Under the pieces are notes generated by a model, which was given only the letters and a program-made list of their open reading frames with translations, did no database searches and was not told where the DNA came from. Shown here piece after piece: positions 1 to 64,000 of a DNA stretch of 64,000 bases. How positions within the stretch are numbered: position 1 is the stretch's first letter; each line of letters begins with the position of its first letter. This DNA comes from Alphaproteobacteria bacterium (GTDB lineage Bacteria; Pseudomonadota; Alphaproteobacteria; Caulobacterales; Aquidulcibacteraceae). The position numbers and the translations under genes are program-made. The DNA lies in NCBI GenBank assembly GCA_016124255.1, contig WGOB01000063.1, positions 1-64,000 of the forward strand, in the 5' to 3' direction.

Positions 1-687
1 CCCGCCAACGCCCCAGCCCAAAACGCCGATGCCGTTGATCATGGTGGTGTGGCTGTCGGTGCCGACGACGGTGTCGGGGTAGGCGTAGCCTTCGTCATTC
101 GTCCAGACCGACTGGCCGAGATATTCGAGGTTCACTTGGTGGCAGATGCCGGTGCCGGGCGGCACGACGCGGAAATTGCGGAACGCGGACTGGCCCCAGC
201 GGAGGAATTGGTAGCGCTCCAGATTGCGCTGGTACTCAAGTTCGACGTTCTTCGCGAACGCGCCGGGCGCCGCGAAATGATCGACCATCACCGAGTGATC
301 GATCACGAGATCGACCGGAACGAGCGGGTTCACCTTCTCCGGATCGGCGCCGAGGGCCAGCGCCGCATCGCGCATCGCGGCGAGATCGACGACGGCGGGC
401 ACGCCGGTGAAATCCTGCATCAGCACGCGCGCGGGCGCGAACGCGATCTCGACTTCGTCCTTGCCGCGGTTCTGCAGCCAGGCGGCCATGGCTTTGATGT
501 CGGCCGCCTTCACTGCGACGCCGTCCTCGCAGCGCAGCAGATTCTCCAGCAGCACTTTGAGCGAGATCGGCAGGCGGGAGATATCACCGACGCCGTTCTT
601 CGCCGCGGCGGCAAGATCGAAATAGGCGTAGGCCTTGCCGGCTGCGTTCAATGTCGAGCGGGATTTAAAGCTGTCGAGCGACGGCAT
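1..687 (-). CDS. acnA: Aconitate hydratase A, N-terminal part (cut by window edge)
   Basis: Aconitase of the TCA cycle, interconverting citrate and isocitrate with a 4Fe-4S cluster in the cytoplasm. The visible 229 codons begin [13 protein letters not shown] and include family segments [40 protein letters not shown] and [20 protein letters not shown]. AcnA proteins are about 900 residues, so three quarters, including the cluster cysteines, lie beyond base 1. The ATG at 687 is preceded by a strong ribosome binding site (GAGGAGG). Aconitase next to a ccm cluster is a recurrent alphaproteobacterial arrangement. Identity is secure from motif conservation. Confidence 0.96.
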
Positions 688-864
688 GCGCGCCTCCTCA
701 CGTCTGATTGTGAATGGGTAGGGCGGCGCGGCGGGGAGCGCCCCACCCGGCGGGAGCCGGCTCGCGTCTGGGGAGTATTTAGCAGCGTTCGCCGCGGGAT
801 GCAAAGCGCCGGCGCGTGTCGCGAGGCTGCCTCTGGCCCTAGGCGGACGTTTGCGTGCTATCCA

Positions 865-1260
865 ATGAGCATGAAGGAAGATGACCTCGCCATTGGCATC
901 GGTCCGCACGAGGGACGCGAACTTGACCTCCTTCTGGCAGGCGAAAAGCCAGCCGCGAGATTTCGGCTCGACGGACTCTCCGAGGAATACGAAGACCGTT
1001 TTCGTGAAGCCGTTGAACGCGGGGATATCGTGGAGTTCGACTTTCCCGATCCGGACCCGCAACTCCATCGCCGTTTCTACTGCCTACATGGCGAAGAATG
1101 GCGGGTAAAGGTGATGGACTTGATCGATCGCTTGCTCGCCGATCGGACCCTGACGGGCTTCTCCGAGGACGACCTGCATCGTCTCGACGGGACTTTGCTC
1201 GGCTACGACAAGTGCGACATCGACCTCTTTATCGAGCGCACCCAGTCTCGTCGCACATGA
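865..1260 (+). CDS. Conserved-looking hypothetical protein, 131 aa
   Basis: Small, acidic, soluble protein with no signal peptide or membrane segment. It begins [20 protein letters not shown] and ends ERTQSRRT. I do not recognise a family with certainty. The composition (D/E/R-rich, evenly hydrophobic, few low-complexity stretches) looks like a genuine globular protein. The frame is open upstream, but the protein-like part starts at this ATG, or at the second ATG two codons later. It is divergent from acnA across a 177-bp spacer. Function unknown. Confidence 0.65.
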
Positions 1261-1284
1261 CCGCCATCGGCGAACAACGGGCGC

Positions 1285-1398
1285 CGTCATTCCGGACGCG
1301 CGGAGCGCGATCCGGAACCCAGGGGATCACAGGGTGCTGCAGTCGCTCCTTGGTTCCTGGTTCGCCCCGGATCAAGTCCGGGGCGCCCCGGAATGACG
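1285..1398. repeat. Interspersed palindromic repeat, family B copy 1
   Basis: Element bounded by CGTCATTCCGG on the left and its reverse complement CCGGAATGACG on the right, with internal GCGATCCGGAACCCAGGGG. Two further copies lie at 13543-13645 and 49565-49669. This copy fills the spacer between convergent genes. Palindromic intergenic repeats with CGTCATTCCGG ends are, as I recall, common in alphaproteobacterial genomes; no transposase is present. Confidence 0.85.
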
Positions 1399-1405
1399 GA
1401 GATGG

Positions 1406-2386
1406 TCAACTTTGCGGCGGGTCCTTGGGCGGCGCGGGGTCGCGCGACATCGGCGGCAAGAGGCGTCCGCCGCGGCGTTTGCGGATGGTGAGCAGGAGCC
1501 AAGCGATCAGCCCGCCGACGATCGCGATCGGGAGGATCGCGCCGATGAAGGTCACGATCGCGGCGAAGCCGCGGATGGTGAGGCCGAAGAAATTGGCGAA
1601 CGCCTCGTTGAGCGGCTGCATGGTGTCGCCGCTCACCGCGCGCGGTGAGGAGGTGTAGCTGATCGTCAGCGTCGACATCGCCACGCGCGTGCGCATCACG
1701 GCGAGGTTGGACTGGATGGAATCGATATCGCCCTGCACGCGGGCGAGTTCGCGCTCGACTTCCAGCAGATCGGAGAGCCGCCCCGGCCGGCTTTCCAGCA
1801 GCCGCTGCAGCCGGTCGCGCAACGCGCTCTGCGCGCGCAGGCGCGCCTCCGTGTCGACGATGGCGCGGGTGAGATCTTCGCTGGAGGTGTTCTCGTCGCG
1901 CACGCGGCCGTCGGCGGTTTCCGCATCGCCGGGCAGGCGCGCCATGAACGGGCGCAGCCAGGCGGGTTCGCCGCGCAGTTCGATCTGGCCGCCGACATTG
2001 CGGGTCTGGTCGCCGCTGCGGCTGGTGCGGATGATCTGGCAGCGGCGCAGCCCCGCGCTGGTGCAGGCCGCGATGTGGGCGTCCATGACGCCAGCGATGC
2101 GGTCCGCCGGCAGTTCGAGGCCGATGAAGTGGGTGTAGGCGAGATAAGCGACGGGCGCAGGACCGCCAGGGTCGCCGGCGGCGGTTTCGCCCGCGGCGTC
2201 CTGGCTGGGGCCCGATTGCGCGCGATCCTCGGCCGCCTCCGGCGGGGCGGGCGCCTCCGCGGGCGCGGGTTCCTCGATCGCGACGGCGGCATACCCGCCG
2301 CTCGATTGCGCGTTCTGGTCCGCTGCGCCGCACGCCGCGAGGGCGAGCGCGCTCAGCGCCGCCGCGATTGTCCGCATCCCCCGCAT
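1406..2386 (-). CDS. DUF4349-type envelope lipoprotein
   Basis: A 326-residue lipoprotein. The N-terminus has a signal peptide ending in a lipobox (LALAAC), followed by an A/P/E-rich linker. A central region (about 100-240) contains a coiled-coil-like stretch (RLRAQSALRDRLQRLLESRP) typical of DUF4349. Near residues 265-300 lies a hydrophobic segment (FIGAILPIAIVGGLIAWLLL) followed by a basic tail. This matches the usual DUF4349 plan of lipid anchor, periplasmic coiled coil and C-terminal membrane helix. Biochemical function is unknown. It is divergent from ccmA. Confidence 0.75.
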   Translation of the reverse strand: MRGMRTIAAALSALALAACGAADQNAQSSGGYAAVAIEEPAPAEAPAPPEAAEDRAQSGPSQDAAGETAAGDPGGPAPVAYLAYTHFIGLELPADRIAGVMDAHIAACTSAGLRRCQIIRTSRSGDQTRNVGGQIELRGEPAWLRPFMARLPGDAETADGRVRDENTSSEDLTRAIVDTEARLRAQSALRDRLQRLLESRPGRLSDLLEVERELARVQGDIDSIQSNLAVMRTRVAMSTLTISYTSSPRAVSGDTMQPLNEAFANFFGLTIRGFAAIVTFIGAILPIAIVGGLIAWLLLTIRKRRGGRLLPPMSRDPAPPKDPPQS

Positions 2387-2490
2387 TTCACCTCCCTTGC
2401 CGGCACGTCCGGACGCAGCCTAAGACCCCCGGCGATGGCGACGATTCAAGTCCTCAAGCACCGAAACGCCAATTTCGAGGCGCGCGGGCG

Positions 2491-3084
2491 ATGGCTCGCG
2501 TGCGCCTGAGCGTCGAGGGCCTGATCCTGGCGCGGGGCGGGCGGCGGCTGTTCGATCCGCTGACCTTCGCCACGACCGGGGGCGCTTATGTCGAGGTGCG
2601 CGGCCCGAACGGCGCGGGCAAGACCAGCCTCTTGCGGGCGATCGCGGGCTGGATGCGCCCGTTCGACGGGACGATCCGGTTCGAGGGCGTGGAGGAGCCC
2701 GCGCTGGCGATCGCGTATCTCGGCCATCGAGACGGGCTGAAGCCGCTGCTCAGCGCTGATGCGCATGCGCGGCACTGGCGCGCCTTGCTCGGCGGCGACG
2801 GCGATTCCGCTGAGGCGCTGGACCGTGTGGGGCTGTCCGCCGTCGCCGATCTGCCGGTGCGCGCGTTCAGCCAGGGGCAGCAGCGGCGCCTGGCGCTGTC
2901 ACGCTTGCTGATTGCGCCGCGGCCAGTCTGGCTGCTCGACGAGCCGGCGGCTGCGCTCGACTCCGCCGGCAAGCGGCTGTTGGCCGAGATCGTTTCGGAT
3001 CACGTGAAACATGGCGGGCTCGTCATCGCCGCCGCGCACGAGCCGCTGGGGCCGGCGCCCGATCAGATCCTGGCCTTGGCATGA
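2491..3084 (+). CDS. ccmA: Haem exporter ATP-binding subunit CcmA
   Basis: ATPase of the CcmABCD complex, which releases holo-CcmE during cytochrome c maturation. The 197-residue protein has Walker A GPNGAGKTS (about 38-46), an ABC signature-like FSQGQQRRLAL (about 130) and Walker B VWLLDEP (about 150). The start MARVRLSVEG was chosen because it gives the family length; the open frame extends 41 codons upstream without family-like sequence. Its stop overlaps the ccmB start by four bases (ATGA), indicating translational coupling. Confidence 0.95.
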   Translation: MARVRLSVEGLILARGGRRLFDPLTFATTGGAYVEVRGPNGAGKTSLLRAIAGWMRPFDGTIRFEGVEEPALAIAYLGHRDGLKPLLSADAHARHWRALLGGDGDSAEALDRVGLSAVADLPVRAFSQGQQRRLALSRLLIAPRPVWLLDEPAAALDSAGKRLLAEIVSDHVKHGGLVIAAAHEPLGPAPDQILALA

Positions 3085-3761
3085 GCCTGCTCGGAATCAT
3101 GGGCGCGCAGTTCCGGCGCGATCTGGCGCTGGTGTGGAAGTCCGGCGCGGCCGCGCCGCTCGGCTTCTTTCTCGGCGCCGCGGCGCTGACGCCGCTCGCC
3201 GTGCGCCCCACGACATTCGATGAGCTTGACCAGCTGGCGCAGATCGGGCCGCAGCTGCTTTGGATCGCGGCGGCGCTCGCGGCGCTCCTGGTGCTGGAGC
3301 GGCTGTTCCAGGCGGATCTCGAAGACGGATCGCTCGATCAGATGACGCTGTCGGCGGCGCCGCTGGAGGCTCTTGTCGCAGCGAAGGCCGCGGCCTTGTG
3401 GGTCGGCGTCGGGCTGCCGATCGCGCTTGCAGGCGCGCCGGCGGCCTTGGCGCTTCAGGCGCCGCCGGCGGCGATTCCGGCGATCGCAACCGGGCTGGCG
3501 GTGGGCATGGCGGCGTTCATCGGGGCGGGGCTTGTCGGCGCGGCAGCGGCCGCCAGCGTCAAGCGCGGCGGCGTGCTGATCGCGCTGCTGGCGCTGCCGT
3601 TCTTCGCCCCGCCGTTCATCTTCGGCGCGGCTGCGGCGCGGGCGGCCGTCCTTGGCGATCCATTCGGCGAGGCGTTCGCGCTGTTGTGCGGGATCGCGCT
3701 CGCGGCGGCGGCGATCGGTCCGGTGGCGGCGGCGGCCGCGCTGCGGCTACAGGCAGAATGA
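3081..3761 (+). CDS. ccmB: Haem exporter permease CcmB
   Basis: Inner-membrane subunit of the CcmABCD complex. The 226-residue protein is almost entirely hydrophobic, with about six transmembrane segments, and carries the CcmB-like LFQADLEDGSLDQM region after the second helix. It partners the CcmA ATPase encoded immediately upstream (four-base overlap). Length and gene order match other System I clusters. Confidence 0.94.
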   Translation: MSLLGIMGAQFRRDLALVWKSGAAAPLGFFLGAAALTPLAVRPTTFDELDQLAQIGPQLLWIAAALAALLVLERLFQADLEDGSLDQMTLSAAPLEALVAAKAAALWVGVGLPIALAGAPAALALQAPPAAIPAIATGLAVGMAAFIGAGLVGAAAAASVKRGGVLIALLALPFFAPPFIFGAAAARAAVLGDPFGEAFALLCGIALAAAAIGPVAAAAALRLQAE

Positions 3762-3803
3762 CCGCATTGCGGTGCGTTTGCCGCGGCGATAGGCACTAGA
3801 GCG

Positions 3804-4529
3804 ATGATCACGGCGCTGGCAAATCCGCATCGATTCTTGGCGTTTGCACGCTGGGCGATGCCGGCGGCGACGGTCGCGGCCGTCCTCCTGTTCGCGATCG
3901 GGCTGCCGTGGGGTCTCTTCTACGCGCCGGCCGAGCGGCTGCAGGGCGAGAGCGTGCGGATCATCTATATCCACGTGCCGGCGGCGTGGTGGGCGCTCGG
4001 CGTCTACGTGTTCATGGCCGGGGCGTGTTTCGTCGGGTTCGTGTGGCGCCACGCGATCGCGGACGTTGCGGCGAAGGCTGCGGCGCCGATTGGAGCAGTC
4101 TATGCGGGGCTCTGCCTTGCGACCGGATCGCTCTGGGCGGAGGCGACATGGGAGCGCTGGTGGGTGTGGGACGCGCGGCTCACGTCGATGCTGATCCTCT
4201 TCCTCACCTATCTCGGCTACCTGGCGCTCCATGCCGCGATCGAGGATGAGGAGCGCGCGGCGCGGATCGCGGGCGTGTTCTGCATGGCCGGGCTGATCAA
4301 CGTGCCAATCGTGCATTTCTCCGTCGATTGGTGGACGACGCAGCATCAGGGCGCGAGCGTCTTCCGGGCCGATGGGCCGAGCATCGATCCCTCCATGCTC
4401 TGGCCGCTGTTGGTGATGGCGCTGGCGTATGCGGCGGCGTTCGCGGCGCTGCTGATGGCGAACATGCAGGCGGAAATCCATCGCCGGCGCGTAGAGGCCG
4501 CGGCGGCGCGGCGGCTGCGCGCCGCATGA
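3804..4529 (+). CDS. ccmC: Haem-handling membrane protein CcmC
   Basis: Transfers haem to CcmE at the periplasmic face of the inner membrane. The 241-residue protein has about six membrane segments and the tryptophan-rich haem-handling motif ERWWVWDARLTS around residues 117-128. Histidines in IYIHVPAAWW and VPIVHFSVDWW match the two axial-ligand positions of CcmC. It starts 42 bp after ccmB and overlaps ccmD by four bases. The tail is Arg/Ala-rich. Confidence 0.95.
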   Translation: MITALANPHRFLAFARWAMPAATVAAVLLFAIGLPWGLFYAPAERLQGESVRIIYIHVPAAWWALGVYVFMAGACFVGFVWRHAIADVAAKAAAPIGAVYAGLCLATGSLWAEATWERWWVWDARLTSMLILFLTYLGYLALHAAIEDEERAARIAGVFCMAGLINVPIVHFSVDWWTTQHQGASVFRADGPSIDPSMLWPLLVMALAYAAAFAALLMANMQAEIHRRRVEAAAARRLRAA

Positions 4530-4678
4530 GCGCCGATCTCGCCGATCCACACTGGCTCCTGATCTGGCCGGCTTACGCGCTGACGGCGGCTGCATTCGGG
4601 TGGCTCGTGGTCGTGAGCGTGGCGCGCTTGCGGAAATGGTCGCGCGCGGCGCGCGCGCTGGAGGCGCAGGATCGATGA
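4526..4678 (+). CDS. ccmD: Small haem exporter subunit CcmD
   Basis: A 50-residue single-pass membrane protein (MSADLADPHWLLIWPAYALT then a hydrophobic helix and a basic cytoplasmic tail). CcmD bridges CcmABC and holo-CcmE. The W-AY segment before the helix and the short basic tail fit the family. It overlaps ccmC by four bases at its start and ccmG by four at its end (ATGA), so its reading is fixed by neighbours as well as by sequence. Confidence 0.9.
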   Translation: MSADLADPHWLLIWPAYALTAAAFGWLVVVSVARLRKWSRAARALEAQDR

Positions 4679-5220
4679 AGCGGCTCTGGGCGTTCGCGCC
4701 TCTGGCGGCGCTGCTTGTGTTCGCGGCGGCGGCGGCGGTCCTGCTGATCAATCCGCGCAACGATCCCAATCCGATCTCGGAAACCGGACTCGTGGGCCAG
4801 GCGGCGCCGATCTACGACTTGCCGGCGCTCGCCGAAGGCGGCGCGGCGGTGACGCCGGCGGCGTTCGCAGGGCGGCCCTACGTGGTCAACTTCTTTGCGT
4901 CCTGGTGCGAAGGGTGCCTTGTCGAACATCCGCTGCTGATGGCGATGAAGGCGGCGGGCGCGCCCATCCTCGGCGTCGCTTACAAGGATGATCCGGCGCG
5001 CACGGCGCGCTTCCTTGCGCGGCATGGCGATCCATTCGAGACGGTGGGGCTCGACCCGGAAGGACGCCTCGGGCTCGAGTTCGGGACAGCCGGGATGCCA
5101 GAGACATTCGTCGTGGGCGCGGACGGGCGCATCCTGGCGCTCCATCGCGGCGCGCTGACGGAGGAGATCGTCCGCTCCCGGATCATGCCGGCGCTGCGCG
5201 CCGGTGCGGCGACGAACTAG
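4675..5220 (+). CDS. ccmG: Thiol:disulfide oxidoreductase CcmG/DsbE
   Basis: Membrane-anchored periplasmic thioredoxin-fold protein that reduces the apocytochrome c haem-binding cysteines. The 181-residue protein has one N-terminal anchor helix, an active site in NFFASWCEGC (about 76-85) and the cis-proline loop GMPETFVV characteristic of CcmG. The redox motif is C-E-G-C; the CcmG sequences I know carry C-[VAP]-[PT]-C, so the lack of proline is unusual. The stop codon lies in CTAG, shared with the convergent marR stop. Confidence 0.93.
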   Translation: MKRLWAFAPLAALLVFAAAAAVLLINPRNDPNPISETGLVGQAAPIYDLPALAEGGAAVTPAAFAGRPYVVNFFASWCEGCLVEHPLLMAMKAAGAPILGVAYKDDPARTARFLARHGDPFETVGLDPEGRLGLEFGTAGMPETFVVGADGRILALHRGALTEEIVRSRIMPALRAGAATN

Positions 5221-5774
5221 CGGCGGCCCTTCTTCTTCTTCTTTGCGGGGCGCGCGCCTTTCTTCGGCGGCGGCGGCGGCGGCCGCTTGGGCGGCGCCTT
5301 CTTGGCGGGACGCGCCGCGCGCGCGGCGGACTGGTCGGCCGCGGCGGAGAGAACACCCAAGAGATCCATCAGCGTCTTGCGGTCCCCGCGCGGCAGGGCT
5401 TCGAGCACCGCGTCGTCGGCGGCGCGGGCGAACGGGATGCAGGCGGTGAAAGTGGCGCGGCCCGGCGCGGCGAGGGTGACGGCGTTGGCGCGCGCGTCGT
5501 TGGCGGCGGTGACGCGGATGATCCAGCCGCGGCGCTCCATCCGCGTGATCATGTCGGCGAGGGTCGACCGGTCGATCCCGGTGGCGGAGACGAGGTCGGT
5601 CTGGGACCGGCCGGGCTTTTCCGCGATCGCGGCGAGCACGGCGAACTGGCGCAGCGTGGCGCGATCGCCGGCGAGCTGCGCGAAGCGATCGGCCGCCAGC
5701 TGCTGCGCGCGGTGCAGCAAATGGCTCGCGCTGGTCGCAAGCGTGAAAGACGCGCCGCGCGGGGATTGTGCCAT
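5217..5774 (-). CDS. MarR-family transcriptional regulator with Lys/Pro tail
   Basis: Winged-helix DNA-binding protein of 185 residues. The recognition region includes KPGRSQTDLVSATGIDRSTL followed by DMITRMERRGWI, typical of MarR proteins. The last 30 or so residues are a run of proline and lysine/arginine, probably disordered and perhaps DNA-contacting. The start at 5774 is supported by AGGAG seven bases upstream; an open frame continues 25 codons further without family-like sequence. Ligand and targets are unknown; the stop abuts ccmG tail to tail. Confidence 0.88.
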   Translation of the reverse strand: MAQSPRGASFTLATSASHLLHRAQQLAADRFAQLAGDRATLRQFAVLAAIAEKPGRSQTDLVSATGIDRSTLADMITRMERRGWIIRVTAANDARANAVTLAAPGRATFTACIPFARAADDAVLEALPRGDRKTLMDLLGVLSAAADQSAARAARPAKKAPPKRPPPPPPKKGARPAKKKKKGRR

Positions 5775-5910
5775 GGAGATCTCCTGACGATGCGCCGCGC
5801 CGCGACCAGATTTTCGGCCTTGCAGAAACTGCGCGGCGCAGCGATTCACAACCAGGGGGAGATTAGCCGGGTTCGGCGCTCGCGCAACTCATAGTTCGTC
5901 CGAACCCTGA

Positions 5911-6591
5911 TCAAATATCAGCGCGCCGATCATCGCCCGCTGGTTGGGCCGAGGCGGGCGCCGTCTCGTCGCCGATATGCTTCATGGTGATGGGAACATT
6001 GAGGAGAGCAAACAGGAACACGAGCGGGAACGTCACGAAGAGCCGAGACTGGACCCAGAAATCCTCCGTCATCGTTCCCCAGACTTCGACGCTGAGCCAG
6101 AAGAACGCCGACAGCGCCGCCATGAACACGAAGAATGCGCCCCAGCGCAGCGCGAGGATGCGCCAGACGCGGTCCGGCAGCGTGAAGGCGTGGCCGAACA
6201 GCAATTTCCAGAGATTGAAGCCCAGGAGATGCGATCCGAAGATCGCGCCAGCGTAGAACAAGTAGACGAAAATCGGCTTGATGATCACGAACGTGCGATC
6301 CTGCAGCAGGATCGTCAGTCCGCCGAACACCAGAACGAGCGCGCCGGTCACCCACAGCACCGGCGGGATGCGCCTGGTCTTCAGCCACGCATAGCCGATC
6401 GCCGCGAAGGTCGCGATCATGAACAGGCCCGTGGCCCAGAAGATCGCGTCCTCGCCGATCCGCCCGCGGAGGATGTTGTAGGAAAGAACAAAGACGATCA
6501 CGGGCCCGAGATCGACAAAGAGCTGGCCGGCGCCGCGGGTGGTCTGCTTGCGCGAGGCGTCGGCGTTCGGGGATGGGGCGTCTGCGGACAT
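5911..6591 (-). CDS. yciB: Inner-membrane septation protein YciB/IspZ
   Basis: A 226-residue polytopic membrane protein with about five or six helices, carrying family segments LFVDLGPVIVFVLSYN, FGGLTILLQDRTFVIIKPIF and LLGFNLWKLLFGHAFTLPD. YciB/IspZ is linked to cell envelope integrity and septation. It is the last gene of the minus-strand rplS-mtaB-ftsY-yciB run, 44 bp after ftsY. The N-terminal 25 residues are hydrophilic, longer than in E. coli. Confidence 0.93.
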   Translation of the reverse strand: MSADAPSPNADASRKQTTRGAGQLFVDLGPVIVFVLSYNILRGRIGEDAIFWATGLFMIATFAAIGYAWLKTRRIPPVLWVTGALVLVFGGLTILLQDRTFVIIKPIFVYLFYAGAIFGSHLLGFNLWKLLFGHAFTLPDRVWRILALRWGAFFVFMAALSAFFWLSVEVWGTMTEDFWVQSRLFVTFPLVFLFALLNVPITMKHIGDETAPASAQPAGDDRRADI

Positions 6592-6635
6592 GACAGGCTC
6601 CGTACGGGCGGCCGGGTGCGGCGGTTCAGCCCGGA

Positions 6636-7580
6636 TCAGGCAACGCCGACAAGGGCGCGGGAGAAGGCGGCGGCGTCAAACGGCTGGAGATCGTCGATGG
6701 CTTCGCCCACGCCGATGAACGTCACCGGCACGGCGTGGCGCGCCGCGATGGCGACCAAGACGCCGCCTTTGGCGGTGCCGTCGAGCTTGGTGAGCACCAG
6801 ACCGGTCAAATCGATGGCGGAGCGGAACGCCTCCATCTGCGACAGCGCGTTCTGGCCAACGGTCGCGTCGAGTACGAGCAGTGCGTCATGAGGCGCGTCT
6901 TCGTCGAGCTTGCGGATGACGCGCACGATCTTGGGCAGTTCGGCCATCAGCTCTGCCTTGTTCTGAAGGCGCCCGGCGGTGTCGATCAGCACGACGTCGG
7001 CGCTGGTCTCCTGCGCGCGCGCAACGGCGTCGTACGCCACGCCGGCTGAATCGGCGCCGGCGCCTTTGGCGACGAAATCGGCGCCCGCGCGCTTGGCCCA
7101 CACTTCAAGCTGTTCGATCGCGGCGGCGCGAAATGTATCGGCGGCGGCGACCACCACGGTCTTGCCGTCCTCGCGCAGCCGAGCCGCGAGCTTGCCGATG
7201 GTCGTCGTCTTGCCTGAGCCGTTGACGCCGATGACAAGAACAACGCGCGGCTTCGGCGACGTTGGAATTTCGAGAGCGCCTTCGCGCGGTTTCAGCAGCT
7301 TCTCGATTTCCTCGGCGAGCGCCTCTTTCACCTCCGCGTCGCTCACGTCCTTGCCGAAGCGGCTTTCGGCGACGCCGGCGACGATGCGGGCGGCGGCGGT
7401 CGGGCCCATGTCGGCGCGCACGAGTACGTCTTCCAGCGCGTCGAGCGCCTCCTGGTCGAGCTTCTTGCGGGTGAAATCGAGATTGTCGACGAGGCGCTGG
7501 GAGGATTTCTTCAGGCCTTCGCTCAGCCGGCCGAACCAGCCGCGCTGCTCGGCTTTGGATTTGTCGCCGAACCAGGACAT
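6636..7580 (-). CDS. ftsY: Signal recognition particle receptor FtsY
   Basis: SRP receptor GTPase that docks Ffh-bound ribosomes at the membrane. The 314-residue protein has an N domain (about 1-100), G1 loop GVNGSGKTTTIGKLA, DTAGR (G3) and TKLDGTAKGG (G4). It lacks the long acidic A domain of E. coli FtsY, as usual in alphaproteobacteria. The ATG at 7580 overlaps the mtaB stop in TGATG; a GTG one codon upstream is an alternative start. Its partner Ffh is at 13952-15406. Confidence 0.96.
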   Translation of the reverse strand: MSWFGDKSKAEQRGWFGRLSEGLKKSSQRLVDNLDFTRKKLDQEALDALEDVLVRADMGPTAAARIVAGVAESRFGKDVSDAEVKEALAEEIEKLLKPREGALEIPTSPKPRVVLVIGVNGSGKTTTIGKLAARLREDGKTVVVAAADTFRAAAIEQLEVWAKRAGADFVAKGAGADSAGVAYDAVARAQETSADVVLIDTAGRLQNKAELMAELPKIVRVIRKLDEDAPHDALLVLDATVGQNALSQMEAFRSAIDLTGLVLTKLDGTAKGGVLVAIAARHAVPVTFIGVGEAIDDLQPFDAAAFSRALVGVA

Positions 7581-8863
7581 CACGCCGCCTCGGCGATGAG
7601 ATCGGCGCCGTCATGGCCGGTGAAGGCGAGGCGGGCGAACGGGCCGGCGAGATCGTCTGCGCGTACGCCGGTGAAGTCGGGCAGGCGCGCAAAGCCGGGG
7701 CGCTCCACCAAAGCGGTTGCGGTCTTGCCCACCCAGGCGTCGAGGTGGCGGGCGAGCGCTTCGTCGCCCTTGGCGCGCAACGCTGCGGCGCGCGCCTTGA
7801 TCCGCGCGGGCGGCAGTTGCGGCATCTTCGCCGCCGGCGCATGCGGGCGCGGGCTGAAGGGGAAGACGTGCAGGAAGGAGAGCTGGGCCTCGTCCACGAG
7901 CGTCAGCTGGTCCTGCGCATGCGCATCGGTCTCGGTGGGAAAGCCGGCGATGAGATCGGCGCCAAGCGCGATCTCAGGGCGGGCGCGCTTCAGACGCGCG
8001 CACAGCGCAATCGCCTCGGCCCGGGAGTGGCGGCGCTTCATCCGCTTCAGGATCAGGTCGGCGCCGTGCTGCAGCGAGAGATGGAGATGCGGCGCGACGC
8101 GCTCTTCCTCAGTACACAGACGAAAGAGGCGCTCGTCCATCTCGATCACGTCGAGCGAGGAGAGGCGCAGGCGCGGCAGATCCGGAACATGCCTCAAGAT
8201 GCGGGCCACGAGGGCCCCGAGCTGCGGCGCGCCCGGGAGATCGGCGCCCCAGGAGGTGAGATCAACGCCGGTGAGCACAATTTCGGGGCAGCCCTGTTCC
8301 ACGAGCCTGCGAACCTGGTCGATCACGGCGCCGGCCGGCGCGGAGCGCGCATTCCCGCGGCCAAAGGGGATGACGCAGAACGTGCAGCGGTGGTCGCAGC
8401 CGTTCTGCACCTGCACATAGGCGCGGGTGCGAGAGGATCCGGCGTCGTCGGCGCGCGCCAGATGCGGCGCCATTTCGCGCACCGCCATGATGTCGGAGAC
8501 GCGCACACGTTCGGACTCGTCGGCGAAGGTTGGCGCGAGAAGCTTTTCAGCGTTGCCCAGCACGCGGTCCACTTCCGGCATTGCGGCGAAGGCGTCCGGA
8601 TCGATCTGCGCGGCGCAGCCGGTGACGATGATCTGGGCTTCGGGGCGATCGCGGCGGGCCCGGCGGATGGTCTGGCGCGCCTGGCGCACTGCTTCGGCGG
8701 TGACCGCGCAAGTGTTCACGATTACCGCGCCGGTCAGATTGGCGGCGCGGGCGGCCGCAGCCATTGCGTCGCTCTCGGCCGCGTTCAGGCGGCAGCCGAG
8801 CGTCACGATCTCGACGGCGTCAGCGCGTACGGGCGCGCCGTTCGGGGCGAGGCGGGCGGACAT
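7580..8863 (-). CDS. mtaB: tRNA t6A37 methylthiotransferase MtaB
   Basis: Radical-SAM enzyme that converts t6A37 to ms2t6A37 in tRNAs reading ANN codons. The 427-residue protein has an N-terminal UPF0004 domain with cluster cysteines (VTLGCRLN, VNTCAVT, VTGCAAQ) and the radical-SAM triad in NGCDHRCTFC (C-x3-C-x2-C), then a TRAM-like C-terminus. It lies 55 bp after rplS and overlaps ftsY by one base. An mtaB-ftsY-yciB run is common in this class. Confidence 0.95.
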   Translation of the reverse strand: MSARLAPNGAPVRADAVEIVTLGCRLNAAESDAMAAAARAANLTGAVIVNTCAVTAEAVRQARQTIRRARRDRPEAQIIVTGCAAQIDPDAFAAMPEVDRVLGNAEKLLAPTFADESERVRVSDIMAVREMAPHLARADDAGSSRTRAYVQVQNGCDHRCTFCVIPFGRGNARSAPAGAVIDQVRRLVEQGCPEIVLTGVDLTSWGADLPGAPQLGALVARILRHVPDLPRLRLSSLDVIEMDERLFRLCTEEERVAPHLHLSLQHGADLILKRMKRRHSRAEAIALCARLKRARPEIALGADLIAGFPTETDAHAQDQLTLVDEAQLSFLHVFPFSPRPHAPAAKMPQLPPARIKARAAALRAKGDEALARHLDAWVGKTATALVERPGFARLPDFTGVRADDLAGPFARLAFTGHDGADLIAEAA

Positions 8864-8918
8864 CGACGTCCCTGCAAGTGCGCATCGGCCGGGACGGCGT
8901 CAAGCAAGCGAGGAGGCG

Positions 8919-9314
8919 TTATTCCTCGGCTGCAGCGTCGCCCTGGTCGGTCTCGCGCTGGCGCGAGCGGGCGGCGATGCGGGCGGACTTCCCGCGCCGG
9001 TCGCGCAGGTAATAGAGCTTCGCGCGGCGCACCTTGCCGTGGCGCAGCACCTCGATCGAGTCGATCGAGGGCGAGTGCAGCGGAAACACGCGCTCCACGC
9101 CTTCGCCGAAGCTGATCTTCCGGACGGTGAAATTGGCGTTCAGGCCCTTGCCGCCGGAGCGGGCGATGCAATCGCCTTCGAAGGCCTGCACGCGCTCGCG
9201 CTCGCCTTCCTTGATCTTGACGTTGACCTTCAGCCGGTCCCCCGGGCCGAACGCGGGGATCGTCTTGCCCAGGCGGGCGACTTCTTCTTTTTCAAGCGTT
9301 TGGAGCAGGTTCAT
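8919..9314 (-). CDS. rplS: 50S ribosomal protein L19
   Basis: Ribosomal protein at the 30S-50S interface. The 131-residue protein contains the family core ([57 protein letters not shown]). The C-terminus has a short Arg/Glu/Ala-rich extension. It is usually co-transcribed with trmD; here the two are separated by 1.4 kb occupied by a plus-strand esterase gene, so it probably has its own promoter in the 226-bp divergent spacer 9315-9540. Confidence 0.97.
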
Positions 9315-9540
9315 GGGGCGGCCGTCTGGTCTTCTCGCGCGCGGCCGGGAGGGGCTGCTCGCGGGCGTCTGAGCGCAGGAAAGCGGGGCGTATAAGGGAA
9401 AGCGCCGTCGCTGTCGAGGCGAAGCGGCAAAATATCGTGGCGCGGAGAACCCGTCGGCGGGGTAAACTCACCTCGGCCTCGGCTCAATCGGCCGCCGGGG
9501 AGCGAATCCGCGCAAGGTGGCGCATCGGGTTGAGGAGTTG

Positions 9541-10803
9541 ATGGGCGAGACTGCGCCTCCTTCCGTCCGCCGGCGCGGCGCGGCGCGCGCGCCGTCTGGC
9601 GCCCTTCTGGGTCCGTTCGGCGGCGACGGCGCCGTCGACAGCGCCGAGGCTTGGCGCGACCGGCGGGCGCCGCTTCTGCGCGCGGCGTTCCAGCGCGACA
9701 TCTACGGCTCTGCGCCGGCGAGCCTCCGCGGCCGCGTGGCGGGCGCGGCGCGGCTCGACTTGGCGCCGATCGCCGGGGTGGCTGCGGTGGAGCAATGGAC
9801 CATCGCCCTGGGCGACGGCGCCGACGCGCCGCGGTTCAACATGGTCGTGGCGCTGCCGGGCGGGGCCGGGCCGTTTCCCGTGATCGCGATCCATGCCGGG
9901 CTCGGCAATCGCGCCGCGCTGCCGGGTCGGCCGGCCGCGGTGGCTGCGCCGCTCGCACCGATGCCCTGGGTCTATATGGGCTGGGCCGGGCGCCATCTGG
10001 GGCAGGCGGTGATGGGGCGGCGGATCGGCGGCCCGCCGATCGCTGAAGCCGCCCAACGCGGCTACGCGCTGGCGCTCTTCTATCCCGGAGACGTGGTGGC
10101 TGACCGCGCCAAGGCGGCGCCGGCGATGCTTGAGCGGTTGGCGCCATCCACGGCCGGGGGGAGCGCGCCCGGTGCGCTGGCGATCTGGGCGTGGCTGTTC
10201 TCGCGGGCCGCAGATGCGCTGGCAGCCGACCCGCGATTCGATGCGCGGCGGATCGCGGTTTGGGGACATTCCCGGCACGGCAAGGCGGCGCTGCTGGCCG
10301 GCGCCATGGACGACCGCTTCGCCGCGGTGATCGCGCACCAGAGCGGGCGGTTCGGCGCGTCGCTGACGCACGGCGCGCAGGGGGAGCAGCCGCATCAGAT
10401 CGCGCGCACGTTCCCGCACTGGTTCAAGGACGGCTTCGATCCTTCGGCGCCGATCAGCGTGGATCAACATGCGCTCGTGGCGCTCAATGCGCCGCGCCCG
10501 GTGCTGATCGGGGCGGGCGCCATCGATTGGTGGGCGGACAATCCAGGCGCGCTCGCGGCGCTCGAGGCGGCCGATCCGGTCTATGCGCTCTTCGGCGCGG
10601 GCGGCGTCAGCCGCGCGGATCCGCGCAACCGCGATTTCACCGCGCCGCTCGCGTACTTCCAGCGGCCGGGATGGCACGGCGTCACGACCGGGGATTGGCG
10701 GACATTCCTGGCGTTTCTCGACGCGCATCTCGGCGCGCGGTTCACGATTCCGGCGGCGCCGGCTTCGGATTCGGAAGAAGATCGGGCCGTCGCGCCCGCG
10801 TGA
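9541..10803 (+). CDS. CE15/glucuronoyl-esterase-like alpha/beta hydrolase
   Basis: A 420-residue protein with the nucleophile elbow AVWGHSRHGKAALLAGAMD (about 240-260), resembling the G-x-S-R-x-G-K motif of CE15 glucuronoyl esterases and related acetyl-xylan esterases. A later AGAIDWWADNPGALAALEAA and PGWHGVTTGDW supply plausible acid and histidine. No signal peptide is obvious. The ATG at 9541 is preceded by GAGGAG; a GTG eight codons upstream is less likely. It sits opposite to and inside the rpsP-trmD-rplS neighbourhood and its last 62 bp overlap trmD tail to tail. Substrate is unknown. Confidence 0.72.
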   Translation: MGETAPPSVRRRGAARAPSGALLGPFGGDGAVDSAEAWRDRRAPLLRAAFQRDIYGSAPASLRGRVAGAARLDLAPIAGVAAVEQWTIALGDGADAPRFNMVVALPGGAGPFPVIAIHAGLGNRAALPGRPAAVAAPLAPMPWVYMGWAGRHLGQAVMGRRIGGPPIAEAAQRGYALALFYPGDVVADRAKAAPAMLERLAPSTAGGSAPGALAIWAWLFSRAADALAADPRFDARRIAVWGHSRHGKAALLAGAMDDRFAAVIAHQSGRFGASLTHGAQGEQPHQIARTFPHWFKDGFDPSAPISVDQHALVALNAPRPVLIGAGAIDWWADNPGALAALEAADPVYALFGAGGVSRADPRNRDFTAPLAYFQRPGWHGVTTGDWRTFLAFLDAHLGARFTIPAAPASDSEEDRAVAPA

Positions 10804-11443
10804 TCCGCTCGCGTTCGGCCTTGCGCCAAGCCTCGATCCTGGCGTGATCGCCGCTCAAGAGAACCTCCGGGATTGGCCGATCTTCGAACACACGCGGGCG
10901 GGTGTAGTGCGGTTGTTCGAGCAGGCCCGCGACAAAGCTCTCCTCGCTCAAGGAGTCGGAATTGCCCAGAACGCCGGGGCGTAGGCGCAGCACGGCTTCC
11001 AGGATCAGCATCGCGGCGATCTCGCCGCCGGCGAGCACGACGTCGCCGACGCTCACCTCCAGCATGCCGCGCGCGTCGATGGCGCGCTCGTCGAGACCTT
11101 CGAAGCGGCCGCAGAAGACAATGAGGCCGTCGCCGTGCGACCAGTCGCGCGCCAGGGCTTGCGTGAACGGGCGCCCGCGCGGGCTCGGATAGAGAAGCGG
11201 GCGGCCGTTGCGCCGTATGGAATCGATTGCGGCGGCGGCGACATCGGCGCGGATCACCATGCCCGGTCCGCCGCCTGCAGGCGTGTCGTCCACCTGCTTG
11301 TGCGGGCCCTGGCCGAAGGCGCGCAAATCGATCGTCTCCAGAGACCAGCGGCCTTCACTCAGCGCGCGGCCGATGTGGGAGAGACCGAGTGCGCCGGGAA
11401 AAGCATCCGGGAAGAGCGTGACGATCGAGGCGGAAAAGGTCAT
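10742..11443 (-). CDS. trmD: tRNA (guanine37-N1)-methyltransferase TrmD
   Basis: SPOUT-fold enzyme making m1G37, which prevents +1 frameshifting. The 233-residue protein has TLFPDAFPGALGLSHIGRAL, the substrate loop DDTPAGGGPGMV and knot segments CGRFEGLDERAID and SVGDVVLAGGEIAAM. It overlaps rimM by four bases (ATGA). The proline-rich final residues (PNPKPAPPES) lie in the 62-bp overlap with the convergent esterase. Confidence 0.97.
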   Translation of the reverse strand: MTFSASIVTLFPDAFPGALGLSHIGRALSEGRWSLETIDLRAFGQGPHKQVDDTPAGGGPGMVIRADVAAAAIDSIRRNGRPLLYPSPRGRPFTQALARDWSHGDGLIVFCGRFEGLDERAIDARGMLEVSVGDVVLAGGEIAAMLILEAVLRLRPGVLGNSDSLSEESFVAGLLEQPHYTRPRVFEDRPIPEVLLSGDHARIEAWRKAERERITRARRPDLLPNPKPAPPES

Positions 11444-11940
11444 TCGTCCTCATCCGGAGGAATGGCGATGATGCGGCGTGCTGCCAGATCGATGGTCGGG
11501 ATCACGGCCTTGGTTAAGGGCAGGAACACGCTTGGGCGGCCGCTGGCGACAATTTCCAGCAGATCTCCGGCGCCGAAATCGTGCACCGCGCGGACGTTGC
11601 CCAACGCGTCTCCCGAAGGCGTCTGCACGCGACAGCCGATCAGGTCGACATGATAGAATTCGTCTTCCTCGGGCGCGGGAAGGCGTTCGCGCGGCACATG
11701 CAGCAGCGTGTTGCGGAGCGCGTCGGCCTGTTCACGCGTCTGCACCTCGGGCGCGCTCAGCGCGAAGCCGCCCTTGATGGGGCGCAGCGCGTGCGGCGTG
11801 AGCACGACGGCGCCGTCCGCATCAAGCAGCGGGCCGTAGGCCGTGATGGCTTCGGGATCTGCGGTGAAGCTCTTCACGCGCAGCTCGCCGTGCACGCCGA
11901 ATGCGCCTTCAATCGCGCCGATCGCCACCAGCGCGCTCAT
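11440..11940 (-). CDS. rimM: Ribosome maturation factor RimM
   Basis: Assists 30S head assembly and 16S processing. The 166-residue protein has an N-terminal RimM barrel (AIGAIEGAFGVHGELRVKSF) and a C-terminal PRC-barrel (FYHVDLIGCRVQTPSGDALG, FLPLTKAVIPTIDLAARRI). It overlaps the upstream serine hydrolase and downstream trmD by four bases each, so translation of the three is coupled. Confidence 0.96.
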   Translation of the reverse strand: MSALVAIGAIEGAFGVHGELRVKSFTADPEAITAYGPLLDADGAVVLTPHALRPIKGGFALSAPEVQTREQADALRNTLLHVPRERLPAPEEDEFYHVDLIGCRVQTPSGDALGNVRAVHDFGAGDLLEIVASGRPSVFLPLTKAVIPTIDLAARRIIAIPPDEDE

Positions 11941-13040
11941 GGCGCGAAAGCGGCGTCATGGAGCGCCTGCATCGCGATCTCCTCGGCGCGGGCGTAGCCG
12001 GAGGCGCCGCGGGCGCGGGCGGCGTCTTCGGGGCCGCCGTTGAAGAGATAGACGAAGGCGCGGCGCGCGGCGACATCGGCCCAAACGCCGCCGCGCAAGC
12101 CGTAGGCGTCGCCGGAATGGCCGATGAGGGCGCCGCGCTGCGCGGGGATTGGCGAGGCGTCGCCCGGTTCGATGATCTGAAGGCCCAAGCCGTAGGCGCG
12201 CCAGAGCCCGTTCTCGGTCTCGCCGTTCGCGCCATCGAAGCGCCACGCCGGGCCGCGAAACCGCGCGAAGGTTTGGCGCGTCAGCAGCGGCGCACCGTCG
12301 TTCAGCAGCAGGCGTGCGACGCCGATGAGATCGAGCGCGCTCGCGCGCAGCCCGCCCTGGGGCGAGAACAGCGCGCCATTTTCGCCGATCACATAATCCG
12401 AAAGCGGATGATTTTGCGGATTGAGGAAGGTGCGCCCTGTTGCGGCGGGCGCCGGATCGTCGACTTCCGCGCGCCAGCCGGCGTCGCTCAGGCGGAAGAT
12501 CGGCGCGGCGGCCGCAATCACCTCCGGCGGGCATTCGCTCCAGTTGAATCCGGCGTCGAGGCCCAAGGGCGCAAGGACAAGTTCGTGCGCGAGCAGATCG
12601 AAGCGCATGCCGGCCGCGCGTTCGGCAAGTGTCGCCAGGACGCCGTAGCCGAGATTGCAGTAGGTGAAGTATGCACCGGGCGGATGGGCGGGGCTCCAGT
12701 GCGCGCCATCCTCCCAGTGCTGCGCCCCTGGCAGAAAGAAATCCGCGATGCGCTCGCCGAGGCCGGCCCAGTATACGTCGCCATCGCGCATCGACGCGGT
12801 ATGCGAGAGCAATTGGCGCGGCGTCACCGGCGCATCCGGAAACGCCGGGTTGCGCAGCCACGCAACACCGCAGTCGGCGTCGAGCGCGACGGCGCCGCGT
12901 TCGGCGAGCCGCATGATCGCAAGCGCCGTCGCGATCTTCGAGATCGATGCAACGCGCATCGGCGTCGCGGGCGTCAACGCGCGCCCCGAGCGCGGATCGG
13001 CGTATCCGACTGCGCCCATCTCAAGCGCATCGCCGCGCAA
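11937..13040 (-). CDS. Serine hydrolase, class C beta-lactamase family, start uncertain
   Basis: Penicillin-binding-protein-like serine hydrolase. The SxxK nucleophile motif is in RVASISKIATAL, the YxN-type motif is YCNLGYG, and the third motif is HSGDAYG. The listed start is TTG at 13040. The same frame reads upstream as plausible family N-terminus (AALIAGDGDSRQALPGCAWA) back to just after the rpsP stop, but has no ATG, GTG or TTG there. A CTG at 13130, after a GGAG, or another non-canonical start is possible. It is inserted between rpsP and rimM and overlaps rimM by four bases. Substrate is unknown. Confidence 0.8.
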   Translation of the reverse strand: MRGDALEMGAVGYADPRSGRALTPATPMRVASISKIATALAIMRLAERGAVALDADCGVAWLRNPAFPDAPVTPRQLLSHTASMRDGDVYWAGLGERIADFFLPGAQHWEDGAHWSPAHPPGAYFTYCNLGYGVLATLAERAAGMRFDLLAHELVLAPLGLDAGFNWSECPPEVIAAAAPIFRLSDAGWRAEVDDPAPAATGRTFLNPQNHPLSDYVIGENGALFSPQGGLRASALDLIGVARLLLNDGAPLLTRQTFARFRGPAWRFDGANGETENGLWRAYGLGLQIIEPGDASPIPAQRGALIGHSGDAYGLRGGVWADVAARRAFVYLFNGGPEDAARARGASGYARAEEIAMQALHDAAFAP

Positions 13041-13143
13041 GACCGCCCACGCGCAGCCAGGCAGCGCCTGACGCGAATCGCCGTCGCCGGCGATCAGCGC
13101 GGCGAAGCGATCGGCGAGGGCGCCAGCCAGGACGGCGCTCCGC

Positions 13144-13497
13144 TCAGGCTTCGGCGGCGGGTTCTTCGCCGCCGCCCGCCGCGGCTGCGCGTTCCTGCGC
13201 CTTCTTCTTCGGCAGCGCCTTCTGCGGGTTGTTGCGCGGATCGCGCTTCATCAGGCCGGCGGCGTCGAGCATGCGCGCGACGCGATCTGTCGGCTGGGCG
13301 CCTTTCTTGAGCCATTCCTGGATGCGCTCGGTCTTGAGCAGAACGCGATTGGGATCATCGCTCGCAAGGCGCGGGTCATGGGTGCCCAGCTTCTCGATGA
13401 AGCGGCCGTCGCGCGGGGAGCGGCTGTCGGCGACGACGATCGAGTAGAACGGCTTCTTCTTGGCGCCGCCGCGGGCGAGACGGATTTTCAGGGACAC
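13144..13497 (-). CDS. rpsP: 30S ribosomal protein S16
   Basis: Structural protein of the 30S body. The 117-residue protein starts [20 protein letters not shown] and carries [19 protein letters not shown]. It is longer than the E. coli protein (82 aa) because of a C-terminal Lys then Ala/Gly/Glu-rich tail ([13 protein letters not shown]), common in alphaproteobacteria. It lies after aroQ with a palindromic repeat in the 167-bp spacer. Confidence 0.97.
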
Positions 13498-13542
13498 GTG
13501 TACTTCTCCTTCAATTGCGTTTCTTCAATTCGTGTTCGACGC

Positions 13543-13645
13543 CGTCATTCCGGCCCGGGCAGCACGATCCGGATCCCTGGAGATCGAAGGGCATTGCGTC
13601 GGCCCCTGGGTTCCGGGTTCGACCTTCGGTCGCTCCGGAATGACG
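13543..13645. repeat. Interspersed palindromic repeat, family B copy 2
   Basis: Same CGTCATTCCGG / CCGGAATGACG bounded element as at 1285-1398 and 49565-49669, with internal CCCTGGGTTCCGGGTTCGA. It lies between aroQ and rpsP, genes that read in the same direction, so it would be transcribed and could fold into a long hairpin in the message. No ORF inside. Confidence 0.85.
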
Positions 13646-13664
13646 GACGAATGGGTGTGCGCAT

Positions 13665-13955
13665 TCAGCCACGCATTCTCTCGTGGTGATGGATGACTTC
13701 CTGGATGATGAAGTTCAGCAGCTTCTCTGCGAAATCTGGATCGAGCGCGGATTGCTCGGCCAGCGCGCGCAGGCGCTTCACCTGCTCCTTCTCGCGTGCG
13801 GGGTCGGCGGGGGGCAGGTTCTTGGCGGCCTTGTAGACGCCGACCTCCTTGGTGAGCTTGAACCGCTCGGCGAGAAGATAAATGAGGGCGGCGTCGAGAT
13901 TGTCGATCGACGCGCGCAGCCGGAGCAGTTCGTCCGTGGGCGGATGAGCGGTCAT
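13665..13955 (-). CDS. aroQ: Chorismate mutase, AroQ type
   Basis: Converts chorismate to prephenate for Phe/Tyr synthesis. The 96-residue all-helical protein has the AroQ pattern: LRLRASIDNLDAALIYLLAE with the N-terminal Arg, then ERFKLTKEVGVYKA supplying the active-site Arg/Lys positions, and a C-terminal FIIQEVIHHHERMR helix. It overlaps the ffh stop by four bases, so it is translated from the ffh message. Confidence 0.92.
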   Translation of the reverse strand: MTAHPPTDELLRLRASIDNLDAALIYLLAERFKLTKEVGVYKAAKNLPPADPAREKEQVKRLRALAEQSALDPDFAEKLLNFIIQEVIHHHERMRG

Positions 13956-15406
13956 TTCTTCGACCCCGGCAAGCCCGGCAGGCCGCCTTGCGGCAGACCC
14001 GGCAATCCGCCGCCCTGCATACCGGGCATGTTTGCGCCCGCGCCCATCTTCTTCAGCATTTCCGGGCTCGGCATGCGACCGCCGCCGAAGGCTTGGGGCA
14101 TGTTGCCCTTGCCCATCGCCTTGGCCATGTCGGCCATCTGGCGGTGCATCTTGAGGAGCCGGTTCACCTCGGAGACTTCGACGCCGGCGCCGGCGGCGAT
14201 GCGCTTCCTGCGGGAGGAGGAGATGATGTCGGGCTTCCGACGCTCTTCCATCGTCATCGAGCGGATGACGCCGATCTGGCGGCGAATCTGGCTGTCGTCG
14301 AGCTGCGCTTCGGAGATCTGGTTCTTGATCTTGCCCACGCCCGGCAGCATGCCCATCACGCCCTTCAGGCCGCCGATCGCGAGCACTTGCTGCAGCTGCT
14401 TTTCGACGTCGGTAAAGTCGAGCTTTCCCTTGGCGAATTTCTTCGCGAGCTTCTCGGCTTCGTCGCGATCGACTTGCTCTGCGGCCTTCTCCACCAGCGC
14501 GACGATGTCGCCCTGGCCGAGGATGCGGCCGGCGATGCGGCGCGCGTCGAACACTTCAAGGCCATCGGGGCGTTCGCTGACGCCAATGAATTTGATCGGG
14601 AGGCCGGTGACTGCGCGCATCGAGAGCGCGGCGCCGCCGCGCCCGTCGCCGTCGGCGCGGGTGAGGATGAGGCCGGTCAGCGGCAGCGCTTCGTTGAAGC
14701 GGCGCGCGGTCTCTACCGCGTCCTGGCCCGTCAGCGAATCCGCAACGAGGATGAGTTCGCCGGGCGTTGCGATCTTCGCGATGGCGGCGGCTTCGCGCAT
14801 CATCTCATCGTCGAGCGTGGTGCGACCCGCCGTGTCGAGGACGAGCACATCATGGCCGGCGAGGCGCGCGGCGTTGAGCGCGCGCTTGGCGATGTCGGCC
14901 GGCATCTGTCCGGCGACGATCGGCAGCACATCGACCTCGATCGATTTCCCGAGCGTCGCGAGCTGATCCATGGCCGCGGGACGGTAGACGTCGAGCGACG
15001 CGAGAAGGACGCGCTTCTTCTCTTTCTTGAGGCGCAGCGCGAGCTTGCCGGCGGTGGTGGTCTTTCCCGAGCCCTGGAGGCCCGCGAGCATGATCACGTT
15101 CGGCGGCTCGGCGTAGATGTTGAGGCCTTCCGGCTCGCCGTCGCCGCCGAGCATGTCGACGAGCGCGTCGTGCACGATCTTGACGATCTGCTGGCCGGGC
15201 TTGACCGAGCGGATCACCGCCTCGCCCACGGCCTCGGCCTTCACCTTGGCGATGAAATCCTTGGCGACGGGGAGGGCGACGTCGGCTTCCAGCAGCGCCA
15301 CGCGGATTTCGCGCAGGCCCGCCTCGACGTCGGCCTCGCTCAGGGCGCCGCGGCCGGTGAGCCGGTCGAAGACGCCTGTGAGGCGATCTGTCAGCGCGTC
15401 AAACAT
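13952..15406 (-). CDS. ffh: Signal recognition particle protein Ffh
   Basis: SRP54 GTPase that binds signal sequences with SRP RNA. The 484-residue protein has an N domain, G1 loop GLQGSGKTTTAGKLAL, DTAGR, TRADGDGRGG (G4 region), and a methionine-rich M domain from about residue 300 with the RNA-binding EERRKPDIISSSRRKRIAAG. It ends in a Gly/Leu/Pro tail. The ATG at 15406 follows GAGGAG; the open frame extends 12 codons further upstream without family-like sequence. FtsY, its receptor, is encoded in the same window. Confidence 0.97.
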   Translation of the reverse strand: MFDALTDRLTGVFDRLTGRGALSEADVEAGLREIRVALLEADVALPVAKDFIAKVKAEAVGEAVIRSVKPGQQIVKIVHDALVDMLGGDGEPEGLNIYAEPPNVIMLAGLQGSGKTTTAGKLALRLKKEKKRVLLASLDVYRPAAMDQLATLGKSIEVDVLPIVAGQMPADIAKRALNAARLAGHDVLVLDTAGRTTLDDEMMREAAAIAKIATPGELILVADSLTGQDAVETARRFNEALPLTGLILTRADGDGRGGAALSMRAVTGLPIKFIGVSERPDGLEVFDARRIAGRILGQGDIVALVEKAAEQVDRDEAEKLAKKFAKGKLDFTDVEKQLQQVLAIGGLKGVMGMLPGVGKIKNQISEAQLDDSQIRRQIGVIRSMTMEERRKPDIISSSRRKRIAAGAGVEVSEVNRLLKMHRQMADMAKAMGKGNMPQAFGGGRMPSPEMLKKMGAGANMPGMQGGGLPGLPQGGLPGLPGSKK

Positions 15407-15433
15407 CGTTGCTCCTCGGTTTCGCGGCGGCCC

Positions 15434-15473
15434 AAAACCCAAAAGCCCCGCCGGACGATCACGTCGGGCGGGG
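15434..15473 (-). terminator. Intrinsic-terminator-like hairpin in the ffh leader
   Basis: On the minus strand, a 12-bp stem with one mismatch (CCCCGCCCGACG, loop TGAT, CGTCCGGCGGGG) is followed by CTTTTGGGTTTT. It ends about 28-35 bases before the ffh ATG. It could be an attenuator for ffh or the 3' end of a short RNA transcribed from the oxyR-ffh spacer. Seen directly; function inferred. Confidence 0.5.
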
Positions 15474-15611
15474 GGCCTCGCCCGCCTCGTGGTCCCAAAT
15501 GGGACGCGTGCGGGTCAAAGCGCGCTTCGGACTGCGCGAAAGCGCGGTGTTTAGATCAAGAATGGATCGCGGGCAATCGGGGCGGGGCCCCTTGTCCGCG
15601 CATGATCTGAA

Positions 15612-15638
15612 ACAAAATCTATGCGAGAGAGATTTTGT
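15612..15638. promoter_or_regulatory. Inverted repeat upstream of oxyR, candidate OxyR operator
   Basis: Perfect 9-bp inverted repeat ACAAAATCT / AGATTTTGT with a 9-base spacer, 14 bp upstream of the oxyR ATG. It is AT-rich against a GC-rich background. The dyad, together with the adjacent CTAT and ATAG steps, resembles LysR-family autoregulatory sites. It also lies in the divergent spacer with ffh. Confidence 0.55.
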
Positions 15639-15651
15639 ATAGAGAACCCCG

Positions 15652-16596
15652 ATGACAGACGTTTCCCTCCCCGCCTCCTCCTGGCCGACGCTGCGGCAGC
15701 TGCAGTTCCTCACGGCGTTGGCGCAGCACGGCTCGTTCGTGCGGGCGGCGGAGGCGGTGGGGGTGACGCAGCCGACGCTCTCGGCCGGGATCAAGGAGCT
15801 GGAGACGTCGCTCGACGCCGTGCTGGTGGAGCGCGGGCGTTCGGGCGCGGTGCTGACGCCGGCGGGGGAGGAGGCGGCGGCGCGGGCGCGGCGGACGCTG
15901 TCGGACGTGGAGGAGCTGGTGCGGGCCGTGCGCGGGGCGGGCGCCCCGTTCTCGGGTCAGTTCCGGCTCGGCGCGATCCCGACAATTGCGCCCTACCTCT
16001 TGCCGCGCGCGCTGCCGGCGCTGCGCTCGCGCTATCCCAAGCTCAAGCTGCTGCTGCGCGAGGATGTGACGGCGCGGCTGGTGGAGGCGCTGCGCGCGCG
16101 GACGCTCGATGTGGCGGTTATCGCGTTGCCTTACGCGGCCCAGGGCATCGAGACGGACGTCGTGGCGGAAGACGAATTCCTGTTCCTTGCGCCGGCCGGG
16201 CATCCGCTCGCCGCGCGCAATCATCTTGCTCCGGACGATCTCAAGGAAGAGGAGGTGCTGCTGCTCGAAGACGGGCATTGCCTGCGCGACCATGCGCTGC
16301 GGGTGTGCCGCTCGGAGCCGGGCAAGCTCAACGCCGATGTCGGCGCGACGAGCCTGGCGACGCTGGTGCAAATGGTGGCGGGCGGACTCGGCGTCACGCT
16401 GTTGCCGAAGCTCGCGGCGGAGGGCGGGGCGGCGGCGGGCGCGCCGGTGAGCCTTAAACGGTTCGAGGCGCCGGTGTTCGGGCGCTCCATCGCCGTCGCC
16501 TGGCGCGCCGGCGGCGCGCGCGAAGAGGAAGCGCGGCTGCTGGCCGATCTTCTGCGCAAGCTGGTGTTCGCGAAGTCCGAGGCGAAGGCGGGTTGA
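15652..16596 (+). CDS. oxyR: Peroxide-sensing LysR regulator OxyR
   Basis: LysR-family regulator of 314 residues. The N-terminal helix-turn-helix includes AAEAVGVTQPTLSAGIKELE. The effector domain contains EDGHCLRDHALRVC, with Cys210 and Cys219 separated by eight residues, the same spacing as the redox pair C199/C208 of E. coli OxyR. This supports a peroxide-sensing role rather than a generic LysR function. No catalase or peroxiredoxin gene is adjacent, so targets are elsewhere. A candidate operator lies just upstream. Confidence 0.9.
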   Translation: MTDVSLPASSWPTLRQLQFLTALAQHGSFVRAAEAVGVTQPTLSAGIKELETSLDAVLVERGRSGAVLTPAGEEAAARARRTLSDVEELVRAVRGAGAPFSGQFRLGAIPTIAPYLLPRALPALRSRYPKLKLLLREDVTARLVEALRARTLDVAVIALPYAAQGIETDVVAEDEFLFLAPAGHPLAARNHLAPDDLKEEEVLLLEDGHCLRDHALRVCRSEPGKLNADVGATSLATLVQMVAGGLGVTLLPKLAAEGGAAAGAPVSLKRFEAPVFGRSIAVAWRAGGAREEEARLLADLLRKLVFAKSEAKAG

Positions 16597-16603
16597 TTCC
16601 GCG

Positions 16604-16936
16604 CTATTGCGCCGGCGGGTCCTTGGTCAGGCGCTCGACCAGGTAGGGCAGGCGCAGGACGAACCACACCGCCGTCCAGACATTGCCCAGCACGAACACG
16701 GGCAACGCCCAGAGCGCAGCCTTGAGCCAGGAGCGCTCGGTCAGGAATACGATGGTCGCGAAGATCAGCAGGCCGACATAGAGATCGACCAGCGACACCA
16801 CGCCCCACGGCAAGGTCACGATCACCTGGAACTGGCTCAGGAAATCGCCGTGATAGTCCGGGCCGAAGATCGCCCAGACGATCACCGCAAACAGCGCCAG
16901 GCCGGCAAGGCCGATGACTACGCGCAGCGCATTCAT
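16604..16936 (-). CDS. Small polytopic membrane protein, unknown function
   Basis: A 110-residue protein with about three transmembrane helices (LAGLALFAVIVWAIFG; DLYVGLLIFATIVFL; ALWALPVFVLGNVWTAVWFV) and a short hydrophilic loop FGPDYHGDFLSQFQ. It may belong to the DUF1475 group, but I am not sure. It is convergent with oxyR, only seven bases apart. No catalytic motif is visible. Confidence 0.75.
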   Translation of the reverse strand: MNALRVVIGLAGLALFAVIVWAIFGPDYHGDFLSQFQVIVTLPWGVVSLVDLYVGLLIFATIVFLTERSWLKAALWALPVFVLGNVWTAVWFVLRLPYLVERLTKDPPAQ

Positions 16937-17010
16937 GGCGGCGCCTCTCCCTTTTTTGCCCGCCCTAAGTTCGCGGGATGGGCCGCGAGGTCAAGCCGGC
17001 CGCGCGCCGG

Positions 17011-19104
17011 TCAGTCGATCAGCCGCTGGCTCAGATAGGTGAATTCCAGCGCCCGCCGACGGGCGGCTTCGCGCAAGTTCGCCGCCGCCGAATGGCCGCC
17101 GTCGATGTTCTCGTAATAGAGGAACGGCATATCGAATTGCTGCATGCGGGCGGCGTATTTGCGCGCATGGCCCGGATGGACGCGGTCGTCCTTGGTGGAG
17201 GTCACGAAGAAAGGCGTCGGGAAACCGGGGCGCCGGCGCAGATTCTGGTACGGCGACATCTGCTCCAGCCAGCGGCGTTCGGCGGGATTGTCCGGCGAGC
17301 CGTATTCATCGACCCACGAGGCGCCCGCCAGCAGCTGGTCGTAGCGGAGCATGTCGAGCAGCGGCACCTGCACCACCGCGGCGTTGAACAGCTCCGGGCG
17401 CTGCGTGAGCATGACGCCCATCAACAGACCGCCATTGGAGCCGCCCATGATGCCGAGGCGGCGCGAACTCGTGACGTTGCGGCGGATCAGATCTTCGGCG
17501 ACGGCAATGAAGTCGTCATAGATGACCTGGCGGTTGGTGCGCAGGCCGGCCTGGTGCCAGGCCGGGCCGAACTCGCCGCCGCCGCGGATGTTGGCGACGA
17601 CATAGATTCCGCCGCGCTCCAGCCACATCTTGCCGACGAAGGGATTGTAGCTCGGCAGCATCGACACCTGGAAACCGCCATAGCCGTAAAGCAAGGTCGG
17701 GTTGGCGCCGTTCATGACCGCGTCGCTGCGGCGGATGACGAAATAGGGCACGCGCGTGCCGTCCTCGCTCACCGCTTCGAATTGTTCAGCGACCAGTCCA
17801 TCGGCGTTGAATTGCGCCGGCAGGCTGCGCACGCGCGCGGTTTCGCCGGTGCGGGCGTTGATCGAGTAGAGCGTGTCTGGCGTCAGGTGGTCCTCGTACA
17901 CCGCGAAGGCGGTGGAACTGCGCGGATCGGAACCGGCGAAGCCGACCGAGCCCGTCGTCGGCAAATCGATCTGGCTCTCCAGCCACGCGCGGCCGTCGAA
18001 CGCGAAGCGCAGGATCCGGCCGCGCACGTTGCGGTAGCCGGCGACGAGGATCGCGTCGCGCGTGTTGACGACGCTCTCGATCGATTCACGTCCGCCGGGG
18101 GTATAAAGGAGGCTCACCGGCGGGGCTTCGTTCGCGGCCTGATCGATCGGCAGCGAGATCAGCGCGCCCTGCGGATAGGTGCGTCCGCCAACCGTCCAGG
18201 CCTCTTCCAGGGTCGCCACGATCTGCGCCTTGTGCAGCGCCTGAATCGTCGCCTTGCGCGGCAGCGTGATGCGGCGCGGCGCGTCGCCGCCGATCAGCCA
18301 CACGGAGGATTCGAAGAAGGTGTCGGCCTCATACGCGATTTGCACTTCGGCGCCGTCGGTGTCCTGCAGCGAGACCACGAACATGCCGACGTCGGTCGTC
18401 TGCCCACGGATGATTTCGCTTGAGTCCGCCAACGGCGCGCCGCGCCGCCACGCCTTGATGATCGAGGCGTAGCCGGACTCGGTCAGCGTGCCTTCGCCCC
18501 AATCGGTGGCGACGAGCAGGGTGTCGGCGTCTTTCCACGCAACGGAAGATTTCGCTTCCGGGACGACGAAGCCGTTCTCAACAAACCGGCGGGTTTCCAC
18601 ATCGAACTCGCGCCATGTCGTCGCGTCGAGGCCGCCGTTGGAAAGCGACACCATGCAACGCGTCTCGTCGGCGTTGCACTCAACGCCCTTGTACACCCAA
18701 TTGGCGTTTTCCGCCGCCGCGAGCGCGTCGATGTCGAGCAGCGTCTCCCATTGCGGCGTTCCGCCGGCGAAAGATTGCAGCGGCGCGCGGCGCCAGACGC
18801 CGCGGACGTGCTGATCATCTTGCCAGAAATTGTAGTAATAATCCCCGCGCACGGCGCCCAAGGGGAGGCGGTCGCGGCTTTCGGCCAGAGCAAGCGCTTC
18901 CGCCTGCAGCGGCGCGAATCGCGGATCGGTCTGCAACTGGCTCAGTGAGCGGGCGTTCTCCGTGCGCACCCAGTTCAGGGCGCGCTCGCTTTCGACGTCT
19001 TCAAGCCACAGATACGGGTCGTTGTCGGACATGCGGGGAAACGATTCGCAGGATGAGAGAATGAGCGGGCTCAACAGAGCGGCGAAAAGGGCCGGCAGGC
19101 GCAT
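17011..19104 (-). CDS. Prolyl oligopeptidase family (S9A) lipoprotein peptidase
   Basis: A 697-residue serine peptidase with a signal peptide and lipobox-like LILSSC, so probably lipid-anchored. The beta-propeller domain begins NDPYLWLEDVESERALNWVR, diagnostic of prolyl oligopeptidases. The catalytic domain has the nucleophile in GIMGGSNGGLLMG, the Asp in TSTKDDRVHPGHA and the His in DGGHSAAANLRE. The ATG at 19104 is preceded by GAAGGAGA. It probably cleaves proline-containing oligopeptides in the periplasm. It is divergent from dapF. Confidence 0.93.
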   Translation of the reverse strand: MRLPALFAALLSPLILSSCESFPRMSDNDPYLWLEDVESERALNWVRTENARSLSQLQTDPRFAPLQAEALALAESRDRLPLGAVRGDYYYNFWQDDQHVRGVWRRAPLQSFAGGTPQWETLLDIDALAAAENANWVYKGVECNADETRCMVSLSNGGLDATTWREFDVETRRFVENGFVVPEAKSSVAWKDADTLLVATDWGEGTLTESGYASIIKAWRRGAPLADSSEIIRGQTTDVGMFVVSLQDTDGAEVQIAYEADTFFESSVWLIGGDAPRRITLPRKATIQALHKAQIVATLEEAWTVGGRTYPQGALISLPIDQAANEAPPVSLLYTPGGRESIESVVNTRDAILVAGYRNVRGRILRFAFDGRAWLESQIDLPTTGSVGFAGSDPRSSTAFAVYEDHLTPDTLYSINARTGETARVRSLPAQFNADGLVAEQFEAVSEDGTRVPYFVIRRSDAVMNGANPTLLYGYGGFQVSMLPSYNPFVGKMWLERGGIYVVANIRGGGEFGPAWHQAGLRTNRQVIYDDFIAVAEDLIRRNVTSSRRLGIMGGSNGGLLMGVMLTQRPELFNAAVVQVPLLDMLRYDQLLAGASWVDEYGSPDNPAERRWLEQMSPYQNLRRRPGFPTPFFVTSTKDDRVHPGHARKYAARMQQFDMPFLYYENIDGGHSAAANLREAARRRALEFTYLSQRLID

Positions 19105-19217
19105 AGGGGCGTCTCCTTCGCGCGGGACCCAAGCAGATTGTGAACAAAAATCCAAGCGTTGGACGACGGGCGCGGGACCCTGGCGCGGGCCAGCGCGGCG
19201 CACTAGGTAGGGCGGCG

Positions 19218-20099
19218 ATGCGCTTCGTGAAGATGAACGGCTGCGGCAATGATTTCGTGATCCTGGATGCGCGGGATCGCGGCGCGCTGCCGTTGTCGAA
19301 GGCGCAGGCCAAGGCGATCGCGAACCGCAGCGCGGGCATGGGCTGCGACCAGGTGATCGCGCTCGAACGGTCGATTCGCGGCGACGCCTTCATGCGCATC
19401 TGGAACGCCAATGGCGAGGAAGTCGGCGCCTGCGGCAATGGCGCGCGGTGCGTGGCGTGGCTGCTGATGGAAGAGGGCGGCGATCTGAAGAAGATCGAAA
19501 CCGCCGCTGGCGTGCTGCGCGCGGAGCGGCGCGGGCCGGACCAGGTGATGGTCGATCTCGGTTCGCCGCTGCTGCGCTGGGAAGAGATTCCAATCGCGCG
19601 CGCGATGGACACGGTGCGGCTCGATTATGCGGTCGAGGCGGCGGGCGTTCACGTCGCCGCGCCGGGTGCGGCGAACATGGGCAATCCGCACGTGACGTTC
19701 TTCGTGAAGAGCCTCGATCGTCTGCCCATCGACAAGCTCGGGCCGAAGGTGGAGCGCGATCCGTTCTTTCCTGAAGGCGTGAACGTCGGCTTTGCCGAAA
19801 TCCGCGCGCGCGATCTCATCCGGCTGCGCGTGTGGGAGCGCGGGGCGGGGCTCACCAAAGCGTGCGGCACCGGCGCGTGCGCGTCGGTCGTGGCCGCGCA
19901 TCGCGCGGGTTTTGTCGATCGCCAGGCGCGCGTCATCGTCGACGGCGGCGAGCTTGAGATCGAATGGAACGCCAAGGACGATCGCGTCCGCATGACAGGG
20001 TCGGTGGCGCTTGAGCATATCGGCGAACTCGATCCGCCGAAGGCGCGCGCGGCGCCGAAGCGCGCGCCCGTAAAGAAAGCTGCGCGCAAGGGCGTGTAG
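19218..20099 (+). CDS. dapF: Diaminopimelate epimerase
   Basis: Epimerises LL-DAP to meso-DAP for lysine and peptidoglycan. The 293-residue protein has the two catalytic cysteines in GACGNGARCVAW (Cys78) and TKACGTGACAS (Cys216), plus MKMNGCGNDFV-like start MRFVKMNGCGNDFVILDARD. The C-terminal 20 residues are Ala/Lys/Arg-rich and dispensable-looking. In many relatives dapF precedes mtaB-ftsY; here that set is 10 kb away. Confidence 0.96.
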   Translation: MRFVKMNGCGNDFVILDARDRGALPLSKAQAKAIANRSAGMGCDQVIALERSIRGDAFMRIWNANGEEVGACGNGARCVAWLLMEEGGDLKKIETAAGVLRAERRGPDQVMVDLGSPLLRWEEIPIARAMDTVRLDYAVEAAGVHVAAPGAANMGNPHVTFFVKSLDRLPIDKLGPKVERDPFFPEGVNVGFAEIRARDLIRLRVWERGAGLTKACGTGACASVVAAHRAGFVDRQARVIVDGGELEIEWNAKDDRVRMTGSVALEHIGELDPPKARAAPKRAPVKKAARKGV

Positions 20100-20130
20100 C
20101 GGCGATGGCTGCCTTCATTTAGGGTGCGGC

Positions 20131-20619
20131 ATGCGTCTCCTGTCGCCGCTGTGCCTTGTTGCATTGAGCTCATGCGCCCCGATGCCGACGCCGGTGCGGG
20201 CGCCAACGCCTGTTCCCGCGGTTGTGGCGTCGCCGCCGTCCCCGTTTGCGTTGCGCGGCTGCTGGATCGAGCGGCGCGGGGAGGAGACGTTGACGATGCG
20301 CTGGTTCCCCGACCGCGGCGGCGGAACGTGGCAGGGCGACATGATCCTCTACACCGCAGGCTACGAGCCGGCGCACAGCCGGTTTCGCCTTGAACCGGCC
20401 CGCGCGGGCGGGTGGCGCATCTGCCCTTTGGACGAGGGGATGCCGGAAGGGCATGGCCCGCCTTGTCGCGACGGTTTCCTCGGACCGGGCCGCAAGACGG
20501 CGGAGAATGGCGGGGAGTGGATGGAGCTGCGCGCGACCACGGAAGCGCTGCGCTTCACCCATCACGTCGGTCCGGATCGCTTCGTCTTCTTCGCCGGCGC
20601 ACGCGACGGGTGCGACTGA
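20131..20619 (+). CDS. Predicted lipoprotein, unknown function
   Basis: A 162-residue protein with a short signal peptide ending LVALSSC (lipobox), a proline-rich linker, then a globular part beginning LRGCWIERRGEETLTMRWFP. That motif resembles DUF6265-like lipocalin-fold proteins, which I suggest only tentatively. Four or more cysteines in the mature part may form disulfides. It is 31 bp downstream of dapF and could be co-transcribed. Confidence 0.7.
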   Translation: MRLLSPLCLVALSSCAPMPTPVRAPTPVPAVVASPPSPFALRGCWIERRGEETLTMRWFPDRGGGTWQGDMILYTAGYEPAHSRFRLEPARAGGWRICPLDEGMPEGHGPPCRDGFLGPGRKTAENGGEWMELRATTEALRFTHHVGPDRFVFFAGARDGCD

Positions 20620-20690
20620 AGTGTGTCCCCAAGGGGGCTGATTCGGCTTCTGATCCATGCCACAAGACCTTCGTCTAGAAGGGGGACGCC

Positions 20691-22106
20691 ATGAGGAAAT
20701 TCGTGAAATCGGCCGTGCTCATCGGCGCGGCGGCGTTCGGGCCCGCGGTCCTCGCGCCGGCGGCGGCGGCGCAAGACGTCTCCCTCCCGCTGCGGGTGCG
20801 GACCGGGGATCAATACACCGTCTCGATCACCGAGCAGAGCAACGTGAAAGTCGGCGAGCAGGAGCAGGGCGCGACTGCAACGAGCGTCTGGTCGCTCGAC
20901 GTGTTGACCGGCGGCGCCGCCAACGGGCGCTGGCGGTGGACGCCGGTGACGGTCAGCATCGATGACGTTTCGGGCATGGGGATGCCCGAAGGCGAAGGCG
21001 CGCCGAACATCGATTTCACCGCATTGAGCGAAGGGCTGGGCGCGATGATGCGCCTCGGCGCCGACATCGGGTTCGAGTGTCGGGTAGCCGCCGATGGCGG
21101 GTGCGCGTCGCTGGCGAACTGGCCGATGTGGGCGGCGCGGCTGGAAAACACCACGCTGATGTTCGAGGCGTTCGGGCGGATGGGCGTCAGCGCCGCGCCG
21201 GCGCCGGTGACCGCGCAGCAGCGCAAGGAAGCATTCGCCGCGGGCTTGCCGGCGCCGACGACGGGCGTCTCGCCGACGGTGGAGATGTGGAACCAGTACC
21301 GCGAGCCGGTGCTCGCCGGCATCGCGGCGCTGATCGACGGCATCGACGATCGCGCGGCGGGAAGCGCGTTCGCCGGGCTCTATCCGCTCTACGGCGTCCA
21401 AGGGCGCACGTTGCGCGTGGGCCGCGAAACGCCGTTCACGGAAGAATGGGTCGCGCCCTATGGCGCGCCGCCGGTGCGCATGACCGGCGCGGTCACGGTC
21501 ACATCCTACTCGCCAGGCGACGGCGTGGTGACGTTCACGCGCACCGCCACGCTCGACGAGGAAAGCCTCAAGACGGCAGCGCGGATCGCGCTCGCCTACA
21601 TCTTCGAGCACGTCGTCACGCCGGTGCAGCAGGCGAGCCAGGACGGCGCCATCCCCGATCTGACCGCGATGCGGGCGATGGCGGAATCCACGATCGACAT
21701 GTTCTCCTTCGCGCTGCAGGAGGAGACGGAAGGCACGATGGATTTGCGCACGGGCCTCGCGCGCGACGCCACCAGCACCTATCGCTGGGTGGTGACCATG
21801 GCGCCGAACGGCATGTTCGGGGCGATGGGCATGATGGGCGCGACGCCCGAAGAAGAGGCGCTTCCGGACGAAGCGCCCGCTGAGGTGGAGGAAGCCGCGC
21901 CGGTAGACCCAGCCGCCGAAGAAGCTGCGCCGGCGGACCCGGCCGCCGAAGACACCGTCGAGGCGGCCGAGGAAAACGCCGAAACGGAAGAAGCGGGCGC
22001 CGATGCGCCGCAGACCCTGTTCGAAGGCTCATCGACGATCCGTCTCAGTGTTGCGCGCGGCGCGCCGACGCCGCCGCGCCTCCCGCGCGCCCGCACCGGC
22101 GGATGA
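20691..22106 (+). CDS. Exported protein with acidic Ala/Glu/Pro tail, unknown function
   Basis: A 471-residue protein with a Sec signal peptide (MRKFVKSAVLIGAAAFGPAV, cleavage near AAAAQD). The mature part is beta-rich with hydroxyl-rich strands, followed by a long low-complexity region of E, A, P and D (about residues 385-445) and a short Arg/Pro end. I recognise no family. It starts 71 bp after the lipoprotein gene and overlaps the VOC gene by four bases (ATGA), so it is part of that transcription unit. Confidence 0.75.
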   Translation: MRKFVKSAVLIGAAAFGPAVLAPAAAAQDVSLPLRVRTGDQYTVSITEQSNVKVGEQEQGATATSVWSLDVLTGGAANGRWRWTPVTVSIDDVSGMGMPEGEGAPNIDFTALSEGLGAMMRLGADIGFECRVAADGGCASLANWPMWAARLENTTLMFEAFGRMGVSAAPAPVTAQQRKEAFAAGLPAPTTGVSPTVEMWNQYREPVLAGIAALIDGIDDRAAGSAFAGLYPLYGVQGRTLRVGRETPFTEEWVAPYGAPPVRMTGAVTVTSYSPGDGVVTFTRTATLDEESLKTAARIALAYIFEHVVTPVQQASQDGAIPDLTAMRAMAESTIDMFSFALQEETEGTMDLRTGLARDATSTYRWVVTMAPNGMFGAMGMMGATPEEEALPDEAPAEVEEAAPVDPAAEEAAPADPAAEDTVEAAEENAETEEAGADAPQTLFEGSSTIRLSVARGAPTPPRLPRARTGG

Positions 22107-22942
22107 GCGCGCCGCTGATCAGCGCCATCGATCACGTGGCGCTGGCGGTGCGCGATCTCGACGCCGCGATCGGCGCGTACGAAACGCTGCTCGGCGTCGC
22201 GCCGTCGTGGCGCGGACGCGCCGGCGGCGTTGAGCAGGCGTGGCTGCAGACCGGCAACATCGCCGTCGACCTCCTCTGCGCGACAGGGACGGGCGCATCG
22301 GGAGACGCCGTTCGCGCGCATCTCGACGCCCATGGCGAAGGCATCATGGCGCTGGCGTTCGCGGCGCCGGATCTCTCGCGCGCGCAGCGCCTGCTCACGC
22401 AGCGTGGGGCGCCATGCTCACGGCCGGTCGACATCACAACGGTCGCTGCGTCGGGCGCGGCGCGCACGTGGAAGACATGCTTCATCGATCGCGCGGCGAC
22501 GCACGCCGCCGCGTTGCTGCTCGTGGCTGAGGAAGCGGCCCCAGCCCCGGCGGATGGCGCGGTCGTCGCCGGCCTCGATCATGTCGTCGTGCGCACGCCG
22601 GATCCGGAGCGCGCCGCGGCGCTCTACGGCGCGCGCCTCGGGCTCGACATGCGGATGGATCGCTCGGCGCCGGAATGGGGCGCGCGGCTGATGTTCTTCC
22701 GTTGCGGCGATGCGATCGTGGAGATCGCGCACGACCTGAACGCGGGCGTAAGCGCAGGGCCGGACACGATCTGGGGTCTCTCCTGGCGCGTCGCCGAGGC
22801 GGACGCTGCGCACGCGCGGTTGAGCGCTGCGGGCGTCGACGTTTCCGAGGTCCGCACCGGCCGCAAGCCCGGCACGCGCGTCTTCACCGCGCGCAACGGG
22901 ACGTGCGGCGTCCCCACGCTGATGGTGGAGCCGGCGGCATGA
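22103..22942 (+). CDS. Two-domain VOC (glyoxalase/epimerase-like) protein
   Basis: A 279-residue protein made of two vicinal-oxygen-chelate modules. Domain 1 begins ISAIDHVALAVRDLDAAIGA and resembles methylmalonyl-CoA epimerase; domain 2 begins VVAGLDHVVVRTPDPERAAA. Metal-ligand positions (H in DHV, late Glu) are present in both. Substrate cannot be told. It overlaps both neighbours by four bases, linking it to the exported protein and to the ABM monooxygenase. Confidence 0.85.
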   Translation: MSAPLISAIDHVALAVRDLDAAIGAYETLLGVAPSWRGRAGGVEQAWLQTGNIAVDLLCATGTGASGDAVRAHLDAHGEGIMALAFAAPDLSRAQRLLTQRGAPCSRPVDITTVAASGAARTWKTCFIDRAATHAAALLLVAEEAAPAPADGAVVAGLDHVVVRTPDPERAAALYGARLGLDMRMDRSAPEWGARLMFFRCGDAIVEIAHDLNAGVSAGPDTIWGLSWRVAEADAAHARLSAAGVDVSEVRTGRKPGTRVFTARNGTCGVPTLMVEPAA

Positions 22943-23238
22943 TCAAAGTCATTATTCTTGCGGGCACGGTGCGGGTGCCGGAGGAGCGGCGCGACGCGAT
23001 CGCGGCGCAGCTGCCGGACCTCGTGGCGCATTCGCAGCGCGAGCCGGGCGTGCTCGCCTACACGCTGTCATGGGATCCGACAGACGACACGCTTCTCCAT
23101 GTCTACGAGATCTATCGCGACGGCGCAGCACTCGATGCGCATCGGCAGAGCCCGCACTACCGCGTGTGGCGCAGCGCAACGGAGGGCTTCGTGCGCGATC
23201 TGCATACATGGGACGCCACGCCAAGAATCAAGAATTAG
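22939..23238 (+). CDS. Antibiotic biosynthesis monooxygenase (ABM) domain protein
   Basis: A 99-residue ferredoxin-like ABM protein (VIILAGTVRVPEERRDAIAA, then SQREPGVLAYTLSWDPTDDT and LHVYEIYRDGAALDAHRQSP). Such proteins are often quinol monooxygenases of the YgiN type or small-molecule handling proteins. It is translationally coupled to the VOC gene (ATGA). The stop is followed by a family A repeat. Confidence 0.88.
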   Translation: MIKVIILAGTVRVPEERRDAIAAQLPDLVAHSQREPGVLAYTLSWDPTDDTLLHVYEIYRDGAALDAHRQSPHYRVWRSATEGFVRDLHTWDATPRIKN

Positions 23239-23248
23239 AGTCTTTCTT

Positions 23249-23316
23249 GGCGCGCCGGCGCGGTGACGGAGACCCAATCGTTGCGGCGCGCCGATTGGAG
23301 TGACCGGCGCGCGAGG
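23249..23316. repeat. Family A hairpin repeat, short copy
   Basis: Element starting GGCGCGCCGGCGCGGTGACGG and containing a second GGCGCGCC 28 bases on, able to pair with the first. It shares the GTGACG loop with copies at 35634, 48661, 49450 and 55742. This copy and the one at 35634 also share the preceding AGACTCT/AGAGTCT-like stretch and a TTGGCGCGCCGG join. It lies between convergent ABM and rpoN genes. Confidence 0.75.
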
Positions 23317-23351
23317 GCGGCTCCGCCCGCGGGCGTTGCGCGGCGTTCGTC

Positions 23352-24845
23352 TCAGATCTCCGCGGCGCGGCGGCGTTTGCGTTCGATGGAGGAAGGCAGG
23401 CGGAGACTTTCGCGATATTTCGCGACGGTGCGGCGGGCGATCTCGACGCCGGCCTCGCGCAGGATTTCCACGATCCGGTCGTCGGACAAGACGTCGTCAG
23501 GGGTTTCGGCGTCGATCATGGTCTTGATCTTGTGACGCACGGCCTCGGCCGAATGCGCCTCGCCGCCGTCCGCGGAGGCGATCGCGGCGGTGAAGAAATA
23601 TTTGAGCTCGAACACGCCGCGGGGCGTGGCGATGTATTTGTTGGTGGTGACGCGGCTGACGGTCGATTCATGCATCTCGATCGCGGCGGCGACGGTCTTG
23701 AGATTGAGCGGGCGCAGGTGGGCGACGCCGTGCACGAGGAAGCCGTCCTGCTGGCGCACGATCTCGCGCGCCACCTTCAGGATCGTGCGCGCGCGCTGGT
23801 CGAGGCTTTTGATCAGCCAGCTGGCGTTGGCCGCGCATTCGGACAGGAAGACCTTGTCGGCGTCCTTCTTGGCGTCCTTGGACACGCGCGCGTAATAACG
23901 CTGGTTCATCAGCACGCGCGGCATCGTGTCGGTGTTGAGTTCGACAAGCCATGCGCCGTCGGCCGCCTGGCGGACATAGACGTCGGGGACCACGGCTTGG
24001 GGCGGTGCGGCGCCGAACGCGGCGCCGGGCTTGGGCGTCAGCGCCCGGATCTCCGCGATCATGTCGATGAGATCCTCGCGATCGACGCCGCAGAGGTGTT
24101 CGAGGCGTTCGAACTGGGTCTTGGCCAGCAGCTCAAGATTGGCGACGAGCGCCTGCATCGCGGGATCGTAGCGGCCGCGATCCTCAAGCTGCAGCGCCAT
24201 GCATTCGGCGAGATCGCGGGCCATGACGCCGACCGGCTCGAAGCCCTGCATGATCTTCAGTACACGGAGCACGTCGCCTTCGTCGCAGCCGAGCTGGCGG
24301 GCGAGGTCGAGCGTATCGACGCGGCAATAGCCCCAGTCGTCGACGAGATCGATGAGGCGCGCGCCGATGAGGCTTTCCGCCGGGGAGAGCCCGGCGCGCA
24401 TCATTTGCGCTTCCAGATGATCGGCCAGGGAGATGTCGCGCGCGAGCGTCTCTTCCAGCTCCGGCAGTTCATCGAAGGCGCGTCCGGAATTGGACTTCGA
24501 CCAATCCTGCATGGGCGCTGCGCCGGCGTCGGCGAGATCGCCGGCGGAGAGATCGGGGTTCAGCTGTTCTGCATCGACGTCGAGATCGGCGTTGAGCGAG
24601 GCGTCGGCGCCGGAAACTTCCTGCGCGGGGGCTTCGGCGGTCTCGCGGGGTTCGGCGGTCTCGCCCTCGCGGCGCTCCGGCTCCGGCTCGGCGCGTTCCA
24701 GCAGGGGATTGCGCTCAAGCTCGGCTTCGATGAATTCAGCGAGTTCGAGATTGGAGAGCTGCAGGAGCTTGATCGCCTGCTGCAGCTGCGGTGTCATCAC
24801 CAGGGCCTGGCCCTGGCGCATCTCCAGTTTGGGGGCGATGGCCAT
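23352..24845 (-). CDS. rpoN: RNA polymerase sigma-54 factor
   Basis: Sigma-54, which directs enhancer-dependent transcription. The 497-residue protein has the region I core (LEMRQGQALVMTPQLQQAIK), an acidic Glu/Pro-rich region II (about 55-130), the central core-binding region and, near the C-terminus, the RpoN box ARRTVAKYRESLRLPSS. Its ATG is eight bases after the lptB stop, with a weak Shine-Dalgarno, suggesting coupling. The lptC-lptA-lptB-rpoN order is typical. Confidence 0.96.
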   Translation of the reverse strand: MAIAPKLEMRQGQALVMTPQLQQAIKLLQLSNLELAEFIEAELERNPLLERAEPEPERREGETAEPRETAEAPAQEVSGADASLNADLDVDAEQLNPDLSAGDLADAGAAPMQDWSKSNSGRAFDELPELEETLARDISLADHLEAQMMRAGLSPAESLIGARLIDLVDDWGYCRVDTLDLARQLGCDEGDVLRVLKIMQGFEPVGVMARDLAECMALQLEDRGRYDPAMQALVANLELLAKTQFERLEHLCGVDREDLIDMIAEIRALTPKPGAAFGAAPPQAVVPDVYVRQAADGAWLVELNTDTMPRVLMNQRYYARVSKDAKKDADKVFLSECAANASWLIKSLDQRARTILKVAREIVRQQDGFLVHGVAHLRPLNLKTVAAAIEMHESTVSRVTTNKYIATPRGVFELKYFFTAAIASADGGEAHSAEAVRHKIKTMIDAETPDDVLSDDRIVEILREAGVEIARRTVAKYRESLRLPSSIERKRRRAAEI

Positions 24846-24853
24846 GGGCGCGC

Positions 24854-25630
24854 TCAGGCTGACTGAAACGTGTCGCCCAGGTAGACCTTCCGAACTTCGG
24901 GATTGCTCAGGATCTGCTGCGGCGTGCCTGAGAAGAGAACCTCGCCGTCGAACATGATGTATCCGCGATCGACGATGCCCAACGTCTCGCGGACGTTGTG
25001 ATCGGTGATCAGGATGCCGATGCCGCGGTTCTTCAGAAACTGAACGAGCTCGCGGATGTCGTTGATGGCGATGGGGTCGATCCCTGCGAACGGTTCGTCG
25101 AGCAGCATGTAGGAGGGCCGCGTCGCCAAGGCGCGCGCGATCTCGACGCGACGCCGTTCGCCGCCCGAGGGGGCGGAGGCGGGGCTGTCGCGCAGGTGAT
25201 CGATGTGCAGCTCGGCGAGGAGGCGGTCGCACGCCGTCTGGCGCTCCTTCGCATCCTTCTCGACGAGCTCGACGATGGCCATCACGTTCTGCTCAACGGT
25301 CAGACCACGGAAGATCGACGGCTCCTGGGGCAGATAGCCGACGCCTAGCCGCGCGCGCTGATACATGGGCAGACCCGTGACGTCAGCGCCGTCAAGTGTG
25401 ATCTGTCCCTGGTCCACGCGCACGAGCCCCGTGATCATATAGAAGCAGGTGGTCTTGCCTGCTCCGTTGGGGCCCAACAATCCGACGATCTCACCACGCT
25501 GCAACGTCAGCGACACATCCCGCACCACACGGCGTTTCCGATAGGATTTGCCGATATGGATCGCGGCGAGCCCCGTCTCCGTGGCGGCGTCTTGATCGAT
25601 CGAACGGCTCGAAAGGCCCTCGGGGCTCAT
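24854..25630 (-). CDS. lptB: LPS export ABC transporter ATPase LptB
   Basis: Cytoplasmic ATPase that powers extraction of LPS by LptFG. The 258-residue protein has Walker A GLLGPNGAGKTTCFYMITGL, signature PSGGERRRVEIARAL and Walker B YMLLDEPFAGIDP with the family ITDHNVRETL switch. It is 33 bp after lptA. The N-terminal 25 residues precede the usual family start and may be an extension. Confidence 0.96.
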   Translation of the reverse strand: MSPEGLSSRSIDQDAATETGLAAIHIGKSYRKRRVVRDVSLTLQRGEIVGLLGPNGAGKTTCFYMITGLVRVDQGQITLDGADVTGLPMYQRARLGVGYLPQEPSIFRGLTVEQNVMAIVELVEKDAKERQTACDRLLAELHIDHLRDSPASAPSGGERRRVEIARALATRPSYMLLDEPFAGIDPIAINDIRELVQFLKNRGIGILITDHNVRETLGIVDRGYIMFDGEVLFSGTPQQILSNPEVRKVYLGDTFQSA

Positions 25631-25663
25631 GATGTCTCGTGCGCCGCTAAGATTTAGTGAAAT

Positions 25664-26191
25664 TTACTGCGCGCCGCCGCTTGAGCGGGGCCGGAAAACG
25701 CCTTGCACGCGCCCGCGCGCGCCCGGCGCAAGAGAGGTGCGCCCGGAGGAGACCTGCATCACCAGGGTCTCGCCGCGCAGCACGTTGGCAGCGCTGGCGA
25801 CGATCACATTCCCGGAGAACGTCACCGAGTCGGACGAGACTTCATAGACCGCGCGGTTGCCGCGCGCCTGCTGGTCGGGGCGCACGTAGTAGACGCGGCC
25901 TTCGGCGATCATGCGCTGGATGTCCCCGGCGCCGACGCCGGTGGGGCCGGCCGCGCCGCCGCCGGAGCCGGGCGCGAAATAGAGCGTGAGCACATCGGCG
26001 CGCAGGCGCGCGTCGCCTTGCACGAGATCGACATTGCCACGCAGCACAAGGCGGCGCTCGCTGTCGAAATATTCGAGCGTGTCGGCTTCGTAGGAGATCG
26101 GGCCGCCGCTGGAGGAGAGCTGGGCAGAGGCCGGCGCCGCCGCACACAGGGCGGCGATCGCCCCAATCAAGACGTGCGCGAGCCGCGCCAT
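25664..26191 (-). CDS. lptA: LPS transport periplasmic protein LptA
   Basis: Periplasmic OstA-like beta-jellyroll protein that bridges inner and outer membrane during LPS export. The 175-residue protein has a signal peptide ending APASAQ, then ISYEADTLEYFDSERRLVLR and GNVDLVQGDARLRADVLTLY, the typical repeating strands. The start was set at 26191 because AGGAGG lies six bases before it; ATGs at 26197 and 26206 are also in frame, the last overlapping lptC. Confidence 0.9.
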   Translation of the reverse strand: MARLAHVLIGAIAALCAAAPASAQLSSSGGPISYEADTLEYFDSERRLVLRGNVDLVQGDARLRADVLTLYFAPGSGGGAAGPTGVGAGDIQRMIAEGRVYYVRPDQQARGNRAVYEVSSDSVTFSGNVIVASAANVLRGETLVMQVSSGRTSLAPGARGRVQGVFRPRSSGGAQ

Positions 26192-26202
26192 GGGCATCCT
26201 CC

Positions 26203-26850
26203 TCATTGCTGCGCCGCCGCGGGCGCGCCACGCTCCGGCAGTTCGCCACGGATCCGGCCGCGAAGCACGACTGCCCGATCGGACTGGCGCAGTTCATAGG
26301 ACTCTGCACGCACCACGCCAAGTGGCCCGGCGCCGGTGACGCCGTGCTCGCCGAACACATGGCCGGTGGCGGTGTCGATGCGCACGCTGGGGGTGGTGAA
26401 ACGGTTGCCGCTCGCGTCGGTGAAGACGACGCCGTCGGTGAGCCGGATCTCGCCGGCCGCCTCGTAGAAGATGCCTCGCGGCGAGATGATCGCGGCGCCC
26501 GCGGCATCGCGATAGACCGGCGCCGCGAGGCGGATGTCGCGCTCGCCCTCCTCGCCGCGGGCGGCGACGTCGGCTGTGAGCTGGTAGGGGACGCCGTCTT
26601 CCGATCGGCCGGTGAAGCGGGGATTGATCATCCGCAGGGGCTCGGCGTCGCGCAATTCGGCGCCGGCGAAGCCGCCCTGCGCCGCGAACACGCCCATGGC
26701 CACAAATACCGAGGCGAAGGCGGCGCCGGTCATCGCAGTGAACAAGCGCCGCAAGCCGGCGATCATGCGGGAGCGCTTGCGCGCGGCGGCGAGCGAAAGC
26801 CTGCGGCGGGGCTCCCAGACTTCGCCCGGATCGGTGGCGACGGGGGTCAT
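26203..26850 (-). CDS. lptC: LPS export bitopic protein LptC
   Basis: Single-pass inner-membrane protein that passes LPS from LptFG to LptA. The 215-residue protein has a cytoplasmic basic N-terminus, one helix (FASVFVAMGVFAAQGGF), then periplasmic strands with INPRFTGRSEDGVPYQLTAD, characteristic of LptC. It lies directly upstream of lptA. The start MTPVATDPGEVW was chosen for family length; the frame is open upstream. Confidence 0.9.
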   Translation of the reverse strand: MTPVATDPGEVWEPRRRLSLAAARKRSRMIAGLRRLFTAMTGAAFASVFVAMGVFAAQGGFAGAELRDAEPLRMINPRFTGRSEDGVPYQLTADVAARGEEGERDIRLAAPVYRDAAGAAIISPRGIFYEAAGEIRLTDGVVFTDASGNRFTTPSVRIDTATGHVFGEHGVTGAGPLGVVRAESYELRQSDRAVVLRGRIRGELPERGAPAAAQQ

Positions 26851-26896
26851 GAGTGGGCGCGACTTACGCTGTGAAAGCGGCCGGAAGCAAGGCGGC

Positions 26897-27727
26897 TCAG
26901 GAAAAGCCGAGGCCGTCGCGAAGCGCAGCGGGCGCGGTCCCCGCGGCGCGCAGCGCACACAAGGTCTCGGCCTGATCGCGTTTGGCGAGACGCTTTCCGT
27001 CGGCGCCGAGGATCAGGGGATGGTGGCGGTAGGCCGGCGTCGGGAGGTCCAGAAGCGCCTGGATCAGCACGTGAAGGTGGGGCGCGTCGGCGAGGTCGGC
27101 GCCGCGAATGACGTGGGTGATTCCCTGAGCGGCGTCGTCCCAGACGCTGGCGAGGTGGTAGCTGGCGGGAAATTCCTTGCGGGCGAGAACGGCGTCGCCG
27201 AAGCGGGCGGGGTCCGCGCGCGTCCAGGCCCCGTCGGCCTCGAAACCCAAGTCGTCCCAGCGGGCGGCGAGCACATCGCGGCAGCGGTCGAGCCGGAGCC
27301 GCCACGCGAAAGCGCGGCCTTGATTGAGGGCGGAGGCTTCCTCCGAGGCGGGCAACGGGCTTCCGCGGACGGCTTCGCCGGGCCCGTGCGGCGCATTCTG
27401 GCTTTCCGCCATAATGTGCTTGCGAGTCTTGAAGCAGCGATAGACGAGGCCCTGGTCGATCAGGCGTTGCAGGGCGGCGGCGTAGTGCTGCATGCGCTCG
27501 GACTGGCGCAGGACCGGCGTCTCCCAGGTCAGCCCGAGCCAGGCGAGATCCTCGAACATGGCGGCCTCAAACTCCAGGCGACATCGGCCCTGGTCGAGAT
27601 CCTCGATCCGCAGGATGAACCGGCCCCCAGCCTCCCGCGCCGCGGCGAACGCCGTCAGCGCCGAAAACGCGTGGCCGCGGTGGAGATAGCCCGTGGGGGA
27701 GGGCGCAAAGCGGGTCGCGAAGGGCAT
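26897..27727 (-). CDS. gluQ: Glutamyl-Q tRNA(Asp) synthetase
   Basis: Truncated GluRS paralogue that attaches glutamate to queuosine in tRNA(Asp). The 276-residue protein has the HIGH-type motif APSPTGYLHRGHAFSALTAF, IRGADLADAPHLHVLIQALL, and the KMSKS equivalent GKRLAKRDQ. It lacks an anticodon-binding domain, consistent with GluQ length. It is 46 bp upstream of lptC in the same direction. Confidence 0.95.
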   Translation of the reverse strand: MPFATRFAPSPTGYLHRGHAFSALTAFAAAREAGGRFILRIEDLDQGRCRLEFEAAMFEDLAWLGLTWETPVLRQSERMQHYAAALQRLIDQGLVYRCFKTRKHIMAESQNAPHGPGEAVRGSPLPASEEASALNQGRAFAWRLRLDRCRDVLAARWDDLGFEADGAWTRADPARFGDAVLARKEFPASYHLASVWDDAAQGITHVIRGADLADAPHLHVLIQALLDLPTPAYRHHPLILGADGKRLAKRDQAETLCALRAAGTAPAALRDGLGFS

Positions 27728-27947
27728 GGGGCGTCATTTTCGCATGCGAGTGCGGCGCGCGCGTCACAAACCTGTCGCTGCAAATCAGGTAGGGGGTGAT
27801 GGAATTCGCACCGTTATGGACCTAAGTACGGCCCGCAAGGAGTTCCGCTTTCAGTCCGATCAGGCTCATCCTCCCTGAACCGCCCCTGGCGCAGCAGCCG
27901 GGGCCCCTCGCCGTGGTCGGCCTTTGGCCGATGCAGGAGCGGCAGGG

Positions 27948-28508
27948 ATGAACGTCGTGGCCGCCCCCCTCTCGGGCTGGCCCGCGCTGGTCCTGAACGC
28001 GGACTATCGTCCGCTGTCTTATTACCCGCTGTCGCTTTGGCCCTGGCAGGAGGCGGTGAAAGCCGTTTTCCTGGAGCGCGTCGACGTCGTGGCGGAGTAC
28101 GACCACGAGGTGCATTCGCCCTCCATGGCGATGAAGCTGCCGTCGGTGATCTGCCTGCGCGAGTTCGTCAGCCAGGATCGGCCGCCGGCGTTCACGCGCT
28201 TCAACGTGTTCCTGCGCGACGGCTTCGCCTGCCAATATTGCGGTGCGGAGGCGGACCTTACGTTCGATCACCTGCTACCGCGCTCGAAGGGCGGGCGCAC
28301 GACGTGGGAGAACATCGTCACCGCGTGCGCGCCGTGCAATCTGCGCAAGGGCAGCAAGTACGCGAAGCATTCGGGCATGCGTCCGCACCGGCATCCGCGC
28401 CGGCCGACGATGTACGAGCTGCAGGAAGTCGGGCGCCGGTTTCCGCCGAACCACCTGCACGAGACCTGGGTCGATTATCTCTATTGGGACGTCGAGCTGG
28501 AGGCTTAG
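27948..28508 (+). CDS. HNH endonuclease family protein
   Basis: A 186-residue protein of the widespread single-domain HNH family (ALVLNADYRPLSYYPLSLWP at the N-terminus). The metal/zinc region is FACQYCGAEADLTFDHLLPR with ENIVTACAPCNLRKGSK, giving the HNH core and four structural cysteines. The cellular role of this chromosomal family is not settled; it is not part of a visible restriction system. The ATG has GGAG upstream; a TTG eight codons earlier is possible. Confidence 0.9.
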   Translation: MNVVAAPLSGWPALVLNADYRPLSYYPLSLWPWQEAVKAVFLERVDVVAEYDHEVHSPSMAMKLPSVICLREFVSQDRPPAFTRFNVFLRDGFACQYCGAEADLTFDHLLPRSKGGRTTWENIVTACAPCNLRKGSKYAKHSGMRPHRHPRRPTMYELQEVGRRFPPNHLHETWVDYLYWDVELEA

Positions 28509-28522
28509 GGCGTCGAACGCTG

Positions 28523-28687
28523 CTAAGGCGTCGGGCCGGCGAACGCGGGCATCAGCGCTTCGAACATGTCCTCGACGGTCGTGCCCATCGTGAACAGCGA
28601 CGAGATGATCAGGATTGCGATGAGGGCCGCGATCATCGAGTACTCGATGGCGGTGGCGGCGTCCTCGGCGTGAATGAAGCGCCGCAT
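28523..28687 (-). CDS. Flp/Fap-type type IVb pilin
   Basis: A 54-residue pilin: short basic leader MRRFIHAEDAATAIEYSMIA, then a hydrophobic helix and a small hydrophilic end. The A-T-A-I-E-Y motif with Glu at position +5 is the Flp signature; the residue at the usual Gly processing position is Ala. Its ATG overlaps the mutT stop by one base (TGATG). No tad/cpa assembly genes are in the window, so the secretion partner is elsewhere. Confidence 0.85.
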   Translation of the reverse strand: MRRFIHAEDAATAIEYSMIAALIAILIISSLFTMGTTVEDMFEALMPAFAGPTP

Positions 28688-29097
28688 CACACGCCCCGCG
28701 CAATCAGCGCGTCGACGAGCGGGCGATCGGCGGGCGGCATGGGGTGCGCGCGCAGATCCTGCGGCTTCGCCCAAACCAGAGCGGCGTGTTCCTGAGCGAC
28801 GGGCGCGCCCCGCCAGCGCCGCACGACGTAGAGCGGCATGAGCAGGTGGAAGTCCGCATACGCATGCGATGCGAATGCGTACGGCTCCAGCGCGTCCGGC
28901 TCCACAACCACGTCCAATTCCTCTCTCAACTCGCGCACCAGCGCCGCTTCCGGCGCCTCGCCCGGCTCGACCTTGCCGCCGGGAAATTCCCAGAGCCCGG
29001 CGAGCGATTTTCCGTCCGGCCGTTGTGCGATCAGAACGCGCCCGTCGGCATCGACGAGCGCGGCCGCAACGACCAGAACAAGGCGGGATGATGGCAT
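28687..29097 (-). CDS. mutT: 8-oxo-dGTP diphosphatase MutT (Nudix)
   Basis: Removes oxidised dGTP from the nucleotide pool. The 136-residue protein has the Nudix box GGKVEPGEAPEAALVRELRE followed by EL, and WEFPG just before it, typical of MutT. In relatives mutT lies near argJ and secA; here an SNase-like gene separates it from argJ. The pilin gene follows with a one-base overlap. Confidence 0.93.
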   Translation of the reverse strand: MPSSRLVLVVAAALVDADGRVLIAQRPDGKSLAGLWEFPGGKVEPGEAPEAALVRELREELDVVVEPDALEPYAFASHAYADFHLLMPLYVVRRWRGAPVAQEHAALVWAKPQDLRAHPMPPADRPLVDALIARGV

Positions 29098-29196
29098 GGG
29101 CGTCGTTAAGGGCGGGTGGGGAAAAGTGGTTGAGGTTTGTTTAGCATTTGCGGTGGGGGACCGATAATGAGGCGTTAAAGGCGATGGGAGTGGGCG

Positions 29197-30219
29197 ATGG
29201 AATGGGTGCCGTTTCTAATGCTCGGCGGGGCGCTCGCGCTCTTCCTGCTGAGCACTCGTCAGTTTCCACTCCTAATTCGATTGCTGGTCTGGCTGGCAGG
29301 CGCGGCGCTCATAGGAAGCGCAATCACGTTGGCGCTCATCACAGAGGGACGTTACGGGCTGTTTAGAGCGGTGATTGATTTCTTTGCTCATATCGGAGAG
29401 CCCGCCGGTAGCGCGGTCGTGCGGTCGTTTTCCGACAACTCCCCGACTGTTCTCAAGCACATCGAACCGCTGTTGGACCTGTTTCTTGTCCTGGCGTCTT
29501 TCATGGGTGTTCTCGCCCTCTTTGCCTTCACTCCGGGCGAACGGTTGGAAAGGATCGTTCGGCCTTCGGTCTTTGTGCTAGTGGGCATGATGCTCGGTGG
29601 CGCGTTGGCTCTGAGCTTGGTCGCCATCGGTTTTGGCGGTTACACGAAACCGCGATCGTACTTTGCTCAACTAGAGGCAAACGACGTCATTGACGGCGAT
29701 ACAATCCGTATCGGCGAGACGACCATCCGTCTTTGGGGATTGGATGCACCGGAGGCTCATCAGCCATGCTTGACGGACAGTGGACTAAGGGACTGCGGGG
29801 TAGAAGCAACGGCGTGGCTCACGCGCGAACTTAGCGGTTCTCTCATTCGGTGCAGTCAACCAGAAGGCGCTGACTCAGATGAGCCGCCGATGGAGACCTT
29901 CGGGCGACCCATCATGCAATGCTTCCGCATCGCCGCCGAAGGTGAGCAAGACATTGCACGCATGGTGATAGCAAGCGGATATGGCATCGAGTATCGGAGC
30001 GACTCGAAACCGATCGATTTCTATAAGTACGCGAGCGCTGAGTCAGATGCTGCGGATCGGCGTGCGGGGCTTCATGCTTTCTGCATGCTAACGCCTAAGA
30101 CTTGGCGCCGAGAGAGCGCCGCAAGATCGGCATTCACCATGGGCCAGGCGATAGTGGACGTCAGTCTGACGATCGGGAATTGTTCCCCCTACTACGCATC
30201 GGCGGTCAGAGCCCCCTAA
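29197..30219 (+). CDS. Membrane-anchored staphylococcal-nuclease-like protein
   Basis: A 340-residue protein with about four N-terminal membrane helices (residues about 1-25, 27-50, 88-110, 124-146) followed by an SNase-like domain beginning VIDGDTIRIGETTIRLWGLD with APEAHQPC, the usual Ca/active-site region. Several extra cysteines (DCGVEATAW, IRCSQ, MQCF, FCMLT) may form disulfides. GC content is visibly lower than in surrounding genes, and it lies on the opposite strand inside a conserved cluster, suggesting acquisition. It shares CTAA with the convergent argJ stop. A nuclease role is inferred. Confidence 0.85.
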   Translation: MEWVPFLMLGGALALFLLSTRQFPLLIRLLVWLAGAALIGSAITLALITEGRYGLFRAVIDFFAHIGEPAGSAVVRSFSDNSPTVLKHIEPLLDLFLVLASFMGVLALFAFTPGERLERIVRPSVFVLVGMMLGGALALSLVAIGFGGYTKPRSYFAQLEANDVIDGDTIRIGETTIRLWGLDAPEAHQPCLTDSGLRDCGVEATAWLTRELSGSLIRCSQPEGADSDEPPMETFGRPIMQCFRIAAEGEQDIARMVIASGYGIEYRSDSKPIDFYKYASAESDAADRRAGLHAFCMLTPKTWRRESAARSAFTMGQAIVDVSLTIGNCSPYYASAVRAP

Positions 30220-31463
30220 CTCCGATAATCGCCGTTGATTTCGACGTAGCGCTTGGTGAGGTCGCAGGTGTGCATGGTCGCGCGGCCGTCGCCGACGCCG
30301 ACGTCGACGGTGATTTCCAGTTCGCTGCCGCGCATATAGGCGCTCATCTTTTCTTCGTCGTAGGTCTTGGAGACGGCGCCGTTCTTCGCGGCCCAAAGAG
30401 CCCCGAACTTCACGGAAAGCCTATCGCGGTCGATCTTCTGGTCGCTCCGGCCCACGGCCATGACGATGCGGCCCCAATTGGCGTCCTCGCCGGCGATGGC
30501 GGTCTTGACCAGCGGGCTCTCGCAGATCGTCCGTACAATGATCTTCGCGGCCTTGTCGCTCTCGGCGCCGGTGACGGCGACCTTCACCAGCTTGGTCGCG
30601 CCTTCGCCATCGCGGACGATCTGGATGGCGAGATCGGCCAGCACCGCGCGCAGCTTCTTGCGGAAATCGGCGAGCGCTTCGTCGTCGGCGTTGCGCACGG
30701 GCGCGTGGTCAATCGCGCCGGTTGCGAACAGGAAGACGCAATCGTTGGTCGAGCGATCCGCATCCACGGTGATGGCGTTGAAGCTTTCCTCGTTGGCCTG
30801 CCGGAGAAGCTTCTGGAGCACGGGCGCGGGGATGGCGGCATCGGTGAACACGAAGGCCAGCATCGTCGCCATGTTCGGCGCGATCATGCCGGAGCCCTTG
30901 GCGATTCCGGCGATCGCCGCCTTCCTGTCGCCGATGCGCGCAGTCGCGCCCGCGCCTTTGGGGAAGGTGTCGGTGGTCATGATGGCGCCGGCCGCGGCGC
31001 GCCAGTCGATCGGCTGCAGCGTGCGCGCGAGCGTTGGCAGCACCGCTCTCGCCTTGGCGTCATCCAGCGGCACCCCGATGACGCCGGTCGAGGCGGCGAG
31101 CAGCGCTTCGGCGGGCGCGCCGACGGCGTCCCCCGCCGCCGCGAGGGCGCGGCGTGCGGCGTCATAGCCGGCCCGGCCGGTGAAGGAATTGGCGCAGCCG
31201 GCGTTGGCCAGGAGCCCGCGCACCGCGCCCTTGCGCGCCTTCAGCGCCGCCTTGCTCCAATCGGTGGGCGCGGAGCCCACCGCGTTGGTGGTGAAGACGC
31301 CCGCGGCGCGGGTCGTCTCCGGCAGGCGCACGAGCAAGAGGTCGGGCCGGTCGTGCTTGTAGTAGCCGGCGCGGCCGATTGCGGCCTCGACGCCGCGGAT
31401 CGCGGGCAGGTTCGGGAAGGCGGCGGGCGCGAGCGGCGAGACCGGCGCGGCTTTCGGGCTCAC
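30216..31463 (-). CDS. argJ: Bifunctional ornithine acetyltransferase / N-acetylglutamate synthase
   Basis: ArgJ transfers acetyl from N-acetylornithine to glutamate in arginine synthesis. The 415-residue precursor has the self-cleavage site in KGSGMIAPNMATMLAF (between Ala and the following Thr by family precedent), TNAVGSAPTDWSKAAL and ITVDADRSTNDCVFLF. The last residues TCDLTKRYVEINGDYRS are typical. It overlaps the upstream PPIase by four bases. Confidence 0.96.
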   Translation of the reverse strand: MSPKAAPVSPLAPAAFPNLPAIRGVEAAIGRAGYYKHDRPDLLLVRLPETTRAAGVFTTNAVGSAPTDWSKAALKARKGAVRGLLANAGCANSFTGRAGYDAARRALAAAGDAVGAPAEALLAASTGVIGVPLDDAKARAVLPTLARTLQPIDWRAAAGAIMTTDTFPKGAGATARIGDRKAAIAGIAKGSGMIAPNMATMLAFVFTDAAIPAPVLQKLLRQANEESFNAITVDADRSTNDCVFLFATGAIDHAPVRNADDEALADFRKKLRAVLADLAIQIVRDGEGATKLVKVAVTGAESDKAAKIIVRTICESPLVKTAIAGEDANWGRIVMAVGRSDQKIDRDRLSVKFGALWAAKNGAVSKTYDEEKMSAYMRGSELEITVDVGVGDGRATMHTCDLTKRYVEINGDYRS

Positions 31464-32530
31464 GTCTCCCGCTCTTCAGCGGGGGCAGGCTCAGCGGCCG
31501 GCGGCGGGGGTTCATCCGGCGCGTCATCGGGCTGGCCGGCGGCGGCGACGCCGCCGGGGCCCATCGGGATGTCCGACGGCGCGTTCGGGGCAGGGGCGGC
31601 GGACGGGCGATCGCCGGTTTCGGACTCAGCGGGGGCTTCGGCGGGGCCGCCGGTGGCGGCGATCTCGATGCGGACCTGGCTCTGCAGCCGGTCGCGCAGC
31701 GATTCCACGCCTTCGAAGCGGAGGTGGTTGACGATGTCGCCGCGGAGCGCCGCCAGGCTTGGCGCGCCCCGCTGGCGGCGGTCGCGGATCTGGATCACGT
31801 GCCAGCCCAGCTCGGTCTGGATCGGGCCGGCGGTGTCGCCGACGCGGTGGGAATCCACCGCCTGGCGGAAGCCGTCGGGCAGGCTGTCGACGAGCGCCCA
31901 GCCGATGTCGCCGCCCTCGCTGCGGGTGCGGACGTCGCGGGAGAGCTGAAACGCCAGATCCTCGAAGCGCTCGCCCTCGTTGAGGCGACGGATTGCGGCG
32001 GACGCCGCCTCGCGGGTGTCGAGCTGGATGTGCCGGATCAGCACTTCGGGCGTTTCGCCGATATCGCGGATGGTCTGTTTGTAGCGGCGCTCGATCGTAT
32101 CGGGATCGGTCGCGCGGTTCTCGATCTCGGAATAAATGGCGCTGGCCAGAATGCGCTCGCGCGCCGCGTCGAGGGCGCGGCGCACGTCGGGATCGCGATC
32201 GAGCCCACGGGTCTCGGCTTCGCGCGCAAACAGGCGCTGGGTGATCAGGTCCTGCAGCGCGAGATGGTAAACGTCGCTGCCGGGGGTCAGCTCCTCGCCT
32301 TCGCGGAGGCGGCCGTTGCGGACGGCGAAGTCGCGCACGTCCTCATGGTAGATCGGTCGGCCATTGACCTTGGCGGCGACGGAATTGTCGTCGAAGCGGG
32401 TCTCGCGCACGCCGCCGGAGTCCGACTCGCTGCAGCTCAGCACGCCGGCCGCCGCCGTTGCGGCCGCGGCCGCAATGAGCGCCGCCTTGAGCCCGCGCCT
32501 CAGGCCCCGGAAAGGTCTAAACAGGGACAT
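31460..32530 (-). CDS. Parvulin-type peptidyl-prolyl isomerase lipoprotein
   Basis: Periplasmic SurA/PrsA-like foldase of 356 residues. It has a signal peptide ending AAGVLSC (lipobox), an N-terminal chaperone domain (VAAKVNGRPIYHEDVRDFAV), then a parvulin domain (about 160-260: EVLIRHIQLDTREAASAAIR, GGDIGWALVDSLPDGF, GWHVIQIRDRR). The final 80 residues are Ala/Pro/Glu-rich. It is coupled to argJ and divergent from secA, a common arrangement. Confidence 0.92.
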   Translation of the reverse strand: MSLFRPFRGLRRGLKAALIAAAAATAAAGVLSCSESDSGGVRETRFDDNSVAAKVNGRPIYHEDVRDFAVRNGRLREGEELTPGSDVYHLALQDLITQRLFAREAETRGLDRDPDVRRALDAARERILASAIYSEIENRATDPDTIERRYKQTIRDIGETPEVLIRHIQLDTREAASAAIRRLNEGERFEDLAFQLSRDVRTRSEGGDIGWALVDSLPDGFRQAVDSHRVGDTAGPIQTELGWHVIQIRDRRQRGAPSLAALRGDIVNHLRFEGVESLRDRLQSQVRIEIAATGGPAEAPAESETGDRPSAAPAPNAPSDIPMGPGGVAAAGQPDDAPDEPPPPAAEPAPAEERET

Positions 32531-32914
32531 GCCGCACGCCCTCGCTGACTCGATCTTCCTCGCCGCCTGCGGCGGTCAGGACTGACCCCGCCGATCCGCG
32601 CAGACGCCTGTCGACGCTGTGGAAATCGGGCCGCCGCGGGGGCGTCTCATTGACACCGCAAGGGGGCGCTCTTAAGTCTCGCCGGCGCGCGAGTCGAGCC
32701 TCTTTCACACGCGCGCGGGCGTCGCAAAGGACCGTCCGGGCGCGCATCCCCGTGAGTGTGCGCCCCATTGCCGCGTCCAGCGCGCCGTCGTCCATTCTCC
32801 CAGGACGCGCGGGGTGCGCCGGTACGTGAACTCCTCTACACTCCGCGCCATCCATGTCCTGCGCCCCAAGGCTCCAAGCCTGACGGCCTGGGCGCAGTCA
32901 GGTAAGAGCGCCGC
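32531..32914. other. 384-bp divergent spacer between PPIase and secA genes
   Basis: No convincing gene. On the plus strand TTGACA at 32650-32655 with TTAAGT at 32672-32677 (16-bp gap) is a possible promoter about 240 bp before secA. The rest is GC-rich with short palindromes around GCCGGCGCGCG. Open frames here lack protein-like composition. Confidence 0.4.
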
Positions 32915-35623
32915 ATGCTGAGCTTCGCCCGAAAACTCTTCGGCTCCCTCAACGAACGCAAGGTTCGCGCCATGCGCGGGCTCGTGCAGCGGATCAACGC
33001 GCTCGAGCCGAACTACGAAGCGCTCTCAGACGAAGCGCTGCGGAACAAGACCAGTGAATACCGCCAGCGGCTCGCGCGCGGCGCGAAGCTCGACGACATC
33101 CTGCCCGAAGCGTTCGCGACGGTGCGCGAAGCGGCCAAGCGCACGCTCGGCCAGCGCCATTACGACGTGCAGATGCTCGGCGGCATGGTGCTGCATTCCG
33201 GCAAGATCGCGGAGATGCGCACCGGCGAAGGCAAGACGCTGGTGGCGACGCTGCCGACCTACCTCAACGCGCTTGAGCAGCGCGGCGTGCATGTCATCAC
33301 CGTGAACGATTACCTGGCCAAGCGCGACAGCGAATGGATGGGCCAGATCTATCGCTTCCTCGGGCTCTCCACGGGCGTCATCGTACACGGGCTCTATGAC
33401 AACGAACGCCGTCAGGCCTACGCGGCCGACGTCACCTACGGCACGAACAACGAGTTCGGCTTCGATTATCTGCGCGACAACATGAAATACTCGCTGGGCG
33501 AGATGGTCCAGCGCAGCCATCGCTTCGCGATCGTCGACGAGGTGGATTCCATCCTGATCGACGAAGCGCGCACGCCGCTGATCATTTCCGGCCCGACCGA
33601 GGACCGCAGCGAGTTCTACATCACGATGGACGCGCTGATCCCGGACCTCGCCGACGACGATTACGAGGTCGACGAAAAGCAGCGCTCGGTCACGTTCACG
33701 GAGAAGGGCTCGGAGAGCCTGGAGAACATGCTCGCCGATCGCGGCCTGCTGCAGGGATCCCTCTACGAGCCGTCGAACATCTCGATCGTGCACCACGCCA
33801 ACCAGGCGCTGCGCGCGCACAAGCTCTTCCATCGCGACAAGGACTACATCGTCAAGGACGGCGAAGTGATCCTGATCGACGAGTTTACCGGGCGGATGAT
33901 GCAGGGCCGGCGGCTGTCTGAGGGCCTTCACCAGGCGATCGAAGCCAAAGAAGGCTCGAAGATCCAGCCGGAGAACCAGACGCTCGCGTCGATCACGTTC
34001 CAGAATTATTTCCGCCTCTACGACAAGCTCGCCGGCATGACCGGCACGGCGTCGACCGAGGCCAACGAATTCCACGACATTTACAAGCTCGACGTCGTCG
34101 AGATTCCGACGAACCGCCCGGTGCTGCGCCTCGACGAAGACGACGAGGTCTATCGGACCGGCAAAGAGAAGAACAAGGCGATCCTGGAAGACATCGAGCA
34201 GACGTACAAGCGCGGCCAGCCCGTGCTTGTGGGCACGGTGTCGATCGAGAAGTCCGAGCAGCTTTCCGAATTGCTGAAGCGGCGCGGCATTCCCCACCAG
34301 GTGCTGAACGCGCGCTATCACGAGCAGGAGGCGCAGATCGTGGCGCAGGCAGGCGTGCCCGGCGCGGTGACGATCGCCACCAACATGGCCGGCCGCGGCA
34401 CCGACATCCAGCTCGGCGGCAATGTCGATATGCGCGTGCGCGCCTCGCTGCGCGGCGACGAAACGCCCGACCAGATGGCGGCGATCCGGCGCGAGATCCA
34501 GGCCGACGTCGACGGCAAGAAGCAAAAGGCGCTGGGCGCCGGCGGGCTCTATGTTCTGGGTACGGAGCGTCACGAGAGCCGGCGCATCGACAATCAGCTG
34601 CGCGACCGGACGGGCCGCCAGGGCGACCCCGGCAAGTCGAAATTCTATATCTGCCTGGAAGACGATCTCCTGCGCATCTTCGCGGCAGAGCGGCTCGATG
34701 CGATCATGCGCGGCCTGGGCATCCAGGAGGGCGAGGCGATCGTCCATCCGTGGATGAACAAGGCGCTTGAAACGTCGCAGCGCCGCGTCGAGCAGCGGAA
34801 TTTCGAAATCCGCAAGAACCTCCTGAAGTACGACGACGTCATCAACGATCAGCGCAAGGCGATCTTCGAGCAGCGCATCGAGTTCATGCGCACCGCCGAC
34901 GTCGCGCCGATCGTGCGCGACATGCGCCACGACGTGATGGCGAAGATCGTCTCCACGCACATGCCGGAGAAGTCGTATCCCGAGCAGTGGGAGATCGACC
35001 AGCTCATGGAGGATATCGACGAGGTCTGCGGGTTCTCGCCGGACATCCGCGCCTGGGCGAGCGAAGAGGGCGTCGACCAGAACGACATCCGCGACATGCT
35101 GATCAAGGACGTGGACCGCGTCTACGCCGCGAAGGCGGCGATGCTCGGGCCTGAGCGCCTGCGCGCGGTTGAGAAGCAAATTCTTTTGCAGGTCGTGGAC
35201 CTGCGCTGGCGCGAGCACCTGGCGCAGCTCGATCATTTGCGCAGCGTGATCCACCTGCGCGGCTACGCGCAACGCGATCCGCTCAACGAGTTCAAGACCG
35301 AAGCGTTCACGCTGTTCGAGCGGATGCTGTTCGACCTGCGCACGACCGTTTCGCGGATGCTGATGCGGCTCCAGATCGGCGCGCCTGAAGACGCGCAGGC
35401 GCCCGCGCCCCCGCCGCCGCAGCGCCTGGTGGAAGTGCACCGCGATCCGGTCACCGGCGAGAACGAGATGGAGGACGATCCCGAGCCGCCGCCGTCGCGC
35501 GCGTTCGATCGCAACGATCCGCGCACGTGGGGCAAGGTCTCGCGGAACGCGCCATGCCCGTGCGGATCAGGCAAGAAGTTCAAGTATTGCCACGGGGATC
35601 TGGGGCAGGCGGCAAGCGCCTAG
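32915..35623 (+). CDS. secA: Preprotein translocase ATPase SecA
   Basis: Motor of the Sec translocon. The 902-residue protein has Walker [19 protein letters not shown]-type [18 protein letters not shown] domain, and helicase motif [10 protein letters not shown]. The C-terminus carries the SEC-C zinc motif [17 protein letters not shown], preceded by an acidic/proline linker, which binds SecB or ribosomes. Start [20 protein letters not shown] matches the family. Preceded by a long spacer and followed by a family A repeat. Confidence 0.98.
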
Positions 35624-35633
35624 ACTCTGTTTT

Positions 35634-35706
35634 GGCGCGCCGGCCCCGTGACGTAGACCCCGTCCCAGAGGCGCGCCGATTGGCGTTGCCGGCACGCGCG
35701 GGCGCG
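35634..35706. repeat. Family A hairpin repeat, short copy downstream of secA
   Basis: GGCGCGCCGGCCCCGTGACG, then GGCGCGCC 29 bases later and GCCGGCACGCGCGGGCGCG. It begins 10 bases after the secA stop behind TTTT and could act as a transcript end signal. Related to 23249, 48661, 49450 and 55742. Confidence 0.75.
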
Positions 35707-35744
35707 TCGTCTGCGTACGTGGACCGCGGGCATCCAGCCCGCGT

Positions 35745-37154
35745 TCAATCCGGGCCGGCGAGCGCCGTGATCAGCACGCGCCAGTGGGTGAGGCCGTTAT
35801 AGAAGCTCTCCACCGGAACGCGTTCGTTGAGGCCGTGGGCGAATTCGTCGCTTTCCTTGATGAAGATCTCGCCGACGCCGTAGGTCGGGATGCCGGCGGC
35901 GCGGAAGAAAAGCCCGTCGGTGGCGCCGGCGGACATCGCGGGAAATATCCGTACACCAGGATAATTGGCGTGCACCGCCGCGCGGACGGCGGCCATCACG
36001 TCGTCTCGGAGCGGGGAGGCGTCGCTCCAATAGGCAGGCCCAAGCTGCGCCACCTCGACGCCCTCGCCGACGACGCTGCGCAGAGTCGCTTCGACCGCAT
36101 CGGGACGCACGCCGGGGAAGATCCGGCAATTGACGGTGGCGATTGCAGATTGCGGCAGCGCGTTTTCGGCGTGGCCGCCCTCGATCATCGTCGCAACGCA
36201 AGTCGTGCGCATCTGCGGCGCGTTCTGTGGGTAGCTCGCCAGAAACGCGACCGCGTCTTCATCGCCCGGGTCAGCCGCGAAGCGACGCAGCGCCAGCGCC
36301 ATCGGGTCGTTGCGGCCTTCTGCGAACGCCGCGAAGGCGGCGCGTGTGGTGTCGTTCCATTGCACCGGGAATTCGTGCCGGCGCACACGATCCAAAGCTG
36401 CGGCGAGCTGTTAGATCGCATTATCAGGGCGCGGCGCGGAGGAATGGCCGCCGGGGTTGCGCACGGTAAGGCGGAAGCTGGCGTAGGTCTTCTCCGCGGT
36501 CTGGATGGCGTAGGCCGTCGCTGCGCCGGCGGATTCGTTCAATGACCCGCCGCCGCCGTCGGAGTTGAGCGCGAATTCCGCGTCCACCCAGTCGCGGTGA
36601 TCGCGCAGGATCTGCTGGGCCGTGTTCTGCGCGACCTCTTCATCGCCCGTCAGCACCAGCACGATGTCGCGCGACGGGGTGAAGCCTTCGCGCTTCAGGC
36701 GCAACAGCGTGGACACCATCGTCACGATGCCGGACTTGTTGTCGGCCGTGCCGCGGCCGAAGAAATAGCCGTTCTCCTCGATCAGCGTGAACGGATCGCG
36801 TTCCCAATCCGCGCGGCGGGCTTCGACGACATCCATGTGCGCAAGCAGCAGGAATGGACGGCCGCCTGCGCCGTCGCCGCGATAGCGGACAAGCAGCGAT
36901 GCGGTCGACTCGAACGGCACGACGAGCGTGTCGGCTTCGGGGAGTCCTGCCTGGAGGAACAGATCGCGGATATAGGCGGCGTAGCTTGGGGTCTGGGCGC
37001 CGCTGACGCTGGTGTCGAACGCGATGGATCGTGCGAAGATCTCGCGCGCCTCGGCGCGCTGGCGCGCATCTGCATCGGGATCGGCCGCGGCCGGCCAGGC
37101 CGCGACGATGACCGCGCCGATTGCGGCGATCGCCGTTCGCTTCAGTCTCCGCAT
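35745..37154 (-). pseudogene. M20 family metallopeptidase, interrupted by an in-frame TAA
   Basis: Secreted M20 zinc peptidase in two halves of one reading frame. The first half (37154-36411, 247 aa) has a signal peptide, LLAHMDVVEARRADWERDPF, GRGTADNKSGIV, TGDEE and SAPRPDNAI, then a TAA at 36411-36413. The frame continues QLAAALDRVRRHEFPVQW with no shift through the dimerisation and second catalytic parts to ESDEFAHGLNERV at 35745. Homologues typically read DNAI-Y-QLA, so TAC/TAT to TAA is the likely change. All metal-ligand motifs are otherwise present. Either a recent pseudogene, a readthrough gene or a base error. Confidence 0.85.
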
Positions 37155-37190
37155 TGGCTGGTCCTCTTCATTGCGTCGCTGCAGGAAGCC

Positions 37191-38240
37191 TCAGCGCACG
37201 GCCACGGCTTTGACAAGCGCAAACACCTCGCGCCCTGGCGCAAGGTTCAGGTCGCGGACGGCGTCGCGGGTCACCAGCGCCATCAGCGCGCCGGCGTCCG
37301 TTTCAAGCGCGATCAGCACCTGCGCATCCGAGCGCTCGCGGATCGCGACGATGCGCGCCGGGGTTATATTCCGTACACTGATGGATTGTGGCGGGACGAG
37401 CGCCAGCGAAACGTCGCGCGCGAAAACCTGGAGGCGCACGGCTGCGCCGCGCGGCAGGGGCGCGCGCGGGATCGCCAATGTTCCCCGGCCGAGCGCTACG
37501 GTGGTGATCGCGTCGCCATGGGCGGCGATGGTTCCGTCCAAAATCGCGCGCGCGTCTTCGCGCTGGGCGATGGCGAAATCGGGATCGCGGAGCAGCGCAT
37601 CGGCCGGCGCCGCGCGCACCGTGCGCCCCGCCTCGATCAACACGATGTGATCGGCGAGCGCGGAGACTTCATCGAGATCGTGGCTGACATGGACGATGGC
37701 CGGCACGAAGCGGCGCACCGTACGGATCAGCGCGATGATCTCGATTTTGCGCGCGGCGTCGACGCCGGCGAGCGGTTCGTCCATCAGCAGCAGACGCGGC
37801 TGCATCAGCAATGCGCGGCCGAGCGCAACACGCTGGCGCTCGCCGCCGGAGAGCGCGCGGGGGCTGCGGTCCAGCAGCGGCGCAATGGCGAGCGTGTCGA
37901 CGATATCGTCGAGGCGGACGGCATGGTTTGCGGCGCGGCGATAGCCGTAGAGCAGGTTGCCGCGCACGCTGAGGTGCGGGAAGAGCCGTGCGTCCTGAAA
38001 AACATAGCCGAACCGGCGCGTCTCCGGCGGCAGGGCGATCCCCGCGGCGGAGTCGAACACCGGCGCGCCGTCGATGGCGATGCGTCCCTCATCGGGCGTT
38101 TCCAGGCCCGCGACAGCGCGCAGGAGCGTCGTCTTGCCGGCGCCGGATGGTCCGAACACGGAGATAAATCCTGGCGGCAGCGTGAAGGCGGCGTCGAGTG
38201 CGAAGCCGCCGGCGCGGACGCGGATATCGATCTCGATCAT
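37191..38240 (-). CDS. modC: Molybdate ABC transporter ATPase ModC
   Basis: ATPase for molybdate import. The 349-residue protein has Walker A FGPSGAGKTTLLRAVAG, signature ALSGGERQRVALGRAL, Walker B LLLMDEPLAGVD, and a C-terminal TOBE/MOP domain (SVRNITPARIVAIRERSDAQ) that binds molybdate. The start at 38240 overlaps modB by four bases. No molybdenum-cofactor riboswitch was noticed upstream of the operon. Confidence 0.95.
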   Translation of the reverse strand: MIEIDIRVRAGGFALDAAFTLPPGFISVFGPSGAGKTTLLRAVAGLETPDEGRIAIDGAPVFDSAAGIALPPETRRFGYVFQDARLFPHLSVRGNLLYGYRRAANHAVRLDDIVDTLAIAPLLDRSPRALSGGERQRVALGRALLMQPRLLLMDEPLAGVDAARKIEIIALIRTVRRFVPAIVHVSHDLDEVSALADHIVLIEAGRTVRAAPADALLRDPDFAIAQREDARAILDGTIAAHGDAITTVALGRGTLAIPRAPLPRGAAVRLQVFARDVSLALVPPQSISVRNITPARIVAIRERSDAQVLIALETDAGALMALVTRDAVRDLNLAPGREVFALVKAVAVR

Positions 38241-38914
38241 GTGCGCCGCCGGGCGTAGCGCACCAGCGCCTCGGAGAGCACGAGGCCAAACAGCGCCAGC
38301 GTGATCGAAAGCGCCGCCAGGCGCGCGGCGGCGGCTTCGCCGTCCGGCTGCTGCAGGGCGCTGTAGATCGCGAGCGGCAAGGTCTGCGTCTCGCCGGGGA
38401 TGTTCGAAACGAACGTGATGACGGCGCCGAATTCGCCAAGGCCCGCGGCGAAGCCCAGGATTGCGGCGGCGAGGACGCCAGGCCATGCGAGCGGCAAGTG
38501 CAGCGAGATCATGCGATCCCAGAAGCCCGCGCCCAAGGTGCGGGCGGCTTCGTTCAGGCCTTCATCCTGCGCTTCGAGCGAGAGCCGCACGGCGCGGATC
38601 ATCAGCGGCGCGGTCATTACGGCGGTCGCGAGGGATGCGCCGGCGGAGGCGAAGACGAAGCGTACGCCGAAGACGTCGTTCAGCCAGCGGCCGAGCGGCG
38701 CGTTGAGGCCGAAGACGATCAGCAGCGCATAGCCGACCACCACGGGGGGCACGATCAGCGGCGTGTGCACGATCGCGTCGAGCGCAGTCCGGCCGGGAAA
38801 GCGCCCGCGGGCGAGCACATAGGCGATCGCTGTCGCGATCGGCAAGGTGAAGAGCAGGCTGCGTCCGGAAACCACGAGGCTGGCAGCGACGGCCTGGAGT
38901 TCGAGCGGCGTCAC
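38237..38914 (-). CDS. modB: Molybdate ABC transporter permease ModB
   Basis: Inner-membrane channel of the molybdate importer. The 225-residue protein has five or so helices and the EAA loop EAARTLGAGFWDRMISLHLP that docks ModC. PLGRWLNDVFGVRFVFASAG is also typical of ModB. It overlaps modA and modC by four bases each, so modABC is one coupled unit. Confidence 0.95.
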   Translation of the reverse strand: MTPLELQAVAASLVVSGRSLLFTLPIATAIAYVLARGRFPGRTALDAIVHTPLIVPPVVVGYALLIVFGLNAPLGRWLNDVFGVRFVFASAGASLATAVMTAPLMIRAVRLSLEAQDEGLNEAARTLGAGFWDRMISLHLPLAWPGVLAAAILGFAAGLGEFGAVITFVSNIPGETQTLPLAIYSALQQPDGEAAAARLAALSITLALFGLVLSEALVRYARRRT

Positions 38915-39669
38915 AGCACGGCGAATCCGGCGGCTTCGAACACGCCGCGCGCCGGCTCCGCGCTCAAGCTGGCGAGCGCTGCGGCGGCGCCGTCATGCGT
39001 TGAACGCGTCAGCACGGCGCCGGGATAGACGATGCGCGGATGCGCGGTTCCCGGGAAGCGCGCGACGATCCGGACGCGCGGCTCGATGCGGGCGTCGGTT
39101 TCGTAGACGATTCCAAGCGGCGCTTCGCCCCGCGCGACGAAGGCGAGCGCGGCGCGGACATTCTCTGCGCGCGCGAAGCGCTGCCCGGCGACATCGATGA
39201 GCGCGAGGCTCTCAAGCGCCGCGCGCCCATAACGGCCGGCCGGCACGGATTCGGGATCGGCGATGGCGAGGCGCCCTTCGCCCAGAGCCGCGGCGAATGC
39301 GGCGGGGGTCAGCGCCAGGTCGGGCGTGGCGGGCGCGCCGGCGGGCGCGATCAGAACGAGGCGATTGGAGAGGAGATCAATCCGCGTCTCGGGGCGGATG
39401 AGGCTGCGTTCAGCGAGATAGTCCATCCATTCCACATCAGCGGAAAGGAATATGTCGCCGGGCGCGCCGCGCTCGATCTGGCGGGCGAGCGCGGACGTCG
39501 CGGCGAACGCGAACGAAAGGCGGGGCCCTTCGGGCTGTTGCACGGCGATCGCTTCAAGCGCGTCCTGAAGCGAGATCGCGGCAAGGACGAGGATGTCGGC
39601 CGCGCGGGGCCGCGCGCACGCCGCGACGGCGCTGGCGAGGGCGCTGGCGAGAAAGGAACGGCGGCGCAT
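38911..39669 (-). CDS. modA: Molybdate-binding protein ModA
   Basis: Periplasmic solute receptor of 252 residues. It has a short signal (MRRRSFLASALASAVAACAR, possibly a lipoprotein via AVAAC), AAISLQDALEAIA, GAPGDIFLSADVEWMDYLAE and VPAGRYGRAALESL, which supply the serine and backbone contacts for the oxyanion. The start was placed at the ATG before MRRRSFLAS; the frame is open further up. First gene of modABC. Confidence 0.94.
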   Translation of the reverse strand: MRRRSFLASALASAVAACARPRAADILVLAAISLQDALEAIAVQQPEGPRLSFAFAATSALARQIERGAPGDIFLSADVEWMDYLAERSLIRPETRIDLLSNRLVLIAPAGAPATPDLALTPAAFAAALGEGRLAIADPESVPAGRYGRAALESLALIDVAGQRFARAENVRAALAFVARGEAPLGIVYETDARIEPRVRIVARFPGTAHPRIVYPGAVLTRSTHDGAAAALASLSAEPARGVFEAAGFAVL

Positions 39670-39785
39670 GGCGCATTGAACCACGCCCCGCCGGGGCGGG
39701 GAAAGCGTCAGCGCAAGCGCGGCGAAGCGCCGCTCGCATCGGTCGGCGGATTGCGTTAGCACTGCGCCGCGCAGGAGCCAGGGGT

Positions 39786-40637
39786 TCAGACGTGGTCGCG
39801 ATCTACATCATTGGCGGGTTCATCGCCCTCATGTTCATCCTCAATTTCACGTCGTTCGGGCGGGTCGACTAGGCCCGGCGGCGCGTGGCGGGTGAGCAGG
39901 GCGAGGAGATCGCCCAGCCGTTCGGTGAGCGCGCTCTTCTCCACAAACGCGTCGGCGCCGAGCGCCTGAAGCACTGCGGGCGACGGCGGGGCCGCGGCGA
40001 CCGCGATCAGCGGCACATTCGCGCGCCTGCGGGCGAGGCTGACGAATGCGGCCGCATCGGCGCGGTCGATATCCACCAGCGCCACGGCGACATTCTGTGG
40101 CGCGGGATCTGCGCCGAAGACCGCAAGCGGGCCAAAGCGGATTCTGTCGAGCGGCGCGGAGAGCGCGCGTCGGATCGCGGCGCGCTCGGGCGCGGACACG
40201 GCCGCGAACAGCGCGCCCGGCGCATGCGGCGGCGGCGGCGCGCCGAGTTCGCGCACCGCCACGGCAAGCGCGCAGTCTCCATCCCAGCGCACGCGGCGGA
40301 TGTGAATCTCGGCATGAAACAGCGCGCCGGAGCGGCGGCGCATGAGGCGGCGGCCGAACCGTCCGTGTGCGGAGCGCTGCGCCGCGTCCGGGCGGATCAG
40401 CGCGAGGCAATCGGCCCGGGCGTCGGCGTCGAACAGATGGTCGAGGCTGGGCGCGGCGAGGGCGTCTTCGGGGGCGTCGTAGCCGAAGAGATCGGCGAAG
40501 GCGGCGTTCACCCAGAGCGGGACGAAGGCGCGATGAACCAATTGGCCTTGCAGCGTGCAGGCCGCGATCGCTTCAAAACGATCCCGCCACAGGGGCGGCG
40601 CGGGCGGTCGTGGGCTTGCGGACGCGAACTCCGGCAC
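39786..40637 (-). CDS. PAS-domain protein with receiver-like C-terminus
   Basis: A 283-residue cytoplasmic protein. The N-terminal half (about 15-135) looks like a PAS sensor (HRAFVPLWVNAAFADLFGYD, GRRLMRRRSGALFHAEIHIR). The second half (about 175-255) resembles a degenerate response-regulator receiver (VAVALVDIDRADAAAFVSLA and LQALGADAFVEKSALTE). No kinase, GGDEF or DNA-binding domain is visible. It starts with GTG at 40637 behind AGAGAAG. Its last 28 codons lie antisense to a 26-codon plus-strand ORF. Confidence 0.7.
   Translation of the reverse strand: MPEFASASPRPPAPPLWRDRFEAIAACTLQGQLVHRAFVPLWVNAAFADLFGYDAPEDALAAPSLDHLFDADARADCLALIRPDAAQRSAHGRFGRRLMRRRSGALFHAEIHIRRVRWDGDCALAVAVRELGAPPPPHAPGALFAAVSAPERAAIRRALSAPLDRIRFGPLAVFGADPAPQNVAVALVDIDRADAAAFVSLARRRANVPLIAVAAAPPSPAVLQALGADAFVEKSALTERLGDLLALLTRHAPPGLVDPPERREIEDEHEGDEPANDVDRDHV
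39792..39872 (+). CDS. Candidate 26-residue single-pass membrane protein
   Basis: GTG-initiated ORF encoding VAIYIIGGFIALMFILNF after the start, then TSFGRVD and a TAG. It is a well-formed single transmembrane helix with a short polar end, preceded by AGGAG about 14 bases upstream. It lies divergent from modA and antisense to the 3' end of the PAS gene. The composition is unlike a random antisense frame. No similarity search was possible. Confidence 0.45.
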   Translation: MVAIYIIGGFIALMFILNFTSFGRVD

Positions 40638-40738
40638 AGGCTTCTCTTTTGGCGGCTACAACCAGGGCCGCACTAGAGCAACTGACGGTTGCGCTTCCGT
40701 AAAAGAATTACAGATTTGCAATGTTGGTTGCCGGGTCG

Positions 40739-41350
40739 TTAGCCAGTTTTGTTCGCGGCGGGCGGGACGAGCGCGGCGCGGACATAGCCGGCGGCGCTGA
40801 TGAGCGCGAGCGCGACCGCAGCCCAGAGCGCGGCCACGGCCGCCCAGGAGACCACCGCGCGGGCGCCGGGCTCGGCGAAGGACAAAGCCGGGAGAAAGAG
40901 GAACCCGGCGACCGCGATCATCTCGGCGCCGGCCTTGAGCTTGCCCACAGACGAGACCGGGAGCGTCCGTCCGGACCCGGACAATCCCTCCCGCAGCCCT
41001 GCGACCGCGACGTCGCGCACCACCAGCAGCACCGCCGCCAGGACCAGGTCCCAGCGCAACAAGGCGTAGGCCAGCGCGATGAGAGTTCCCGCCACGAGGG
41101 CCTTATCGGCGGCATGGTCAAGGGCGGCGCCGAGCGGGGTCACGGCGTCAAAGCGGCGGGCGATCCAGCCGTCGAGAAAGTCGGTGGCGGCGGCGGCGAC
41201 GAACAGGACACCCGCGATCGCGTAAATCAAGGCTGCGCGCCCCGCGCCGTCGGTGAAGACGATCGCGTGCGCCCAGAGAACAAGTCCCGCCACGATGGGC
41301 GCCGCAATGATGCGGAACAGCGTGAGATAGAGCGGCAGGCGTTGAAGCAT
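40739..41350 (-). CDS. pgsA: CDP-diacylglycerol--glycerol-3-phosphate phosphatidyltransferase
   Basis: Makes phosphatidylglycerophosphate, the first step to phosphatidylglycerol and cardiolipin. The 203-residue membrane protein has the CDP-alcohol phosphotransferase signature D-x2-DG-x2-AR-x8-G-x3-D-x3-D in TDFLDGWIARRF followed by DAVTPLGAALDHAADK. About five helices. It lies 16 bp after uvrC, and a uvrC-pgsA pairing is widespread in proteobacteria. Confidence 0.95.
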   Translation of the reverse strand: MLQRLPLYLTLFRIIAAPIVAGLVLWAHAIVFTDGAGRAALIYAIAGVLFVAAAATDFLDGWIARRFDAVTPLGAALDHAADKALVAGTLIALAYALLRWDLVLAAVLLVVRDVAVAGLREGLSGSGRTLPVSSVGKLKAGAEMIAVAGFLFLPALSFAEPGARAVVSWAAVAALWAAVALALISAAGYVRAALVPPAANKTG

Positions 41351-41366
41351 CGTATCCCGTAGCCGG

Positions 41367-43388
41367 TCAGCCGCCGTCGCGGAAGAAGCCGTAGATGCGG
41401 CGGGCGAGAGAATCGTTGACGCCCTCGACTTCGAGCAGCTCGGCGAGATTGGCGCGGGCGACGCCGCGCGCGGAGCCGAAGCGGGCGAGCAGCGCGCGCT
41501 TGCGGGCGGGGCCGACGCCGCCGATGTCGTCGAGCGGATTCTTCGTCATGTCGGCCTTGCGCTTCTGGCGGTGGGCGCCGATGGCGTAGCGGTGCGCCTC
41601 GTCCCGCAGGCGCTGAAGGTAATACAGAACAGGGCTGCGCTCTTCGAGCCGGAACGGCGCGCGGCCGCGAATGAAGAAGCGCTCGCGGCCGGCGTCGCGC
41701 TCAACGCCCTTGGCGACGCCAACGAGAAGGATGCGGCCCGCAAGGCCCGCCTCGCGCAGCGCATCGTGGGCGGCCGCGAGCTGGCCCTCGCCGCCGTCGA
41801 TCAGGACGAGATCGGGCCAACGGCCGAACTTCTGATCGGGCTCTTCGTCCTTGGCTTTGGAGAAATCGACGCCGCCATCAGCGACGCGGCCGGCGCGATC
41901 GTCCTGATACGGATCATCTTCTCCTCCCCCTTGTGGGGAGGGGGTAGGCGGCGCCAGGCGCGCGAAGCGGCGGCGCAGCACTTCGCGCATCATCGCGTAA
42001 TCATCCCCCGGAGTGAGGTCGGCGCTCTTGATGTTGAACTTGCGGTACTGGTTTTTCTCGAAGCCGTCGGGACCGGCGACGATCATGGCGCCGACGGCGT
42101 TGGTTCCCTGGATGTGGGAGTTGTCATAGACCTCGATGCGTTCCGGCGGCGCCGGAAGATCGAAGGTTTCGGCCACGCCGGCCATCAGGCGGGCGACGCT
42201 CTGGGTGTCGGCGAGGCGGCGGGCCAGCGCTTCGCGGGCGTTCATCGCCGCCTGTTCGACGATGTCTTTCTTCTCACCGCGTTCAGGCGTGCGGATCTCG
42301 ATCCTGCGCTCCGCTCTGGTCGTCAGCGCGGCCTCAAGCAGGTCGCGCTCCTTGATCGGATGGCTTGCGAGCACGAGACGAGGCGGCTCCTGGCCGTCAT
42401 AGAATTGGCCGATGAAGCTTTCGAGGATCTCAGCCGGCTCCAGTTCCTTTTCGTGGCGGGGGAAATAGGCGCGGTTGCCCCAGTTCTGGCCGGCGCGGAA
42501 AAAGAACACCTGGATGCAGGAATAGCCGCCTTCCATCGCGAGGGCGAAGACGTCGGCCTCGTCGAAGGTTGCGGGATTGACGCCCTGCTGCGCGCGCACG
42601 GCGGCGAGCGCGCGGATGCGGTTGCGCAGGCGTGCGGCGTTCTCAAACTCGAGCGCATCGGCGGCCGCATGCATGTCGCGTGCGAGGCGTTCCTGCAGCT
42701 CGACGGATTTGCCGGTGAGGAAGTCGAGCGCGTCGTCAGTCAGCCCGCGGTATTCGGTTTCGTTCACCAGGCCGACGCAGGGCGCGCTGCAGCGCTTGAT
42801 CTGGTGAAGCATGCAGGGACGCGTGCGCGCCGAGAACACGCTGTCGGAACAGGAGCGGAGCAGGAACGCCTTCTGCAGCGTGTTCAGCGTGCGATTGACT
42901 GCGCCGGCGGAGGCGAAGGGGCCGAAATAGCGGCCTTTAGCGCGCTTGGCGCCGCGGTGCTTCTCCAGCGCGGGCGCCTGGTGATCCATCCGTATCAGGA
43001 TGAACGGGAAGCTCTTGTCGTCGCGCATGATCACGTTGAATCGCGGCTTCAGCCGCTTGATCATGTTGACTTCGAGGAGCAGCGCCTCGGTCTCGGTGGC
43101 GGTGACGATCACTTCGACGGCGGCGGTCTGGGTGATCATGCGGTAGATCTGGTTGGCGTGGGCGCGGCCCTGCGCATATTGCGAAACGCGCGCCCTCAGA
43201 TTGCGGGCCTTGCCGACGTAAAGCACTGCGCCGTCGGCGGCGAGCATGCGATAGACGCCCGGTTTTTGCGGCAGGAGGCGGCAGGCGTCCCTGATCGCAT
43301 CGACGCCGCGGAGCGGGCGCGCGGCCGCTTCGGCGTCGGCGGGGAGCGCGGCGAGATCGGGCGTGGCGGGCTTATCGGCCTTGGTCAT
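41367..43388 (-). CDS. uvrC: Excinuclease ABC subunit C
   Basis: Makes both incisions in nucleotide excision repair. The 673-residue protein has a GIY-YIG domain (GVYRMLAADGAVLYVGKARN), the Cys-rich patch CMLHQIKRCSAPC, a UVR motif, the RNase H-like C-terminal nuclease (RIEVYDNSHIQGTNAVGAMI; VLIDGGEGQL) and tandem HhH motifs at the end (IGGVGPARKRALLARFGSAR). A variable insert between the nuclease segments contains a PTPSPQGGGEDDPYQD stretch encoded by a palindrome. ATG at 43388 chosen; GTG at 43400 is an alternative. Confidence 0.96.
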   Translation of the reverse strand: MTKADKPATPDLAALPADAEAAARPLRGVDAIRDACRLLPQKPGVYRMLAADGAVLYVGKARNLRARVSQYAQGRAHANQIYRMITQTAAVEVIVTATETEALLLEVNMIKRLKPRFNVIMRDDKSFPFILIRMDHQAPALEKHRGAKRAKGRYFGPFASAGAVNRTLNTLQKAFLLRSCSDSVFSARTRPCMLHQIKRCSAPCVGLVNETEYRGLTDDALDFLTGKSVELQERLARDMHAAADALEFENAARLRNRIRALAAVRAQQGVNPATFDEADVFALAMEGGYSCIQVFFFRAGQNWGNRAYFPRHEKELEPAEILESFIGQFYDGQEPPRLVLASHPIKERDLLEAALTTRAERRIEIRTPERGEKKDIVEQAAMNAREALARRLADTQSVARLMAGVAETFDLPAPPERIEVYDNSHIQGTNAVGAMIVAGPDGFEKNQYRKFNIKSADLTPGDDYAMMREVLRRRFARLAPPTPSPQGGGEDDPYQDDRAGRVADGGVDFSKAKDEEPDQKFGRWPDLVLIDGGEGQLAAAHDALREAGLAGRILLVGVAKGVERDAGRERFFIRGRAPFRLEERSPVLYYLQRLRDEAHRYAIGAHRQKRKADMTKNPLDDIGGVGPARKRALLARFGSARGVARANLAELLEVEGVNDSLARRIYGFFRDGG
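41921..41945. repeat. Small palindrome (family C) inside the uvrC frame
   Basis: CTCCCC/GGGGAG hairpin with loop CTTGT, of the kind usually found between genes in this class, here translated in frame as PSPQGGG within uvrC. A related sequence encodes PSPRGGG at the start of uvrB, and an intergenic relative lies at 56060-56085. Confidence 0.5.
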
Positions 43389-43538
43389 GAATGCGGACAC
43401 AAGATAGAGGCGGTTCGCCGCGGACCCAAACCGCGGCGACGGCTCGCTTGATCGGCCTGCGGTCTCAGTCTAGCGAAGACGGGGGTATGAGGAACAGCGC
43501 CAAGCGCCCGGCGGCAGCGCCGGTTGGGGAGATCAGCC

Positions 43539-44447
43539 ATGCGGGGTCGGTTTACAATCGCGGCGCGGTCGGGCGCGCTTCTCAGCGGGCTGGCGCTCGC
43601 GGCGCTGGCGGGGCCGGCCTGGTCGCAGCCGCAGGACGATGACGCGATCGCGACGGTGCGCTCTTATCTCGACGACGGGGCGGCGACGCATACCGATCAG
43701 GGGCACCGGGCGCTCAACCGCGAGATGATCCGCACGATCGACGCCGACGGCTCGATGCTGTGGCCGGTGCAGGTGCGGTCCGGCCGGACCTACGTGTTCT
43801 ACGCCGCGTGCGACAATTTCTGCTCCGACGTCGACATGGAAGTCTATGACGTCGACGGGCGGCGCGCGGAGGTGGACATCCTGCCGGACGATACGCCGTT
43901 CGTGCAGCTGTCGCCGGCGCAATCCGGGCGCGCCTATGTGCGGGTCTGGCTGGCGAGCTGCGACGTCGCGCAGTGCACGGTCGGCGCTCGCGGCATGTAT
44001 GGCGGGCGGTTTGTGGACCGGAGGAGCGCGCCGATGCTCGAAGTGGCGCCCACGGCGACGGATTGGCCGGAGGTGACGCTGGCGCTGCTGAACGAATATG
44101 GCCAGCGGCATCTCGATGCGCGGTTCACCGCGCTTGCAAGCGAGGGCGATGAGATCGCGCCGTTCCGTACCGAGAGCGAAGGGATGACGCGCAGCTTTGC
44201 GCTGGCGAGCGGGCGGACCTATCGGTTCCAGGCGGCGTGCGACCAGGATTGCAACGACGTCGATATCGAGATCCTGAGTGCGGACGGCGCGCAGGTCGCG
44301 CTCAACGAGGATTTCGACAACAACCCGTTCGTCGAGTTCACGCCGGAGGCGGACGGGCCGTTCACTGTGCGCGTCTATCTTCCGCAGGCGACCGCCTGCA
44401 CGATCGAGCCCTGCTATATCGGGCTGCGCGGCTACGAGCAGCGCTGA
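43539..44447 (+). CDS. Secreted protein with two homologous Cys-containing PPC-like domains
   Basis: A 302-residue exported protein (signal peptide ending near AGPAWSQ). The mature part is an internal duplication. Copy 1 (from about residue 81) has GRTYVFYAACDNFCSDVDME, DDTPFVQLSP and a C-x4-C pair before GARGMY. Copy 2 (from about 224) has GRTYRFQAACDQDCNDVDIE, DNNPFVEFTP and a matching C-x4-C before GLRGYEQR. The strand pattern resembles bacterial pre-peptidase C-terminal domains. No enzyme domain is attached. Start set by GGGGAG upstream of the ATG. Confidence 0.8.
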   Translation: MRGRFTIAARSGALLSGLALAALAGPAWSQPQDDDAIATVRSYLDDGAATHTDQGHRALNREMIRTIDADGSMLWPVQVRSGRTYVFYAACDNFCSDVDMEVYDVDGRRAEVDILPDDTPFVQLSPAQSGRAYVRVWLASCDVAQCTVGARGMYGGRFVDRRSAPMLEVAPTATDWPEVTLALLNEYGQRHLDARFTALASEGDEIAPFRTESEGMTRSFALASGRTYRFQAACDQDCNDVDIEILSADGAQVALNEDFDNNPFVEFTPEADGPFTVRVYLPQATACTIEPCYIGLRGYEQR

Positions 44448-44463
44448 GATTCCAAGCAAACGG

Positions 44464-44507
44464 AAAAAAAGGGACGTCGGTCTCGCGACCGGCGCCCCTT
44501 TGATTTT
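44464..44507. terminator. Bidirectional intrinsic terminator
   Basis: Seven A residues, a 12-bp stem with two mismatches (GGGACGTCGGTC / GACCGGCGCCCC, loop TCGC), then TTTGATTTT. It lies between convergent stops at 44447 and 44526, so it can end both the secreted-protein transcript and the cold-shock transcript. Confidence 0.8.
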
Positions 44508-44525
44508 GTCCGCTGACGCGCGCCG

Positions 44526-45167
44526 CTATTCGACGAGCTTCAGGTTCACCGCCTTCGGCCCCTTGCCCTTGGTGTCGGGCAGGGTCTGGAAGTTGACGCG
44601 CTGGCCTTCCACGAGCGGGGGAAGCCCCGCGCGTTCGACCGCGCTCACATGCACGAAGACATCCGCGCCGCCACCGTCCGGCGTGATGAAGCCGAAGCCG
44701 CGCGCGGCGTTGAAGAACTTCACGGTGCCGTCCTGCGGATCGCCGAGGGGCGCGCGCGGGGGACGGTCGCCAAAGTCGCCGCCGCCGCCGCCGCCGCGGT
44801 ATCCGCCGCCGCCGCCGCCGCGATAGCCGCCGCCGCCGCCGCCGCCGCGGTATCCGCCGCCGCCGCCGCGGTATCCGCCGCCGCCGCCGCCGCGGTATCC
44901 GCCGCCGCCGCCGCCGCGATACCCGCCGCCGCCGCGATCGCCGAAGCCGCCGCCCCGGTCACCGTAGCCGCCGCCGCGATCGCCATAGCCGCCGCCGCGA
45001 TCGGAGAAACCCCCGCCGCCGCCGCCAAAGCCGCCGCCGCCGCCAGCGCCGCCGCCGCCGAAATCCGCGGGCTCCTCTGAGGGCCGGTCACGGCCGCGGC
45101 CTCTGCGCTCTTTCTTTTTTCCGCCGCCGTCGCCGTCGTCGTCGTCGAATTCGTAATCGTCGCTCAT
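44526..45167 (-). CDS. Cold-shock domain protein with N-terminal RGG-rich region
   Basis: A 213-residue RNA-binding protein of unusual layout. Residues 1-35 are acidic then Lys/Arg-rich; residues 37-133 are about three-quarters glycine with ten RGG motifs (four D-R-G-G-G, six Y-R-G-G-G) plus aromatic F/Y spacers. Residues 147-213 form one cold-shock domain with RNP1 RGFGFI (156-161) and RNP2 VFVHVS (170-175). Classical bacterial Csp proteins are 65-75 residues. The Gly-rich tract resembles eukaryotic RGG/FGG disordered regions. A 218-bp spacer upstream may hold a long leader. Confidence 0.93.
   Translation of the reverse strand: MSDDYEFDDDDGDGGGKKKERRGRGRDRPSEEPADFGGGGAGGGGGFGGGGGGFSDRGGGYGDRGGGYGDRGGGFGDRGGGGYRGGGGGGYRGGGGGGYRGGGGGYRGGGGGGGYRGGGGGGYRGGGGGGDFGDRPPRAPLGDPQDGTVKFFNAARGFGFITPDGGGADVFVHVSAVERAGLPPLVEGQRVNFQTLPDTKGKGPKAVNLKLVE
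44770..45060. repeat. Low-complexity GCC/GCG tandem tract inside the cold-shock gene
   Basis: Imperfect direct repeats of CCGCCGCCGCCGCGGTATCC type, encoding the YRGGGGGG units. Unit length varies by one or two codons, so the array probably changes length by slippage. It is coding sequence, not a CRISPR or VNTR outside a gene. Confidence 0.85.
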
Positions 45168-45385
45168 TCCAAACTGTCCTTAACCACCGGGCGTGCGCAC
45201 GCACGCCGACACGCACCATCGGTTGGCGCGATCGACGTCAAGCTTTGCGGATTGTGGGAGAGATTGTTTCTGCCGCACTCTGCGGAACGCCGTACTCTGT
45301 CGGGCCCTTCGCCTGACTTACCTGCGTCGCTTTAGCGCGAGGGACGGAGGCGGGCAAGACCAATCCCTCTATGCCGCACGGAAAA

Positions 45386-46021
45386 TCAGGCCGACGCCGT
45401 CGGCGCGCGCATCCGCTTTTCGCGCTGCGCGACGAGGTAGGAGACGATCACGGCGCCCACAAGCTTGGAGGCGATGCCGGTCAGGATCGTCCCCCAGGCG
45501 AACATGCCCGGCACGACCAGGGAGGCGAGATAGATGAAGACCACCTGGTCGATCGGCGCGGAGAGGGCGCTGGAGAGGAGAATGCGCTGCGACAGCGGCC
45601 GGTTGGAGAAGGTGTAGACGGCCCAATCCGTGGTCTCGCTGATCAGGAAGGCGACGCCGCTGGCGACCACGATCACCACCCAGGAGGTGAGCGTGGAGAG
45701 CAGGAGCCCGACCAGCATCGCGGCCAGGACCCAGTTCTTGATTTCACGCTGGGCGAAATCGCGCACGACCAGGACAAGGCCGGTGACGACCGCAAACGGA
45801 TGAAAGCTGCCGCCGCCGAGTTCGGGGGGGATCGGCGTCGTCGGGATGCCGGCGAAGGCCCAATTGATGAGCGGCATCAGCGCCACATAGATCGCCGTCG
45901 CGGGCAGGCGCGCGACCAGGAAGGCGAGCACGACCGCGGCGCAGATGACGGCCGACAGCGGCAGCACGCCTGCGACTTCGGTCGCCTGCACCCATTCGAT
46001 AAAGCGCGCGATCTGATCCAT
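45386..46021 (-). CDS. VUT family / queuosine-precursor transporter-like membrane protein
   Basis: A 211-residue polytopic protein with about six helices. Segments ASGVAFLISETTDWAVYTFS and LSSALSAPIDQVVFIYLASL match the YhhQ/VUT family, proposed to import queuine precursors (preQ0/preQ1). Its presence fits with gluQ at 26897, which acts on queuosine tRNA. ATG at 46021 chosen; TTG two codons earlier is possible. Preceded by a 218-bp spacer with no other gene. Confidence 0.85.
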   Translation of the reverse strand: MDQIARFIEWVQATEVAGVLPLSAVICAAVVLAFLVARLPATAIYVALMPLINWAFAGIPTTPIPPELGGGSFHPFAVVTGLVLVVRDFAQREIKNWVLAAMLVGLLLSTLTSWVVIVVASGVAFLISETTDWAVYTFSNRPLSQRILLSSALSAPIDQVVFIYLASLVVPGMFAWGTILTGIASKLVGAVIVSYLVAQREKRMRAPTASA

Positions 46022-46076
46022 GCTCAACTCGTCTTACGGCGATGCTGGCGGAAAGGCGCTGGCGCGTCCAGCACGG

Positions 46077-46913
46077 CTAGGCCCCGACCGGGGCTGCGGC
46101 GAGGGCGGCGCCTGCGCCTTGCGCAAGGCGCGCGGGCAAGGCGGGCGAGCAGGCGAGGACCGCGTCACGCAAGGTGTGGGGCGGGTTGATCGCAAGGACG
46201 CTGGAGGCGCGCAACGGGCCGGCGCGTTCGGGGGCGGCGACGGCCAGGTCGATGCGCAGGTTCTCCGCGCGCGAGAGCGCCAGCGTTTCGGCATCGGCGC
46301 GGGCGAGGGCGGCGGCGTCCTTCAGCGGCCGCCACCAGAGGATTTGCGCCTGCGGCGCGCGGCGCAGGAGGGCGCGCACGGCGCCGGCGGCGCGCTCCAG
46401 TTCGTCCGGGGCTTCGTAGGGCGGGTCGATCAGCACCAGGCCGCGCTTTTCGGGGAAGGGAAAGAGTGCGCCAAGCGCTTCCCACGCGTCGCGCTCGTGG
46501 ATTTGGGCGTTGCGCGCGCCGCGGAAGCAACGCCGCAGCGCGGCGGCGTCTTCAGGGCGCCGCTCCACGGCGATGAGACGATCGTCTGCGCGCAGCGCAT
46601 CGGCGATCAGCAGCGGGGAGCCGGGATAGAGCTGCAAAGCAGCGCCGGGATTGTGTGCGCGGACGGCGCCGATCAAGGCGGCGACGAGGGGCGGGGCCTC
46701 GGCCCAATCCCAGAGCCGCGCGGCGCCGTCTTTCCATTCCGGGCTGCGCGCGGCGGCGTCGCCGGCGAGATCGTAGAGGCCGGCGCCGGCGTGCGCGTCA
46801 AGCACAGCGAAGGGCGCGGGCTTGCGGCGCAGGTGCGCCAGCCAGTGGAGGAGCACGGCGTGCTTCAGCACATCAGCGTGGTTTGCCGCGTGGAACGCGT
46901 GGCGATAATTCAT
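46077..46913 (-). CDS. rlmJ: 23S rRNA (adenine2030-N6)-methyltransferase RlmJ
   Basis: SAM-dependent N6-adenine methyltransferase acting on 23S rRNA. The 278-residue protein has the family N-terminus MNYRHAFHAANHADVLKHAV, SAM loop VLDAHAGAGLYDL and the catalytic motif LVLIDPPYEAPDELERA. It is divergent from the VOC gene with only 21 bp between starts, so the two promoters must overlap. Confidence 0.94.
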   Translation of the reverse strand: MNYRHAFHAANHADVLKHAVLLHWLAHLRRKPAPFAVLDAHAGAGLYDLAGDAAARSPEWKDGAARLWDWAEAPPLVAALIGAVRAHNPGAALQLYPGSPLLIADALRADDRLIAVERRPEDAAALRRCFRGARNAQIHERDAWEALGALFPFPEKRGLVLIDPPYEAPDELERAAGAVRALLRRAPQAQILWWRPLKDAAALARADAETLALSRAENLRIDLAVAAPERAGPLRASSVLAINPPHTLRDAVLACSPALPARLAQGAGAALAAAPVGA

Positions 46914-46934
46914 AGTCGGAGAAGGAGAGACGAC

Positions 46935-47318
46935 ATGGCGAAGGTGTTGGGCGTCGGCGGCGTGTTCTACAAGGCGCAGGATCTGGAGGCGCTTCGCGCA
47001 TGGTACCACACCGTGCTGGGCGTCGAATTCCACGATTGGGGCGGGGCCTTGTTCACGCCCGACGCGATGGCGGCGCACCCGGGATCAGGCACGGTGTTCT
47101 CGCCGTTCAAGGCGGAGACCGATTATTTCGCGCCGTCGACCCGGGAGTTCATGATCAATTTCGCCGTCGACGATCTCGACGGCATGCTGGCGCGCTGCAA
47201 GGAACACGGCGTCGAGCCGGTGAAGACGTTTCCCGACGAAGCCAACGGCCGCTTCGCGCACATCATCGATCCGGCGGGCGTGAAAATCGAACTATGGGAG
47301 CCCAAGCCGATGGCTTGA
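46935..47318 (+). CDS. Single-domain VOC protein
   Basis: A 127-residue vicinal-oxygen-chelate protein (MAKVLGVGGVFYKAQDLEAL; INFAVDDLDGMLARCKEHGV; IIDPAGVKIELWEPK). The late Glu in IELWEP is a usual metal ligand. Substrate unknown. GAAGGAGAG upstream sets the ATG. It ends 11 bp before the convergent BLUF gene. Confidence 0.88.
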   Translation: MAKVLGVGGVFYKAQDLEALRAWYHTVLGVEFHDWGGALFTPDAMAAHPGSGTVFSPFKAETDYFAPSTREFMINFAVDDLDGMLARCKEHGVEPVKTFPDEANGRFAHIIDPAGVKIELWEPKPMA

Positions 47319-47329
47319 TCGCCGTCCGT

Positions 47330-47905
47330 TCAGGCGGCGCTGGTTTCCGGCGTCTCGGGCAGCGCGTCGGAATCTTCCTGCGCGCGGCGGCGCGGACGCG
47401 AAACGCGCGGACGCAGGCGATGGACGCTTGCGGCTTCGCGCTCTTCCTCGGTGGGACGCTCAGCTGCGCCGACGGCGATGCGCAGAAAGGCGCGCAACTG
47501 CAGCGCGTCGAGCGGCCACGGCGCCCAGACCTCGTCACGCGAGACGCGGCGCCAGGCGGCTTGCAGCACCTGCGGATCGGAGCATTGGGCAAGGCCCCAT
47601 TGCGGATAGGAATACGAGGCGATCTCGGTCATCTCGACGAGCACCACGTTGCGGTGGCGGCGATCGCGGCTGATCGCCTGGAACAGGAGCGACACCGGCG
47701 TGCGCGGGCCTTCCAGAATCTGAATGAAACACGTGCGATCGGCGATCAGCAGGCCGGTGATGCAGCGCTCCTGATTGCGGAGCGCGGACCGGGCCACGAG
47801 CCGACGCAGCGCTTCATCGCCGCAGCGGGCTTCTCGTTCGCTGAAATAGACCAATCTGTTGAGCACAGGTTTACGCTCGGCCGCCCTATCTGAAGGGGCC
47901 ATCAT
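47330..47905 (-). CDS. BLUF-domain blue-light sensor
   Basis: A 191-residue flavin photoreceptor. Tyr20 (LNRLVYFS), Asn44 (LRNQERCITGLL) and Gln62 (CFIQILEGPR) keep the exact spacing of AppA Tyr21, Asn45 and Gln63. Trp103 in YPQWGLAQC matches AppA Trp104, but the switch methionine is Leu105. After about residue 145 there is an Arg/Glu/Pro tail and no EAL, GGDEF or other effector, so it must act by protein contact. ATG at 47905 or 47902. Confidence 0.9.
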   Translation of the reverse strand: MMAPSDRAAERKPVLNRLVYFSEREARCGDEALRRLVARSALRNQERCITGLLIADRTCFIQILEGPRTPVSLLFQAISRDRRHRNVVLVEMTEIASYSYPQWGLAQCSDPQVLQAAWRRVSRDEVWAPWPLDALQLRAFLRIAVGAAERPTEEEREAASVHRLRPRVSRPRRRAQEDSDALPETPETSAA

Positions 47906-47979
47906 GATGAGCTGAGCTTAATGTTCGATTGGCGTGAAACCGGATTTTTGATCCGGATGCGGATTTTTTGAGGCGATTG

Positions 47980-48255
47980 ATGACTGAGGTTAAGGACGCG
48001 AAAGACAAAAGCCGGTTCGAGCTCGACGAGGGCGGCGGCGTCAGCTTCGCCGATTATGCGCGCGGCCGCGGCGAGATCGCGATCCTCCACGTGGAGACCC
48101 CGCCGGCGCTGCGCGGCCAGGGGATCGCGGCGCGGCTGATGGACGGGATCGTGACGATCGCCCGCGCCGAGGGAGCCCAAATACGGCCGATCTGCCCCTA
48201 CGCGGTCGCGTATTTGAAGCGGCGGCGCGACGTGGGGGATGTGGTCGCGGGCTAG
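47980..48255 (+). CDS. GNAT-fold N-acetyltransferase-like protein
   Basis: A 91-residue compact GNAT of the YjdJ type: GGGVSFADYARGRGEIAILH, then the acetyl-CoA loop TPPALRGQGIAARLMDGIVT and ICPYAVAYLKRR. Substrate unknown. A 6-bp inverted repeat CCGGAT / ATCCGG at 47940-47956 lies between it and the divergent BLUF gene. It is followed by a convergent membrane-protein gene three bases away. Confidence 0.85.
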   Translation: MTEVKDAKDKSRFELDEGGGVSFADYARGRGEIAILHVETPPALRGQGIAARLMDGIVTIARAEGAQIRPICPYAVAYLKRRRDVGDVVAG

Positions 48256-48258
48256 AGA

Positions 48259-48648
48259 TTATCGATCGCGGAGCGCGAGGACGCCCAGCGCCGCCAGCGC
48301 AGCATGGAAAGCGACCGCGACCGGGAGGATGAAGCTCAGCTGAAAAATCGCGGCGGCGCCGGCGAACAGCGTCGCGACCGCGGCGATCGCCATGGCGGCG
48401 GGCGCCGGCGCGACCGGGCGGGCGAGGCGCCACCACACGAGGCCGGCCGCGGCCAGCGCGATCAGCGCCTTGAGCGCGGCCAGGCCGCGGAGGAGGCGCG
48501 CGAGATCGGGATCGGCGGCGAGGCGGGGCGCCGGATCGCCGGCCATGAAGGTCGCGGCCGCAGCGACGGCGCAGGCGATGACGAGGGCGCCGCGGCGCAG
48601 CGCGATCACGCCGGGCGCGGCGTACGGACGGGCGAGCGCGAGGGTCAT
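48259..48648 (-). CDS. Small membrane protein, unknown function
   Basis: A 129-residue, alanine-rich protein with about four transmembrane helices (ALVIACAVAAAATFMAG; ALKALIALAAAGLVWW; AMAIAAVATLFAGAAAIF; ILPVAVAFHAALAALGVL). I recognise no family. It is convergent with the GNAT gene. A family A repeat begins 12 bp upstream of its start. Confidence 0.65.
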   Translation of the reverse strand: MTLALARPYAAPGVIALRRGALVIACAVAAAATFMAGDPAPRLAADPDLARLLRGLAALKALIALAAAGLVWWRLARPVAPAPAAMAIAAVATLFAGAAAIFQLSFILPVAVAFHAALAALGVLALRDR

Positions 48649-48660
48649 GAGGGTTCTTGT

Positions 48661-48762
48661 AGCGCGCCGGGACCGTGACGGCGAGCGGGGCTGTTGCGGC
48701 GCGCGACGGGCCGGCGCCGGCCGTGTGTGTGGATGCTGGCGGGAATCGCTCCGTGATCCAGG
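48661..48762. repeat. Family A hairpin repeat, full-length copy
   Basis: AGCGCGCCGGGACCGTGACGG, GGCGCGC about 33 bases later, GCCGGCGCCGGCCG and the conserved right end GGGAATCGCTCCGTGATCCA. About 102 bp. It shares right-end sequence with 49450-49545 and 55742-56037. Confidence 0.8.
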
Positions 48763-48852
48763 TTGGGGGGCGGCAATGGCGCGTTAGGCGTGCGGAAGGG
48801 CGTCGCAGAGCGGGCTTCGCGACGGGGGAAGGCGCGGCACGTTGGCGGGCGG

Positions 48853-49383
48853 CTAGGAGGAGTCCGGCGTCGCGGTTGCAGGGGTCGGTTGCGCGGGGAG
48901 GCGCTGCGCCGGCGGACGGGCGATGACGATCCGTATACGGATCAAATGGCGGCGCAGGCGGCGGACGAGGCGGCGGGCGAAGGCGTCGGCGTCGTCGAGG
49001 ACGGCGCGCAGGCGTTCGATCTGAAAACGCAGATCGGTTCGTGCGGATCGCTTCAACCCGGCGCGGGCGAAGCGGCGGTGCGCCGGCGCGCGCGCGATCT
49101 GGAAGCGCTGACCGGGCGGGAGGGCGTGCGGGCGCGTCCTGCGCGGCCGGCGGCGCGGGAGGACGAGGCGATCGAGCGCGCGGGCGAGGATGAAGAGGCG
49201 CACCTCCTGCGTCGCGGCGCGAAGCGATTTGCGGAGGCTGGCGCGGATGTCGCGCGCGAGCGGGGCGTCGGGCGGGAGATGGTCGATAAGCCAGAGCGCG
49301 ACGGTGAGGAGCCAATGGCGCAACGCGCGCTCGGCCGCCTGGCGGTGCGGCGTGAAGAGCGTGGGGAGGCGGAGGCGGTGCAT
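48853..49383 (-). CDS. Arg-rich hypothetical protein, 176 aa
   Basis: Open frame with a plausible protein-like first half (MHRLRLPTLFTPHRQAAERA, then RHWLLTVALWLIDHLPPDA and a helical RASLRKSLRAATQEVRLFIL) and a more arginine-rich second half ending in Pro/Ala/Thr. No family recognised. It lies between two family A repeats. It may be real but could be a GC-rich chance frame, at least in its second half. Confidence 0.5.
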   Translation of the reverse strand: MHRLRLPTLFTPHRQAAERALRHWLLTVALWLIDHLPPDAPLARDIRASLRKSLRAATQEVRLFILARALDRLVLPRRRPRRTRPHALPPGQRFQIARAPAHRRFARAGLKRSARTDLRFQIERLRAVLDDADAFARRLVRRLRRHLIRIRIVIARPPAQRLPAQPTPATATPDSS

Positions 49384-49449
49384 CGGTGCGCGCTAGTGTA
49401 GGCGCGGACGCGGGGTGTGGGATTGGGGTGGGGTTATCCGCTTTTTTCT

Positions 49450-49545
49450 TGCGCGCCGGCGCCGTGACGGCGACCCCATCGTCGCGGCGCGCGATGGCCG
49501 TCGCCGGCCGTGTGGGTGGATGCGGGAATCGCCCCGCGATCCATG
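49450..49545. repeat. Family A hairpin repeat, full-length copy
   Basis: TGCGCGCCGGCGCCGTGACGG, GGCGCGCGATGGCCGTCGCC and GGGAATCGCCCCGCGATCCA. It follows CTTTTTTC and is 20 bp from a family B repeat, making 49384-49685 a 302-bp gene-free stretch built almost entirely of two repeat types. Confidence 0.85.
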
Positions 49546-49564
49546 TGGCGTTTTCCCTGATCTT

Positions 49565-49669
49565 CGTCATTCCGGACGCGCGGAGCGCGATCCGGAACCC
49601 AGGGGGTCACAGGGCTGCACGTTTGCCCCTGGGTTCCGGGTTCGGCCTCCGGCCGCCCCGGAATGACGG
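49565..49669. repeat. Interspersed palindromic repeat, family B copy 3
   Basis: Bounded by CGTCATTCCGG and CCGGAATGACG, with CCCAGGG and CCCTGGGTTCCGGGTTCGG inside. Nearly identical to the copy at 1285-1398. It ends 17 bp beyond the stop of the PLD-like gene and may terminate its transcript. Confidence 0.88.
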
Positions 49670-49685
49670 GCAGGGAATCGACTGG

Positions 49686-50389
49686 TTACCTGTGGACCGT
49701 CGCCTTCGCCCACAGCGCCTCATACTGCTGCAGGGTGGCGGATAGGACATCGACAATTTCCACAATCCCAGTTGGTGCCTTCGTTGCGCCGTCCTTGAAG
49801 GAAGCGCCCGACTGAAAGCCAACTGTCTTGTCGATGAAGAGGTATCGGTCATGAAAACCCGGCGCTTCTCGGACTTCAACGGTTGCGGAATGTTGTCGGA
49901 CGAAGAGGTCGACTGCGGGAAGAAGTTGCGGGAGGTACTTGTTGGTGAGGAGGCGAATGCGTGTCCCAGCTTTGACTTGCGTTAGATAACGCTCGACGAA
50001 TTCCGCGTTGAGGTAGGGGTCGATAAAGAACACCTCCTGCGTCGCCAGCGCAATTCTCCCGCGAAGCTCGGAGAAGTATTGGAAGACCGACCCAGCTGGG
50101 ATCGCAACGCTGACGGAGTCAGACTGCAAGAGTGCGGCATGGCGAGCTTCATGCAACACGTTGCGAATTTTCCGCAGCGAGACATCGTCCGGCTCGTACA
50201 CGTAGTCCTCGTCGAAACGCGAAAGCAGCGTCTCGACGAGATTTCCCTTCATGAGATTCCACGCTGTAACGACGGCGATCGCCTTTCCCCTCCAAGCGCC
50301 GACTCCGTCTGCATCGTTTTTCAGCTCGTCTGCTGAGGGAATTGTGCGCAAGAGATCATCGATCCCCGCCAAGAGAATCTCCGGTTTGA

Positions 50390-50393
<4 letters not shown>
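49686..50393 (-). CDS. Phospholipase-D-like domain protein coupled to uvrB
   Basis: A 235-residue protein. The middle region (about 110-210) looks PLD-like: [34 protein letters not shown], then [10 protein letters not shown], where H-x-R stands in place of the usual H-x-K, and [18 protein letters not shown]. Only one such motif is present. The N-terminal 100 residues are helical. GC content is lower than the flanks, suggesting transfer. It overlaps the uvrB stop by four bases (ATGA), so it would be translated with uvrB. Confidence 0.75.
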
Positions 50394-52705
<2,312 letters not shown>

Positions 52706-52903
52706 GACCGGAAGATAAGGCGCGGGGCGGGGAGCCGATAGCCCGGCGCGTCAGGCTGCTGACATGGCGGGCGCTTGATTTCCCCGCCGCCGCGCCCAGA
52801 TCAAGCGCGATCCGGGCCCCTCTGGCGGCGGCGCAGGCGCGCCTCGCGATGTCGGATCGCGTCATCCACCAGGCGCGGTTCCGCGCGGGCTTGCGAGAGG
52901 GTC

Positions 52904-53677
52904 ATGCCGCTTCAGCTGATTCGCGACAGACGCACGCTGATCAAGGCGCTCGCCGCGGGCGCGCTCTTTGCGCCGGTCGCCGCGTGCTCGGAGAACCCGG
53001 CCACGGGGCGGCGCCAATTCGTGATCGTGTCGGACGAGGCGCTCGCCGGGATGGCGGCGCAGACGTGGGCTGAGATCCAGCGCAGCACGCCCGTTTCAGA
53101 CGACGCCGCGCTGCAGGCGCGGCTGCGTCGCGTCGGCGCGCGCGTAGCGGAACGATCGGGATTGACGGGGCTCGACTGGGAGTTCGTGGCGTTCGACAGC
53201 GCCGACATCAATGCGTTCGTGCTGCCCGGCGGCAAGGTCGGATTCTTCCGTGGGCTGATCGATTTCGCGCAGGACGACGGCGAAATCGCCGCGGTGATGG
53301 GCCACGAGATCGGGCACGTGGCGGCGCGGCACGCCGCTGAGCGCGTGAGCCAGCAGCTTGCGGTGCAAGCAGGCGTGCAGGCGGCGGCGATGGCGCTGTC
53401 GGAGAATCTCGGCGAGTTCGCAGACGACGCCGCGGCGGCGCTGGGCGCGGGGCTCACCTATGGGGTGATCCTGCCCTATTCGCGGCGCCACGAGCTTGAG
53501 GCGGACCGGCTGGGCGTGGGCTACATGGAGGCCGCGAGCTATGCGCCTGTCCATGCGCTGGCGTTCTGGAGGCGGATGATCGCGGACTCGGAGGCGCGGG
53601 CGCAGCCGCTGGCGTGGCTCTCCACCCACCCCGCGCCGGACGATCGCCTCGAGGCGCTGGAAGCGCTGGCCGGCTAG
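52904..53677 (+). CDS. M48 family metallopeptidase lipoprotein
   Basis: Periplasmic zinc protease of 257 residues. The signal peptide ends APVAAC (lipobox). The zinc site is GHEIGHVAARHAAE (HExxH) with the third ligand in RRHELEADRLGVGYM. It resembles the BepA/LoiP group that clears misfolded outer-membrane proteins; that role is inferred. ATG at 52904 follows GAGAGG. It is 75 bp upstream of an S9 peptidase gene in the same direction. Confidence 0.92.
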   Translation: MPLQLIRDRRTLIKALAAGALFAPVAACSENPATGRRQFVIVSDEALAGMAAQTWAEIQRSTPVSDDAALQARLRRVGARVAERSGLTGLDWEFVAFDSADINAFVLPGGKVGFFRGLIDFAQDDGEIAAVMGHEIGHVAARHAAERVSQQLAVQAGVQAAAMALSENLGEFADDAAAALGAGLTYGVILPYSRRHELEADRLGVGYMEAASYAPVHALAFWRRMIADSEARAQPLAWLSTHPAPDDRLEALEALAG

Positions 53678-53752
53678 GGCGCGCAGTTTGTCTCGCCGCG
53701 CTTGGCGGGGCGGGTTTCCTGCTGCACAAAAGGTGCAAACGGGGAGACGAGT

Positions 53753-55711
53753 ATGCGGATGGCGATCGGCGCGGCGGCGCTGGCTTTGTGTGCAGCGGCG
53801 GCGTGGCTGACGGCGACGGCTCAGAGCGATCCGGGGACGCGGACGACGCGTGGGGCTCTGACGCTGGAGAACGTGCCGGAGACGCCGCCGGCGGTGCGCG
53901 AGCGGCTGCGGCAATATGTGAACACGCGCGGGGCGAGCTTCCAGGACTGGCTGCCCGCCAATGGTTCATCCGGCGGCGGAATCCTCGTCGCCACGCGCTT
54001 CGCCAACACCACGCAGATCCATCGCGTCGCGGAACCAATGGGCGCGCGGACGCAGATCACTTTCTACGACGAGCCAGTGAATGGCGCGGCCGTGCGGCGC
54101 GACGGTTCGGGCGGGGTGTTCTTCGCGCGCGACAGCGGCGGCGATGAGAATTATCAGGGCTTCCTGATGACGGCCGGGGGCGTGACGCAATTCACCGAAC
54201 CCGGCACGCGCAACCAAAGCCTCACGCAGAGCGAGGATGGGCGGCTGGTGGCGTGGTCGCTGGCGCCGCGGGATTCCCAGAATTACGACATCTTCCTCGC
54301 CGATCCGGCGAACCCGTCGTCGCGGCGGCTGATCCATGACGGCGAGGGCGCCATCGGGCCGATCGATTTCTCGCCGGACGGGCGCCGGCTGCTGCTGGGA
54401 CAATACATTTCGGTGACGAAGACGCGGCGGTTCGTGTTCGATCTCGACACCAACGCGCTAAGCGAGATCACGCCCGATCTCAATGTCGCGTATGACGGCG
54501 GCGAGTTTACGCCGGACGGACGGCGCATCATCGTGGCGAGCGACGAAGGGCGCGATTTCCTCGGGCTGGTGGAGATCGATCTCGCGACCGGGGCGCGGGC
54601 TTTGCTGACGCCTGATCTTAATTGGGACGTGGAGAGCTTCGATCTGTCCGATGACGGACGGATGCTCGCCTATACGGTCAACGAAGCGGGCGCCTCGCGC
54701 GTCTATCTGCGGGATATGCGCGCGCGGCGCATCCTGCCGCAGCCGGCGCTGCCGCCAGGCGTGGTGTTCGGGCTGCAATTCGATCCGGAGGGGCGGCGGC
54801 TGGGTTTCACGCTGAACAGCGCGACAAGCCCGAGCGATGCGTATTCGTACGATGTGCGCACGCGGGTGCTGACGCGGTGGACGCAGAGCGAAGTCGGCGG
54901 GCTCGACCCGGCGACGTTCGTCACGCCGGAGCTGATCTCGTGGACGAGCTTCGACGGGCGCGAGATCAGCGGCTTCTACTACCGTCCGCGGGGGGGCCGA
55001 TTCGGTTCTGGGCCGCATCCGGTGATCGTCAGCATCCATGGCGGGCCCGAGGGCCAGGCGCGGCCGACGTTCTCATCGACGATCCAGTATTGGGTGAACG
55101 AACTGGGCGCGGCGGTGATCCTGCCTAACGTGCGCGGCTCGACGGGGTTTGGAAAGGATTTCGTGGCGCTCGATAATGGCGCGCGGCGCGAGGATTCCGT
55201 GCGCGATATCGGCGCGCTGCTCGATTGGATCGAGACGCGAGACGATCTCGATAGCGAGCGGGTGATGGTCTATGGCGGCAGTTATGGCGGCTACATGGTG
55301 CTGGCCTCGATGACGCACTACAATGACCGCCTTGCGGGCGCTGTGAACATCGTCGGCATCTCCAATTTCGTCACGTTCCTGGAGAACACCAGCGGCTATC
55401 GGCGGGATCTGCGGCGCGTCGAATACGGTGACGAGCGCGACCCGACGATGCGCGAGACGCTGATGCGGATCTCGCCGCTGACGAACGCGTCGCGGATCAC
55501 CAAGCCGCTGTTCATCATCCACGGCGCCAACGATCCGCGCGTGCCGGTGAGCGAGGCGGAGCAATTGCTGGCGGCGGTGCGCGGCAATGGCGGCGAGGCG
55601 TGGCTCATGCTGGCGGCGAATGAAGGCCACGGGTTTGCGCGGCGCGAGAACCAGGAAGCGCAGCGGGAGGCCGAGACGCTGTTCATGCAGCGCGTGTTGC
55701 GCTTGAACTGA
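53753..55711 (+). CDS. Exported S9 family (acylaminoacyl/dipeptidyl) peptidase
   Basis: A 652-residue serine peptidase with an N-terminal signal peptide (MRMAIGAAALALCAAAAWLT). The beta-propeller covers about 60-380 (repeated SPDGRRLLLG, TPDGRRIIVA, SDDGRMLAYT). The hydrolase domain has the nucleophile in MVYGGSYGGYMVLASM, Asp in IHGANDPRVPVSE and His in ANEGHGFARREN. A probable periplasmic oligopeptide or dipeptidyl peptidase. Start set by GGGGAGACGA. The stop is followed by the tandem family A array. Confidence 0.93.
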   Translation: MRMAIGAAALALCAAAAWLTATAQSDPGTRTTRGALTLENVPETPPAVRERLRQYVNTRGASFQDWLPANGSSGGGILVATRFANTTQIHRVAEPMGARTQITFYDEPVNGAAVRRDGSGGVFFARDSGGDENYQGFLMTAGGVTQFTEPGTRNQSLTQSEDGRLVAWSLAPRDSQNYDIFLADPANPSSRRLIHDGEGAIGPIDFSPDGRRLLLGQYISVTKTRRFVFDLDTNALSEITPDLNVAYDGGEFTPDGRRIIVASDEGRDFLGLVEIDLATGARALLTPDLNWDVESFDLSDDGRMLAYTVNEAGASRVYLRDMRARRILPQPALPPGVVFGLQFDPEGRRLGFTLNSATSPSDAYSYDVRTRVLTRWTQSEVGGLDPATFVTPELISWTSFDGREISGFYYRPRGGRFGSGPHPVIVSIHGGPEGQARPTFSSTIQYWVNELGAAVILPNVRGSTGFGKDFVALDNGARREDSVRDIGALLDWIETRDDLDSERVMVYGGSYGGYMVLASMTHYNDRLAGAVNIVGISNFVTFLENTSGYRRDLRRVEYGDERDPTMRETLMRISPLTNASRITKPLFIIHGANDPRVPVSEAEQLLAAVRGNGGEAWLMLAANEGHGFARRENQEAQREAETLFMQRVLRLN

Positions 55712-56133
55712 ACGTTTGCGGTCGCGCTGCTGGTTTTTGTTGCGCGCCGGCGCCGTGACGGGGACCCGATCGTGGCGGCGCGCGATGGCCGTCGCCGGCC
55801 GGCGCGCTGAGCCGGGAATCGCCCCGTGATCTGATGTTTGGAGCGCGCGGGCGCTGTGACGGAGGCCCCGTCGTAGAGGCGCGCTGAACGCCGTCGCCGG
55901 CCGGCGCGCTGAGCCGGGAATCGCCCCGTGATCTGATGTTTGGAGCGCGCGGGCGCTGTGACGGAGGTCCCGTCGTAGCGGCGCGCTGAACGCTGTCGCC
56001 GGCCTGCGCGCTTAGGCGGGAATCGCCCCGTGATCCATGGGGGTACGTTGCTGCGCCGTCCCTCTCCGCGCGGGGAGGGAGAGGGCGGGGCCGGGCTGAT
56101 TGCGCCGCCTCGCGGGGGCGCATAGGATTCGGC
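55712..56133. repeat. Tandem array of three family A repeats plus a small palindrome
   Basis: This 422-bp spacer has no gene. Three head-to-tail units start at 55742, 55843 and 55945 (period 101-102 bp), each with an inverted pair (GCGCGCC/GGCGCGC or AGCGCGC/GCGCGCT), GTGACGG, GTCGCCGGCC and the right end GGGAATCGCCCCGTGATC. Units 2 and 3 are nearly identical. A family C palindrome (CCCTCTCC / GGGGAGGG) lies at 56060-56085. Confidence 0.9.
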
Positions 56134-57393
56134 ATGGCCAGAGCCGCTGCTTCGCATTCCGCGTCCGACCACCCGGTCTCGTTCGACGACATCGTCGCGG
56201 CGGCGGCGCGGATTGCGGGGCATGTGGAGCGAACGCCGCTCCGGCACTCGAAAACGCTCTCAGAGATCACCGGCGCGGACGTCTGGATCAAGTTCGAGAA
56301 CCTGCAATTCACCGCGTCGTTCAAGGAGCGCGGGGCGTGCAACAAGCTGGCGCAGCTGACGGATGCGGAGAAGGCGGGGGGCGTCATCGCCATCAGCGCG
56401 GGCAATCACGCGCAGGGCGTGGCGTACAACGCGGCGCGGCTGAAGATTCCCTCGACCATCGTCATGCCGCGGACGACGCCGTTCGTGAAAGTGGAGCACA
56501 CGCGCAAGCACGGCGCGCGGGTGGTGCTGCACGGCGAGTCCATGACGGAGGCGTTCGAGTACGGCTACGCGCTGGCCGCGCGCGAAGGGCTCACGCTGAT
56601 CCATCCGTTCGACGACGCCGCCATCATCGCCGGGCAGGGCACGATCGCGATCGAGATGCTGACGGACGCGCCGTCGCTCGACACGCTGGTGATTCCGGTC
56701 GGCGGAGGCGGGCTGATCGCGGGCAATGCGATTGCGGCGAAGCATCTGAAGCCCGGCATCGAGATCGTCGGCGTCGAGGCGGCGATGTATCCGGGGCTGT
56801 TCTCAGAATTGCGCGGCGATCCGATCCGCGTCGGCGGGCAGACGATCGCGGAAGGCATCGCGGTCAAGCAGGCGGGGCGGCTGAATTTCACCATCTGCAA
56901 AGCGATGGTGGACGAGGTGCTGCTCGTTGAAGAGGCGCGGCTCGAACAGGCGGTGGCGCTCTTCGCCAATGTGGAAAAGACCGTCGCGGAAGGCGCAGGC
57001 GCGGCGGGGCTGGCGGCGCTGCTGGCGCATCCGCAGCGGTTCAAGGGGCGACGCTGCGGGCTGATCCTGTGCGGCGGGAATATCGATTCGCGGCTGCTGG
57101 CGTCGGTGCTGGTGCGCGCGCTGGTGCGGGAGGGACGGATCGCGCGGGTGCGCCTCATCGGAGACGATCAGCCCGGGCTCTTATCGCGCGTCTCCAAGGT
57201 GATCGGAGAACTGGGCGGAAACATCATCGAAGTGGCGCACAATCGCCTCGTTCTGGACATTCCCGCAAAGGGCGCCGAAATCGATTTCACGATCGAGACG
57301 CGCGACCTTGCGCACACGCACGAGGTCGTGGCGGGGCTGAAGGCTGCGGGTTATCCCGTGCAGCTTCTGCCGTTCGAGGCGGCGACGGCGTGA
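56134..57393 (+). CDS. ilvA: Threonine ammonia-lyase (threonine deaminase)
   Basis: PLP enzyme converting threonine to 2-oxobutanoate and ammonia. The 419-residue protein has the PLP lysine in FTASFKERGACNKL, the Gly-rich loop VIPVGGGGLIAGNAI, SAGNHAQGVAYNA and a C-terminal ACT domain (IARVRLIGDDQPGLLSRVSK) for regulation. The single ACT domain fits the short IlvA/TdcB-like biosynthetic or catabolic form; which one cannot be told, and no ilv genes are nearby. Confidence 0.94.
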   Translation: MARAAASHSASDHPVSFDDIVAAAARIAGHVERTPLRHSKTLSEITGADVWIKFENLQFTASFKERGACNKLAQLTDAEKAGGVIAISAGNHAQGVAYNAARLKIPSTIVMPRTTPFVKVEHTRKHGARVVLHGESMTEAFEYGYALAAREGLTLIHPFDDAAIIAGQGTIAIEMLTDAPSLDTLVIPVGGGGLIAGNAIAAKHLKPGIEIVGVEAAMYPGLFSELRGDPIRVGGQTIAEGIAVKQAGRLNFTICKAMVDEVLLVEEARLEQAVALFANVEKTVAEGAGAAGLAALLAHPQRFKGRRCGLILCGGNIDSRLLASVLVRALVREGRIARVRLIGDDQPGLLSRVSKVIGELGGNIIEVAHNRLVLDIPAKGAEIDFTIETRDLAHTHEVVAGLKAAGYPVQLLPFEAATA

Positions 57394-57439
57394 AACGCAT
57401 GACGGGGCGTGCTATGCTCGGCGTCATGCTGCGAAAGCG

Positions 57440-58336
57440 ATGCGGAAACGGATGATGATCAGACACTCGCGCGTCGGCGCGGCCGGTTTCTCGTTGATGG
57501 CCATCGGCGCCGCGATCGGCGGCGAGGCGATCGCGCAGGACGCGTTCGGCGCGGCGCCGCCGGATGTGCCGGAATGCCAACGCAATCTGGGCGTCGTGCG
57601 CGTGGTCGACCGCGACGAGGGCGAGACCGCGCGGCCGTACGATCTGCCGTCGCCGGACGGATTCATGACCGCGGTGGTGCGGCGCTCCGGCTGCTTCTCG
57701 CTGTCGGATCTAAACGCGGAAAGCGCCGCGCCGGCGGATTACGTGCTGGTGACGGCGCTGGAGACGGGCGAGGCGCGACGCGGCAATCCCGTGCTCGGCG
57801 CGGTGGGGAACATCATCAGCGGGCGCTGGGGGCGGCTCACGCGCAGCGCGCGCGAGCGGCGCGAGGGGCTCCTGGCGATCCTGTCGCTGGTGCGCGTGGG
57901 CACGGCGGAGAAGGTCACCGAAACGCGCGGGCGCGCGATCGATCAGGAATCGACGTGGATCGCGGGCGGCACCTATGGGCTCGGCGAGGTCGCGCGGGCG
58001 TGGGAGGAGTCCGAGATGGGACGCGTGGCGTCGTCGGCGCTGATCGACGCGTACGCGCAGATGATGGCTGAGCTCGGCGGGCTGGACACGCCGCCGCAGG
58101 CCGCGGCCGGCGGGATGCTGCGGGCGCCGCGGGCGGTGAACATGCGCGCGGGGCCAACGACGTCGGACGACATCCTGCGGACGCTGCCGGCCGGCGCGCT
58201 GGTGCGCGCCACGAGCGAGACCGACGGGCGCTGGCGGCTGGTGGTGGACGAAAACGACGTACAAGGCTGGGTGCGGGGCGATCTGCTGGATCCTGCGCCC
58301 GGGCCGGCGCCTGAACCCACCCCGGCGCCGCCTTGA
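57440..58336 (+). CDS. Exported protein with CsgG-like region and C-terminal SH3b domain
   Basis: A 298-residue exported protein (signal peptide near GEAIAQD). The central part (about 80-210) has a pattern reminiscent of CsgG/HfaB-type lipoprotein folds (YVLVTALETGEARRG; GGTYGLGEVARAWEESEMGR), but this is weak. The C-terminus (about 230-285) is a clear bacterial SH3 domain: AVNMRAGPTTSDDILRTLPA then WVRGDLLDP. SH3b domains often bind peptidoglycan. Ends in a proline tail. Confidence 0.75.
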   Translation: MRKRMMIRHSRVGAAGFSLMAIGAAIGGEAIAQDAFGAAPPDVPECQRNLGVVRVVDRDEGETARPYDLPSPDGFMTAVVRRSGCFSLSDLNAESAAPADYVLVTALETGEARRGNPVLGAVGNIISGRWGRLTRSARERREGLLAILSLVRVGTAEKVTETRGRAIDQESTWIAGGTYGLGEVARAWEESEMGRVASSALIDAYAQMMAELGGLDTPPQAAAGGMLRAPRAVNMRAGPTTSDDILRTLPAGALVRATSETDGRWRLVVDENDVQGWVRGDLLDPAPGPAPEPTPAPP

Positions 58337-58398
58337 TGTGAAACAAGACGCCGCGCGACGCCGTTTCGTATGCAGGACGCGAGACGGAGCGCTACGGA

Positions 58399-58857
58399 AT
58401 GGACGACATCGTCATGACGCCGGAAACGCTGGTGCTGCTTGCCGACGGGCGCCGCGCGCGGGGCTTGCTCGAAGCGCGCCGCGGCGCGGCGCTGGCGGAG
58501 GCGGCGGCGTGGGCGATGGAGATCAGCGACGCGGAGCGGATCACGCCGCGGGATCGTCCGCCGCGGTCGTTCGACCGCGTGGGTCAGGGGCGTCATGCGA
58601 TGGAGGCCGGCGCGGACCCGCATGAGGATGAAGAGCGACGCTTCCTTTTGCGCGTGGCGCAGAAGCTGACGGCAGCGGCGCAGGCGAAGGCGTTCGATCA
58701 TCTCGTAATTGCGGCAGCGCCGCGCGCGCTCGGGATTCTGCGCGCGGCGCTGCCGGACAAGACGCGCGCGATGGTGCAGTTCGAGATCGCGAAAGACATC
58801 GTCGATGAAGACGCAGCCGCGGTCGCCAAGCGACTCGCGGATTTGAGAATGCCCTGA
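58399..58857 (+). CDS. Host attachment family protein
   Basis: A 152-residue cytoplasmic protein of the family annotated as required for attachment to host cells (PF10116). Recognisable parts are TLVLLADGRRARGLLEARRG, DEERRFLLRVAQKLTAAAQ and HLVIAAAPRALGILRAALPD. The fold resembles release-factor eRF1-like baeRF proteins; actual function is unclear despite the family name. ATG at 58399 or 58414. Confidence 0.85.
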   Translation: MDDIVMTPETLVLLADGRRARGLLEARRGAALAEAAAWAMEISDAERITPRDRPPRSFDRVGQGRHAMEAGADPHEDEERRFLLRVAQKLTAAAQAKAFDHLVIAAAPRALGILRAALPDKTRAMVQFEIAKDIVDEDAAAVAKRLADLRMP

Positions 58858-58946
58858 ACTCTTGCGTGCCGAGGCTGACGGAGATTCCAGCGTGGGCGCG
58901 CGACGGCGCCACATGCCATATCTTCCGTATACGGATGGAATTGCAG

Positions 58947-60224
58947 CTATTTCCGTACGCGCGGCGACGCGCGGATGCTGCGGCCGATACGGCCGGCGGC
59001 GAAATCCTCGACGTAGCGCTCGAAGGCGCCGGCGCTCACAGCGATGTAGAGGAAGGCGACTTCGCCGGCGCGGCCCGCATTGGAGCGAAAGTTGGAATCG
59101 ACGCCCGCGACGACATAGGCGTCGCCGTCGCGCACGATGAGCGCGGAGCCGGAATCGCCGCGCGTGGTGTCGCAGGCATGGGTGAAGGTGTTGTCGCGGA
59201 ACACTTCCAGCACCTGGCATTCGATGTTGGCGGCGAGGAGGTCGCCGGTGTCCCAGCCATAGCCGGCCTGATAGAGCGCCGGGCGCGAGGCCGTGCGGCC
59301 GGGGCCGCCAAGCGCGTTGCGCACGCGCAGATACCCAATTGTCGCGCCGAGGGGACGATCAAGACGCAGGAGCGCCCAGTCGCGGCCGTCGACGGAATCG
59401 CCGCCCATGAACCGCGCGTAGGTGAATTGGGGGTCGGTGAAATAGGCGATGACGTCGGCGGTGAAGGGGCCGCCCGCGCGCGTCGATGCGGCGGTGAAGG
59501 CGCCGCGCGCATCGACGCCGAGGTCGCCGTGGATGCAGTGCGCGGCGGTGACGACAACATCCTCGCCGATCAGCGTCGCAGTGCATGTCTCGCCGCTGGC
59601 GAGGCGCAGGAGGCCGACCTGCGCCCAGGGCGTTTGCGCGGCATCGACACGGACGCGATCGTCGCGGCCGAAGAAGTGATCGTTGATCGTGAGCGGACGT
59701 TCGCGGCCGACGCAATCGGTGCGATCGGTGCGGCGCGCACAAAGGCCCGTGCCGCCTTCCTCGCGCTCGTCGCAGAGGCCGTTGAATGCATGCGTGCAGG
59801 AATCGTCGCGGAAGCGCAGGCGGGCGATATCGCCGCAATCGCTGACATCGGTGCCGTTGACGCAGGCGCCGGTGCCGAAGCGCGGCTCGTCGCACTCGCC
59901 GTCATTGGCCCAGCGGCAGGAATCGTCGTCGCCGGCGCGCATCGCGCGGCAATCGGAAAGGTCGGTTCCCAGCGCACATGCGCCGGTCCCGATGTCGGGC
60001 TCGTCGCACTCGCGGTCATTGGCCCAGCGGCAGGAATCGTCGCCGCGCTCGGGCTTGCGGGAGAGCGCGGCGCGCTGGCGGGCGGCGTCAGGCTTTGCTT
60101 CCGGGCCTGAGGCGTGCGCCGCAAAGCGCACGGGCGGATCAAGCGGCGCGGTGGCCGCGCCCGCAAGCGCCGCCAGCCCCAACGCCATGGCCGCGACGCG
60201 GCGGCTAAAAAAAGAATGCAACAT
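58947..60224 (-). CDS. Trypsin-like serine protease with three tandem four-Cys modules
   Basis: A 425-residue exported protease (signal peptide MLHSFFSRRVAAMALGLAAL). Residues 62-92, 100-130 and 139-171 are three repeats of DDSCRWANDGECDEPRFGTG type ending GTD-x-SDC, each with four cysteines at spacings 8, 10-11, 9. The S1 domain follows: His229 in VVTAAHC, Asp282 in RDWALLRL, Ser358 in TTRGDSGSALIV. The catalytic triad is intact. The modules resemble acidic, calcium-binding-like Cys repeats and may anchor or regulate the enzyme. Confidence 0.92.
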   Translation of the reverse strand: MLHSFFSRRVAAMALGLAALAGAATAPLDPPVRFAAHASGPEAKPDAARQRAALSRKPERGDDSCRWANDRECDEPDIGTGACALGTDLSDCRAMRAGDDDSCRWANDGECDEPRFGTGACVNGTDVSDCGDIARLRFRDDSCTHAFNGLCDEREEGGTGLCARRTDRTDCVGRERPLTINDHFFGRDDRVRVDAAQTPWAQVGLLRLASGETCTATLIGEDVVVTAAHCIHGDLGVDARGAFTAASTRAGGPFTADVIAYFTDPQFTYARFMGGDSVDGRDWALLRLDRPLGATIGYLRVRNALGGPGRTASRPALYQAGYGWDTGDLLAANIECQVLEVFRDNTFTHACDTTRGDSGSALIVRDGDAYVVAGVDSNFRSNAGRAGEVAFLYIAVSAGAFERYVEDFAAGRIGRSIRASPRVRK

Positions 60225-60307
60225 CGGCCGCACGCTACCGCGCGGGCGGAGCAGCGTGAAGCCGGCGCGGCTTGACCGGCGCCGCCGTGGGCCCGACAAC
60301 GCGCGCC

Positions 60308-60985
60308 ATGTCAAACCCAGTGCTCTACATCGGCAACAAAAACTATTCGTCATGGTCGATGCGACCATGGTTGGCGCTGACATGGGCGGGCGTCGCGTTC
60401 GAGGAACGGATGATCCCGCTCGGCGGGCCGGGATACGGCAAGAGCCGGATCGCTGCGGTGCTGGCGGTGTCCGACAGCGGGCGCGTGCCGGCGCTGCACG
60501 TGGGCGACGTGCGCATCCACGATTCGCTGGCGATCATGGAATGGGCGCACGAGCAGGCGCCGGAGGCAGGGCTCTATCCGCGGGACGCGATCCTGCGGGC
60601 GCTGGCGCGCGCGGCGGCGGCGGAAATGCATGCCGGGTTCGCCGCGATCCGCAACGCCATGTCGATGAACATCCGTAGGCGGATGAAAGCGGCGCCGGCA
60701 TGGTCCGATGAGGTGAAGGCGGATCTGGCGCGGCTGTTCGAGCTCTGGGGCGGTTTGCGCGCGCGCCACGCGCAGGACGGCCCCTACCTGTTCGGCGCGC
60801 GCGGGATCGTGGATGCGATGTATGCGCCGATGGCGACGCGGCTTCGAACCTACGCCGTGGAGGCGCCGGCGGCCTGCCAGGCCTATTGCGACACGATATT
60901 CGATGACGACGGCTATCGCGCTTGGGAGGCGGGGGCGCTGGCCGAGCCGCAGCGGATCGCCTCGACTGACGAGCTCTATCCGTGA
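60308..60985 (+). CDS. Glutathione S-transferase family protein
   Basis: A 225-residue GST-fold protein. The N-terminal thioredoxin-like domain starts LYIGNKNYSSWSMRPWLALT, where the Ser/Tyr near S-S-W-S is the usual catalytic region, and has GRVPALHVGDVRIHDSLAIM (cis-Pro and Ser contacts to glutathione). The C-terminal half is all-helical. Substrate unknown. The stop overlaps the start of the FKBP gene (TGATG). Confidence 0.9.
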   Translation: MSNPVLYIGNKNYSSWSMRPWLALTWAGVAFEERMIPLGGPGYGKSRIAAVLAVSDSGRVPALHVGDVRIHDSLAIMEWAHEQAPEAGLYPRDAILRALARAAAAEMHAGFAAIRNAMSMNIRRRMKAAPAWSDEVKADLARLFELWGGLRARHAQDGPYLFGARGIVDAMYAPMATRLRTYAVEAPAACQAYCDTIFDDDGYRAWEAGALAEPQRIASTDELYP

Positions 60986-61503
60986 TGCGATCACTGCTGA
61001 CGGCGATGGCCGCGCTCGTGATGCTTGCTGCGTGCGACCGCGATGCGGCGATCCTTGAGGAGGTCGCGCGGATCGAGGAGGAGCGCGCGGCGCGCAATGC
61101 GGCGCTGGCGGCGCAATCGCCGGACTGGCTGGCGGAGAAGCGGGCGCAGGCGGGCGCGGTGTCGACGCCGTCCGGGCTGATCTACGAGGTGCTGCGCGCG
61201 GCGCCCGATCCGCGCCAGCCGTCGCCGACGCGCGCGTCACGGGTGATGATCGACTACGAGGGCCGGCTGCCGGACGGGACGGTATTCGATTCCTCCATCG
61301 GACGTGGGGCGCCGGCGCAATTCGACGTCGGCGCGCTGGTGCCGGGCGTGGCGGAGATGCTGACGCTGATGCGGCCGGGCGAGGAGGTGGTGGCGTATAT
61401 TCCGGCTGCGCTGGCCTACGGAAACGAGGGCGCCGGCCAGGATGTTCCGCCCGATGTTGCGCTGGAATTCCGTATACGGTTGATTGCGTTCGAGACGCGG
61501 TGA
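60985..61503 (+). CDS. FKBP-type peptidyl-prolyl isomerase lipoprotein (copy 1)
   Basis: A 172-residue periplasmic foldase. The signal peptide ends ALVMLAAC (lipobox). A short coiled-coil linker (EEVARIEEERAARNAALAAQ) precedes the FKBP domain: VMIDYEGRLPDGTVFDSSIG, LMRPGEEVVAYIPAALAYGN and ending VALEFRIRLIAFE. One base overlap with the GST stop. Paired with a second FKBP gene 5 bases downstream; the two share the same domain plan. Confidence 0.92.
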   Translation: MRSLLTAMAALVMLAACDRDAAILEEVARIEEERAARNAALAAQSPDWLAEKRAQAGAVSTPSGLIYEVLRAAPDPRQPSPTRASRVMIDYEGRLPDGTVFDSSIGRGAPAQFDVGALVPGVAEMLTLMRPGEEVVAYIPAALAYGNEGAGQDVPPDVALEFRIRLIAFETR

Positions 61504-61508
61504 GGACG

Positions 61509-62003
61509 ATGCAGCTGACACGAAGAGCGGCGCTTTTGGGCGCAGTCGCGGCCGCGGCGTGCGCGAGCCGATCGATGACGCCGGAAGAACGCGCAGCGGA
61601 AAGCGCGCGGTTCCTGGCCGAGAACGCGATGCGCGCGGGGGTGACGACGACGGCGTCCGGGCTGCAATATCGAGTGCTGCGCGCGGCGGCGACGGACGCC
61701 GCGCGGCCGGCCGCGCACGACACGGTGGTGGTGCATTACGAAGGACGCCTTCCGGACGGCGCGGTGTTCGATTCCTCCTATGAGCGCGGCGAGCCGGCGA
61801 CGTTTGCGCTGGCGCGCGTAATCGACGTCTGGACGGAAGGCGTGGCGCTGATGCGGCCGGGCGAGATGTACGAGTTCTTCGTGCCGCCGGCGCTGGCGTA
61901 TGGCGCGCGCGGCGCGGGCGGCGTGATCCCGCCGAACCAGGCGCTGGTGTTCAAGGTGGAGCTGATTGCCGTGCTCGACGCGCCGAAAGCCGAGCCGGAA
62001 TAG
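61509..62003 (+). CDS. FKBP-type peptidyl-prolyl isomerase lipoprotein (copy 2)
   Basis: A 164-residue relative of the previous gene. The N-terminus has a twin-Arg-like LTRRAALLGAVAAAACAS with a lipobox. The FKBP domain has VVVHYEGRLPDGAVFDSSYE, LMRPGEMYEFFVPPALAYGA and GGVIPPNQALVFKVELIAVL. Probably a periplasmic or membrane-attached foldase. GTG at 61500, overlapping the previous stop, is an alternative start. Confidence 0.92.
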   Translation: MQLTRRAALLGAVAAAACASRSMTPEERAAESARFLAENAMRAGVTTTASGLQYRVLRAAATDAARPAAHDTVVVHYEGRLPDGAVFDSSYERGEPATFALARVIDVWTEGVALMRPGEMYEFFVPPALAYGARGAGGVIPPNQALVFKVELIAVLDAPKAEPE

Positions 62004-62078
62004 ACGGCGCTCGCGCGGTTCCGTCCCGACGCCGGTTCCGCTACGCTCGCGGACCTGGATGGACGGGGAGCGTGGGGC

Positions 62079-64000
62079 ATGCCGAGCTTTTGGGACATCG
62101 TCTTTGGGAGCAGGAAGAAGGCGAAGCGGGACGATCCGCTGGCGGTTTTCGCCGACAGCCCTTCTAGCGCCGATCTGAACCTCGACGACGGTGACGACGA
62201 CAGAGACGACACCGGCGGCGACGATGACGGCCGGGGCGACGTGGCGGAGGCGGAGAAGCGGATCGCGGCCTGCGTCGCCGAGCGCAAAGACTCGCTCGAT
62301 CTGAGCGGGCTCAAGCTCGTGGAGCTGCCGCGATCGCTGGCGCGGCTTGCTCATTTGCGGGAGCTGATCGCCGCGCGCAACGCGCTCAGGGCGGCGAGCC
62401 TGAACCGCCTCTCCGTCTTGCCGAACCTTACGAGCCTCAATCTGAACAGCAATTCGGTTGGCGATGCGGGCGCGCAGGCGCTGTCGGGCTTCTCGACCCT
62501 CAAGCGGCTCTTTCTCAATCAAACCTCGATCACCGATCAGGGCGTGGAGGCGCTGACGAAGCTGCGCGGCCTGGAGACGCTGGACGTTTCGCACAACAAG
62601 ATCACGGATGCGGGCGCGGCGCAGCTTGCCGGCCTGACGAACCTTCAGATTCTCACGCTCTACCTGAACGATATCGGCGACGACGGCGTCGCGGCGCTCT
62701 CGACCCTCACGGGCTTGAAGACGCTCAATCTCAACAACAACTCGTCGGTCGGCGATGCGAGCGCCAAGTCGATCGGTGCGCGGCTGAAGGCTCTTGAGTC
62801 GCTGTCGCTGGCGTCGACGAAGCTGACCGACGACGGCGCGGCCGCGCTCAGCACATTAACGGCGCTTGAATATATCGACCTCGATCACACCAAGATCACC
62901 GGTCTCGAATTCCTGCGAAACATGCGCGCGCTGCGAATGCTGTGGGCGAACGGGCTGCGCCTGTCGGCGGAGTTGGACTGGCTCTGGCCGCGCGAAGCGC
63001 TGAGCCGGGTCTATCTGCATGAGAGCACCGTGCCGGGCGTGCCGGCTGAGTTGCTGAGCGGGAAATTCAATGACAATTGCCTGCCGCGCCTGCGGACGTA
63101 TCTCGCGGAGAAGGCGGCGTCGCCGGTCAGTGCGCCGGAGCCGGACATCCTGGTGCGCGACATCAAGGTGATGATCCTGGGAAACGGCCGGATCGGGAAA
63201 ACGCAGATGCGCCGGCGGCTGACCGGGCGCGACTTTGATTCCTCGGAGCCGTCGACGCACGGGGTGGAGATCGTCTCCACGTCGCTGCCGCCGGCGGCGG
63301 ATGCGCCGCCGGGCACGGAGGCGACGCCGCTGCAGATCTGGGATTTCGGCGGGCAGGACATCTATCTCGGCACGCACGCGCTGTTCCTGAAGACGCGCGC
63401 GGTGTTTCCGATTCTGTGGACGCCGGAATCGGAACAGCGCGAGGTGCAGGAGACGGGCGGACACCTGTTCCGCAATTATCCGCTGCGGGAGTGGCTGCGC
63501 TATGTGCGCCAGTTGTCGACGCGCGGCGAGGCGAACATCACCCAAAGCCCGGTGCTCCTGGTGCAGGCCCAGTGCGAAGACCCGGCGGACCAGCGGCCCC
63601 CGCCGGTCGATGCGAAGGATCTGGAGGGGTTTGCGTATCCGCCGCAGACGTTGCGCTACAGCGCGCTGCCGGGCCAGAGCCAGGAGCGGCTGCTGACGCC
63701 GCTGCGCGACGCGATCGCGTGGATGTCGCGCGACGGGCCGCAGCGGTTGCGCGCGGATTGGGCGCGGGTGAAGGCGGCCGTCGAGGAACGAGCCGCCGCC
63801 GGCGACAAGCTGCTCGACATGGCGCAGTTTCGCGCGCTGTGCGCGACGAAGGGCGTGGAGAAGGCGGACGCGCAGGAGACTCTGCTGTTCATGCTCAAAG
63901 AGTTTGGGACCGTGTTCCACGATCCTGACGTGCTGGCCGACCGGATCATCCTCGATCAGAACTGGGCGCTGTCGGCGATCTATGCGCTGTTCGACCGGGA
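62079..64000 (+). CDS. Roco family protein: LRR plus Roc GTPase (3' end beyond window)
   Basis: The first 640 codons of a bacterial Roco protein. An acidic N-terminus (about 25-60, D/G-rich) is followed by leucine-rich repeats (about 75-320) of the type ITDQGVEALTKLRGLETLDV. The Roc GTPase begins near residue 360: P-loop MILGNGRIGKTQMRRRL (about 366-376), switch II WDFGGQDIYLGTHALFL (about 420), but the G4 position reads VQAQCED rather than a clean NKxD or THxD. The start of a COR-like region (DMAQFRALCATKGVEKADAQ) follows. No stop before base 64000. Role in the cell is unknown. Confidence 0.93.
   Translation, partial: MPSFWDIVFGSRKKAKRDDPLAVFADSPSSADLNLDDGDDDRDDTGGDDDGRGDVAEAEKRIAACVAERKDSLDLSGLKLVELPRSLARLAHLRELIAARNALRAASLNRLSVLPNLTSLNLNSNSVGDAGAQALSGFSTLKRLFLNQTSITDQGVEALTKLRGLETLDVSHNKITDAGAAQLAGLTNLQILTLYLNDIGDDGVAALSTLTGLKTLNLNNNSSVGDASAKSIGARLKALESLSLASTKLTDDGAAALSTLTALEYIDLDHTKITGLEFLRNMRALRMLWANGLRLSAELDWLWPREALSRVYLHESTVPGVPAELLSGKFNDNCLPRLRTYLAEKAASPVSAPEPDILVRDIKVMILGNGRIGKTQMRRRLTGRDFDSSEPSTHGVEIVSTSLPPAADAPPGTEATPLQIWDFGGQDIYLGTHALFLKTRAVFPILWTPESEQREVQETGGHLFRNYPLREWLRYVRQLSTRGEANITQSPVLLVQAQCEDPADQRPPPVDAKDLEGFAYPPQTLRYSALPGQSQERLLTPLRDAIAWMSRDGPQRLRADWARVKAAVEERAAAGDKLLDMAQFRALCATKGVEKADAQETLLFMLKEFGTVFHDPDVLADRIILDQNWALSAIYALFDR

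Follow-up and report, generated by a model that had tools for sequence, protein, structure and literature searches.

Proteins of the CspA family of cold-shock proteins typically comprise about 70 amino acids. The window, that is, the whole 64,000-nucleotide stretch of contig WGOB01000063.1 (assembly GCA_016124255.1, Aquidulcibacteraceae) analysed here, contains a gene for a 213-aa protein in which a cold-shock domain is preceded by 144 mostly disordered residues. This raises the question whether the extension is a genuine part of the protein, which of its properties are conserved and what it may contribute. The first-pass annotation had proposed a single cold-shock domain (CSD) behind an acidic N-terminus and a Gly-rich region with ten RGG motifs, and all three elements were recovered. 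Pfam PF00313 matches residues 146-210 with 70.4 bits (cut-off 27), placing the protein in this family; there is one CSD per protein, and no second Pfam domain scores above its cut-off. The CSD contains RGFGFI and VFVHV, which we take to be RNP1-like and RNP2-like motifs, respectively. Its best solved relatives are the bacterial cold-shock proteins 3i2z, 3cam, 2l15 and 1mjc, the last two being CspA entries, while Y-box proteins rank later. Ten csp models of the NCBIfam CspA/C/D/E/F/G/H subfamilies matched, all under their cut-offs (best 73.1 vs 120).

The arm proper (residues 36-134, 99 aa) consists of 69% Gly with 13 aromatics and ten RGG motifs, which start at residues 57, 64, 71, 78, 84, 92, 100, 107, 116 and 124. 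Tri-RGG regions are defined by closely spaced RGG motifs with gaps of 0-4 residues, together with aromatics; the first five motifs of the arm are spaced in this way, with gaps of 4, 4, 4 and 3 residues. The N-terminus carries eight Asp/Glu in residues 1-15 and eight Lys/Arg in residues 16-33, and the 213-aa translation contains no Cys. In an AlphaFold2 model built on an input alignment of only seven sequences, residues 1-131 nearly all have a pLDDT below 50 and lack secondary structure, while the blocks of the CSD reach 84-94. A search of the arm against its own genome up to E 10 returned only the arm itself, and the RGGG codon pattern has 668/661 matches in this genome vs 741/731 for the control. 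The features of the locus are compiled in Table 1.

Table 1. Features of the armed cold-shock gene and its surroundings (positions in the window).
Feature	Position	Strand	Basis or remark
pgsA, downstream of uvrC	40739-41350	-	Synteny in relatives
uvrC, downstream syntenic neighbour	41367-43400	-	NCBIfam search, relatives
RGG-arm cold-shock protein CDS	44526-45167	-	ATG start, 213 aa
CSD, CspA type, residues 146-211	44535-44732	-	Pfam PF00313; pLDDT blocks 84-94
Disordered Gly-rich arm, residues 36-134, ten RGG	44766-45062	-	AlphaFold2, composition
24-bp tandem array, YRGGGGGG-like units, 6.5 copies	44779-44935	n/a	Repeat coding part of the arm
N-terminal module, residues 1-33 (acidic in 1-15, basic in 17-28)	45069-45167	-	Common to both repeat types
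Start codon and purine-rich stretch AAGGACAGTTTGGAATG	45165-45181	-	Putative ribosome site
Structured 5' leader RNA	45182-45320	-	Conserved, pairing tests; R1 match 45225-45320
Leader hairpin P4	45190-45207	-	
Leader hairpin P3	45208-45233	-	
Leader hairpin P2	45271-45287	-	
Leader hairpin P1	45299-45317	-	
Promoter-like pair CTTGC + CTAAAG	45325-45358	-	Conserved in relatives; putative promoter
Vut_1-like transporter gene	45386-46027	-	Pfam PF02592, 29.8 bits vs 27.2
rlmJ, 23S rRNA methyltransferase gene	46077-46922	-	Pfam PF04378, 192.3 bits; syntenic in relatives

The open frame alone is no evidence for the arm, since two further frames, both Ala-rich, are also open over the GC-rich repeat (44649-45080 on the plus strand and 44720-45091 on the minus strand). 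In relatives this part of the protein is built from either of two repeats, YRGGGGGG (RGG type) or FGDRPPRR (DRPPR type), and the N-terminal module, the arm and the CSD lie in one frame in 31 distinct full-length family proteins (20 RGG type, 11 DRPPR type), selected by start motif and open frame. In unguided nucleotide alignments of disjoint pairs, gaps within the arm were multiples of three in 47 of 48 cases over both types. For the RGG type (10 pairs from the 20 proteins) this held for 32/32 gaps, and differences at codon positions 1/2/3 numbered 194/175/392; for the DRPPR type (5 pairs, using 10 of the 11 proteins) it held for 15/16 gaps, with 57/51/259 differences. The single exception is a DRPPR gap of 10 nt accompanied by 19 out-of-frame columns. 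Protein-guided alignments likewise gave gaps in threes and an excess of third-position differences. These two signatures rule out a misread frame or an antisense Ala-rich ORF and indicate that the frame is real; judged by this pattern of sequence change, the arm is genuinely translated and selectively maintained. An out-of-frame Gly-rich part in relatives, the outcome that would have spoken against the first-pass annotation, was found in a single case: the G161 gene contains internal stops, leaves its frame and looks broken or misassembled.

The gene was found in 55 of 60 family genomes (40 RGG type, several of them partial at contig ends, and 15 DRPPR type; G035 and G145 were assigned from the match table alone), so that a lone oddity is ruled out and the orthologues called for by the earlier reading do exist. 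It was not found in the other five family genomes (G004, G007, G014, G141 and G158), among which G007 is 99% complete. The relatives at L033-L037 are metagenome-assembled genomes (MAGs) labelled Alphaproteobacteria, Proteobacteria or Hyphomonadaceae. The length variation predicted from the DNA repeats was borne out between species, the level at which it was compared: the 20 RGG-type proteins have 109-195 residues before the CSD and 2-13 RGG motifs.

Assemblies repeatedly break in the Gly-rich repeat, so that the half with the leader and the half with the CSD end up on separate contigs. A contig end truncates the CSD frame on its 5' side in 13 of the 49 family loci (L007, L008, L012, L014-L018, L037, L188, L195, L196 and L198), or in 9 under a stricter filter; the 49 loci include at least three duplicates (L033, L186 and L197). 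From the other side, 14 of 18 leader regions lead into an N-terminal module before the contig ends (L233, L235-L244, L246, L247 and L249), in 12 cases inside the arm, in L246 inside the CSD and in L238 in altered sequence. Two further leader regions leave the frame (L234 and L250), and two weak model matches (L245 and L248) are without an N-terminal module. In G016 the 5' half of the gene was located at a contig end by means of the leader model. Proteins with such Gly-rich arms are thus probably under-counted.

What is held constant across the two repeat types is not the RGG motif. All 31 full-length proteins have at least six Asp/Glu in residues 1-15 and at least three Lys/Arg in residues 16-33, and in the arms of both types aromatics make up 0.075-0.118 of the residues and the net charge lies between +0.02 and +0.06 per residue. 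Over the same 31 arms Gly varies from 0.11 to 0.71, Arg from 0.07 to 0.24 and Pro from 0.03 to 0.21. Mean Gly is 0.67 in the RGG type vs 0.25 in the DRPPR type, mean Arg 0.09 vs 0.20 and mean Pro 0.04 vs 0.17, whereas mean aromatics (0.100 vs 0.110) and mean net charge (+0.036 vs +0.043 per residue) barely differ, a comparison that amounts to one evolutionary contrast. The DRPPR-type proteins keep only 0-2 RGG each, which rules out RGG as the conserved feature. The likeness to glycine-rich RNA-binding proteins drawn in the first-pass annotation stands for composition, but RGG is only one of two repeat types in the slot. Since composition is held while the repeats differ, we regard composition as the constant trait, although its constancy is partly due to shared ancestry within each repeat type.

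In a tree of the CSDs (112 of 212 CSD rows, 69 columns, support mark 95/80), the 38 armed family rows cluster together (100/92), with separate subgroups for the RGG type (28 rows, 100/92) and the DRPPR type (10 rows, 100/96). The tree left out plain two-CSD rows and the plain rows of L113-L183 except L155, and the 212-row set is without most of the Mesorhizobium-type loci of L040-L066, identical CSDs and L045. Where rows within this group are named 'plain', they represent copies truncated by contig ends or the stop-containing L194, and L024 is of the DRPPR type, though marked RGG in the tree. An RGG-type family member with a long branch, L018 of G005, is placed apart from the armed group.

The genomic slot points to the origin of the armed gene. 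In the window csp sits between rlmJ and the pair uvrC-pgsA. For the DRPPR type, rlmJ is the next upstream gene in 11 of 12 loci (L019, L021-L027 and L029-L032), and RGG-type loci with a long enough flank have rlmJ upstream, usually with the Vut_1-like gene between. A plain csp with rlmJ upstream occurs in Methylocapsa (L043), Methylopila (L048), a Hyphomicrobiales MAG (L056) and a Proteobacteria MAG (L038); in L056 rlmJ, csp, uvrC and pgsA follow each other in the order of the window, with a plain csp of 71 aa. In the tree, six plain rows, five of them linked to rlmJ, stand beside the armed family (93/86, under the 95/80 mark, on 69 columns). The shared slot and the tree grouping suggest, on comparative grounds, that the arm probably arose on an ordinary CspA gene early in the history of the family.

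Other features of the window were noted as well. The plus-strand frame at 43524-44447 encodes a 307-aa protein without a Pfam or NCBIfam match, the two halves of which look alike by eye, and homologues of it occur near csp in L005/L033, L014 and L035. A BLUF blue-light sensor protein is encoded near the locus at 47330-47905 (minus strand), and at 55742-56035 a 102-bp unit is repeated in tandem (2.9 copies, 91% match).

Arms are also found on cold-shock proteins elsewhere in the class. RGG arms of a different make are present in Prosthecomicrobium hirschii (L039), where csp lies beside rlmJ but on the opposite side, and in a Hyphomicrobiaceae MAG (L045), and four Sphingomonadales loci have Gly/RGG arms ahead of two CSDs. 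A class survey with one genome per family covered 39 frames of about 159 residues or longer among the matches listed; with L148, which yielded no CSD frame, set aside, these gave 38 long CSD proteins in 30 genomes. In 12 of these proteins, belonging to 10 genomes, Gly reaches at least 40% over a stretch of 25 residues outside the CSD, located in the linker between CSDs in ten, at the N-terminus in one and at the C-terminus in one. The survey thus indicates that Gly-rich extension of CSD proteins is recurrent in Alphaproteobacteria. Two-CSD proteins with Gly/RGG-rich linkers were seen in L116, L129, L135, L139 and others from other families of the class, and in L119 the CSD is followed by a long acidic repeat tail rich in Glu and Pro.

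Upstream of 20 RGG-type genes, a stretch of about 160 nt is conserved from the promoter-like element to the start codon; the second promoter-like element reads CATAAG in most relatives. Hairpin P2 (TCCGCNNNGTGCGGC) hardly varies and might just as well be a DNA operator, while in P1, P3 and P4 the sequence varies and the pairing is kept. Because P1 was not aligned by MAFFT, pairing was assessed with an arm-swap test, in which the 3' halves were redealt among 20 related sequences, so that kinship stays in the result. For each of P1, P3 and P4, 0/2000 permutations were as stable as the native set, with mean energies (own/swapped) of -11.75/-9.01, -19.17/-15.15 and -14.38/-9.91, respectively; loop centres were taken from the native fold, and L005 is mis-centred in P1. 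RNAalifold on the MAFFT alignments recovered P2 and parts of P3/P4 only (13 pairs, 4 with two-sided changes), and on a shorter alignment it gave 5 pairs without any two-sided change. Shuffle z-scores were modest (means of 20: whole leader -1.24, P1 -1.88, P2 -0.96, P3-P4 -1.79).

A model of the 5' part of the leader, R1, was searched with filters that lose weak matches and matched 37 of 60 family genomes, once in 36 of them and twice in G151. It matched 36 of the 40 RGG-type genomes, missing G005, G022, G145 and G155. The 37th genome, G009 (E 0.0093), is of the DRPPR type and its match is not followed by the gene; R1 gave no match in the other 14 DRPPR genomes. Over 150 genomes of the order R1 matched 18, of which 17 belong to the family, and in the remaining one, G054 (E 0.002), the gene does not follow the match. 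As R1 holds only five P2 pairs, its matches are mainly sequence matches. The exact P2 pattern occurs once in the genome of the window, at the csp leader, while the pattern relaxed to one mismatch was at chance level (21/18 vs 38/27 for the control). A leader known to Rfam is ruled out, as no family reached its gathering score: in 43000-46500 there were two matches up to E 1, far below that score and off the leader. By analogy with other csp mRNAs, the leader hairpins are a likely place of expression control, and the leader RNA provides a specific element that can be searched for.

The arm, then, is real, conserved, translated and recurrent. As to its function, we slightly favor a CspA-family protein that binds single-stranded RNA (and ssDNA) and carries an N-terminal disordered, multivalent RNA-contacting arm. 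The CSD would melt or hold single-stranded RNA, as CspA does, and the arm would use its Arg and its aromatics, which occur roughly once every 8-13 residues, for many weak contacts to RNA and to other arms. Such contacts could raise the avidity for RNA and gather the protein in RNA-rich assemblies, the acidic tip may tune them, and the leader hairpins may control expression, possibly through the protein itself. Condensation in the cell, suggested by analogy, is possible and the weakest step of this scheme. The more far-reaching version is rather unlikely: an RGG-type RNA-granule protein that arose independently in bacteria from a plain CspA gene, its arm selected for aromatic spacing and slight positive charge instead of for sequence and swappable between Gly-RGG and DRPPR, driving RNA-rich condensates in the cold, and its expression passing through a leader that the protein's own CSD may remodel.

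A serious though less probable alternative is that the arm only raises RNA affinity or solubility, as a flexible multivalent tether on a monomeric RNA chaperone that forms no condensate. The slight positive charge and the low Arg density of the RGG type (0.07-0.11) fit this reading, as does the discussion of RGG motifs as affinity enhancers in the available part of PMC3281114, but by itself it leaves the constant aromatic density of both repeat types unexplained. A nearly neutral arm, produced incidentally as CGG-type repeats slip in a GC-rich genome, is improbable. The 24-bp array, the large length changes between species, the other open frames and the stops in the G161 gene would all be expected from slippage, whereas gaps in threes and the third-position excess argue against it, and position, charge and aromatics are retained in the DRPPR type despite its different repeat. 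CSDs bind ssDNA as well as RNA, and uvrC is a neighbour in several relatives, so a protein acting mainly on single-stranded DNA or the nucleoid instead of as an RNA chaperone was also considered; since CspA-type proteins act mainly on RNA and the rRNA enzyme gene rlmJ is the more widely shared neighbour, we give it slightly less credence still. That methylation of its arginines regulates the arm, as happens with RGG proteins of eukaryotes, would suit the ten RGG motifs but is very improbable given the 0-2 RGG of the DRPPR type. A search for PRMT_C methyltransferases was equally silent in the genomes searched (0/21) and in the control genomes (0/14).

The proteins encoded in this one genomic slot are either armless or carry a Gly-RGG or a DRPPR arm, which makes them a compact natural experiment on whether selection on low-complexity arms acts on composition rather than on sequence. 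If the arm drives condensation, the protein would be an independent bacterial counterpart of the RGG proteins of eukaryotic RNA granules.

Among known systems, the CspA family (PF00313) shares the CSD, and a plain csp occupies the same rlmJ-uvrC slot; the protein of the window differs in its 144 mostly disordered residues ahead of this domain. The cold-induced cyanobacterial Rbp proteins also join a bacterial RNA-binding domain to Gly-rich sequence, but the domain is an RRM and the Gly tail is C-terminal. Among the matches listed in the open-access literature, none is a study of an RGG-armed CSD protein from bacteria. Sphingomonadales proteins from Zymomonas, Sphingobium, Novosphingobium and Sandarakinorhabdus have a similar N-terminal Gly/RGG arm, but they contain two CSDs and fall outside the armed family in the tree, and the two kinds of arm are probably separate gains. 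The scallop protein CfCSP, an invertebrate RGG-type CSD protein, likewise combines a CSD with RGG repeats; according to the accessible part of its description, these are C-terminal, present in four copies and not closely spaced, and its CSD is of the eukaryotic Y-box-like kind (PMC3281114). The same text suggests that, where a protein has a further RNA-binding domain, RGG motifs boost its affinity for RNA.

The closest plant counterpart is AtGRP2, which, as far as the available portion of PMC11602973 describes it, also has one CSD and Gly-rich sequence with spaced Arg and Tyr. There the CSD comes first and the Gly-rich part follows, so the reversed order noted in the first-pass annotation was correct, and the Gly-rich part holds two CCHC zinc knuckles, whereas the protein of the window has none. 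It accordingly lacks the AtGRP2-type architecture of an N-terminal CSD followed by a C-terminal Gly-rich region with CCHC motifs. In the accessible part of PMC13261584, AtGRP2 is described as a CSD protein with an Arg/Tyr/Gly-rich tail whose in vitro droplets need its arginines and also a zinc finger and are dissolved by RNA, while deletion of the Gly-rich domain had little effect on them. On this description, Gly/RGG content is not a simple predictor of condensation.
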